Shown here piece after piece: positions 1 to 45,591 of a DNA stretch of 45,591 bases (position 1 is its first letter; every line of letters starts with the position of its first letter). Origin of the DNA: Bacteroidetes bacterium RIFCSPLOWO2_12_FULL_37_12. Its GTDB lineage: Bacteria > Bacteroidota > Bacteroidia > 2-12-FULL-37-12. The notes below the pieces were generated by a model. It ran no database searches. It was not told the origin of the DNA and worked only from the letters and a program-made list of their open reading frames with translations. The DNA lies in the NCBI GenBank assembly GCA_001769655.1, contig MEPC01000034.1, positions 1 through 45,591 on the forward strand, read 5' to 3'. The translations under genes were made by a program, and so were the position numbers.

Positions 1-182
1 TAAGTGTTTTGTGTTAAGTGTTTTGTGTTAAGTGTTTTGTGTTAAGTGTTTTGTGTTAAGTGTTTTGTGTTAAGTGTTTTGTGTTAAGTGTTTTGTATTA
101 AGTGTTTTGTGTTAAGTGTTATGTGTTAAGTGTTTTGTGTTAAGTGTTTTGTGTTAAGTGTTTTGTGTTAAGTGTTTTGTGT
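1..182. repeat. 14-bp tandem repeat, 13 copies
   Basis: Thirteen uninterrupted head-to-tail copies of taagtgttttgtgt fill the left edge of the window, with single-base variants in two copies (a gtat variant near 97 and an atgtgt variant near 121). Each 14-mer is two related heptamers (ttaagtg and ttttgtg). The array starts at base 1, so its true length is unknown. It ends about 66 bp before the coaX start codon. The same ttaagtg heptamer recurs at 7294-7360. Confidence 0.95.
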
Positions 183-248
183 TAATTATTTTATATTCAT
201 TATTTTTTCGTTCCTTCTTTACCGTTAGTATATTACTTCTCACTAACC

Positions 249-986
249 ATGAACCTCGCCCTCGACTCCGGAAATTCCCTCACCAAAATTGGCTTATTTA
301 AGAATGACAAGCTGATTAAAACCTCAGCATTAAAATTTAATGAAAAACTTCTCATCCGGAAAATTCTTTCTCTTAACCCCGGACACATTATTCTCTCCAG
401 CGTGGGAAATGATCTGAATGGCATTTACAAGCAGTTAAAGAAAACTATTCCCACGTTTGTTTTACGGTCCTCTTCGAAGTTTCCTTTTAAGAATTTGTAC
501 AAATCCCCTAAAACACTTGGAAACGACCGTCTCGCGCTTGCCGCAGGAGCAGTGACACTTTATCCTCATCAGAATTGTCTGGTCATCAGCGCCGGTACTT
601 GTATTACCTATAATTTTATTAACAGTGACACTGAATTTATAGGGGGCGCTATTTCTCCCGGAATAAAAATGAGGTTGGATGTTCTACATTCACAAACAGC
701 CCTGCTTCCTCTAATAAAAAAATTAACAATACCGCCGCTGGTTGGAAAAACTACCAAAGAATCCATTCAAGGCGGAGCGCTTTATGGGATTTGTCAGGAA
801 ATAGGTGGAATTGCAAAATTATATCGCACTGCATATTCGGATCTGAAAGTAATTTTGTGCGGAGGTGATGCAGAATTTCTAAAAACATTTATTGATGTCC
901 CTTTGCGTGTTCATCCTCATCTCGGTATGCATGGGTTGAATAAAATATTAGAAATGGAAACCTTCAAGGTTTCGCCCCGCTCATAA
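249..986 (+). CDS. coaX: Type III pantothenate kinase (CoaX)
   Basis: This enzyme phosphorylates pantothenate with ATP, the first step of coenzyme A synthesis in the cytoplasm. The 245-residue length fits the family. Visible motifs are the N-terminal phosphate-binding DSGNSLTK (residues 6-13), GNDRLALAAGA (91-101) with the expected catalytic Asp93, GGAISPGIKMR (132-142) and the C-terminal GGALYG (175-180). The family's D-x-G-T-type motif reads SAGTCITYN here (114-122): the usual Asp is Ser114 (agc) and a second usual Asp is Asn122 (aat). This may weaken cation or substrate binding. ATG at 249 is used because the first motif follows immediately. The stop codon lies inside a palindromic repeat and the last residues (ETFKVSPRS) are encoded by another copy, so the C-terminus looks recently extended or altered. 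Confidence 0.93.
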   Translation: MNLALDSGNSLTKIGLFKNDKLIKTSALKFNEKLLIRKILSLNPGHIILSSVGNDLNGIYKQLKKTIPTFVLRSSSKFPFKNLYKSPKTLGNDRLALAAGAVTLYPHQNCLVISAGTCITYNFINSDTEFIGGAISPGIKMRLDVLHSQTALLPLIKKLTIPPLVGKTTKESIQGGALYGICQEIGGIAKLYRTAYSDLKVILCGGDAEFLKTFIDVPLRVHPHLGMHGLNKILEMETFKVSPRS

Positions 987-1043
987 GAGAAACCTTCAAG
1001 GTTTTTCTTAGCTCGAGCCGGGCAAAACCTTGCAGGTTTCGAG
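957..1043. terminator. Cluster of three palindromes between convergent genes
   Basis: Three inverted repeats share an aaacctt/aaggttt core. The first (957-973, gaaaccttcaaggtttc) has perfect 8-bp arms and lies within the end of coaX. The second (984-1010) has 13-bp arms with one mismatch and begins at the coaX stop codon. The third (about 1025-1039) is nested in outer gctcg/cgagc arms (1011-1043). They lie just before the end of the oppositely oriented thioesterase gene, so a bidirectional terminator role is plausible. They also look like a dispersed intergenic repeat family. Termination is inferred from structure only. Confidence 0.6.
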
Positions 1044-1060
1044 CGCTCGCGAAGTTTTAA

Positions 1061-1573
1061 TCACGAAAACATCTTTTTCAACTCCTTTGTCTCCTCCATT
1101 TTCATTCTCCCCGCCAACACCAATCGCAGTTCCCTCCTGCTTAATGCTTGCTCATATCTCGACTTCTCATCAGGTGTTTCAGGAGTTACTTCAGGTACAT
1201 CTATAGGTTTACCTATCTGGTCAACGGCTACAAAAGTGTAAAACGCCTCATTGCTTTTAATTTTTGTTCCGGTAATAATATTTTCAGCCCATGCCTCAAT
1301 ATATACTTCCATGGAAGAATTAAACGCCCGTGTCACTTCAGCCGTAAGGGTTACTACATCTCCCAGCCGTATGCTGTTTTTAAAGGATACGTTATCAACC
1401 GAGGCAGTAACTACCACCCTGTTGCAATGCCGTTGTGCGGAAATTGCCGCAACCATATCCATCCAGTGCATCATTTTTCCTCCCATTAAATTTCCTAATG
1501 GATTTGTATCGTTCGGCATCACAATTTCCGTCATGGTAGCATAAGAATTTTTTGTCGGTTTGGCTTGTCTCAT
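1061..1573 (-). CDS. Acyl-CoA thioesterase, hotdog fold (YciA/ACOT type)
   Basis: A 170-residue single hotdog-fold protein that should hydrolyse acyl-CoA thioesters to free acid and CoA in the cytoplasm. The family signature is clear: MPNDTNPLGNLMGGKMMHWMD (residues 19-39) with Asn21/Asp22, the GNLMGG turn and the hotdog helix, then TASVDNVSF (56-64) and SMEVYIEAW (87-95). A charged C-terminal tail (about 135-170) follows the hotdog domain, as in many Bacteroidota members. The gene is convergent with coaX and divergent from the CHAT gene, whose start is about 60 bp away. Substrate chain length cannot be read from the sequence. Confidence 0.9.
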   Translation of the reverse strand: MRQAKPTKNSYATMTEIVMPNDTNPLGNLMGGKMMHWMDMVAAISAQRHCNRVVVTASVDNVSFKNSIRLGDVVTLTAEVTRAFNSSMEVYIEAWAENIITGTKIKSNEAFYTFVAVDQIGKPIDVPEVTPETPDEKSRYEQALSRRELRLVLAGRMKMEETKELKKMFS

Positions 1574-1576
1574 GGT

Positions 1577-1608
1577 TTTGTTGTGTTATTCAATTTTTAT
1601 TACCTTTA
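1577..1608 (+). promoter_or_regulatory. Possible Bacteroidota promoter of the CHAT gene
   Basis: TTTG (1577-1580) is followed 20 bp later by TACCTTTA (1601-1608), one mismatch from the Bacteroidota -7 box TAnnTTTG. This leaves about 20 nt of leader before the ATG at 1634. It sits in the 60-bp divergent gap, which makes the upstream in-frame start at 1565 unlikely. The match is imperfect. Confidence 0.35.
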
Positions 1609-1633
1609 TCCCCCATTTCCAATTATAAACAGA

Positions 1634-3409
1634 ATGAAAAATCAATTCCCGAAAACTTGCAAATTTCTATTTTCTTGTTGCGCATTAGTAACAATTCTTT
1701 TCAATCCTGCCCTTACACAACCTAAAATAAACCCCAAAGATACTATCGGAATCAGGGATTTAAAAATGGCTTACTCCACCTATTGCCTCGCCTCAGATCT
1801 TATTGATATCATGCGCCGTGGGTATAAAACGGAAGGGTCCAAACTATTCCTCGGCGAAAAAGCAACGCAAATTTACGATAAATCCATACGTACATCATTA
1901 CGATTATATAATATCCTGAAAGATGACTTATATAAAAATCAGGCATTCCAGTTCTCCGAAAAAAATAAATCGAGTGTTTTGCTGGCATCCCTTTCCGAAT
2001 CAAAGGCAAAAAAATTCTCCGACATTCCTGATAGCGTCCTGCAGTATGAGAAAGAATTAAAAATTGATCTTGCTTTCTATGATAAAAGCATTGCGGAGGA
2101 ACAAAACCAGGGTAAAGATGCCGACTCCGCAAAAATAGCTTTGTGGCAGGATAAACTTTTTAACCTGAAACAAAAATATGATGCACTCATTAAACGCCTC
2201 GAATCAAAATACCCGCAGTATTACAAACTCAAATACGATGTTAAAACCGCAACCGTAAAAGATATTCAAACTGAAATTCTGGACGATCGTACCGCTTTGA
2301 TTGAATATTTTACCGGTGACACTTCTATCTATATTTTCTCTGTTACTAAATCGTCTTTTGAAGTTATTCGTGTAAAAAAGGATTCACTTTTTAATGATTT
2401 TGTGACACGCATGCGGGACGGTATTTATAAGCGTCGTTATCCGCTTTATGTTCATTGGGCTTTTCCTCTTTACCAGACCTTGCTGGAGCCCGTGTTAAAA
2501 TTACCTGTTTTTTCTTCCGTAAATAAAAAGGGTGAAAAACAAATTCAAAATCTCTTAATCATTCCGGATGGTATGTTGGGCTATATACCTTTTGAGGCGC
2601 TGTTAACACAAGTAGCTGACGAATCAGTGGAGGACTACAAAACACTTTCTTTTCTTATAAAAGAATATTCCGTTAATTATTCTTATTCTGCCACTCTTGT
2701 GTTGGAAAATATTCAAACTAAAAAAATGCTTGCAAAATCCACCAAAGGGAAATCTCAGGATGTAAGAAATGATTTTATGGCTTTTGCTCCCGTTTTCAGC
2801 CCCGAAATGGGGGAAAGATTATTTCGTGAAAGAACCGTTCCCGATATTCCCGCTACGGAGACCGAAGTGAAAGAAATTGCAAAACTTTTTGAACAAAAAC
2901 AAAAAAAATCTAAAATATTTACGTTTAAAGATGCCCTGGAAGACCCTTTAAAAACAGCTGAGCTGGCAAATTATAAATTCATTCACTTTGCCACACATGG
3001 TTACATTGACGAATCCAAGCCGGAACTATCAAGTATTTTATTAGCAACAGATACCTCTCGCTCAAAAGAAGATGGAACGTTATTCAGTGGTGAAACATTT
3101 AATTTGCGCATGAACGCAGACATGGTGACACTTAGCGCCTGCGAAACCGGATTAGGAAAGGTGGTGCGCGGCGAAGGAATTATGGGGTTATCACGAGGAT
3201 TTCTTTATGCCGGCGCCAATAGCTTGGTTGTGTCACTGTGGCGTGTTTCCGATAATTCCACCTCCGACCTCATGTTGGATCTTTATCGCAATATCCTTGA
3301 CAATAAATCTAAAATTTCTGCCCTCCGTGAGGCAAAACTTAAGATGATTAATGAAGGAATTTTTGTGGCTCCCTATTTTTGGGCTCCCTTCATTCTTATT
3401 GGAAAATAA
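1634..3409 (+). CDS. Secreted CHAT-domain (caspase-like) protein
   Basis: 591 residues from the ATG at 1634. An in-frame ATG at 1565 would overlap the divergent gene and bury the signal peptide. Residues 1-28 look like a Sec signal peptide (basic start, hydrophobic core, cut near PALT/QP), so the protein probably acts in the periplasm or outside. The middle part (about 35-230) is helical and charged and resembles the degenerate last TPR region usually found before CHAT domains. The C-terminal half is a CHAT domain with the Cys/His pair in HFATHGY (His455) and SACETG (Cys503), then GLSRGFLYAGA and SLWRVSD, the usual closing blocks. CHAT domains are caspase/separase-fold peptidases; the substrate is unknown. 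The N-terminal TPR array common in such proteins is missing. Confidence 0.88.
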   Translation: MKNQFPKTCKFLFSCCALVTILFNPALTQPKINPKDTIGIRDLKMAYSTYCLASDLIDIMRRGYKTEGSKLFLGEKATQIYDKSIRTSLRLYNILKDDLYKNQAFQFSEKNKSSVLLASLSESKAKKFSDIPDSVLQYEKELKIDLAFYDKSIAEEQNQGKDADSAKIALWQDKLFNLKQKYDALIKRLESKYPQYYKLKYDVKTATVKDIQTEILDDRTALIEYFTGDTSIYIFSVTKSSFEVIRVKKDSLFNDFVTRMRDGIYKRRYPLYVHWAFPLYQTLLEPVLKLPVFSSVNKKGEKQIQNLLIIPDGMLGYIPFEALLTQVADESVEDYKTLSFLIKEYSVNYSYSATLVLENIQTKKMLAKSTKGKSQDVRNDFMAFAPVFSPEMGERLFRERTVPDIPATETEVKEIAKLFEQKQKKSKIFTFKDALEDPLKTAELANYKFIHFATHGYIDESKPELSSILLATDTSRSKEDGTLFSGETFNLRMNADMVTLSACETGLGKVVRGEGIMGLSRGFLYAGANSLVVSLWRVSDNSTSDLMLDLYRNILDNKSKISALREAKLKMINEGIFVAPYFWAPFILIGK

Positions 3410-3459
3410 ATGATCTGGTTGTTGCGCTACGCACGCTCTGGTTTATGTCTGTAGCCCTC

Positions 3460-6400
3460 TTAAAATTTCATCATCTTCGCCGTCATCACTCCCGATTTAC
3501 CTTCTATCTTTATTAAATAGATGCCTTGTGGCAATGCCAACGTATTGTACGAAGTAGAATTTATTCCTGAAGTTCCTTTTAGTTGCCGGCTGAATATTTT
3601 TTGTCCAACCAATGTATATACTCCAACTTCGAGCATTTCATTTTCATGAGAAGGAAATAAAATAGTTATGTTTCCGGATACCGGATTTGGATAAATGGAG
3701 ATGGGTTTGTTTTTCTCTATGTTTTTTTTGATGCCAGCGGTTCCGTAAATTATTAAGGTATCATACATGGAAGTATCCGCCTTCACAATTTTGTTCGCTG
3801 AATCACAACTAATAAAGTTAGTTAGTTGAAAATTTAACGGATTAATTTTATTATCAGAAAAAACCTTTGAACTGCTTATAGTCAAACAGCCATGCTCTCC
3901 CCCTTTATACATGCAGTTAGGGGTATTGCATCCAAATACGAATCCTTCCGGAAGTCCTAAAATTTTATTTATTCGGGCTGAATCCAAAAATAGGAAATTG
4001 CACGAAGTGTCTTTTAGTTGGCTTGGAAAAATTAAATCAATAGTTACGGAATATTTATCTCCAATAGTAGTAGTTTTTATCTGGGATGGGAAAAATCCAT
4101 TGTTATTCATTCTTATTTTCACCACCGCCTCTGAAGATAAAAATTGTTGCCCTTTGCGAAGTAAGGGAACCGTTACCCACATTGCCTCGGAAAAAATCTT
4201 TCTTTTATTTATTCTCAGTTGACCTGATGAAGTAACATTAAGCAAATTATGATATTCGCTACAACTATCATATCGCGTTTTCATAATATAAACATAATGA
4301 TGCTGGTCAGAAGTATCAAGATTCCACAGCAAGTCATTTCCTAAAGGACCCTTCATAGTATCTTCCCCGAAAATAATATTTAAACGATACCCACTATCAG
4401 CATCCACAGCATAACCCGGAAACCAACTCATCCCAAATGTACCGGTTGTATCCGGCTGTCCCGCTTTGCTTATCGAAATTGATTTTCTTTTATTTAAGCG
4501 GCTTGCAGTTCCTCCCATAGCAAGTGTATTTACCACGACACTCCTTGTCCACTTGTTTTTGTCATTCGTAAGAATTAAATCCACACTCTTTAAATCGTCC
4601 CAACGTGAACTATCACTTGCTACTTTATCAAATCCCGGATTATCAAAAGGTGAATAATAACTTGCTTGTTTAAAAGGTGCCCATATCCCTCCCAGAATCA
4701 TGTAATTTATTAACGATGTATCATACCAGGCATTTTCTTTTACGCTAACGCCATCCAACCAATTGTAAGATGGAATGGAGAAATCTAGGGTCGCACTTAT
4801 TTCCTGGGTTAAATCGGGAATACAGGAGGATAAAGGACCGTTTAAACATATACTTTTCTGCACGGAATAGGTCTTACCGGAAATAGAATCGGTGACATAC
4901 ATGGTTACAAGAAAATTTTCAACAGCCGGATACTGATGAACCGGATCTTTCGTGTATGCAAATGTATTATCTCCAAAATCCCATTTCCATGATTTAATAG
5001 TTCCTTTTGAGTTGTCATTAAAAAAAACTTTGTTTAAATTATCTGCACTTACTTGAAAAGTAAAATCGGGTAGCATCTGAAATTCAGAATCAAAAAATGT
5101 CTGAATTATATCATCATTGGTTTTTAAATTTTGCATAGCATTACACGGCAATCCACTTGCCCAAACAACTCCAACGATTACCTCAACAATTCCTCCCGGA
5201 GTTAAAGTAAATGGACCGGCAGATTGAAGAAAACGGCGATCACCTGGCGGATTTCCAGCAATTGCTTCATCCCAAGGTACGATCGATCCTGTCCACTTTC
5301 CGGAAGGGTCTGAATAACCAGGAAACATAAAATTTGTAGCCGGGGTAGAGGGGCTTACTGGAGAAGTTCCGTTCTTTAAGTCGTGTGTACAAGGATAACC
5401 ATTACCCCATACCGTTCGCAAATAACTATAATATTGGTTTGCCCCATTTGGAAATCCGTAATACGGGCTCGCATTATTACTATAATAAAAAAAGTTACTC
5501 ATCATAATTAATTCATCCGGCTCATCCGTTACACCATCTCTGTCATTATCATAACCATCATTTACATCAGCTTTAGGTCCTTTCAGAAAATCAATACCTA
5601 TTGCAGGAGGGTTAGACCCATAGCCAGGAGTGCCCGGAACTGACTCATCATTGTCATCTCCATTATAACTATAGCCAAGCCCTCTTGATACATCACATCC
5701 CACATAATCATCTAAATAGTACCCAAGATCAGAATCAGTCCATTGCCCGAGATAAGTTTTATTTAATGTATTGGATGAACGATTGATGATTTTGTATTTG
5801 TAAAAAGTGGCATCGTTTAATACATTAGTGGTTGCAAAAGCAAATGCCTCGCATTGAATTTCAACACCTATAGGAACACCACCAGTTTCGGTATGTGCAT
5901 TTCCTTTATCATTGATTACCCACCAGATTGACTGATCGCCGGTGATTAATGGGTAATCGCCATTTTCAGGTTCATAATTTCCATTGGTATCATAATCGAA
6001 AAATGGTGCTAAATATTTTGCTTGCCCAATGGATTGATTGCCATAAGCAGGCCAATTTTTAATTGAGTCAGGAACAGGGTAAGTGCCATTAGTGACACTT
6101 CCGTTTTGATATGCAATTCTGAAATCATCTATCAATGATTTGTTTATTTTAAAATGTTTGTCCCAGAATAAACATTCATTAAATGAAATTACTGCTGAAT
6201 CAACTAAAGAAGCATCGGTAAGAGGTCCCGGAAAAAAGTCATACCCGTTTTGCCGGTAAGTTTGAGCGGCAATTTTAAGATTGTTCCCATCATCTACACC
6301 CCCCAACCAGAGAGCGCCTGTAAACAAACTCATTTTTCCAGATCCTTTTGGAATTTCATAATGTGGATTTTGTAAGCCATCCCACCACATATCTCCTCCT

Positions 6401-6606
6401 GTTAGAACCATAGCGCGTACATTGTTAATATCAAGATATTCTTCTCCGGTGGGATTGGCACACCCTGATAAAATTATCCGTGTGTTTGAATTTTGGGTTT
6501 GTCTTTTGGGTTTGTCTTTATCTTCCCGTGCAGATGTTTGAATTGTATTGAAAAAAAAAGTAGCAATTAAGAGAGGGTAAATCAATGGATGGTTTAATAT
6601 TTTCAT
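3460..6606 (-). CDS. Secreted T9SS type A cargo protein with PKD domain
   Basis: 1048 residues. A signal peptide (about 1-26, cut near QTSA) is followed by a large aromatic- and Asp-rich region. Calcium-binding-like Asp loops appear at about 204-219 (DYDTNGNYEPENGDYP) and 347-365 (DVNDGYDNDRDGVTDEPDE). A PKD domain lies at about 515-595 with the core motif WKWDFGD. The last ~80 residues form a T9SS type A sorting domain: PISIYPNPVSGNITILF, then ALPQGIYLIKIEG and a basic MMKF end. The protein should cross the outer membrane through the type IX system and be anchored or released. No catalytic motif was recognised, so a structural or adhesive role is only a guess. It ends 50 bp from the convergent CHAT gene. 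Confidence 0.85.
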   Translation of the reverse strand: MKILNHPLIYPLLIATFFFNTIQTSAREDKDKPKRQTQNSNTRIILSGCANPTGEEYLDINNVRAMVLTGGDMWWDGLQNPHYEIPKGSGKMSLFTGALWLGGVDDGNNLKIAAQTYRQNGYDFFPGPLTDASLVDSAVISFNECLFWDKHFKINKSLIDDFRIAYQNGSVTNGTYPVPDSIKNWPAYGNQSIGQAKYLAPFFDYDTNGNYEPENGDYPLITGDQSIWWVINDKGNAHTETGGVPIGVEIQCEAFAFATTNVLNDATFYKYKIINRSSNTLNKTYLGQWTDSDLGYYLDDYVGCDVSRGLGYSYNGDDNDESVPGTPGYGSNPPAIGIDFLKGPKADVNDGYDNDRDGVTDEPDELIMMSNFFYYSNNASPYYGFPNGANQYYSYLRTVWGNGYPCTHDLKNGTSPVSPSTPATNFMFPGYSDPSGKWTGSIVPWDEAIAGNPPGDRRFLQSAGPFTLTPGGIVEVIVGVVWASGLPCNAMQNLKTNDDIIQTFFDSEFQMLPDFTFQVSADNLNKVFFNDNSKGTIKSWKWDFGDNTFAYTKDPVHQYPAVENFLVTMYVTDSISGKTYSVQKSICLNGPLSSCIPDLTQEISATLDFSIPSYNWLDGVSVKENAWYDTSLINYMILGGIWAPFKQASYYSPFDNPGFDKVASDSSRWDDLKSVDLILTNDKNKWTRSVVVNTLAMGGTASRLNKRKSISISKAGQPDTTGTFGMSWFPGYAVDADSGYRLNIIFGEDTMKGPLGNDLLWNLDTSDQHHYVYIMKTRYDSCSEYHNLLNVTSSGQLRINKRKIFSEAMWVTVPLLRKGQQFLSSEAVVKIRMNNNGFFPSQIKTTTIGDKYSVTIDLIFPSQLKDTSCNFLFLDSARINKILGLPEGFVFGCNTPNCMYKGGEHGCLTISSSKVFSDNKINPLNFQLTNFISCDSANKIVKADTSMYDTLIIYGTAGIKKNIEKNKPISIYPNPVSGNITILFPSHENEMLEVGVYTLVGQKIFSRQLKGTSGINSTSYNTLALPQGIYLIKIEGKSGVMTAKMMKF

Positions 6607-6625
6607 AATTGTATTTGTCTAATTA

Positions 6626-6633
6626 CAAAAATA
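6626..6633 (-). promoter_or_regulatory. Possible -7 promoter box of the T9SS type A gene
   Basis: Read on the minus strand the octamer is TATTTTTG, an exact match to the Bacteroidota TAnnTTTG -7 box. It lies 19 bp upstream of the start codon at 6606, which would give a very short leader. I see no clear -33 TTTG at the expected distance. Confidence 0.4.
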
Positions 6634-6789
6634 CTCCTTTATTTTCATCCGGGAAGAAAAAAAATATTAAGCGCTCAAGTAAGGTATCATACAGTAAGTA
6701 TAGATGTATTAGTGGGATATGTATAAATTATAAAATCACAATTCAATACTTACCGAACGTTACCCCCTATACCTTTATACCCTTATACC

Positions 6790-7293
6790 CTACCCCCTCT
6801 TATAAACCGGCACCGCACTACACGGCTCCCCATACATAATGGATGACACAACCGGCTTCAATTTATTCACCAACTCCGTGTAAACAAAAACAGGAACCGG
6901 TTTCTCACCACATCCTTTAATCATAATTTTCTTATCTGCATACTCTTCTGTTTTCATTTCAGATAACTTTTGCTGAAATAATGATTTCTCCAAATCGTTT
7001 AAATTTCCTGAAATAAAATAACCGGCGTACGGTTTCAGTGACACTGCTACAAGCATGTATGCCCAATAAGGTATAAGTGCATCTACAGAACAATCAATAG
7101 CCACTAATTTTCCGGTGTATTTACTCCAATCGTTATTCTTTATAAATTCTCTAAACTCTTTTTCCTTTAGAATCAATCCTTGAAATAAATGCTCCGAAAA
7201 ATCAAACACCACCCTCTCCCCTTCCACATAAAAATCCACCGGGTCTATAGTAACTATCCCCGACTCTTGTACCCGATTGCGTATGGCATCCAT
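6790..7293 (-). CDS. DUF2480 family protein
   Basis: 167 residues, soluble, with no signal peptide or membrane segment. The sequence follows the DUF2480 pattern from end to end: NRVQESGIVTIDPVDFY near the start, then GERVVFDFSEHLFQGLILKE, FREFIKNNDWSKY, IDCSVDALIPYWAYML, MIKGCGEKPVP and SIMYGEPCSAVPVYKRG at the C-terminus. The family is widespread in Bacteroidota but its function is unknown. Conserved cysteines (in DCS, KGC and EPC) are notable and could bind metal or be redox active; that is inference. The start codon directly abuts a heptamer tandem repeat (7294-7360). It lies between two T9SS cargo genes on the same strand. Confidence 0.87.
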   Translation of the reverse strand: MDAIRNRVQESGIVTIDPVDFYVEGERVVFDFSEHLFQGLILKEKEFREFIKNNDWSKYTGKLVAIDCSVDALIPYWAYMLVAVSLKPYAGYFISGNLNDLEKSLFQQKLSEMKTEEYADKKIMIKGCGEKPVPVFVYTELVNKLKPVVSSIMYGEPCSAVPVYKRG

Positions 7294-7360
7294 TGTTAAT
7301 TGTTAAGTGTTAAGTGTTAGGAGTTAAGTGTTAAGTGTTAAGTGTTAAGTGTTAGTTGTT
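7294..7360. repeat. ttaagtg heptamer tandem repeat upstream of the DUF2480 gene
   Basis: About eight copies of the 7-mer ttaagtg, broken once by gttaggag, start immediately next to the start codon of the DUF2480 gene (minus strand ATG at 7293). The heptamer is half of the 14-bp unit at 1-182. The array occupies the place where leader and promoter would be expected. Confidence 0.85.
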
Positions 7361-7432
7361 TATTGATACAATTTATCACAAATTTTTTAATTTCGCATAG
7401 CAAATCTCTCGCCCCTGCCGCACATTCTCGCT

Positions 7433-7484
7433 CAATCCGCCACTGGCGGATTGCCGTATTTTGGAGAGGGGATGGGGTGAGGTC
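7433..7484. repeat. Intergenic palindrome plus copy of the GACCTCACCCC element
   Basis: Perfect inverted repeat caatccgcc/ggcggattg (7433-7441 and 7445-7453, 3-bp loop), followed at 7463-7484 by ggagagggg-atggggtgaggtc. The latter is the reverse complement of the element seen twice at 44780-44873. These look like dispersed Bacteroidota intergenic repeats rather than gene-specific signals. Confidence 0.7.
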
Positions 7485-7485
7485 A

Positions 7486-7528
7486 TAAAAAAAAGCGCAA
7501 TCCGGAATTATCTCAGAACTGCGCTTTT
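7486..7528 (-). terminator. Rho-independent terminator of the giant adhesin gene
   Basis: Read on the minus strand, aaaagcgca (7528-7520) pairs with tgcgctttt (7499-7491) across a 20-nt loop and runs into a T tract of about nine bases ending at 7487. It begins 22 bp after the stop codon at 7550, which is the right place for termination of the giant gene before the DUF2480 gene. Confidence 0.8.
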
Positions 7529-7549
7529 ATTAACAATATAAAAACACAA

Positions 7550-10500
7550 CTATCTCAGCAAAGTAACTGACCCTGCCTTCACCTCTTTGTTTCCTCCTAC
7601 CCCTCTATACACAATCAACCAGATATAAACCCCTTGCGGTGCATCTGTGCCATCTTCCAACTTTCCATTCCATCCTTCATAAATGGTATTGGTCACTGCC
7701 ACTACTTTACCCCACCTGTCAAAGATGGTCATCTGGAATGATTCAATTCCATCTCCTTTGGCAAGGAACAGAGGATTTAATGTTCCCCCATCACTGCTGG
7801 GAGTAAATGCGTTAGGCACAAACATTACAAAGTCAGCTTCAATTTTAACCGTTGCACATGATTTATTATCGCAACCATTTTCGTCAATTACGGTGAGGCA
7901 GGAATTGAATTCTCCCGCTTTCTCATAAACGTGCTCGGAATGGTCATCTTGTGAACCGGAAATATTCACTAAAGTATCTACGGTTCCATCGCCATAATCC
8001 CATACCCATGTGGTAATATTACCCTGGCTGTTTTCTTCACTGCTGTTGATAAAGAATATTTTTGGGTCAAGTAAGGTGGTCTGCTCTGGCGAAGGTGCAT
8101 ATACCGATTTTACTTCAGCGTATTGTGTGAAGGTAACAGTATCTAAAAGTGTACATCCTGCACCATCGGTAACTTTTATCAGATAATCTCCTGCTTTCGC
8201 CCTAAACGAAGTATCTTTTCCCTGAACGTTTTCAAATGAACTGTCATTTACCGATGTCCAGCTATAACTGAATGGAACACCTGCACCACCCAATACATTG
8301 ACCTCCGCCTGACCATCGTCTCCATAACAAACCGTGGCAGGTTTAATTACATCAAGTACAAGTTCCGGAAACTCCGATACAGTTATCATCTGTGAAGATG
8401 CAATACACTCTCCTTTTCCTCCTATGGTATCTTTTACAAGAAGCTGATAAACTCCGGCGTAAGCAGTCAATACGTTAGTATTTCCTCCTACTCCGGTTCC
8501 TTCCCTTGACCACGAATAGGTGAATATACCAGAACCACCATTAACCGTTGCGGTTAATTGAGTGGGATAACCAAAGCAAACAGTAGGTGGTGTATCAATG
8601 CTCACCTGGATGGAATCGTTTTCTCCAACCACTATGGTTGTATCATCTTTACATCCGAATTTATCTTCTACATAAACCTGATATACTTTGTCGCCTTTGC
8701 ACCATATAGTTGGTGTGGTTTCGCCGGTATTCCATGAATAAGTGAACGGACTACTTCCTCCGGTTACGGAAGCATTAACAGTGGCACTATCTTTATAGCA
8801 TACTATTAATGCAGAAGGTTCAATGTGTGCATCGAATTGCGGATTATCATAAATTACTGCATTGACCGTTACAAAGCATCCTCCTGCATCCGTGACCGTA
8901 ACCGTGTAGGTTCCTGAACTTAATCCTGTTACCGTTGGCGTAAACTTAGGAGGCGTTGTGCTCCAGCTATAGTTATACTGTGGAGTGCCACCCTGTGCCA
9001 CAACAGTGGCGGTGCCCGTTGAAAATCCATTACATACTGTATCCTGCGACACATCCAAATCTATCAAAGCGCTTAATCCTTCGGTTGGTTCAGATATATC
9101 CACATTGTCTGACCAACTGCACCCTTTATTATCTCTGACTACCAACGTATAGGTTCCGGCAATCAAATTACTGAAGCTTGGATTACTTCCAAATACAACA
9201 CCATCTTTAGAATACTGATATGGTTTTGAACCTCCGGTGGCGCTTACAATGATCTCTCCGGTTGCCTGGCCTTTACAGAACACATTTGTTTGTGTTTTGT
9301 TTGCCGTTAATAATTGCGGTTCTCCAACCTCAACTCCTAAAGTAGCAGTACATCCCTTTGTATCTGTTACTGTCACTGAATACAAGTCCGCAGGTATATT
9401 TGCGTTAGTGCTACTGGTACCTCCATTATTCCAACTATAAGTATAAGGAGATGATCCTCCGGCAACACTAAGTATTATATTACCGGTAGAATTTCCTTTG
9501 CAATCTGCCGAATCATTTTTCGCTACCGTTATCACAATAGGAGTGGGTTCCGTTACAATTATATTGCTGGTAGAATCTTTACATCCATTAACATCAGTGA
9601 CCACTAATTTGTAAGTTCCTGCTTTTATATTGGTTATATCCTGAACCTGTAAGTTAGAACCACCCTTCCATTGATAGGTGTAAGGTGCAGTGCCACCAAA
9701 TATGCTGACATCAATGGTGCCGTCAAATCCACCGTTACAACTGACATCTGTTTTCACATTGGTTGTCGAAAGTTTCAGTGCCGGTTGAGTAAGAGTGATG
9801 GATGTATCAAACGAACATCCGTTTTTGTCTGTGACCGTCAGATTGTAAAGTCCTGCTTTAATGTTGTTGCGGTCTTCGGTGGCAACAGCATCATTCCATA
9901 AGAACGAATACGGTGTCACTCCTCCTACCACTGTTACATCTACGGAACCATCAGAGCCGCCAAAACATTTTACGTTGCTCTGAGTGTAGCTGAACTGCAT
10001 GATAAGCGGTTGTGTAATAATTATCGCCTTGCTTGCTGAACAATTATTATTGTCTGTTACAGTTACAGTATAGACACCAGCGCTCAGGTTTGAAATGTTT
10101 TGAGTAACCAGACCACCATTTGACCATGCAAATGTATATGGGAACGTCCCCCCCGTTACTTTCAGATTAATGATACCCGTGGCTCCTCCGTTACATTTAA
10201 CGTGAGTTACAGAAACCGTATCCACTGCCAGCGCGGCAAGCGGTTGCGCAATAGTAACTACTTGTGTGGCACTACATCCGATGATGGCATCCGTAACTGT
10301 TACCGTATAGGAACCGGCAAGTAATGTATTTGGATCTTCCGCCAGGAAATTGTTTGACCAGCTATGCGCGTAAGGCGCTGTTCCGCCTGTTACTGTAAGA
10401 TCTATAGAACCATTTGCATTTCCAAAACAATCCACATCTACTTTTGTATTGGTTAGAACAAGTTGTGGATCCACAAAAATCTTAACCGAATCAACAGCGG

Positions 10501-13500
10501 TACAATTTAACTGGTCTTTCACCTGAATTTTGAAAGTTCCCGTGGTACTAAATGTACGGATAGGATTGTTTGAGGAATTATCTAACCATTTGAAAGTATA
10601 AGCAGGATTTCCCAGATTGCCAACAGCCGTAAGTGTCACTGTTTGACCAAAGCAAAGATTAGTATCTCTGCCTGCCTCTACGGTTAACGTGCTAACTTCT
10701 GAAATTACCTCTGCCTGATCCGAAATTTCACAACCTAACGAGTCTCTTACTGTCAACGTATAAATTCCTGGTTCTGCATTAGCGTAAATCAACTCCGTCA
10801 CTGAACCATTCAACACTCCATTGCTATCCCATTTCATGGTTAACGGACCTGTGCCACTCGTAACCGTTCCGGTTATAGTTGCAAGATTTCCGCATTGTAC
10901 AGTTTGATCTGCTCCGGCGCTGATTACCAATGGTGCCATTTCGCGTACTGTCAGTACACCTGTTTTTATGCAACCATCCATGTCTCTTCCGGTTAAAATG
11001 TACGTACCTGCTGGTTTTGTGATGGTCGCTGTAATTTCACCGCTGTCCCATTGGTATGAATAAGGTGGCGTTCCTCCGCTTACTAATACAGAACTGGTCG
11101 CGGTTTGACCGTTGCAAACAACTTCTTTCACATTGGTCATAGTTAAAGTTGTTGGAACATCAAATACCGTTGTTGCATCCGTGACTACACATCCCTTGCT
11201 ATCCGTTACCGATAAGGTATAAGTGCCAAAAGATACATTGTTGTTAAACTGGTTTGCCACTCCATTACTCCAGCTAAATGTGTAGGGCGATGTACCACCC
11301 GAAGCATCTCCATCCAGATTAACTAAGGAACCGCATTTTACAGAATCATCTATACCGGCATCAGCTATCAACTGTGTGGGCTCTGTAATTATTACGCTCT
11401 TTGTAATCTGGCAATTTGGCGCTTGGGTCATTGAAATTACACAAGAATATGTACCGGCAATTTTTCCACTTATGGAGTCAATGGTTTCATTACCCGGTGA
11501 CCAATCATAAGTGAAAGGTCCTGGAACTCCGCTCACTGTAACTTTTGCAGACCCATCGTTTCCTCCAAAACAACTCACGTTCTTCTGCGTGGTGCTTGCA
11601 GTCATGTTAAAGACAGTCACAACCGCTGAATCCTTTACAGTCGGGCATGCGAGCTGTGATGTATCAGTTACTGTTACGATGTATGCTTTAGTAACAGGAG
11701 TGTTTACCGTAAACGGTCCCGGCTTATTATCAATCAATGCAGGGTCACCGCTCCATGTCCATATAAATTTACCTAACCCATCCGGTCTGGTTATACTGAA
11801 CAAACCTACGGTAGCATTTGCACCCGGACATACCGTTACATCCGGTAGCATATTAATGGTAATGGGCTTACAAGCTGTTGCTTCGCATTCAACAGGAGTT
11901 GAAGCAGGTCCTTCTTCCGGACATGTACCGGCTCTTACTGCGTGCACCTGAATAGTCATTTTATCTCCGGGATTTTTACCATTTTCGGTATGAGTTAATA
12001 AACCCGATGCAGGTACCCATCCAAATCCAAAATTAACCTCATAACCTGTGGCGCCCGTCACCGCTGTCCATGTCCATGTGATTGAAATAGCAGTTGAAAC
12101 TCCGCAAGAAACAACCGGTGTTCCCAATGCAGGTGTAAAATTCACCACCATTTGGTCCGGACAACCCGTGTGAGTATAGGTATAGGTTTTAGGACCGCTT
12201 AATCCGGTTGGGTCAACCTGTCCTGTTGAGGCATTTAGTATTCCGGGTCCAGACCATGTGCCACCCGCTGGTGATGCAAGTGGTAATGTGAATATTCCTG
12301 AACTTACACAATAATCCATTGTATCACTGCCCGCCACTGCGCCTGTTACAATTAAATTAGCAGTATCGGAACAAGCGCCAACTGTATAAATCAGTTTGTG
12401 TGGGATGCCGGAAGTCACAGTCCATGGAGTATTTACAACATCCAATGTGTCACCAGGCAATAAAACAACGCCAGCCGAGCCGGTCCAAATTCCTCCGGCA
12501 GGTGCGCCCGTTAGTTTCACTTTTAATACTTGTGTTTTGCAGAAATCCCTATCACTACCTGCATCTACAACTGCCGGTGAAGTAATCGTTACCACTTTCT
12601 GCGGCGCTGTGCATGCATTTGCATCCCTCATATCAATGGTAAATGTATTGGCACTTAATCCTGCAAACGAAAGTCCGCTCTGGAAAGCGCCACCGTTTAT
12701 GCTTACCATGTACGGTGCCACTCCGCCTGCTCCCACAGTATCAATGGTAATGGAAGCATCTGAACTAGTATTGCAAGTAGCATCTATCTGGCTTGTTGTT
12801 ATGGTGATAGCCGGACAAAGAGCCGCTGTGCAGGATGTGTTTGCTGTTAATGCCCCGCAATTACCACCCGTTCCTCTTACATAAAGCGTTTTAGTCTGAC
12901 CAACTGTAAGACTATCAATAGTGTGATTGGTTTGACCTGCGTTTGTCGTTATCCAGTTTAATCCACCATCTTCACTGACTTCGTATCCGGTGGCATTTGG
13001 AACTGTAGTCCATCCAAAAGTTACGAAGGTCATACCTACTGATGAACAACTGATAGTTGGAGCCGCTAATTGGTCTTCTCTGTTAACCGTTACGGTATCT
13101 TGGTTTTTGCAACCTGTTGCATCGGTTCCATAGACAATATATGTTCTCGCTACCGATAAACCTGATGTTGTAAACGGGTTACCTGTAAAGATAATTGTTG
13201 CAGGAGCAGTCATCCTTGCCCACTCATAAGTTGTAGCTCCGGTAGCGGTTATGATTGCAATAGTACCAGAACAACTATCAATATCATTACCAGCACTAAC
13301 TGCAGGTATAGGAATCACGGTAACCGGTATAGTTACAAATGTATCTCGTGAACATCCGTCTTTCACAAAAACCGTGTAGGTAATATCTGATGAAGGTGAA
13401 GCAATCGGATTTGCTATACTTGAATCCGATAGTCCCGTTGCAGGATCCCAGCTAAAGGTGTAAGTTCCATTTCCACCGGTGGCACTGGCTGTAAGAGTGG

Positions 13501-16500
13501 CACTGCTACCTTTACAAATCGTGGCGGTGAGTGGTGACACAAATGGACTAATAACCGGAAATACTGTTACCGCAATGGTTTTCTTTGTAACCGGACAATT
13601 GAGCTGGCTGGAGTCAGTAACAAACACATCATAATTAGTAGAACCTGTAGGCGTAACTGTATGAGGTCCTATAGTTCCTGGTAACCCGCCGCTCCATGAA
13701 TAACTGAACGGTCCTGCAGTGCCAGCAACAGAGGTTACGCCTATATCTGTTGATTGACCATTGCAAATACTTGGGTCTGGTGTTGTGGATACTAACACCG
13801 CAATACAGTTATTTGCACAACAAGTGGCTGGGTCAGAAGTAGGTCCTACGTCACAAGGCAAGGTACCTATGGCTCTTACTACCATCGTAGTGCAAGCATT
13901 TTCTACCATACCGGAAATACTATATTTTAAGTTGGCACCATTACTAGCCCATGTTCCTCCATTATCAAAACTTATCTCATAAGATGTGGCTCCTGGTACA
14001 GCATCCCATACAAATTCTACACTGCTGGTTGTGGATGTACCGCAATTTACTACCGGTTTATCGGGATAATTATTTACAGTAACGAGCACTTCATCTGATG
14101 CATCTGGAATTGAGCAACCATCTTTTAAATATACAGTGTAAGTTGTAGTGACAGCAGGAGTTGCTACAGGATTTTGCTTAGTAGGATCATCTAACCCGGT
14201 AACAGGAACCCAGCTATGGGTGTAGGTTCCATTCCCACCCGATGGCGTTGCATTTAATGTAGTTGGTTCGCCGTTACATATAATAACATCCCCGCTTGCA
14301 GATACTGAAAGAGGAGATAATGGTGTCACAGTAACAGTAGTGCTGGTTATGTTGGGGCAAGCATCGGTTATATAAACGGTATATAACGTAGTCACTGCAG
14401 GAGTTGCGGTGACAGTTTCATCCAATGGGAAATCGAGCCCTAAGTTTGGCGCCCATGAAAAATTATAAGGCGCTGAACCACCGCTTGCACTGGCTATGAG
14501 TACAGTACTCCCACCACTGCATATTGTTGCATCAGCGATTGGAGTGGCAACTAACGGAGCGCCTACTGTTACTTTAACAGTATCTCTGCCTTCCGGTGAG
14601 CAACCATCGTTCACATATACAACATACGTAGTAGTTACTGCGGGATTTGCTATGGGTTTATCAATATCAATTGCACTTAAACCGGTAGCTGGAGCCCACG
14701 AATAAACATAAGTATCTCCGTCTCCACCGAATACTGTGGCATTAAGTTGCGTAGAGTCACCACTGCATATACTCAGGTCAGCTCCAGTATTTACTGTCAA
14801 TGGCGGATTAACCGTCACTACAACATTTGCATTTGCCTCAGGCGAACATCCTCCATCGCCCACATAAACGATATAGGTGGTTGTTGCCGATGGAGAAGCG
14901 GTTGTAATGTTCAGCAATGGGCTATCTACAGTTCCACCACCTGAAGCTGTCCAACTATACGTAAACGCACCGCCACTGCCGCCGGAAGCTGATGCTGAAA
15001 GTGTCACGCTTTGTCCAATGCAAATAGTGGTAGGATTAGCAGTTGCAGTCGGTGCAATTGCCGGTGTCACTGTAACTGTGACACTGTCTTTGGCTTGTTT
15101 CGAGCAACCATCGTCAACAAACAATGTGTAAACTGTTGTTGTAGTTGGAGAAGCCACCGGGCTTGCAATTAATTGATTGCTCAATCCTTGTGAAGGTATC
15201 CAGCTATAGGTATAAGTTAAATTGCCTCCGGAGACAACAGGACTTAATGTTGTACTCTTGCTATTGCATATTGAAACATTTGGACCAGCATCCACATTAA
15301 TTGGTGTGAGAACTTTTACAGTTGAAACTGCTTGAACTGTGCCGCATGCAAGTGCTCCTAGATCTGTTACAATGACTGTATATACTTTAGTAACTCCTGC
15401 TCCCGGGTTCACAAAGGAAGGTCCTACGGTGGTTCCGAGACCATTATCCCAAGCGTATGTATAGTTGCCGGTACCACCTGCAACGCCCAATACTTGTATT
15501 TTTGCTAATCCCTGGTCACAAATTGTTGTATCTGGATCGGCTGTTACAGTGACAATTATTGGAGAACAGTTTATTGAAAAGCATGTTTTTGAAACGGGTT
15601 GACTATACACACAGCTTCCTGCCTGCTTTGCTCTTACAGTTAATGTCAACGCTTCCGAAGGTAAAAGACCGGTAGTATCCTCATCTAATCCTAAATCACC
15701 ATCCTCGGGAATGAACCATGTAGTTCCACCATCACGACTATATTCATAGCCGGTGGCACCCGTTACAGGATTCCATACCCATTGTATGCTTGAAATAGTA
15801 GTTGTTCCGCAATTCACCACCGGATCTGCTGGGTAATCTTCCACTGTCACTGTCACTGATTTGGTCTGCTCCGGTGAACAGCCATCGTTTACATAGACAG
15901 TATAAGTTGTGGTTGTAGTAGGATTCGCAACAGGATTTGCAATGTTATTCGCAGAGAGAGTTGCCGCTGGATCCCAACTGAATGAATAAGGTCCGCCATT
16001 TCCTCCAACTGCACTGGCAAGAAGAGAAGTAGCATCTCCGTTGCAAATAGTTACATCCGGACTAATGCTCGGAACAATATCGGTGCTCACCGTAATGGTA
16101 ACAACCGCCTGTACTGCCGGTGAACAACCGTCGGTAATTTCAACCGTGTATGGGGTAGTAAACGCAGGGCATGCGCTTGGATTTGCGACAAAGCCGTCCG
16201 ACAAACCTGTTATGGGGAACCATGAATAAGTGTAAGGTCCGCCATTTCCACCGCTTGGAGTAGCTAACAGTGTAGCACATTGACCTAAACAAATAGTACT
16301 TGGAGCAATTGCACCTGGATCTATGGGCGGCAGGATAGTAACCGTCACAGAGTCCATTACAGAAGGCGAGCATCCATCTCCTATGGTCACATAATATTTT
16401 TTAGTAGCGGCTGGGGTCACATCAGTGGTCTGGCTAACCGGGTCAGAAATATCCCCTGTAAATGGAGACCAGAAATACGTATAGGGTCCTCCATTGCCTC

Positions 16501-19500
16501 CCACCGCACTTGCCGATAATGTTACAGTGCCACCGGTGCAGGTTGTCTGGTCTGCCCCTGCATCCGGAGTTATCACCGGTGTGAGATTAATCTGAACAGT
16601 GCCACTAACCTGTGGTGAACATCCATCATTTACATACACGGTATAGAGAGTAGCCACTGTTGGGTTTACAGTAGGATTATCCGACGCTTGACCGGATACA
16701 ATGCTTACCGCCGGAGCCCATGAATATGTATAAGGTCCGCCATTTCCACCGCTTGGTGTCACCAATAGTGTGGTGGTGGCTGAATTACATATTGTCTGAA
16801 GCGGGCTCATCACCAAACTTATAGCAGGATTCACAGTTACTATTACATCGTCATTCGCTGTTCCAGAGCATCCATCCGTTACATAGACAGTATAGGTGGT
16901 TGTGCTTGCCGGGGTGGCATCAGGGCTTTTTATGGATGCATCATTCAACCCGGTCGGCGTTACCCATGAGTAAGTGAAAGGTCCGCCGTTTCCGCCTGTT
17001 GGTTCTGCGTTTAATGGAGTACTTTGACCTGCACAGATTGTTACATCACTACCGGCATCAACAGTAAGTTGTGGGTTTACATTTACCGTCATGTCATCAG
17101 TGTCACTGCAACTTCCTATAGAAACTGTTACCGTATAGGTTGTGTTTGTTGTAGGATTCACCACAATACTGTCGGTAGTGGCGCCTGTATTCCAACTGAA
17201 CGTTGTTCCGCCGGTTGCTTTTACTGAGATGGTTTGACCATAACAAATTGTTCTGTCCGGTCCTGCGTCTGCAACCACATCGCTGACGGTTACATTTCTG
17301 TCGTCAGAACATCCAAGCAAAGTATAACGAACTACGTGAACACCTGCTGTTGCAATTGCCGGGTCAAAGGTTCCGTTCACAGCATCGGTTATTGGGGTAG
17401 GAATTGAAAGAGATGCCCATGTTCCACCAGGTGTGCTGGATACTAAATTGAATGGCGCTTGTGTTAAACAAACTGTTGTATCCACACCCGCATTTGGAAG
17501 TGCATTCACCGTTATTTGTTTAGTGTCACTGCATGCTCCTACAGTATAAGTAATTATCTTGATACCAGCGCCTGCAAGGGCAGGGTCAAAGTTGCTTCCT
17601 GAAATTCCAGCTCCTGACCATGTTCCTCCCGCTGGACTCATTCCTGAAAGTGCAAACGCAATATCAGAAATACATACGGTTTCATCCGTTCCTGCATCTG
17701 GCATGGCATCAATTTTTACAACTACCTGGTCGCTGGCAGGTGAACACTCGCCATTGCTTACTGTCATGGTAAGAGTGACACTTCCTGTTTCACCAACACC
17801 GGGAGTATATATAGGATCATCAATGGTAGCATCGCTAAACGTTCCTGTTCCACCGGTCCATAACACTGTTCCGTTTGCAGAAGTTCCATCAAGAGAAATA
17901 ATGCTTCCTATACAAACTGCGGCTGGGTCCGTGCCTGCATTTGCCGTTGGTTTTGCAGTGACATTGATGTCAACAGTACTTGTAACCACTCCGCAAGGAG
18001 CTACCCCCGTAACAGTTATAGTTAGTGTCACTGGTGTAGTTGAATTAACAGAAGCCGTGTAGGTTGGAGTGGCTATGGTTGCGTTACTGAATGTACCCAG
18101 TGGGTCACTTGAAGTCCAAAGAATTGTTCCATTGGTTGCAGTGCCATTTAATGCTGTGGTAGTGCCACCTTGACAAATAGCGGCAGGCGCTACTCCTGCG
18201 CTTGCAGTGGGCGCCTGATTTACTGTAACCGTTGTGTTGCCTGTTACATTCGGGCATGCAGGATCTTGTCCTGAGTCATCTACTGTCACTGAATAAATAG
18301 TAGTTGTAGCTGGTGATACAGTATGAGGTCCGGCATTAGCGGGCAAGCCGTTATCCCATGCATAAGTAAATGGACCTGTTCCTCCTACAACTGAAGCAGT
18401 AATACTTGTGCTGGTGCCTGAGCAAATTGTAGTGGGTGGAGTTACTGAAACTGTATATGCAGTGCAATTAATTGCAGTGCATGTTGTTGTTCCAATTAGT
18501 GCGCCGCAACTTCCACCGATTGCCCGAACCTGAATAGTTTTGCTTTCGCCTAAGCTTAAACCGACTACATTATGATTTAACGGACCGGGAGATGCGGGAT
18601 TCCATGTTACACCACCATCCAAACTAACTTCATAGCTGTTAGTACCTGCGGCATCATTCCAATTAAATTCAATGGATGATGTTGTTGTAGTACCACAATT
18701 CACCGTAGGTGCATCCAATGCTTCATTAATTACTAAGTTTACATTGTCAACCGCATCGGTGCAAGGTGCATTGCTTACGGTCATCGTCAAAGTAATAGTC
18801 CCATTTTCAACACCTGAATTATACGTTGGGTCATCTGTGTTTCCACCGATAAATGAACCAGTTCCTCCACTCCACACTATAGTGCCATTCGTTGAAGTTC
18901 CATCAAGTATTGCCGATTGACCTTCGCATATTGTGGCTGGGTCTGTACCTGCATCAGCCGTTGGTTTCGCTTTCACATCAATGTTCACCTGGTCAGTGGC
19001 ATCAGGACATGGTGCCGCAGAAACAGTCATGGTCAGTGTAATAGTTCCTGATTCGGTTGCGAAGGAATTATAATCCGGTGTTGCTGTAGTGCCATTGGTA
19101 ATAGTTCCTGAACCACCTGTCCATGTGATAGTGCCATTAGCCGCAGTACCTGAAATGGATACAGAACTCCCTTGGCAAATAGGTCCTTTGTCAGCACCTG
19201 CATTTGCTACGGGCGCTGGTATAAATGTTACCGTTACATTATCAGTTGCAGTGCCACAAGTACCGGCGCCCGTAACTGTAATGGTAAGTACCACAGGTCC
19301 GGTTTCGCCGGCAAGTGGTGTATAGGTTGGAGAAGCAGTCAAACCGTTTGTAAACGACCCGCCACCGGTAGAATTCCATGAAATTGTACCATTGGTAGCG
19401 GTACCTGTAGGATTTACGGGCGTTCCCTGACAAACAGCCGCAGGATCTGCTCCGGCATCTGCAGTTGGCGCTGATTGTACGATTATTTCTTTCGTATCAT

Positions 19501-22500
19501 AACAATCTTTATTGCCTCCATTTGGATGGGTGTATGTTAATGTGAATGTTCCTGCACCAGTGACAGATGGATCAAATGTACCGTTAAGTCCGTTTGTAAT
19601 TCCTGGTCCGCTCCATGTCCCTCCCGATGGGGTAGCAGGATTGGTAACTTGCAAATCAAACGGTGCACTGGTGGCACAAACTGTTTCATCGGGTCCTGCA
19701 TTAGGATTGGCAAACACAGTCATGTCTTTACTGTCCTGGCATCCGTTTACACCAAAATAAGTCAACGTAAATGTTCCCACACCTGAAACAGCGGGGCTAA
19801 AAGTTCCATTTGCGGCATCTATGATTCCTGTTCCTACCCATGTTCCACCAACTGGAGTACCTGCTATGACATTTTTAGGTGCATCCAGAGCGCACATGAA
19901 TTCATCTACCTGGGCATTAGGACTTTCATTTACCGTAACATCTTTTGTGTCACTGCAACCATTCAGGGTGTAGGTAAGAGTATGAGATCCTAATCCTGCC
20001 AAAGAAGGACTAAAGGTGCCATTAATGGCATCTGTAATACATGCGCCACAAGTAGCTGTCCATGTGCCACCTGCAGGTGTTGCAATAATAACATTAAACG
20101 GTACAGCTTCAATGCAAACAGTTTCATCAATCTGAGCGTCAGGTGTTGGATTCACATTAATAGTAACTGTTGCTGTTTGTGTAGGACATGTTAATTGTCC
20201 GTCATCCGTTACGGTCACTGTATAAGTTGTAGTACTTACCGGTGACACTGTAACCGGTCCGGCTGTAGTAGCTCCACTTGACCATACATAAGAGAAGGGT
20301 CCGACACCACCCGCTGTAGTAGCGCTGATATCCGTACTTCCAGAATTACAAATTGTGCTCAACGTGGCGCTGGCTGAAGGCGTGAATGCTATACAAGGAT
20401 TAGCAGTGCAGGATTTACTGCCATCCGTAATGGGGCAAGTTGAACCGTTTGCCTTAACAACAAGCGTATGCGTTGAACCTGCGATTAAACTACTCATAGT
20501 GTGTTGCAACACTCCATTTGCGGCTATGAAAGGTCCGCCGTCTTCAGAGACAGTATATCCGGTTTCATCGGCAACAGCAGTCCACGTAAAGAGTATCGTT
20601 TCCTGCGTGGTTGTACTGCAAACGACTGCTAAAGGTGTATTGGCGGCAGGATTGCTCAGTGTCACTCCCCCTGTTACAGAACATGCTTTGGAATCAGAAA
20701 CGGTGACAGTATGTGCACCTGCGCCAAGACCTGTAGCTATCGCTAAGGTCTGACCATTATCCCAGACATACGAATAAGGAGAAGTTCCTCCTGATGCAGA
20801 AACCGTTGCAGAGCCATCGGTATTTCCATTACAGGTAGGATCAGTGCCGGCAAGTGTCACATTCACTGCCGTTGGAGCAGTAAGAGTAACATTAGCGGTT
20901 TTTAAACATCCTTTGGTATCCGTAATGGTTACCGTGTAAATGCCCGCCATTATTCCAGTAATAGTAGAAGTGCTTCCGCTATTGCTCCATGCATACGTAT
21001 ATCCCGGAGTGCCACCCAATACAGAAACCGATGACTGACCATCACTTCCTCCGTTGCAACTTGGCGGGGTGGGTGTGGTAGTGGCTGTAATCGCTGTGGG
21101 TTCTGTAACAACTATGGATGCACTTATCGTGCAGGATTTAGCATCCGTGACCGTAACTGTGTAGGTATTTGCTACAAGTCCTGTTGCAGTAGAAGTATTT
21201 TGTACAGGAGTGGTGCTCCATGCGTAAGTGTAAGGAGAGGTTCCGCCGCCTGCTGTAACTGTGGCACTTCCATCAAATCCAAGATTACAGGATGGTTCCG
21301 TCATTACAGTTGAAGCCGTTAACGCAGGGGGTTCGGTTAGTGTCACTGAAGCATTTGCCTGGCATCCGGTTGGGAGAGTGGCATCTGTAATGGTGCAGGT
21401 ATAAGTTCCCGCTGTTAAACCGCTAAGGGTTGTGGTTGTGGCACCATTTGACCATAAGTAAGTATATGGAGAAGTTCCACCGCTGGCTGATACAGTAGCC
21501 GAACCGTTAGTTCCGAGGTTGCAGGTAGGATTAGTGCCTGTAACGGTAATCGTTGGTGCCCCCAAATCATTTAGCGCAATATTGTTTGTAGCAGTACAGG
21601 TATTATTGTCTGTAACTGTAACAGTGTATGTTCCTGAAGCTAATCCGGAAATTGAAAGCGTTGCTCCTCCTGTATTCCAAATCTGAGTATAAGGTGAAGT
21701 TCCACCGGATATTGCTACCGTTGCTGTTCCATCGGCATTACCGCAAGTCGGATCCGCTTTGGTCATGGTAAGTGTCATTCCGCTTGGACTATTTAGTGTC
21801 ACAGATGCTGATTTTGTACATGAATTTGCATCGGTTACGGTCACAGTGTATGTTCCGGCTCCTATACTACAAATTGTTGCTGTTGTTTGCCCGCCGTTCC
21901 ATGCATACGTAAATGGGGATGTTCCACCGGAAGGTGTTGCTGTGGCACATCCATTTGTTCCGCCATTGCAATTCGGGTCAGTGCCGGAAGTTGAAACCGT
22001 AAGTGCGGCTGGGTCTGTTAATATTACATCCTCTGTAACTGTGCATGATTTAGTGTCTGTAACTGTCACTGTGTAAGTGCCCTGTCCAAAGTTTGTCGCA
22101 ATAGCACTTGTTTGACCGCCTGTCCAATTATATGAATATGGAGATGTTCCACCGGAAGGTGTTGCTGTGGCACTACCTGTTGTAGCGCTTGCACATCCGG
22201 GGTTAGTACCGGTTGCTGTAACCGAAAGTCCTGAAGGCGCAGATAAGGTGGCTTCTGCTGTGGCAGTACATGATTTTGAATCCGTAACTGTTACGGTGTA
22301 AGTACCTGCAGTTATTCCACTCGCAACGGCTGTAGTAGCGCTACTTGACCATAAGTAAGTGTATGATGGCACTCCGCCAATAGGTGAAGCAGTGGCACTA
22401 CCATCGTTACTTGTACTGCAAGCCGGGTCAACTTTAGAAGTGGTAACAACTATTGCTGTTGGTTCTGAAAGCGTCACACTTGCCGATGCTGAGCATGACT

Positions 22501-25500
22501 TAAAATCCGTAATGGTTACAGTATGTGTACCCACTGAAAGTCCGGAAGCATTAATTGTTGTTTGAGTATTACTCCATACAAATGTGAAGGGTGATGTTCC
22601 GCCTCCGCTTACTGCAGTTGCTGTACCGTTAGTTCCACTATTACATGAAGGATCTGTTCCTGTAGCGCCTGCTGTAAGTAACGCTGGGTCAGTTAAAGTT
22701 GCTGAAACAGAGAATGTACATGAATTGTTATCGGTAATCGTAACTGTGTAAGTACCTGCCGCAATAGTTGTAATAGCGTTCGTCGCCCCTGCATTACTCC
22801 ACAAATAGGTATAGGGTGAAGTTCCGCCACTGGCTGTCACTGTTGCTCCACCTGTGCTGGTTCCATTACATGATGGATTCGTGCTAGCTATGGTTCCCGA
22901 AAGAGCTGTGGGTTGTGTAATGGTCGCTGATGCCGATGCTGAACATCCTTTTGAATCGGTTACAGTAGCTGTATAGGTTCCATTTCCTATGGAAGAAATA
23001 TTATCAGTTGTGAGTCCGGTTGACCATAGATAAGTATAAGGAGAAGTACCGCCGCCGGCTGTAACAGTAGCCGAACCGTTAGCCGCTCCGTTACATGTTA
23101 CATTTGTGCCTGATGCCGTTGCAGTTACTATAGTAGGTTCAGCAATAGTGACACTTTGTGAGCCCGTACATGATTTAGAATCTGTTACGGTAACAGTAAA
23201 TGTTCCGGGTCCGAAATTACTTACAGTGGCACTGGTTGCTGTATTGCTCCATAAGTATGTATAGGGTGACACTCCTCCGCTTGGTGTTGCGGTTGCGGCG
23301 CCATTGTTAGCTCCGTTACATGTTACATCGGTGACACCTGACATCGTTACTGTAATGGCAGGGCATCCTGTGGTTGTGCAAGTAATATTTGTTGAACCGG
23401 TTGGACTACAGGATGTGACTGTTGCCCTTACATAGAGAGTGACAGAAACATTTACCCCTAAACTTGCTGTATCATGAGTTGTTCCTGAACTTCCACTGCT
23501 TGGTGTGTACCAGGTTGCTCCTCCATCATTACTTACCTGATAACCACTTGCACCAACAACTGTATTCCATGTCCACTGAATAGTTGATATGGTTGTTACG
23601 CCGCAAGCAATTACGGGAACTGCTACTGCGGCTGGGTCTGTAATTGTTGTGCTAGCTGATGCTGTACATCCTTTAGCATCTGTTACTGTTATTGTGTATG
23701 TTCCCTGTAGGATTCCACTATTAACTGCTGTCCCGGCTCCATCTGACCATGCGTAGGATATAGGTGAAGTGCCACCACTTGCTGTCGCCGTAACAGAGCC
23801 ATCTGAACTCCCAATACAGGTAGGATTTGTTCCTGATGCAGAAACGGTAAGAGCGGCAGGGTCAGTCAATGTTACTGATGCCGAAGCTGAACATCCTTTT
23901 GAATCGGTAATTGTTACAGTATAAGTACCAGCAATTTTAGCTGAAATTGTTGCTGTGACTTCTGCACTGCTCCATAAGAATGTATATCCCGGAGTTCCAC
24001 CACCTGCTGAAGCAGTTGCGGAACCAGTGCTTGCTCCATTGCAACCTGGGTTTGTTCCTGTAGCGGATGCAGTAACGGCTGTTGGTGCCGAAAGGACTAC
24101 GGAAGAAGAAGCAGTACATGAATTCGCATCGGTTACCGTAACAGTAAACGTGCCGCTTCCAATTCCTGATTCTGTTGAAGTCGCACCACCACTGCTCCAT
24201 GCATACGTGTATGGGCTTGTACCTCCTGACGGAACTGCCGTAGCACTACCGTCTGTGGAAGTATTGCAATTAGGATTAGTACCACTTGTTGAAACAGATA
24301 ACGCAGAGGGCTCTCCAAGTATCACTGAAATATTAAAATTACATAAATTAGCATCTGTAACGGTTACATTGTAAGTCCCGGCATTTAATCCTGATACAAT
24401 TGCTGTGGTTGCGCCGCCTGTCCAAAGATATGTATAAGGTGAAAGACCACCTGAGGGACTGACCGTAGCAGAACCCGTGCTTGCGCCGTTGCATGTAGGA
24501 TCGGTACCGGCAACAGTTGCTGTAGGACCTGTTGCATCACTAACGCTTGCATTTGCCGTAGCTGTACATGATTTAGAGTCAGTTACCGTAACCGTATAGG
24601 TACCTGAGGCAATAGAGGATGCAGTAGAAGTTATGGCACCATTATCCCATATATAAGTATATGGAGAAACACCACCAACTACTGAAACGCTTGCTGAACC
24701 ATCTGCATTTCCACAAGTAGCAGAAACTGTAGAAGACGTTAATGCCATGCCCGCGGGATTACTTAACGTGACAGAGGTTGAAGCAGTACAACTCTTATTA
24801 TCTGTGACAGTCACAGTATAAGTAGCGGCGCTCAGTCCTGAAATCGTTGCTGTTACCTGCGCACCTGACCACACATAAGTATAAGGGGAAGTTCCACCTG
24901 CACCGGAGGCAGTGGCACTACCATTTGCTCCACCGTTACAGTCGGGATTGGTACCAACAGCGCTGGCTGTTAACACTGCGGGGTTTGTAAGAGTTACATT
25001 TCCTGATTTTGTGCATGACTTAGAATCAGTAACGGTTACTGTAAATGTTCCTGCCCCTAAACCTGAAGCTGTTGCGAGTGTCTGTCCATCATTCCAATTA
25101 TATGTAAAAGGAGATGTTCCGTTTGATGCGGTAACAGTAGCAGATCCATTGCTTCCTCCATTGCAACCGGGATCGGTGGATGCGAAACTAAGGGTGATAG
25201 CGGCTGGTTCGGTAATGATGACACTACCTGAAGCGGTACATGATTTTGAAGAAGTCACTGTCACTGTATATGTGCCGGCAGAAACACCAGATATTGATGC
25301 TGTTGTAGGTCCGCTTGACCAAGCAAAGGTGTATGGTGCTGTTGAACCAGAAGGAGCTGATGTTGCCGATCCATTTGCGCTACCGTTACAACTTAAATTT
25401 GTACCCGTAACATTTGCGGCTAAAGCAGTTGGATTATTTAATGTCACTGAACCAGAAATAGTACATCCTTTTGTATCCGTTACGGTTACTGTATAAGTAC

Positions 25501-28500
25501 CCGCGGCTACTCCTGAAATAGTGGATGTCACCTGAGTGCCAGACCATACATACGTGTATGGCGAAGTTCCTCCTCCTGCCGTTGCGGTTGCACTACCATC
25601 CGAAGCGCCATTGCAGGCAGGGTCCGTTCCGGTGACAGTGATTGTTAACACCGGTGGATTATTTAATGTAGAACTGGAAGATAACGTACATGCGTTTGCG
25701 TCGGTAACAGTAATTGTATATGTTCCTGCGGCAATGCTTGAAATTGTGGCTGTTGTTGCGCTGTTTGACCAAACATACGAGTAGGGTGAAGCGGCACCGG
25801 ATGCTGTGGCCGCGACAGAACCTGTGCTTGCGCCATTACATCCCGGATCTGTATTTACAAAACTAACTGCGAGCGCTGTTGGTTCTGTGAGGGTAATACT
25901 TTCTACAACAGAACAGGACTTAGAATCTGTAACTGTAACCGTATAGGTTGCCGCAGTCAAAGAAGAGATTGTGTTTGTTGTTGCCGTGTTAGACCACAGA
26001 TATGTGTATCCTGGTGAACCTCCGGCGGCTACAACTGTTGCAGATCCATTTGTTCCTGAATTACACGAAACGTTAGTTCCGGTAACTGTAGCGGTTAAGG
26101 CACCGGCAACGCCCACGGTTTCGTCTGCTGATGCAGTACATCCTTTTGCGTCAGTTACGGTTACTGTGTAAGTACCTCCTCCAAGATTTGATGCGGTTTG
26201 TGTTATTTGTCCATCGCTCCAAACAAACGTGTATGGAGATGTTCCTCCTGCGGGTGTTGCAGAAGCAGTTCCATCGTTAGATGCTCCACAACTTGCAATG
26301 GTTGAACTTGTAGATACACTAAGAGAAGATGGTTGATTTACCGTTGTACTACCATTAGCAGTACATCCATTGTTATCTGTGATTACAACACTGATTAAAC
26401 CCTGAGGTAAACTTGTAGCAGTGGCTGTAGTTTGTCCATCCGACCAAAGATAAGTATAGGGACTAACTCCACCTGCCGGAGTTGCTGTTGCAGAACCGGT
26501 ACTTCCTCCATTACAGGCAACATCTGTTTTTGTAACGGTCACGGTGACTGCAGAAGGAGCGGTTAAAGTAACATTTGCAGAAGCCGAACATGATTTTGAA
26601 TCAGAAATAGTAACGGTGTAAGTTCCCACGCCAATACCGGAAATCACCGCTGTTGCCTGGCCACCACTCCACGCGAACGTAAAACCTGGTGTACCTCCAC
26701 CTGCGCTTGCAGTGGCACTACCATTTGTTCCACCGTCACAACTCGGGTTTGTTCCAGTTGCTGATGCGGTAACGGCTGGGGGTGCAGATAAAATAACAGA
26801 CCCGGAAGCAGTACAACTATTCGCGTCGGTTACGGTTACCGTAAATGTTCCTGCGCCAAGTGTAGCGGCGGTCGCTGTTGTAGCGCCACTGCTCCATGCA
26901 TACGTGTAAGGAGAAACACCACCCGAAGGAGTTGCTGTTGCAGAACCGTCTGTAGATGAATTACAATTTGGATTAGTTCCCGCGGCACTGACTGACAGAG
27001 CAGAAGGAGCTGTTAAAGTTACGCTGGCAACAGCAATACATGCTTTAGCGTCTGTAACAGTTACGTTATAGGTTCCCGCACCCAAGGTAGTAGCAACTGC
27101 CGTAAGTTGTGCGGAAGGTGACCATGAATATGAGTAGGGTGATGTGCCACCGGCAGGAGTAACTGTAGCACTTCCATTCGTTCCACCATTACATGAAGGG
27201 TTAGTACCACTGGCAGAAGCTGTTGGACCCCCAATATCAGATACGTTAGCATTTGCCGAAGCAGTACAAGATTTGCTGTCAGTAACCGTGACTGTATAAC
27301 CTAAAGCGGGTAGCCCAGATACTAATGAAGTTGTGGCTGAATTGGACCACACATAAGTGTATGGCGATGTGCCATTTACAACCCCTGTTACATCCACCGA
27401 ACCGTTAGATGCACCGCAAGTAGAGTTTGTAGTGCTTGTTGTTACAGACATTGCCACCGGGTTTGCAAGAGTTGCAGAAGCCGAGGCAGTGCAGGATTTG
27501 CTATCTGTTACGGTGACAGTGTAAGTACCTGCTAATTGCCCTGAAATGGATGCAGTTGCCTGAGCGCCTGACCATAAATAACTATAAGGAGAAGTTCCAC
27601 CGGAGGGTGTGGCTGTTGCTGAACCGTTTGCTCCGCCGTTGCAAGCAGGGTCAGTTTTTGATGTTGTAACTGATAATGCGGATGGAGCCGTCAGAGTGAC
27701 ACTGGCTGTTACTGTACATGACTTTGAATCAGAAACAGTTACTGTATATGTGCCAGCTCCCATCGTAGAAATTGAAGCAGTTACTTGTCCTGAGCTCCAT
27801 ACATAAGTATATGGTGAAGTTCCACCACCGGGTGTTACAGTTGCTGAACCATCAGTTCCGCCATTGCAACCTGGATTTGTGCCGGCAGTAGTGGCAGTTA
27901 CTGCTGTAGGTTGGCTAAGTGTGACACTTGTTGAGGCAGTACAGAATTTAGAATCTGATACTGTAACCGTATAGGTTCCCTGGCTTAAACCAGAAATAGC
28001 CGCTGTGATTTGTGCACCTGACCATAGATACGTGTAAGGGCCTGTTCCTCCTCCACCTGATGCTGTAGCACTTCCATTGGTGCCTCCATTACAGGAAGGA
28101 TCTGTACCAGTGACACTGGCTGTCACTGCAGTAGGTTGAGTGAGTGTGACACTTGCGCTTGCCGTACATGATTTTGAATCAGTTACCGTGATGGTATATG
28201 TTCCTAATGCAAGACCGCTTATGTTTTGAGTTGTTTGTGCGCCACTCCATGCATACGTGTAAGGACTTGTTCCACCAGATGGAGAGGAAGAAGCCGAACC
28301 GTTAGCGCCACCATTACAGCTTGGGTCGGTTCCTGTTGCTGTAACAGTAAGACCCGCAGGTGCTGTTAATGTGACTGATGCTGAAGCGCTACAGGATTTA
28401 CTATCTGTAACGGTAATAGTATAAGTACCCGCGGCAAGAACGGCTGTGGTATTTTGAGTTACTTGTGCATTTGACCATGCATAAGTATATGGTGATGTTC

Positions 28501-31500
28501 CGCCGGAAGGTGTTGAGGATGCTGAGCCGTCAGAAGCGCCATTGCAATTTGGATTGGTTCCAGATGCAGTGACACTAACAGAAACAGGTGCGGTTAAAGT
28601 GACATTGCTGGAAATCGTACAGGTTTGTGCATCCGTTGCAGTGACAGTATAAGTTCCAGAACCTATTCCGGAAATCGAAGCGGTAATCTGAGCACCTGAC
28701 CATAGATACGTGTAGGGTGAAGTTCCTCCCCCTGCGGTTGCAGTGGCACTGCCATTTGTACTTCCTGAGCAGGATGGGTCGGTTCCAGTGACACTAAGTG
28801 TCATTGCCGGAGGTTGAGTTAATGTTGTATTTGCGCTAGCTGTACAGCCCTTGGCATCCGTAATGGTAATTGTATAAGTTCCTATTATAAGCGCACTGAT
28901 GTTTTGTGTTGTAGCACCACCGTTCCACGCATAAGTGTATGGACTTGTACCGCCGGAAGGTGTTGATGAAGCAGAACCGTTGGCACCACCGTTACAACTT
29001 GGGTTTGTACCCGAAGCAGTAACACTTAACAAGGATGGGATTGTTATAACAACACTTGCAGATGCAGAGCATGATTTATTATCTGTTACAGTAACTGTAT
29101 AAGTACCTGCAGAAAAACCTGTAGCAACCGCGGTAACTTGTCCATCACTCCACAAATAAGTGTATGGGGAAGTTCCTCCTGAAGGAGTAGCTGTGGAAGA
29201 ACCGGTGCCACTATTGCAATTAGGATTTGTTCCTGCGGTTGTAACTGTCAATGATGAAGGAGCTGTTAGTGTCACCGTGGCAGAAGCAGTACAGCTTTTA
29301 CTGTCGGTAACCGTTACATTATAAACAGCGGCGCCTAACCCTGTTGCTGTTGCTGTAGTTTGTGCGGGTGTTGTGTTCCACAAATAAGTATAACCAGGTG
29401 TGCCACCAGCCGGCGAAACAGTAGCGGAGCCATCCGTACTTCCATTACAACTAGGATTGGTTCCAGTGGCTGAAGCTGTGAGGGCTGAAGGGGCGGTTAG
29501 TGTCACTGATGCGGAAGCGGAGCATGATTTATTATCAGTTACCGTTATGGTATATGTGCCAGCCCCAAGCGATGAGATTGTAGCGGTTACTTGTGCACCT
29601 GACCATGCATACGTGTAAGGACTTGTTCCACCAGATGGTGTTGCTGTTGCAGAGCCATTGGTACTACCATTACAGGAAGGATCAGTGCCCGTTGCTGTTA
29701 CGCTCAATGCCGTAGGTTGAGAAAGTGTCACTGAAGCAGAAATGGTACACGAATTATTATCTGAAACAGTCACGGTATAGGTTCCTAAAATTAACCCGCT
29801 TATAGTTTGAGTTGTTTGAGCATTACTCCATAAATATGTGTAAGGACTTGTTCCGCCAGAAGGAGTTGCTGTTGCTGTTCCTGTTGTTCCTCCATTACAG
29901 GAAGGATCTGTTCCGGTTGCAGTTGCTGATAATGCAGAAGGTTGAGCCAGAGTGACACTTGCTGAGAAAGTGCATGTTTGAGCATCGGTTACGGTAACTG
30001 TGTAGGTTCCTGAAGGTAATCCAGAAACCGTTGCAACTACTTGTCCACCGTTCCATGCATAACTATAAGGCGATGTTCCTCCGGAAGGTGTTCCGGTGAC
30101 ACTACCATTAGAACCGCCATTACAAGATGGGTCTGTGCCGGTGGCTGTCGCTGTTAATGAGGCAGGATTATTTAATGTCACAGATGTACTGATAGTACAG
30201 CTTTTTGAATCCGTTACAGTAACAGTGTAAGTACCGGATGTGATTCCACTTATACTTACAGTTGTTGCCGCATTATTCCAAACATAAGTGTATGCCGGGG
30301 TTCCACCTGATGGTGACGCGGTGGCACTGCCATCGCTACTTCCATTACAACTTGGATTAGTTCCGGTTGCTGATGCGGCTAATGCAGTAGGTTCTGTGAG
30401 TGTTACATTGGAAGTAACGGTGCAACTTTTTGCATCGGTTACTGTCACCGTATAGGTTCCTGCTCCGATACCGCTTACTGTTTGTGTCACTGCTCCTCCA
30501 TTCCATGCATACGTATAGGGTGTCGTTCCTCCTGCTGGTGTAGTAGTGGCACTTCCATTTGTTCCTCCGTTACAGCTTGGGTTGGTGCCTGTAGTGGTGG
30601 TAGTTAATGTTACAGGTTCTGTGAGAGTAACATTCCCGCTTGCTGTACATGAATTGGCATCCGTGGTGGTTACCGTATAAGTCCCAGCTCCAATACTGCT
30701 TAATGTTTGAGTTGTCGCTCCAGTATTCCATGCATACGTATATGGACTTGTTCCTCCGGATGGGGTAGCAGTGGCACTGCCATTTGTATTTCCATTACAA
30801 CTTGGATTTGTACCGGCGGCTGAAACGGACAATGCTGTGGGCTGAGATAATGTAACACTTGCAGAGAAGGAGCATGATTTTGCGTCTGTCACTGTGACTG
30901 TGTAGGTACCAGCCGTTAACCCTGAAATAGATTGAGTTAATGCTCCACCATTCCAAGCATATGTAAACGGTGATGTACCGCCAGATGGGTTTGCTGTAGC
31001 ACTTCCATTTGATCCGCCATTACAAGATGGGTCGGTACCGGTTGCTGTTGCAGTTAATGCGGCTGGGTTGCTTAAGGTTAGGTTTGCTGTGGCTGTACAA
31101 CTATTAGCATCGGTCACTGTTACTGTATATGTACCAGATGAAATACTGCTTATGGTGGCTGTAGTTTGAGCATTGCTCCATAAATATGTATATGCAGGTG
31201 TACCTCCGCCCGGTGTTACGGTTGCGCTGCCATCACTGCTTCCATTACAACTTGGATTGGTGCCACTCGCCGAAGCGGTAAGTGCGGCAGGCGCTGTCAA
31301 TGTTACGTTTGCTGTGGCTGTGCAACTATTGGCATCTGTTACAGTTACTGTATATGTTCCGGAACCAATACTACTTACAGTGGTAGCTGTTCCTCCGGTA
31401 CTCCAAGCGTAAGTATATGGTGATGTTCCTCCGGCTGGTGTTACTGTAGCACTTCCATCAGTGCTTGCATTACAACTTGGATTTGTGCCACTCGCGCTTG

Positions 31501-34500
31501 CAGTCAAAGCTGTTGGTGCAGTAATGGTTGTGTTGCCACTAATGGTGCAGGAATTAGCATCGGTTATTGTAACAGTATATGTGCCCGCTCCCAAACTGCT
31601 TACACTGGTTGTTGTTGCTCCTCCATTCCACGCATACGTATATGGAGAAGTCCCTCCGCCTGGTGTTGCGGTGACACTACCATCTGTGCTTCCGTTACAA
31701 CTTGGGTTCGTTCCGGTCACAGATAAAGTAAGTGCTGTTGGCTGGCTTAATGTTACATTGGCTGAGAAAGAACAGGACTTTGCGTCCGTTACTGTCACTG
31801 TATATGTTCCGGCAGGTTGGGCTGATATTGTTGAAATTACCGCCCCTGTACTCCAAACATAAGAAAAAGGAGATGTGCCCCCTGAAGTAGTAGCTGTAGC
31901 GCTTCCATTGGAGCCACCGTTACAAGATGGGTCGGTCCCCGTAGTTGATGCTGATAATGAGGCAGGATTGCTCAACGTCACATTAGCAGTTACAGTACAA
32001 CTATTAACGTCTGTAACTGTCACAGTATATGTACCTGAAGAAACACTGCTTAAAGTTGAAGTTGTTGCGCCGGTACTCCATAAATAAGTGTATCCTGGTG
32101 TTCCACCAGAAGCAGTAGTTGTGGCACTACCATCGCTACTTCCATTACAACTTGGATTGGTACCGGTTACTGAAGCCGTCAGGGCTGTAGGTTGTGAAAT
32201 TACTACGTCATCAGTTGCAGTACAGGATTTAGAGTCGGTAACAGTTATTGTATATGTGCCTGCACCAATACTAGAAATAGTTGCAGTGGTTGGTCCGGAT
32301 GACCAAGCGTAAGTATAAGGTGAAATTCCTCCACCTGCGGTGACAGTGGCACTACCATCGGTTGCGGCATTGCAACTTGGATCGGTACCTGTTGCGGAGG
32401 CAGTAAGCAAGGCGGGATTAGAAAGTGTAGCATCTGAAGAAATGGTGCATGAATTGGCATCCGTAACTGTAACTGTATAGGTTCCTCCTCCTAAACTCGA
32501 CACCGTAGAGGTTGTAGCGGCATTGCTCCATGCATACGTTAAGGGTGACGTTCCGCCACCGGCTGTTGCTGTAACACTTCCATTTGTATTTCCATTACAC
32601 GAGGGGTCTGTTCCTGTGACAGTAAGTGTAAGTGCGGCGGGATTTGTTAATACTTCGTTATCTGTGGCTGTACATGATTTTGAATCAGTTACAGTTACAG
32701 TATATGTTCCTGCACCTAAACTTGTGGCTGATGTAGCTGTGGATGCATTTGACCAAAGGTATGTATAGGGTGAAGTACCGCCGCCAGGAGTAACTGTGGC
32801 ACTTCCGTTTGTGCTTCCATTGCAACTCGGACTAGTAGAAGTGATAGCGGCAGTTAACGCTACTGGAGAAGTTATGGTAACATTATTTGTTGCGGTACAA
32901 CTGTTAGCGTCTGTAACGGTGACTGTGAATGTACCATCCGTCAAACTTGTTATGCTTGAAGTAGTGGCAGTAGTTGACCATAAATAAGTGTATGGACTGG
33001 TTCCACCCCCAGCAGTAACTGTTGCGCTTCCGTTTGTACCGGCATTGCAACTTGGGTTTGTGGAGGTCATGGTTGCCGTAACAGCCGTAGGTGCAGTCAA
33101 CGTGCCGTTTGCGGTAGCAGTACAACTTTTAGAATCTGTAACGGTAATAGTATATGTACCTGCGCCTTTACTGCTGATATTATCGGTTGTTTCGCCTGAT
33201 GACCACAAATAGGTATTTCCACCATTCCCACCTGATGTTGTTAATGTAGCCGAACCGTTAGTTCCGCCATTGCAACTTGGGTTTGTAGTAGTGACACTGG
33301 CTGTCATTGCGGCTGGTTCAACTAAGGTCGTTGAAGCAGGTGCATCACAACCTACATTGTCCGTAACGGTGACACTGACAAGACCAGCAGACAGACCGGA
33401 TACGGAAGTTGTTGTTGCACCCGTACTCCAGAGATAAGTATATGGTGATGTACCACCTGCGGCAGAAACAGTGGCACTACCATTGGAATTTCCATTGCAA
33501 GAAGGATTTGTACTAGTAAGAGTTGCTGTTGGGGCACCTGTATTCAATACGTTTACGGAGGTTGTAGCTGTACACGATTTACTATCAGTTACAGTTGCTG
33601 TATAAGTACCTGCCGCAAGAGTGGACGCTGTAGTTTGGGTGGCATCTCCACTAGACCATAAATAGGAGAAAGCCGGTGTTCCACCCGAAGTAACAGAAAC
33701 AGTAGCATCGCCATTGCTACCCCCGCAAGTTGCAGGATTTGTAGAACCCGAAAGAACAATTGCCGCTGGATTTGAAATAGTGACATCGTCAGAAGCGGAA
33801 CAGGATTTACTATCTGTTACGGTGACTGTATAAGTTCCTGCTACTAATGTTGCTGTTGTGTTTTGAGTTGATTGTGTATTAGACCAAAGGAAAGTATTTC
33901 CACCATTTCCTCCTACCGGAGTTGAACTTGCAGAGCCATTGCTACCTCCGTTACAATCAGGATTTGTACCTGAAGCAGTAACGGTTAAGGAAGCTGGTGC
34001 GGTGAGTACGACACTAGCTGTGGCAACACAGGAATTTGCATCAAGTACAGTCACGCCGAACGTTCCAGCCGGAAGACCTGTTGCTATTGCTGTTAACTGC
34101 GCCGGTGTGGAATTCCATGAATAAGTATATGGTGAAGTTCCACCCCCCGGTGTGACAGTGGCACTACCATTTGAATTTCCGTTGCAACTTGGATTTGTGC
34201 CTGAAGCTGATGCGGTTACCGCGGAAGGAGCGGTTAAAGTCGTATTTGCAGAAATAGTACATGAGTTGGCGTCTGTCACTGTTACCGTATAGGTTGCCGC
34301 TGAAAGTCCGGAAATAGTTGTTGCTGTTCCACCCGTGGACCATGCATACGTTAAAGAACCTGTACCTCCTCCTGCTGTCACGGTAGCGCTACCATTCGTT
34401 GAACCATTGCAACTTGGGTTTGTTCCGCTTACAGTTGCGCTCAATGCAACAGGGTTTGTAAGTGTCACTGAACTGCTAACGCTACAAGATTTTGCGTCGG

Positions 34501-37500
34501 TAACCGTAACAGTATATGTGCCTGCCGACAAAGTTGTAACTGTAACAGTAGTAGCACCAGTTGTCCACGCGTAAGTAAAGGGTGAGGTTCCACCTGCCGG
34601 GGCAGTAGTGGCGCTTCCGTTAGTTCCGCCATTACAGCTTGGATTAGTGCCTGTTGTTGTTGTAGAAAGAACTACAGGATTAGTTAAAGTGACCGATGCT
34701 GTTTCCGTGCAAGAGTTTGCGTCCGTTATGGTTACTGTATATGTTGCGGCACTTAAAGAAGAAATAGTTGTTGTAGTTGCACCTGTTGACCAAACATAAG
34801 TATAAGCAGGCACTCCACCACCGGGTGTCGCTGTGGCGCTACCGTTTGAAGCACCATTGCAACTTGGATTTGTTCCGGTTGCGGTGGCAGTTAAATCGGT
34901 AGGTTGTGTAACAACTGCACTTACGCTGGCTGTACAACTGTTGGCGTCTGTAACGGTTACCGTATAGGTTCCTGCAGATAGGTTTGTGGCTGTGGCAGTC
35001 GTTTGACCTCCCGTCCATGAATAAGAGTAACCGGGGGTACCACCTGCTCCGGAGCCGGTTGCTGAACCATTGCTTCCGCTATTACACGAAACGGCAGAAG
35101 GTGTAGCTGTTACTGAGAGCGCAGAAGGTGCAGAAATTGTAACTGACCCTGAAATGGTACACGTATTGGCATCTGTTACTGTAACAGTATATGTTCCTGC
35201 GCTTAAGCTACTCAAATTTTGAGTTGTAGGACCAGTACTCCAAGCATAAGTATATGCGGGTGTACCTCCACCTGGTGTTGATGTTGTACTACCATTTGCA
35301 CCACCATTGCAACTTGGACCCGTGCCTGTAACTGAAAGCGTCAGAGCTGTGGGTGCAGTTAACGTCACAGATCCGGAAATTGTACAACTATTGGCATCAG
35401 TTACTGTGACTGTATATGTACCTACACTTAAAGAGCTTAAAGTTGATGTTGTAGCGGCATTTGACCATGCATAAGTTAAAGCGCCTGTACCACCACCGGC
35501 AGTTGCCGTTGCACTACCATTAGAACCCCCATTGCAACTTGGATTTGTTCCTGTTACAGTTAATGTTAAAGCGGGTGGGTTGGTTAATGTTACATTACCT
35601 GAGGCGGTACAACTATTACCATCTGTCGCTGTTGCTGTATAGGTACCTGCACTCAAACTCGAGATTGTTGATGCTGTTGCGGCATTTGACCATAAATAAG
35701 TAAACACTCCTGTGCCCCCTGCTCCGGCTACGGTGGCAGTTCCATTAGCTCCACCATTACAGCTTGGGTTTGTGCCGGTTACAGTTGCAGTTACTGCTGT
35801 TGGATTTGTAAGTGTAACATTTCCTGAAACAGTGCATGAGTTTGCATCTGTAACTGTGACTGTATAAGTACCTGCTACCAAACCACTTCTTGTTTGTGTT
35901 ACTGCGCCGCCGTTCCATGCATACGAATATGCACCGGTTCCTCCCGCTGGAGTTGCTGTGGCTGTTCCGTTTGCGCCTCCATTACAACTTGGATTAGTTC
36001 CGGTGACTGAAACAGTTAATGCCGGCGGGTTAGTAAGTGTTACTGATGCCGATATTGTACAACTTTTTGTGTCGGTAACAGTTACTGTAAATGTACCTGC
36101 TGATAAACTACTTATTGTTTGAGTTGTTGCGGCGTTTGACCATACATACGTATATCCAGGCGTTCCACCTCCGGGTGTTGCTGTGGCTGTGCCGTTTGTT
36201 CCACCATTACAACTTGGATTAGTTCCAGTGGCTGAAAGGGTTAATGCGGCTGGGTTTGTCAATGTGACATTTCCTGTGGCTGTACAGTTATTTCCATCCG
36301 TGACCGTTGCTGTATAAGTGCCTGCGGACAGTCCTGATATTGTCGTAGTAGTTGCGGCGTTTGACCAAAGGTAAGTGAATACGCCGGTTCCTCCAGCCCC
36401 TGCTACAGTAGCTGTTCCGTTTGATCCACCATTACAACTTGGATTAGTTCCAGTAACGGTTGCTGTTACGGCGGTTGGGTTTGTCAACGTGACATTTCCA
36501 GTAGCTGTACAACTGTTTCCATCGGTTACAGTTGCTGTATAAGTACCGGCTGTCAATCCTGATATAGTACTCGTGGTAGCGGCGTTTGACCACAAATAAG
36601 TAAATGTGCCTGTTCCTCCGGCACCAACTGCTGTAGCTGTTCCGTTTGATCCACCATTACAACTAGGATTAGTTCCGGTTACGGAAGCGGTGACTGCCGT
36701 TGGATTGGTCAATGTTACGTTTCCTGTAGCTGTGCAACTGTTACCATCGGTTACAGTTGCTGTATAGGTTCCGGCAACTAAACCAGTAATTGTTGTGGTA
36801 GTTGCTCCAGTTGACCATGCATACGTAAATACTCCTGTTCCTCCTGCTCCTGCTACTGTGGCTGTTCCGTTTGAGCCACCATTACAACTTGGGTTTGTGC
36901 CTGTTACCGTGGCGGTTACTGCTGTTGGGTTGGTAAGCGTTACATTTCCTGTGGCTGTACAACTTTTTCCATCGGTTACAGTCGCTGTATAAGTTCCTGC
37001 CGACAATCCTGATATAGTACTAGTGGTAGCGGCGTTTGACCACAAATAAGTAAATGTGCCTGTTCCTCCGGCACCAACTGCTGTAGCTGTTCCGTTTGAT
37101 CCACCATTACAACTAGGATTAGTTCCGGTTACGGAAGCGGTGACTGCCGTTGGATTGGTCAATGTTACGTTTCCTGTAGCTGTGCAACTGTTACCATCGG
37201 TTACAGTTGCTGTATAGGTTCCGGCAACTAAACCAGTAATTGTTGTGGTAGTTGCTCCAGTTGACCATGCATACGTAAATACTCCTGTTCCTCCTGCTCC
37301 TGCTACTGTGGCTGTTCCGTTTGAGCCACCATTACAACTTGGGTTTGTGCCTGTTACCGTGGCGGTTACTGCTGTTGGGTTGGTAAGCGTTACATTTCCT
37401 GTGGCTGTACAACTTTTTCCATCGGTTACAGTCGCTGTATAAGTTCCTGCCGACAATCCTGATATAGTACTAGTAGTTGCGGCGTTTGACCACAAATAAG

Positions 37501-40500
37501 TAAATGTGCCTGTTCCTCCGGCACCTACCACTGTTGCAGTTCCATTTGCTCCCCCATTACAACTCGGGTTGGTTCCTGTGACTGTGGCGGTTACTACTGT
37601 TGGATTTGTGAGGGTAACGTTTCCTGATATTGTACAACTATTGGCATCGGTCACCGTCACTGTAAAAGTTCCGGCAGATAAACTGCTTATTGTTTGAGTA
37701 GTTGCGGCATTTGACCACACATATGTATATGCACCTGTTCCACCACCGGGAGTTGCAGTGGCAGTACCATTAGTTCCCCCATTACAACTTGGATTGGTAC
37801 CGGTTACTGAAAGTGTTAATGCGGGAGGGTTGGTTAAAGTTACGTTGTCAGAGGCAGTACAACTCTTTCCATCTGTTACTGTTGCAGTATAAGTTCCGGC
37901 TGACAGTGTAGATATAGTGTTGGTGGTAGCGGCATTTGACCAAAGATATGTAAATGTGCCTGTTCCGCCTGCTCCGGCTACGGTAGCTGTTCCATTAGTT
38001 CCACCGTTACAGCTTGGGTTAGTTCCTGTGACTGTGGCAGTTACAACCGTAGGATTGGTCAATGTTACATTTCCTGTAGCTGTGCAACTGTTACCGTCAG
38101 TTACAGTTGCTGTATAGGTTCCTGCTGATAATCCTGATATTGTACTAGTGGTAGCGGCGTTTGACCATAAATAAGTAAATGTACCTGTTCCACCGGCACC
38201 TACAACAGTCGCAGTTCCGTTTGTGCCTCCATTACAACTTGGGTTTGTGCCTGTTACTGTGGCGGTTACAGCTGTTGGATTAGTAAGAGCTACTGATGCC
38301 GATATTGTACAACTTTTTGAATCTGTGACAGTTACCGTAAATGTACCAGCTGATAAACTACTAATGGTTTGAGTTGTTGCGGCGTTTGACCATACGTAGG
38401 TATATCCCGGCGTTCCACCTCCGGGTGTGGCTGTGGCTGTACCGTTTGTCCCACCATTACAACTTGGATTGGTTCCGGTGGCTGAAAGGGTCAATGCGGC
38501 TGGGTTTGTTAATGTGACATTTCCTGTGGCTGTACAACTTTTACCATCGGTTACAGTGGCTGTATAAGTTCCTGCAGATAATCCTGAAATTGTAGTAGTG
38601 GTTGCGGCGTTTGACCACAAATAAGTAAATGTGCCTGTTCCTCCTGCTCCAGCTACAGTTGCTGTTCCGTTGGTACCGCCATTACAACTTGGATTCGTTC
38701 CGGTAACGGTTGCTGTTACGACGGCTGGATTTGTCAATGTGACATTTCCTGTGGCTGTACAACTTTTTCCATCGGTTACAGTCGCTGTATAAGTTCCTGC
38801 CGACAATCCTGATATAGTACTAGTAGTTGCGGCGTTTGACCACAAATAAGTAAACGTGCCTGTTCCACCTGCTCCTGCAACTGTGGCTGTTCCATTTGAA
38901 CCACCATTACAACTTGGATTAGTACCTGTGACAGTGGCAGTTACAACGGTAGGGTTGGTTAATGTTACGTTCCCTGTAGCGGTGCAACTGTTACCATCGG
39001 TTACGGTTGCTGTATAGGTCCCTGCTGACAATCCTGATATAGTACTAGTGGTAGCGGCATTTGACCACAAATAAGTAAATGTACCTGTTCCACCTGCGCC
39101 TGCGACAGTGGCTGTACCGTTAGTACCTCCATTACAACTTGGGTTTGTGCCTGTTACTGTGGCGGTTACTGCAGTTGGGTTGGTAAGAGTTACGTTACCA
39201 GTGGCTGTACAACTTTTACCATCGGTCACGGTGGCTGTATAAGTTCCGGCTGATAACCCTGATATAGTACTGGTGGTAGCGGCATTTGACCACAAATAAG
39301 TAAATGTGCCTGTTCCACCTGCACCAACGACTGTTGCGGTTCCGTTGGTTCCACCATTACAACTCGGATTGGTTCCGGTGACTGTGGCGGTTACAACTGT
39401 TGGATTTGTGAGCGTGACGTTTCCTGATATTGTACAACTGTTTGCATCGGTTACTGTTACTGTATAAGTTCCTGCCGCCAGTGTTGTTCGGGTTGAGGTT
39501 ACCTGACCTGTATTCCAAAGGTAAGTATAAGCACCGGTTCCTCCTCCTGGAGTTGCAGTGGCAGTTCCGTTGGTTCCTCCATTACAACTTGGATTAGTTC
39601 CTGTTACTGAGAGCGTTAATACGGGTGGGTTAGTTAATGTTGTGGATCCAGAAATTGTACAGCTTTTGGAATCGGTTACAGTTACGGTATATGTTGCGGC
39701 TGATAAACCTGATATGGTTGATGAAGTTGCTGTAGTTGACCATAAATATGTATATCCTGGAGTACCCCCCCCTGCGGTCGCAGTGGCAGTACCGTTCGTT
39801 CCTCCATTACAACTTGGGTCCGTGTCAGTAACAGATAGAGTAAGGGCGGCAGGTGCTGTTAAGACAACATTATCGGTAGCTGTACAGCTTTTACCATCGG
39901 TAACTGTAACTGTATATGTACTGGCGGCTAAGCTTGATATAGTAGAGGATGTTGAGGCATTTGACCAAAGGTAGGTATAGGTTCCATCGCCTCCACCGGC
40001 TGTTGCGGTTGCACTACCGTTGGTTCCTCCATTACAGCTTGGGTTTGTACCTGTAACAGAGGCGGTTACTGCGGTAGGATTTGTAAGAGCAACGTTACCT
40101 GATCTTGTGCACCCGTTGGCATCAGTTACGGTGACAGTGTAGGTACCTGCTGATAAACTGCTTATTGATGAGGTTGAACCCCCAGTACTCCATGCGTACG
40201 TAAATCCGCCGGCTCCACCGCCTGGAGTGGCTGTGGCTGAACCATTGGTTCCTCCATTACAGCTTGGGTTTGTGCCAGTAACTGAAAGGGTTATTGCGGC
40301 AGGTTGGGTTAATGCCTGGCTAACAGTTGCTGTACAGGATTTACTGTCTGTTACAGTGACTGTATAAGTACCTGCTGCTAGACTTGAAAGGTCTTCTGTA
40401 GTAGCACCGTTTGACCAGAGAAAGGAATAAGCAACTGTTCCCCCTGCTGCTGTTATGTTTATAGCACCTGTACTCGCTCCGTTACATAAAATATTTGTGG

Positions 40501-40933
40501 AACTTGTAACTACAACAGTTAAAGCAGCGGGTTGTGTTATAGTAACTGAAAGATTAAAGTTACATGTCTCAACACCAAGTGGTGAGGTGATTGAGGCGTT
40601 AGGGGCCACTTTAAAAACGGGCTGAGCGGTTTCGTAATTGGTGAAATTTTCAGAAGAAGGTCCTGAAAATTTATTGCTTTCGGAGTTAAGGTTATTGTTA
40701 TTTATTACGTCGTTGGCAGATGATTCATTTTGTTGAATGTTAATTTGCTGATTTTCAATAAGTTGATAAATAGTTTCGTTGGAAAGATATTTCTCCATAT
40801 TCATTTTCTGGAACAATGAATTGGAAAAATGCCTTTGATTTCCGCGGTTATCCTGAATTGAGTTTTGGGAAACGACAGTTTTGGAGAATCCAAATGTCAG
40901 GATGAGACAGGTAATAGCGTATAATTTTTTCAT
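7550..40933 (-). CDS. Giant SprB-type cell-surface adhesin, T9SS type B cargo
   Basis: A single uninterrupted frame of 11,127 residues (about 1.1 MDa at ~100 Da per residue). Order from the N-terminus: signal peptide (1-22, MKKLYAITCLILTFGFSKTV then VSQ); an N/Q-rich stretch with a partial repeat (to ~135); roughly 85 SprB-like repeats of ~75 residues (~136-6760) with consensus TNPSCNGGTNG, YTYLWS, LSAGTYTVTVTD, SCT; Ig/PKD-like modules with fibronectin-III-like spacers (~6760-9770); about 13 divergent SprB-like repeats (to ~10940); a PKD domain (WVWDYGDG); and a CHU_C type B sorting domain (~11035-11127, VPNAFTP, FDRWGK, APQGVY). SprB of Flavobacterium johnsoniae is the mobile gliding adhesin exported by T9SS. 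Surface adhesion or gliding is therefore likely, but the ligand is unknown. A terminator follows the gene; no exact TAnnTTTG box was found upstream and no sprF neighbour is present. Confidence 0.93.
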   Translation of the reverse strand: MKKLYAITCLILTFGFSKTVVSQNSIQDNRGNQRHFSNSLFQKMNMEKYLSNETIYQLIENQQINIQQNESSANDVINNNNLNSESNKFSGPSSENFTNYETAQPVFKVAPNASITSPLGVETCNFNLSVTITQPAALTVVVTSSTNILCNGASTGAINITAAGGTVAYSFLWSNGATTEDLSSLAAGTYTVTVTDSKSCTATVSQALTQPAAITLSVTGTNPSCNGGTNGSATATPGGGAGGFTYAWSTGGSTSSISSLSAGTYTVTVTDANGCTRSGNVALTNPTAVTASVTGTNPSCNGGTNGSATATAGGGDGTYTYLWSNASTSSTISSLAASTYTVTVTDGKSCTATDNVVLTAPAALTLSVTDTDPSCNGGTNGTATATAGGGTPGYTYLWSTTATSSTISGLSAATYTVTVTDSKSCTISGSTTLTNPPVLTLSVTGTNPSCNGGTNGTATATPGGGTGAYTYLWNTGQVTSTRTTLAAGTYTVTVTDANSCTISGNVTLTNPTVVTATVTGTNPSCNGGTNGTATVVGAGGTGTFTYLWSNAATTSTISGLSAGTYTATVTDGKSCTATGNVTLTNPTAVTATVTGTNPSCNGGTNGTATVAGAGGTGTFTYLWSNAATTSTISGLSAGTYTATVTDGNSCTATGNVTLTNPTVVTATVTGTNPSCNGGSNGTATVAGAGGTGTFTYLWSNAATTSTISGLSAGTYTATVTDGKSCTATGNVTLTNPAVVTATVTGTNPSCNGGTNGTATVAGAGGTGTFTYLWSNAATTTTISGLSAGTYTATVTDGKSCTATGNVTLTNPAALTLSATGTNPSCNGGTNGTATATPGGGTPGYTYVWSNAATTQTISSLSAGTFTVTVTDSKSCTISASVALTNPTAVTATVTGTNPSCNGGTNGTATVVGAGGTGTFTYLWSNAATTSTISGLSAGTYTATVTDGNSCTATGNVTLTNPTVVTATVTGTNPSCNGGTNGTATVAGAGGTGTFTYLWSNAATTNTISTLSAGTYTATVTDGKSCTASDNVTLTNPPALTLSVTGTNPSCNGGTNGTATATPGGGTGAYTYVWSNAATTQTISSLSAGTFTVTVTDANSCTISGNVTLTNPTVVTATVTGTNPSCNGGANGTATVVGAGGTGTFTYLWSNAATTSTISGLSAGTYTATVTDGKSCTATGNVTLTNPTAVTATVTGTNPSCNGGSNGTATVAGAGGTGVFTYAWSTGATTTTITGLVAGTYTATVTDGNSCTATGNVTLTNPTAVTASVTGTNPSCNGGSNGTATAVGAGGTGTFTYLWSNAATTSTISGLSAGTYTATVTDGKSCTATGNVTLTNPTAVTATVTGTNPSCNGGSNGTATVAGAGGTGVFTYAWSTGATTTTITGLVAGTYTATVTDGNSCTATGNVTLTNPTAVTASVTGTNPSCNGGSNGTATAVGAGGTGTFTYLWSNAATTSTISGLTAGTYTATVTDGNSCTATGNVTLTNPTAVTATVTGTNPSCNGGSNGTATVAGAGGTGVFTYLWSNAATTTTISGLSAGTYTATVTDGNNCTATGNVTLTNPAALTLSATGTNPSCNGGTNGTATATPGGGTPGYTYVWSNAATTQTISSLSAGTFTVTVTDTKSCTISASVTLTNPPALTVSVTGTNPSCNGGANGTATATPAGGTGAYSYAWNGGAVTQTRSGLVAGTYTVTVTDANSCTVSGNVTLTNPTAVTATVTGTNPSCNGGANGTATVAGAGGTGVFTYLWSNAATASTISSLSAGTYTATATDGNSCTASGNVTLTNPPALTLTVTGTNPSCNGGSNGSATATAGGGTGALTYAWSNAATTSTLSSLSVGTYTVTVTDANSCTISGSVTLTAPTALTLSVTGTGPSCNGGANGSTTSTPGGGTPAYTYAWSTGPTTQNLSSLSAGTYTVTVTDANTCTISGSVTISAPSALSVTATPSAVSCNSGSNGSATGSGAGGTPGYSYSWTGGQTTATATNLSAGTYTVTVTDANSCTASVSAVVTQPTDLTATATGTNPSCNGASNGSATATPGGGVPAYTYVWSTGATTTTISSLSAATYTVTITDANSCTETASVTLTNPVVLSTTTTGTNPSCNGGTNGSATTAPAGGTSPFTYAWTTGATTVTVTTLSAGTYTVTVTDAKSCSVSSSVTLTNPVALSATVSGTNPSCNGSTNGSATVTAGGGTGSLTYAWSTGGTATTISGLSAATYTVTVTDANSCTISANTTLTAPSAVTASASGTNPSCNGNSNGSATVTPGGGTSPYTYSWNSTPAQLTAIATGLPAGTFGVTVLDANSCVATASVVLTAPASLTVTASGTNPDCNGGSNGSASSTPVGGNGGNTFLWSNTQSTQNTTATLVAGTYTVTVTDSKSCSASDDVTISNPAAIVLSGSTNPATCGGSNGDATVSVTSGGTPAFSYLWSSGDATQTTASTLAAGTYTATVTDSKSCTATTSVNVLNTGAPTATLTSTNPSCNGNSNGSATVSAAGGTSPYTYLWSTGATTTSVSGLSAGLVSVTVTDNVGCDAPASTTLVEPAAMTASVTTTNPSCNGGTNGSATLTTSGGNGGNTYLWSSGETTDNISSKGAGTYTITVTDSKSCTATANGTLTAPTAVTATMTSTNPSCNAGTNGSATVTAGGGTSPYTYLWSTTATTSSITSLTDGTFTVTVTDANSCTATNNVTITSPVALTAAITSTSPSCNGSTNGSATVTPGGGTSPYTYLWSNASTATSATSLGAGTYTVTVTDSKSCTATDNEVLTNPAALTLTVTGTDPSCNGNTNGSVTATAGGGTSPLTYAWSNAATTSTVSSLGGGTYTVTVTDANSCTISSDATLSNPALLTASATGTDPSCNAATDGSATVTAGGGISPYTYAWSSGPTTATISSIGAGTYTITVTDSKSCTATDDVVISQPTALTASVTGTNPSCNGSSDGSATTTASGGTPGYTYLWSTGATTSTLSSVSSGTYTVTVTDVNSCTVTANVTLSNPASLSASTTGTDPSCNGGSNGSATATTSGGTSPFSYVWSTGAVISTISAQPAGTYTVTVTDAKSCSFSANVTLSQPTALTLSVTGTNPSCNGSTDGSVTATPGGGTSPYTYAWNGGATTTSVSSLGAGTYTVTITDANSCTISGNTTITAPTALTASASGTNPSCNASTDGSATVTPAGGTSPYTYAWSTGGTATTVSSIGSGTYTVTVTDANSCTATANVTLTAPAALTASASGTNPSCNGSSDGSATVTPGGGTPAYTYLWSNAQTTATISSISSGTYTVTVTDANSCTATANLTLSNPAALTATATGTDPSCNGGSNGSATANPSGGTSPFTYAWNGGALTQSISGLTAGTYTVTVTDAKSCSFSASVTLSQPTALSVSAAGTNPSCNGNTNGSATATPSGGTSPYTYAWNTGATTQTLSSIGAGTYTVTTTDANSCTASGNVTLTEPVTLTTTTTGTNPSCNGGTNGSATTTPAGGTTPYTYAWNGGAVTQTVSGIGAGTYTVTVTDAKSCTVTSNVTLTEPTALAASATGTNPSCNGSSDGSATASPSGGTPAYTYVWNNAATTVSISGITSGTYTVTVTDSKSCTISTSVTLNNPASLTATATGTDPSCNGGSNGSVTGTPSGGTSPYSYAWNGGQVVATVSGLPSGTYTVTVTDAQTCTFSASVTLAQPSALSATATGTDPSCNGGTTGTATATPSGGTSPYTYLWSNAQTTQTISGLILGTYTVTVSDNNSCTISASVTLSQPTALSVTATGTDPSCNGSTNGSATATPSGGTSPYTYAWSGAQVTATISSLGAGTYTITVTDNKSCSASASVTLTAPSALTASATGTNPSCNGSTDGSATVSPAGGTPGYTYLWNTTPAQTTATATGLGAAVYNVTVTDSKSCTASATVTLTAPSSLTVTTAGTNPNCNSGTGSSTATPSGGTSPYTYLWSDGQVTAVATGFSAGTYTVTVTDNKSCSASASVVITIPSLLSVTASGTNPSCNGGANGSASSTPSGGTSPYTYAWNGGATTQNISALIIGTYTITITDAKGCTASANTTLTQPPAMTLSVTGTDPSCSGSTNGSATATAGGGTSPYTYLWSGAQITASISGIGSGTYTVTATDAQTCTISSNVTLTAPVSVSVTASGTNPNCNGASDGSASSTPSGGTSPYTYAWSNAQVTQNTTAVLAAGTYTITVTDSKSCSASASVTLTAPAGLTVTATGTDPSCNGGANGSASSSPSGGTSPYTYAWSGAQTTQNISGLALGTYTITVTDSKSCTASASVTLTQPTAVTASVTGTDPSCNGGTNGSATASGGGGTGPYTYLWSGAQITAAISGLSQGTYTVTVSDSKFCTASTSVTLSQPTAVTATTAGTNPGCNGGTDGSATVTPGGGTSPYTYVWSSGQVTASISTMGAGTYTVTVSDSKSCTVTASVTLTAPSALSVTTSKTDPACNGGANGSATATPSGGTSPYSYLWSGAQATASISGQLAGTYTVTVTDSKSCTASASATLANPVAMSVTTSTTNSTCGASNGSVDVTGVVNGTSPYTYVWSNSATTSLVSGLPALGYTVTVTDSKSCTASANANVSDIGGPTASASGTNPSCNGGTNGSATVTPAGGTSPYSYSWSPSAQLTAVATTLGAGTYNVTVTDAKACIAVASVTLTAPSALSVSAAGTNPNCNSSTDGSATATPSGGVSPYTYAWSSGATTATAATLGAGTFTVTVTDANSCTASGSVILSAPPAVTASATGTNPSCDGGTNGSATASAGGGTPGFTFAWSGGQATAVISGIGVGTYTVTISDSKSCSASANVTLTAPSAVTVTVTKTDVACNGGSTGSATATPAGGVSPYTYLWSDGQTTATATSLPQGLISVVITDNNGCTANGSTTVNQPSSLSVSTSSTIASCGASNDGTASATPAGGTSPYTFVWSDGQITQTASNLGGGTYTVTVTDAKGCTASADETVGVAGALTATVTGTNVSCNSGTNGSATVVAAGGSPGYTYLWSNTATTNTISSLTAATYTVTVTDSKSCSVVESITLTEPTALAVSFVNTDPGCNGASTGSVAATASGAASPYSYVWSNSATTATISSIAAGTYTITVTDANACTLSSSSTLNNPPVLTITVTGTDPACNGASDGSATATAGGGTSPYTYVWSGTQVTSTISGVAAGTYTVTVTDTKGCTISGSVTLNNPTALAANVTGTNLSCNGSANGSATSAPSGSTAPYTFAWSSGPTTASISGVSAGTYTVTVTSSKSCTASGSVIITEPAAITLSFASTDPGCNGGSNGSATVTASNGTSPFTYNWNDGQTLATASGLGAGTFTVTVTDSKSCTKSGNVTLTNPAVLTASAVGTNPDCNGGANGSATASGAGGTSPYTYVWSGAQVTATISGLSAATYTVTVTDNKSCTASTSVTLSNPAGMALTSSTVSATCGNADGSASVSVVGGVSPYTYIWDNGAITSTASSIASGTYTVTVTDSKSCTATANASVSDATGPTATVAGTDPTCNGASTGSATVSPSGGLSPYTYLWTGGATTAIVSGLNAGTYNVTVTDANLCNFNISVILGEPSALSVSTSGTNPNCNTSTDGSATAVPSGGTSPYTYAWSSGGATSTESGIGSGTFTVTVTDANSCTASSSVVLSAPTAVTASATGTNPGCNGASTGSATASAGGGTPGYTFLWSSAEVTATISAKIAGTYTVTITDSKGCSASASVTLTDPAALTVSASGTNPTCIGSSDGSVTATASGGTSPISYAWSDGAGTAVNSGILQGTYTITVTDAKGCTASASTTITDPAAVAVPVIACGVTTISTIQWTWNTVVGASGYQVSNDGGATWYTPSSGSSGTTHDTASLGVNVSVTLYVRATVTSCSPTGSTNITCTTTGCPAITVTMSGVTDVTCNGANNGAATATPSGGVSPYTYLWSNTATSATVSNFGPGTFTVTVTDSKSCTGSQSVTIAEPTIVTATASGTNVTCNGAANGSATVTAGGGTSPYTYLWSTGLTTDNISSIGNGTYTATVTDSKGCSASASATITQPTALSGTIASTNPSCNGTSTGGATVTASGGTSPYTYLWSNAGATNAITTIAAGTYTVTITDNNSCTFSVSATLTDPALLTAGATGTDPSCNSGTNGTATAVSGGGTSPFTFVWSNTQTTINASGLSVGTHTVTITDFKSCSASASVTLSEPTAIVVTTSKVDPACSTSNDGSATASPIGGVPSYTYLWSSSATTAVASGITAGTYTVTVTDSKSCTATAEATLSAPSGLSVTATGTNPGCASATTGSATATPSGGTSPYSYNWTGGQTSAIATNFGQGTYTVTVTDTKSCTVTEDVILTDPAALTVSTSGTDPNCNGGTNGCATATPSGGTSPFTYAWNGGQTTATICSIGAGTYTVTVTDANSCTKSASVTLNSPSGMTLTMTKADPTCGNADGTATVAISGGTSPYTQIWNTGGATLSISGLASGTYTVTVTDNNTCTATNNIALNDLGAPTITVTGTNPTCNLGTNGSATVSASGGTSPYTYLWSNGATTTTLSGLTAGTYTCTITDATLPTGCQANASVTLTEPPALTASTVMTEPSCNLGFDGSATVTAGGGTSPYTYAWSTTPVQNTSTATGLVANTYTVTVTDAKSCTISASIVVTEPTAITATTTPTPPSCNGGSDGQSSVSVLGGTPGYTYAWSNSGSTSTITGIMAGIYTVTITDTKGCLKTANVTLTAPTAVNVTLAGTDPTCNGNTDGSATVSASGGTSPYSYVWDNGQTLAIATGLGAGAHTVTVSDSKACSVTGGVTLSNPAANTPLAVVCSTTTQETILFTWTAVADETGYTVSEDGGPFIAANGVLQHTMSSLIAGSTHTLVVKANGSTCPITDGSKSCTANPCIAFTPSASATLSTICNSGSTDISATTAGGVGPFSYVWSSGATTAGPVTVSPVSTTTYTVTVTDDGQLTCPTQTATVTINVNPTPDAQIDETVCIEAVPFNVIIATPAGGTWTATCGACITDAINGTFSPSLAGLGSHTLTYTLNGCSDTKDVTVNESPNAQVDEFMCALDAPKNVIAGTPVGGTWVGTGIIDAANGTFSPAVSGVGTFTLTYFGVNGCQDSKDMTVFANPNAGPDETVCATSAPFDLQVTNPATPSGGTWSGPGITNGLNGTFDPSVTGAGTFTLTYTHPNGGNKDCYDTKEIIVQSAPTADAGADPAAVCQGTPVNPTGTATNGTISWNSTGGGSFTNGLTASPTYTPLAGETGPVVLTITVTGAGTCGTATDNVTVTFIPAPVANAGADKGPICQGSSVSISGTAANGTITWTGGSGTITNGTTATPDYNSFATESGTITLTMTVSAAPCPDATDQVNIDVKAKPTADAGTDPATICEGQSAILDGTSTNGTIVWSGGTGSFIGGNTDDPTYNSGVENGTITLTMTVSNAPCTDAVDNVNLVINEALDAPTVNCGTTTTSSIEFNWNDAAGTNSYEVSLDGGVTWNPASPGPLNHNVVGLSLGESKTIQVRAIGGSCGALIGTTTCTAINCTAYTVSVTPPTTICSGTSTSITASVVGGTGPFTYAWDNGLPANAGPHTVSPATTTIYSVTVDDSGQDPACPNVTGNTTVTVNQAPTASAGVAPAAICQGGTTTALNGTATNGTILWTSSDPLGTFSNATIATPTYTASVNSTTPVTLTITVTGVAPCGVVTSTVDINVTAKPTANAGTDPAAVCIGSIISLDGTSANGTVLWTGGTGTFSDATIDDPIYTPGVGETGSVTLTMTVSNGECSPASDQVVVKIDAMPDAGTDETVCISDIAFALSGMSPAGGTWSGAGISGSNFDPALAGAGIKIITYTVGACSDTKQITVNALPNAGVDTTVCLTQAPFNLVSSTPGGTWASLSIPTPITDAVNGTFDPAIATAGVHVVRYTLLGCSDDRNVTVSDVVADAGPDRTICYGQTISVKATGGTTFSWNTGATTDSIVVNPTTNTTYTVTVSIGSCSDTDDMTVNVNPQLTVDAGSDVTICAGQSTPLNAEPTGGNGGPFTYSWVTPTGLNDASIKSPDATPASTTTYTVYVTDGCSGTANDDVIVTVNPAISLVMSPLQTICNSATTTLLVTPSGGNGGPYTYSWAPAVSIVSGQASDNPTVNPTVATLYTVYVNDGCSPQVSGTVQINLTPVITPDAGADQTTCTGGTVTLSASAVGGNGGPYTYFWSPFTGDISDPVSQTTDVTPAATKKYYVTIGDGCSPSVMDSVTVTILPPIDPGAIAPSTICLGQCATLLATPSGGNGGPYTYSWFPITGLSDGFVANPSACPAFTTPYTVEITDGCSPAVQAVVTITVSTDIVPSISPDVTICNGDATSLLASAVGGNGGPYSFSWDPAATLSANNIANPVANPTTTTTYTVYVNDGCSPEQTKSVTVTVEDYPADPVVNCGTTTISSIQWVWNPVTGATGYEYSRDGGTTWFIPEDGDLGLDEDTTGLLPSEALTLTVRAKQAGSCVYSQPVSKTCFSINCSPIIVTVTADPDTTICDQGLAKIQVLGVAGGTGNYTYAWDNGLGTTVGPSFVNPGAGVTKVYTVIVTDLGALACGTVQAVSTVKVLTPINVDAGPNVSICNSKSTTLSPVVSGGNLTYTYSWIPSQGLSNQLIASPVASPTTTTVYTLFVDDGCSKQAKDSVTVTVTPAIAPTATANPTTICIGQSVTLSASASGGSGGAFTYSWTASGGGTVDSPLLNITTASPSATTTYIVYVGDGGCSPEANANVVVTVNPPLTVNTGADLSICSGDSTQLNATVFGGDGDTYVYSWAPATGLSAIDIDKPIANPAVTTTYVVYVNDGCSPEGRDTVKVTVGAPLVATPIADATICSGGSTVLIASASGGSAPYNFSWAPNLGLDFPLDETVTATPAVTTLYTVYITDACPNITSTTVTVTPLSPLSVSASGDVIICNGEPTTLNATPSGGNGTYTHSWVPVTGLDDPTKQNPVATPAVTTTYTVYLKDGCSIPDASDEVLVTVNNYPDKPVVNCGTSTTSSVEFVWDAVPGATSYEISFDNGGTWASNGANLKYSISGMVENACTTMVVRAIGTLPCDVGPTSDPATCCANNCIAVLVSTTPDPSICNGQSTDIGVTSVAGTAGPFSYSWSGGLPGTIGPHTVTPTGSTNYDVFVTDSSQLNCPVTKKTIAVTVFPVISPFVSPLTATICKGSSATLTASATGGNGTYTFSWDPATGLSDSSIANPIASPSSDITYTVFVKDGCSRDTFVTIPVTVIPIPAVSAGNDIDSCSGTIAIITATGATTYEWARMTAPATIIFTGNPFTTSGLSVARTYIVYGTDATGCKNQDTVTVNREDQLAAPTISCSSVGMTFVTFGWTTVPNATGYEVSEDGGLNWITTNAGQTNHTIDSLTVGQTKTLYVRGTGGNCGALTANTSCTAALCPAITITTSQIDATCNTSSDASITIDTVGAGGVAPYMVSINGGAFQSGLSFAGLSANTFTIDMRDANACTAPQKVVTITSPAVVDAGSDRDFCKTQVLKVKLTGAPAGGIWTGSAGVVLLPGDTLDVVNTPWTVTSGIPHKLIYTVGACSDTANLIVTGAVAGSDTMDYCVSSGIFTLPLASPAGGTWSGPGILNASTGQVDPTGLSGPKTYTYTHTGCPDQMVVNFTPALGTPVVSCGVSTAISITWTWTAVTGATGYEVNFGFGWVPASGLLTHTENGKNPGDKMTIQVHAVRAGTCPEEGPASTPVECEATACKPITINMLPDVTVCPGANATVGLFSITRPDGLGKFIWTWSGDPALIDNKPGPFTVNTPVTKAYIVTVTDTSQLACPTVKDSAVVTVFNMTASTTQKNVSCFGGNDGSAKVTVSGVPGPFTYDWSPGNETIDSISGKIAGTYSCVISMTQAPNCQITKSVIITEPTQLIADAGIDDSVKCGSLVNLDGDASGGTSPYTFSWSNGVANQFNNNVSFGTYTLSVTDSKGCVVTDATTVFDVPTTLTMTNVKEVVCNGQTATSSVLVSGGTPPYSYQWDSGEITATITKPAGTYILTGRDMDGCIKTGVLTVREMAPLVISAGADQTVQCGNLATITGTVTSGTGPLTMKWDSNGVLNGSVTELIYANAEPGIYTLTVRDSLGCEISDQAEVISEVSTLTVEAGRDTNLCFGQTVTLTAVGNLGNPAYTFKWLDNSSNNPIRTFSTTGTFKIQVKDQLNCTAVDSVKIFVDPQLVLTNTKVDVDCFGNANGSIDLTVTGGTAPYAHSWSNNFLAEDPNTLLAGSYTVTVTDAIIGCSATQVVTIAQPLAALAVDTVSVTHVKCNGGATGIINLKVTGGTFPYTFAWSNGGLVTQNISNLSAGVYTVTVTDNNNCSASKAIIITQPLIMQFSYTQSNVKCFGGSDGSVDVTVVGGVTPYSFLWNDAVATEDRNNIKAGLYNLTVTDKNGCSFDTSITLTQPALKLSTTNVKTDVSCNGGFDGTIDVSIFGGTAPYTYQWKGGSNLQVQDITNIKAGTYKLVVTDVNGCKDSTSNIIVTEPTPIVITVAKNDSADCKGNSTGNIILSVAGGSSPYTYSWNNGGTSSTNANIPADLYSVTVTDTKGCTATLGVEVGEPQLLTANKTQTNVFCKGQATGEIIVSATGGSKPYQYSKDGVVFGSNPSFSNLIAGTYTLVVRDNKGCSWSDNVDISEPTEGLSALIDLDVSQDTVCNGFSTGTATVVAQGGTPQYNYSWSTTPPKFTPTVTGLSSGTYTVTVTDAGGCFVTVNAVIYDNPQFDAHIEPSALIVCYKDSATVNASVTGGSSPFTYSWNTGETTPTIWCKGDKVYQVYVEDKFGCKDDTTIVVGENDSIQVSIDTPPTVCFGYPTQLTATVNGGSGIFTYSWSREGTGVGGNTNVLTAYAGVYQLLVKDTIGGKGECIASSQMITVSEFPELVLDVIKPATVCYGDDGQAEVNVLGGAGVPFSYSWTSVNDSSFENVQGKDTSFRAKAGDYLIKVTDGAGCTLLDTVTFTQYAEVKSVYAPSPEQTTLLDPKIFFINSSEENSQGNITTWVWDYGDGTVDTLVNISGSQDDHSEHVYEKAGEFNSCLTVIDENGCDNKSCATVKIEADFVMFVPNAFTPSSDGGTLNPLFLAKGDGIESFQMTIFDRWGKVVAVTNTIYEGWNGKLEDGTDAPQGVYIWLIVYRGVGGNKEVKAGSVTLLR
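7553..7830 (-). other. CHU_C / T9SS type B sorting domain of the giant adhesin
   Basis: The last ~93 residues carry the gliding-motility-associated C-terminal pattern: VPNAFTPSSDG, FQMTIFDRWGKVV, YEGWNGKLEDG, APQGVYIWLIVY and the final GSVTLLR. Known cargo with this domain goes through T9SS and usually needs a PorP/SprF-family partner. The FTPSSDGGTLNP segment departs from the usual FTPNGDGxND. Confidence 0.9.
7840..8080 (-). other. PKD domain before the sorting domain
   Basis: About 80 residues with FINSSEENSQGNITTWVWDYGDG and a closing HVYEKAGEFNSCLTVIDENGC, the typical W-x-(F/Y)GDG and Y-x-x-x-G-x-(F/Y) PKD pattern. It separates the C-terminal SprB-like repeats from the sorting domain. 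Confidence 0.85.
8115..11615 (-). repeat. C-terminal, divergent SprB-like repeat array (~13 units)
   Basis: Units keep the SprB frame (VxCxGxxxGxxxxxVxGG, PYxYxW, AGxYxxxVxDxxGC) but share little DNA identity and use varied openings, such as KCFGGSDGSVDV, DCKGNSTGNIIL and FCKGQATGEIIV. They are clearly older or less homogenised than the N-terminal array. Confidence 0.8.
11615..20385 (-). other. Ig/PKD-like module region of the giant adhesin
   Basis: Several related beta-sandwich-like modules recur. One type reads PTADAGTDPATICEGQ, then NGTIVWSGGTGSF and LTMTVS. Another reads AGTDETVC, then GTWSGPGI and GTFDP. A third reads YTYSWAP, then TTTYTVYVNDGCSP. All share the extracellular pattern of short hydrophobic strands with paired cysteines. 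They are interrupted by the fibronectin-III-like modules listed separately. Assignment to Ig/PKD-like folds is by pattern, not by a profile search. Confidence 0.65.
11865..23640 (-). repeat. Seven dispersed fibronectin-III-like modules
   Basis: Seven copies of a ~90-residue module are scattered through the C-terminal half, at about 23345-23640, 20385-20650, 18455-18715, 15560-15835, 13795-14065, 12805-13075 and 11865-12135. Each opens with a pattern like PVVNCGTTTxSSIxWxW, continues with GATGYEVSxDGGxTW and a TLxVRAxGxxC strand, and closes with a Cys-rich hinge such as CxAxxCxAIxVT. The layout resembles FN3 domains (early Trp, Y-x-V, late V-R-A). Confidence 0.75.
20660..40540 (-). repeat. Main SprB-like repeat array (~85 units, mostly 225 bp)
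   Basis: Tandem units of about 75 codons with consensus LTVTGTNPSCNGGTNGTATA, then GGGTxxYTYLWS, ATTxTISxLSAGTYTVTVTD and SCTxxxxVTLTNP. From 40479 down to 34179 the anchor (reverse of the CNGG codons) recurs at exactly 225-bp steps, 28 times. Beyond that, units vary by a few codons. One fibronectin-III-like module (about 23345-23640) interrupts the array. Each unit carries two conserved cysteines. Unit number was estimated from period and length, not counted one by one. Confidence 0.92.
36573..37474. repeat. Perfect 452-bp tandem duplication of two SprB units
   Basis: Bases 36573-37024 match 37023-37474 without a difference when aligned by eye at an offset of 450 bp, which is exactly two repeat units. 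Just outside, single differences appear (36572 c versus a; 37475 a versus g). Other neighbouring units differ at many synonymous positions, so this copy event is recent. Confidence 0.93.
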
Positions 40934-41406
40934 ACTGGGTTAAGTATATGAATTAAATGTTTAAAAGTTGAAGGGTTGAAAAGTTGAATGAACTGAACAA
41001 AAAGCATAGTTTGACCACGCTGTGGAGTTTGAAAAATCGGGAAACCAATAAGACAGGAAGGAAAGTAAAGTTTCAATCATACTTGTTTTTTGGTTGTTTA
41101 AAGAAGCTATTAAATTGAAAATCAATAAAATAAAAACAAAAAAACTCACACCAATAATTCGGGTGGGGTGAGGTACTTCGATTCAACCCATAAAGGTAAG
41201 GCATAAAAAAATGAAATCCAAATTTTTTTTAAAATATTTTTAGAAAAATGTGGGAAAGTTGTGGATAAGGTCAAAAATGAATGGTTGGTGGTTGAATGGT
41301 TAGATGGTTAGATGGTTAGATGGTTAGATGGTTAAATGGTTGAATTGTTGAATTGTTGAATTGTTGAATTGTTGAATTGTTAATTTGGTAGGATTCGGGT
41401 GTCGCA
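40934..41406. other. 473-bp intergenic region upstream of the giant gene
   Basis: No convincing gene. It holds three 8-bp microrepeats (gttgaagg, gttgaaaa, gttgaatg; 40967-40990) beginning 34 bp upstream of the giant gene's start, a partial ggtggggtgaggt element (41162-41173), an A/T-rich stretch (41205-41245) and the octamer tandem repeat at 41281-41384. I found no exact TAnnTTTG box on the minus strand, so the giant gene's promoter is unassigned. Confidence 0.6.
41281..41384. repeat. 8-bp tandem repeat (atggttag / gaattgtt types)
   Basis: Two sub-arrays of octamers run into one another: about five copies of tagatggt-type units, then about five copies of gaattgtt, joined by intermediates such as aatggttg. 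It lies 23 bp downstream of the end of the transglycosylase gene. The same octamer family closes the window at 45490-45591. Confidence 0.92.
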
Positions 41407-43155
41407 TTAATCGTTTAAGGAATCAAGGGGCAAGGAATCCTGGGGCATTACCAAAAATTTTGCGGGTCCGGTTAATTTTATTTCCGGTTTGAGGTTTTCA
41501 AATTCGGCTGATGTAATAAGCTCTTTTATGAGCAACTTTTCTGAAACAAACGCATAATACTCTTTTAGAAATTCCCGAAGCATCCCCTTCTTGTCAAAAT
41601 AATATTTGAAATTTTTGGGTCTTGGGATAATGCTGGAAAGAAATAGTGACTCCTGTAAATTCAGATTGATTGGTTTTTTGGAGAAATAAAATTTCGATGC
41701 CTCGCTGATCCCAAAAACGTCTGGTCCCCACTCAATAATATTCAGATAAATCTCATACAGGCGTTCTTTGCTGACCGCGTGACTGTTTTCCAACAGCCAT
41801 ACCAATAAGATTTCTTCCAGTTTCCTGCTGATTGTTTTTTCACGGGACAGGTATATGTTTTTTACCAGTTGCATAGTGATGGTTGAACCCCCCCGTTGAA
41901 ATTTTTTATTTTTCAAATTGGTTATAATGGATTGGCGGAAGGCATCTTCATTAAATCCGTCGTGAAAAAAGAAACTGCCATCTTCGGAAATAAGCACAGC
42001 GTTTTTCAGGTAGTTGGAAATATTTTCCAACGAAACGAAATCGGGGTTCTCCTGACCTACTAAAATTTTTCTATCAGGAAACCCTTTGGAATGTCCTGTA
42101 TAATAAAAGGGTTCATTAAGGGATGGGAAATTTGCTTTACCGAAATTTTTGATACGGAAATTTTCCTTTTTTAATTCCGACTCAAATAACAGGGAGTCGG
42201 TGTGTGATAAATCCAAACCGATACGCAGAAAGTAGTTTAGTAAACCTTCCGCTTTTGTGCTACGGCTTACACTAAATAATCCTACCGGTAATGAATTAAA
42301 AAACTTTCCGGCTGGTAATTGTTCCGTTTGAATAGTTGTTTTGATTTGCAAGGCAGGTTCTTTTTTAATTTCACCGGTAAGGTTAAATGTGATATCATTT
42401 ATTTTTATCCAGGATGGGTTTTCGATATAAAGCGTGTTGTGATTTAAGTGGACATTGAGCAGGTATTGGATTTTTTCAAATACACATTCTTGCGAAGAAA
42501 GATGTTTATTAAAAATTTTAAAATTATAAAAATTCAGTGCGGTTTCGGTCCGTTTAACGTCTTTTGGGGAAGGCATTAATTTTACGGACACAATCATGGA
42601 ATCCATTGATAAAGTAGCGCCACTCCACAAGGGTAACGTAAGTTTACTTGAGGTCTCCTGATAAACTTTTATTTTACAAAAGGACTGCTCCCTATTGACA
42701 ATTCCCTGAGAACTAAATTTACCCAGCGTGTCCCTCGTTATTTTATTGTTCAATTGGAAAAGACAGGAAAATTTACTTTCCTCCATTGAGAAATTATGAA
42801 TGGACAACAACAAACTATCCGGTAAGACAAGCGAACCGTTCTTCATTTTTAGGGAAGAGGGGGGTGAAATATTTCTCAGCATCGCTAAGAAAGAGATTTT
42901 TGCCAGGATAGTATCTGAGATAAAGAGCGTGTCACGATTTTTATCCGTAAATAAAATATTGCTGAAATTAATTTGATTATATCCTACCCAGTACATATTT
43001 TCTACTTTGCAAAAAACTCCATGCTTTGTGAGTTTGTTAATTATATTTTTTTCAAAGACAGAGCGCAACAGGTAATTCCTGCCAAGGAAGCAGGTGGCTG
43101 TGGTAAGAAGGAGGAAGGAGATAAAAAGATAAAATATTTTTTGTTTCAGGGACAT
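41407..43155 (-). CDS. GT51 peptidoglycan glycosyltransferase fused to AsmA-like N-terminal region
   Basis: 582 residues. A membrane anchor (about 6-25) is followed by ~350 residues of beta-rich sequence whose start (VENMYWVGYNQINFSNILF, DTLFISDTILAKISFLAML, SLKMKNGSLVLP) resembles AsmA/TamB-type repeats; this is assigned by pattern. The C-terminal part is a glycosyltransferase family 51 domain that polymerises lipid II into glycan strands. It has EDGSFFFHDG (391-400, catalytic Glu391), RGGSTITMQLVKN (421-433), RKLEEILLVWLLE (444-456) and KERLYEIYLNIIEWG (463-477). There is no transpeptidase domain, so it is monofunctional like MtgA but more than twice as long. It lies downstream of the NlpC/P60 gene on the same strand (gap 114 bp). 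Confidence 0.88.
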   Translation of the reverse strand: MSLKQKIFYLFISFLLLTTATCFLGRNYLLRSVFEKNIINKLTKHGVFCKVENMYWVGYNQINFSNILFTDKNRDTLFISDTILAKISFLAMLRNISPPSSLKMKNGSLVLPDSLLLSIHNFSMEESKFSCLFQLNNKITRDTLGKFSSQGIVNREQSFCKIKVYQETSSKLTLPLWSGATLSMDSMIVSVKLMPSPKDVKRTETALNFYNFKIFNKHLSSQECVFEKIQYLLNVHLNHNTLYIENPSWIKINDITFNLTGEIKKEPALQIKTTIQTEQLPAGKFFNSLPVGLFSVSRSTKAEGLLNYFLRIGLDLSHTDSLLFESELKKENFRIKNFGKANFPSLNEPFYYTGHSKGFPDRKILVGQENPDFVSLENISNYLKNAVLISEDGSFFFHDGFNEDAFRQSIITNLKNKKFQRGGSTITMQLVKNIYLSREKTISRKLEEILLVWLLENSHAVSKERLYEIYLNIIEWGPDVFGISEASKFYFSKKPINLNLQESLFLSSIIPRPKNFKYYFDKKGMLREFLKEYYAFVSEKLLIKELITSAEFENLKPEIKLTGPAKFLVMPQDSLPLDSLND

Positions 43156-43194
43156 ATTTGAAGGGGTGAAATTCTAATCAGGCGGCACAGCAAG

Positions 43195-43216
43195 GCGGCA
43201 CGGTGCACCGTGCCGC
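43195..43216. repeat. 22-bp perfect palindrome with cggtgcaccg core
   Basis: A perfect inverted repeat with 11-bp arms (gcggcacggtg and its complement) sits in the gap between the NlpC/P60 and GT51 genes. Its tacggtgcaccg-like core recurs at 44631-44692. On the minus strand no T tract follows, so a terminator role is uncertain. Confidence 0.75.
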
Positions 43217-43269
43217 AACATCAATATATTCGGAAAATTATTAATAAATCAGTAATAATATTGAATTTA

Positions 43270-43863
43270 CTACAATCTTCCGGCTTTGTAAAAATATTTT
43301 TTATAATATTTTTCATTCAAATCATTGATTGTAACGCCCAGTTTTACGGAGGCGTGCACAAATTTATTATTCATCAGGTAAATTCCCATGTGAGAAGGTT
43401 TTTTGCTTTCGATTTTAAAAAAAATCAAATCGCCTTCTTTAAGGTTGCTCATCGAAATATCGTTTATTGCATTGGAGATATTTTCTGTGCTTCCTGATAT
43501 TTTTTTTCCGTAAACGTCCTGCAGTAGCAGAGAAGAAAAACCGGAACAATCAACTCCTTGTTTTGATTTTCCCGAATATTTATAAGGAACACCGAGCCAG
43601 TCATTAATAAAGACATAAAGTTTTATGTTGCGGATTTTGTTTTCATCTACTTCGAGGAGATGTGCAAAGCGGGTTTTTATTTTATTTTCTTTTGATGAAG
43701 GGATATTGCTTTTTGTTTCTTTTGTTTCTTTTTTTTCATTTGGTAGATTTTTGGAGGAGCGGCAGGAAAATATGCATGATGCAAGAAAAAAAATTAACGC
43801 ATAAAAATAAATCAACCTTTTTTCTGGTTTAATTTGTAATAAGCCAAGTGTATAGTTAAACAT
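43270..43863 (-). CDS. NlpC/P60 (C40) cell-wall peptidase lipoprotein
   Basis: 197 residues from the ATG at 43863. The frame stays open to an ATG at 44016, but the shorter start puts a lipoprotein signal at the N-terminus: basic KPEKR, hydrophobic LIYFYALIFF and lipobox LASC with Cys30. A charged Lys/Glu/Ser linker follows, then an NlpC/P60 domain with the catalytic triad visible as GVDCSGF (Cys106), PSHMGIYL (His158) and FVHAS (His170). Such enzymes cut stem peptides of peptidoglycan (usually D-Glu to diamino acid bonds) at the cell envelope. The neighbouring GT51 gene downstream on the same strand fits a cell-wall context. If the longer start were used, the spacing to the upstream gene would be only 12 bp, but the lipobox would lie at residue 81. 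Confidence 0.87.
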   Translation of the reverse strand: MFNYTLGLLQIKPEKRLIYFYALIFFLASCIFSCRSSKNLPNEKKETKETKSNIPSSKENKIKTRFAHLLEVDENKIRNIKLYVFINDWLGVPYKYSGKSKQGVDCSGFSSLLLQDVYGKKISGSTENISNAINDISMSNLKEGDLIFFKIESKKPSHMGIYLMNNKFVHASVKLGVTINDLNEKYYKKYFYKAGRL

Positions 43864-44028
43864 GGCACTAAAAGTTAGAAGCACATAGGTTATGCGTTGC
43901 CATACAGTTCTCGCAATCCTCACATGCTTAAATGTATTTTCTGGTTTTTGTGCTCCACCGTCACATCCTACCGAATGATCGTTAATACTACTGACGCTAT
44001 GTGTTAGAGCGATCATTTCTATTTATTT
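43864..44028. other. 165-bp gap with an open upstream extension and inverted repeat
   Basis: In the preferred annotation this is non-coding, although it stays open in frame with the NlpC/P60 gene. Near its right end atgatcg and cgatcat form 7-bp arms of an inverted repeat spanning about 43976-44017. I could not identify the extension peptide, which contains a second hydrophobic stretch. Confidence 0.45.
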
Positions 44029-44469
44029 TCATATTCTCACATAAGGAAAAAATAACTTCCCGAAGACACCGGGTCCTATGCTTAAGCTTTCCATATCAAT
44101 TTTTAATCTCAAATCTGCACCTACATAATAACTTTCCCAAATAGTTGTTTGTAAACCGAAAACCGGTTCATTTTCTTTTCCTTTGCGTCGATAAATACCA
44201 AAAGACATCCCTTTGGGTATGTAATCATTGCGTTCATCAACTCTGACAAATTGTAATTCACAGTAAATAAAGTTTGTATATTTTCCTGCTTCAAGACCAA
44301 AATCAATGCTATATGTAGTAAAATAGATAGCCGTTTCTAAACCAAAAGTAAATTTTGTTTTTGAATTCAGAGAAAAATAATAATGAAACATGGGACCAAA
44401 TGTAATAATCTGTGAGTTTACCATGTAACTTTGAATCAGAAAAAATAAAATGAGGATTGGTTTTTTCAC
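44029..44469 (-). CDS. Small secreted beta-rich protein, unknown function
   Basis: 146 residues. A clear signal peptide (MKKPILILFFLIQSYMVNS, cut before Gln20) is followed by alternating polar and aromatic/hydrophobic residues in short strands, such as ITFGPMFHYYFSL, TKFTFGLETAIYF, YTNFIYCELQFVRV and GVFGKLFFPYV. This fits a small outer-membrane beta-barrel or its fragment; the terminal aromatic strand also fits. I recognise no family, and it is not PorP/SprF-like in length or motifs. It is the first gene of the minus-strand run and may share transcription with the NlpC/P60 gene. Confidence 0.7.
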   Translation of the reverse strand: MKKPILILFFLIQSYMVNSQIITFGPMFHYYFSLNSKTKFTFGLETAIYFTTYSIDFGLEAGKYTNFIYCELQFVRVDERNDYIPKGMSFGIYRRKGKENEPVFGLQTTIWESYYVGADLRLKIDMESLSIGPGVFGKLFFPYVRI

Positions 44470-44630
44470 AGTTTTTTGCTAAGACAAATACAATAAAAAA
44501 ATAAATTGAAAATCCGTTGAAGAGATTATAAATATTAAATAATTTTTTTTACCAGCAACGAATAACAAATATCCATTAATTTTTTCATTTTCGCTGATTC
44601 AACTAAAAATCATTTTGACAATCAGGGAGG

Positions 44631-44692
44631 TACGGTGCACCGAAAATAGAGACACGGTGCATTAAAAAAAAGACACGATGTACCGTGTCTTT
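44631..44692. repeat. cggtgcaccg/gacacg palindromic repeat cluster
   Basis: tacggtgcaccg (44631-44642) and gacacggtgca (44651-44661) are followed by a hairpin with 9-bp arms, aaagacacg/cgtgtcttt (44669-44677 and 44684-44692, 6-nt loop). The core is shared with the palindrome at 43195-43216. Because the genes on either side are divergent, these are unlikely to be gene terminators. Confidence 0.75.
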
Positions 44693-44735
44693 ACAGCATG
44701 ATACTTTTCCTGATTATTTATTAAAAAAATTATGT

Positions 44736-44777
44736 CACGCAAAGGCGCAAAGTTCGCAAAGTATTAAGTTCGCAAAT
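44736..44777. repeat. cgcaaag-type intergenic repeat
   Basis: Irregular tandem copies of (g)cgcaaag in the order cacgcaaag, gcgcaaag, ttcgcaaag, then ttcgcaaa after a 7-bp spacer. I know similar cgcaaag repeats from Bacteroidota intergenic DNA; no function is apparent. Confidence 0.6.
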
Positions 44778-44779
44778 CC

Positions 44780-44873
44780 GACCTCACCCCAGCCCCTCTC
44801 CAAAATGGAGAGGGGCAAGAGATCCGTTATAAAAGACCTCACCCCAGCCCCTCTCCAAAAAAATGGAGAGGGG
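44780..44873. repeat. Two copies of the GACCTCACCCC hairpin element
   Basis: Two direct copies, 55 bp apart (44780 and 44835), start with gacctcaccccag. They continue into a hairpin with 9-bp arms, cccctctcc/ggagagggg (44793-44801 with 44807-44815; 44848-44856 with 44865-44873), differing in loop length (5 and 8 nt). A degenerate copy in reverse orientation lies at 7463-7484. Confidence 0.85.
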
Positions 44874-44926
44874 TTAAAGAGCACCTGGATTTATACCCAA
44901 ATTATCTTTAAATCATATTTTTCCTG

Positions 44927-44934
44927 TATTTTTG
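44927..44934 (+). promoter_or_regulatory. -7 promoter box of the kdsC-like gene
   Basis: TATTTTTG matches the Bacteroidota TAnnTTTG box exactly. A TTTA (44907-44910) 16 bp upstream could be a weak -33 element. The ATG at 44950 would lie roughly 10 bp after the transcription start, which argues against the in-frame TTG at 44932, because that codon is inside the box. Confidence 0.6.
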
Positions 44935-44949
44935 CATGAAATCAATCAC

Positions 44950-45471
44950 ATGGGAACGATCAAAAAAATCTTATCTACCATTGACACTTTTGTTTTTGAC
45001 ATTGACGGTGTGCTGACAGATGGTACTGTTCTGGTAACCGAAAAAGGGGACCACCTGCGTTCCTTTGATGTGAAAGATGGTTACGCCATATTTCATGCTT
45101 TACGGAAAGGATACAGGATCATTGTCATCAGTGGCGGCGATTCATACGGGGTCCGTCATCGTTTAAATTATCTTGGAGTGCGACATATTTATCTCGGGGT
45201 GGAAGATAAACTCAAGGCATTGCGTGAAATTTTAAAAAAATTAAGCGCTGACCCTCAAAAAACATCGTACATGGGGGATGATATGCCTGATTTGGGGGTG
45301 ATGTCTTTTGTGGCACTGCCTTCTGCGCCCTGTGATGCCATAGAGGAAATTCTATCCGTTTGTAAATTCAAGTCCTCAAAACCGGGGGGAAAGGGAGCCG
45401 CGAGGGAGCTTATTGAAAAAGTGATGAAGGTGCAGGGGAGGTGGGTGAATGGGGGGAAGGTGAATTGGTGA
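44950..45471 (+). CDS. kdsC: HAD-family phosphatase, KdsC-like (Kdo 8-phosphate phosphatase)
   Basis: 173 residues from the ATG at 44950. The enzyme removes phosphate from 3-deoxy-D-manno-octulosonate 8-phosphate, giving Kdo for lipid A-core assembly in the cytoplasm. HAD motifs are in order: DIDGVLTDG (Asp17 and Asp19, nucleophile and acid/base), SGG (61-63), Lys88 in the VEDKLKAL helix, and [10 protein letters not shown] (109-118). It lacks a large cap domain, as expected for the tetrameric C0 KdsC type. Length matches the family. The last residues ([13 protein letters not shown]) are encoded by G-rich DNA that passes into the simple repeat downstream, so the C-terminal tail may be recently altered. 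KdsC is preferred over other small HAD phosphatases by motif spacing. Confidence 0.88.
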
Positions 45472-45489
45472 GGGGAGAGTGGGTGGGTG

Positions 45490-45591
45490 GTGGATGGTTT
45501 AATAGTAAAATGGTTAGATGGTTAAATGGTTGGATGGTTGGATGGTTAGATGGTTGGATGGTTGGATGGTTGGATGGTTGGATGGTTGGAT
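45490..45591. repeat. 8-bp tandem repeat at the right edge (ggatggtt type)
   Basis: About twelve copies of ggatggtt or close variants (agatggtt, aaatggtt) run to the last base of the window, so the array is cut by the window end. It is the same octamer family as 41281-41384. Upstream, 45472-45489 is G/T-rich simple sequence after the kdsC-like stop. Confidence 0.92.

Follow-up and report, generated by a model that had tools for sequence, protein, structure and literature searches.

A GT51 peptidoglycan glycosyltransferase with an AsmA-like N-terminal domain in the Bacteroidota

The genome of Bacteroidetes bacterium RIFCSPLOWO2_12_FULL_37_12 (GTDB lineage Bacteria; Bacteroidota; Bacteroidia; 2-12-FULL-37-12) encodes a GT51 glycosyltransferase in which a beta-strand domain, related by family profiles to the AsmA/TamB proteins, is predicted to lie between an N-terminal membrane helix and the catalytic domain, and the same fusion recurs across the phylum. 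The window is the entire stretch of DNA analysed, 45,591 nt from assembly GCA_001769655.1 (contig MEPC01000034.1, positions 1-45,591, forward strand), and its features are listed in Table 1. An earlier note on this DNA had the coordinates, strand and length of the fused gene right. As far as sequences can show it, the putative anchor, the intact GT51 motifs and the conserved order of the parts are established, and we propose with evenly balanced confidence that the protein is an inner-membrane enzyme whose AsmA-like groove would take up a lipid tail and present it to the active site.

Table 1. Features of the fused gene and its upstream neighbour, in coordinates of the window.
Feature	Coordinates	Strand	Basis
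Fused gene (582 aa), a membrane-anchored GT51 protein whose N-terminal domain is AsmA-like	41407..43155	-	ORF from ATG, Pfam, homologues of the same layout
N-terminal helix, residues 3-44; putative inner-membrane anchor	43024..43149	-	Predicted structure and hydropathy
AsmA-like beta-meander domain, residues ~48-337	42145..43014	-	AlphaFold2 strands, AsmA/DUF748 matches of homologues, hhalign with controls
GT51 (Transgly) catalytic domain, residues 368-522	41590..42054	-	PF00912 and residue counts in 57 copies
NlpC/P60 peptidase, MepS/Spr-like	43270..44016	-	PF00877 E 2.3e-25

The GT51 domain, which had been placed behind an N-terminal part of about 350 residues, is borne out by a Pfam scan of the window protein, with PF00912 matching at 149.4 bits (E 9.4e-44; the cut-off is 27) and 367 residues preceding the match. 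Those 367 residues are conserved coding sequence, as seen in homologue alignments, in the GT51 motifs of the same frame and in the predicted structure. The MtgA equivalog model TIGR02070 scores 146.1, short of its cut-off of 182.65. Motif I contains Glu391, motif II reads GGSTITMQ (422-429), and RKLEE (444-448) and YLNIIEWG (470-477) are also present. Conservation was counted in 57 copies, 43 of the Bacteroidota type and 14 from contigs classed as viral, omitting L097 and L098, which duplicate L011 and L009. Glu391, Asp392, Gln429, Arg444, Lys445, Glu448 and Asn472 are invariant, Lys432, Ser424 and Thr425 are each kept in 56 copies, Glu456 has a single variant, and His398 is kept in 53 with Asn in the other four. 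Met428 of motif II is likewise present in all 57 fused copies; Gln occupies this position in the short GT51 proteins compared, and Acinetobacter baumannii PBP1a shares the Met. We take Glu391, by motif position, to be the equivalent of Glu233 of Escherichia coli PBP1b. Glu233 is the catalytic centre of that enzyme according to PMC4810414. With motifs that are near-unvaried, the fused enzyme looks catalytically active. The two halves of the protein differ in their conservation, the mean pairwise identity among 13 members being 58% in the GT51 part and 22% in the N-terminal part.

The helix at the N-terminus has a hydrophobic core at approximately residues 7-25, with the highest hydropathy over 19 residues (2.05) in the segment starting at residue 7. 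The likeness of the region behind it to AsmA and TamB, which the earlier note had suggested, is seen in the family rather than in the window protein alone. The latter has no AsmA-type match in Pfam (E up to 1) or NCBIfam, its N-terminus alone has none in Pfam at E up to 5, and no Pfam or NCBIfam family is named for residues 1-367. Among 13 homologous N-termini, however, DUF748 is matched by seven (best E 2.3e-7) and AsmA by four (best E 1.5e-7), and relative L003 reaches 29.9 bits against the Pfam AsmA (PF05170) cut-off of 29.8 in the same frame as its GT51 domain. The profile-profile comparison that had been proposed as a check gives a positive answer: alignment of the 13 N-termini with 15 Bacteroidota AsmA proteins by hhalign has a probability of 96.7 (E 4.7e-10), whereas one reversed and five column-shuffled controls do not exceed 0.5. 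When the membrane helix is cut from both sides the probability is 89.7 (E 1.8e-6, score 57.9), with one reversed and ten shuffled controls scoring no higher than 22.5.

Searches with the N-terminal profile point the same way. When 155 ORFs from the neighbourhoods are searched, the family profile picks out the 14 fused proteins plus a single other, L096_6, which has Pfam matches to DUF748, AsmA and YhdP and is missed once the helix is dropped from the profile. Among the matches listed from 395 genomes, those in non-fused proteins are mostly frames of ~1,000-1,770 codons, with E down to 3.6e-16; all three of the long non-fused frames that were scanned match DUF748, and one also matches TamB (E 1.9e-61). 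Searched against PDB sequences, the profile (13 rows) finds a single chain, a design, at E 0.018, which we take to be a chance match, and one Bacteroidota AsmA and one TamB used as queries find no relative there either. PMC10900882 describes AsmA-like proteins as having an N-terminal inner-membrane helix and a periplasmic beta-domain, and PMC10900882, PMC12800296 and PMC6791001 have such proteins handling phospholipid. The window protein fits this layout, with its helix followed by strands that would lie on the periplasmic side. The family profiles thus support kinship of residues ~1-340 with AsmA/TamB.

The full-length AlphaFold2 model, built from 17 sequences (mean pLDDT 82.6, pTM 0.71), consists of a helix (3-44), strands between 48 and 366 with two short helices, and a helical GT51 domain. 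Twenty predicted strands of at least three residues precede the catalytic domain, 18 of them within ~48-337, and the description of this part as beta-rich is right, since ~290 residues of predicted strands follow the helix. The strands are amphipathic, with a mean difference between faces of 1.97 compared to 1.24 (sd 0.21) in shuffles, of which 1 in 2000 reached 1.97. Foldseek with the full-length model retrieves structures of GT51 enzymes, 3nb6 being the best match (E 5.6e-10), and VIA-align with its N-terminal part lists porins at Z ~12 and rmsd near 8 A. A model of the domain alone is poorer than the full-length one (mean pLDDT 69.5); with this weak model Foldseek returns no match at E 0.001 or better, and VIA-align places porins and ApoB100 on top, at Z ~10 and rmsd 6-9 A. 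Structure prediction, which had also been suggested as a check, therefore yields a beta-strand domain behind a helix but no AsmA or TamB among the matches listed, which apart from GT51 are porins, VDAC, ApoB100 and similar folds; this is not evidence that kinship is absent. The porin matches prove no kinship themselves and fit a single long, curling antiparallel meander. Together, the profiles and the models support a middle domain that is an AsmA/TamB-type beta-meander with one hydrophobic face on its strands.

The fusion is not peculiar to the source genome. A GT51 match of some kind is present in 59 of 60 genomes of the class, and 12 of the 60 (source genome included), spread across 11 families, have the fused layout, their homologues aligning well into the region ahead of GT51, in open frames of 588-731 codons. 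A separate short GT51 gene (233-325 codons) accompanies the fused one in 11 of these 12 genomes, with none seen in G042. The source genome itself has three further GT51 open frames of 779, 827 and 274 codons, and as it thus possesses an ordinary short enzyme and two long ones the fused gene is an extra. One further fused homologue is found in Bacteroidetes bacterium GWF2_29_10. Across the phylum the N-terminal profile (13 rows) matches 196 of 395 genomes, and in at least 46 of the 395 the match lies inside a frame of 588-798 codons; of these 46, 30 loci were read, 15 were judged from frame length alone and one is the window's own. All 30 loci read have GT51 motifs in the same frame. The named species Parabacteroides distasonis carries a 652-aa member (WP_121956505.1) with GT51 and a DUF748 match (E 1.1e-5), annotated merely as a biosynthetic peptidoglycan transglycosylase. 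The taxonomic spread that the earlier note had proposed to survey is accordingly wide. The domain in the window is a short version, most relatives having 50-90 extra residues ahead of the catalytic Glu.

A second clade of fused genes is found in contigs classed as viral. Scanning of IMG/VR gives 19 loci, of which L067 is a Bacteroidota-type fused gene truncated by the start of its contig, and L085 was rejected as an ordinary PBP-like frame. The remaining 17 (L068-L084), on contigs of 27-619 kb, correspond to 14 distinct genes encoding 531-730 aa, three near-copies being set aside. The N-terminal profile of this clade aligns with AsmA at a probability of 24.5 (hhalign), and DUF748 is matched by 2 of 13 N-termini (best E 0.022), so that its own AsmA signal is weak and the tie to AsmA runs through the Bacteroidota fused N-termini, to which it aligns at a probability of 96.3 over the last third of the latter.

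The second-clade genes have neighbours that look phage-like; genes for a deoxynucleotide monophosphate kinase and for a nucleoside deoxyribosyltransferase are among those nearby. The baseplate-hub family phrog_694 is matched weakly in 6 of 14 second-clade records (E 2.9e-7 to 3.4e-4), with one of 14 cellular controls also positive. SSU rRNA is found in none of 14 second-clade records and ribosomal protein L2 in none of 17 records; Terminase_6N is found in none of 18 records (that of L067 among them), and sheath and Terminase_6C in none of the 14 of 17 second-clade records scanned. With a weak baseplate hub and no rRNA or L2, but also no match to the terminase and sheath families tried, the contigs probably belong to large phages. 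A further candidate marker, phrog_2, was discarded as it is positive in 11 of 14 cellular controls too. A gene annotated as mtgA is present in Microcystis phage MaAM05 (MW495066.1, 118323-118913).

In a tree of GT51 sequences the 37 fused rows, of both the Bacteroidota and the viral-contig kinds, fall on one side with support 96/74, the other rows being 17 short GT51 proteins and three PBPs only. L021 (which gave no sequence), L033 (without the motif) and the near-copies L069, L078 and L083 are omitted. The split agrees, though not strongly, with a single old fusion.

Upstream of the fused gene, at a distance of 114 bases and also on the minus strand, lies the NlpC/P60 gene, whose product matches the PRK10838 model at E 2.6e-30, below that model's cut-off; no NlpC/P60 relative lies beside the fused gene in the other 13 loci read. 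Across the 14 loci there is no conserved gene neighbourhood, and no lipid-transport gene recurs. The recurrent neighbours, named by eye, are a ribosome-recycling-factor-like gene adjoining in three loci and a UMP-kinase-like gene nearby in two, which look like housekeeping genes. With no neighbour family recurring beyond these few, the fused gene seems to stand alone. The 781-aa DUF748/AsmA/YhdP-type gene L096_6 (L096:7627-9972, +) comes directly after the fused gene of that locus (L096:5888-7630), and the two possibly form one operon, at that locus only. Elsewhere in the window, a KdsC-type phosphatase gene (44932-45471, +; TIGR01670, 136.3 bits, exceeding the cut-off) lies near the wall genes, and a single frame of 11,127 aa with many near-identical repeats occupies 7550-40933 (-); its end resembles a secretion-type tail by eye, and such a frame is typical of giant Bacteroidota surface proteins. 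A plasmid blast with a 100-base query, which is a poor query, found nothing.

Lipid II is the substrate that GT51 enzymes as a family use and polymerise, and they are held to draw it directly from the membrane; for AsmA-like proteins the accepted role is to transport phospholipid in the direction of the outer membrane. In the mechanism that we propose, a single helix would anchor a monofunctional peptidoglycan glycosyltransferase in the inner membrane, with a small AsmA-like domain sitting between anchor and enzyme. A groove formed by the hydrophobic face of the strands would receive an undecaprenyl tail out of the outer leaflet, either that of lipid II or that of the lipid-linked strand still being extended, and bring it to the active site of the GT51 domain; the enzyme could thereby work away from the bilayer or beside one envelope partner in particular. 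In the source genome it would function alongside the class A PBP-type genes and the short MtgA-type gene. At about 320 residues the domain in the window is too short to cross the periplasm, so that a bridge between inner and outer membranes is unlikely. The earlier note had suggested a lipid-shuttling groove joined to an enzyme that uses lipid II; the fusion to GT51 is real and widespread, and the shuttling is something that we infer.

The main rival is a stalk without lipid traffic, in which the AsmA-like fold serves only as a stiff spacer, fixing how far out the GT51 domain sits or what it partners with, much like the accessory domains found in class A PBPs. We consider this possible, if rather unlikely: the fast evolution of the N-terminal part would be expected of a scaffold no less than of a groove, the domain is shortened in the window's copy and transport genes do not recur beside the fused gene, but the amphipathic strands and the kinship with lipid-handling AsmA/TamB proteins favour a hydrophobic groove. 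We judge it improbable that the GT51 domain makes polymers of an undecaprenyl-linked glycan other than peptidoglycan, or that its work is confined to one special stage of wall building. Such a role would suit a genome that already has a short GT51 frame and a pair of long ones, and a family with its own form of motif II, although the motif residues checked are nearly unvaried and the distinguishing Met recurs in A. baumannii PBP1a.

More improbable still is a lack of any kinship, in which the beta-domain at the N-terminus resembles AsmA through a shared composition of helix and amphipathic strands. That would agree with the lack of an AsmA-type match for the window protein alone and of AsmA and TamB among the structure-search matches listed; against it, the real comparison succeeds without the helix where shuffled and reversed controls fail, and the profile picks from the 155 ORFs just the fused proteins and L096_6 (the latter lost without the helix). 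An extension of the groove reading, which we regard as unlikely, makes the groove a short lipid ladder along which lipid II or the nascent strand slides out of the inner membrane to be polymerised near the sacculus by GT51 at the far end, a device that large phages would have acquired so as to maintain or restore the wall of their host over a prolonged infection.

If the groove reading is true, this one chain, which is conserved across many Bacteroidota families and occurs in the gut species P. distasonis, links wall synthesis to lipid traffic and makes a compact system for examining which ligands an AsmA-like groove accepts. Should the viral contigs be of phage origin, phages would be carrying a wall polymerase that comes with a lipid-handling domain, which would be unexpected. 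No description of an AsmA-GT51 fusion was found in the open-licence PMC literature, a scope that makes this weak evidence of absence. Among known systems, MtgA has in common with the fused protein the GT51 fold and motifs, one N-terminal membrane helix and the lack of a transpeptidase domain; the fused protein differs in having ~320 more residues between helix and enzyme and in falling below the equivalog cut-off, and its family differs from the short GT51 copies in the Met of motif II and in branching apart from the 17 of them in the tree. The AsmA, DUF748 and TamB proteins similarly have an N-terminal membrane helix followed by beta-strands, together with the profile kinship, but the fused protein is far shorter than their frames of ~800-1,770 aa in the phylum and ends in an enzyme. 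The class A PBPs (PBP1A, PBP1B) share the GT51 domain and are among the nearest solved structures to the fused protein, which lacks their transpeptidase domain and carries its extra domain before GT51 rather than after it.
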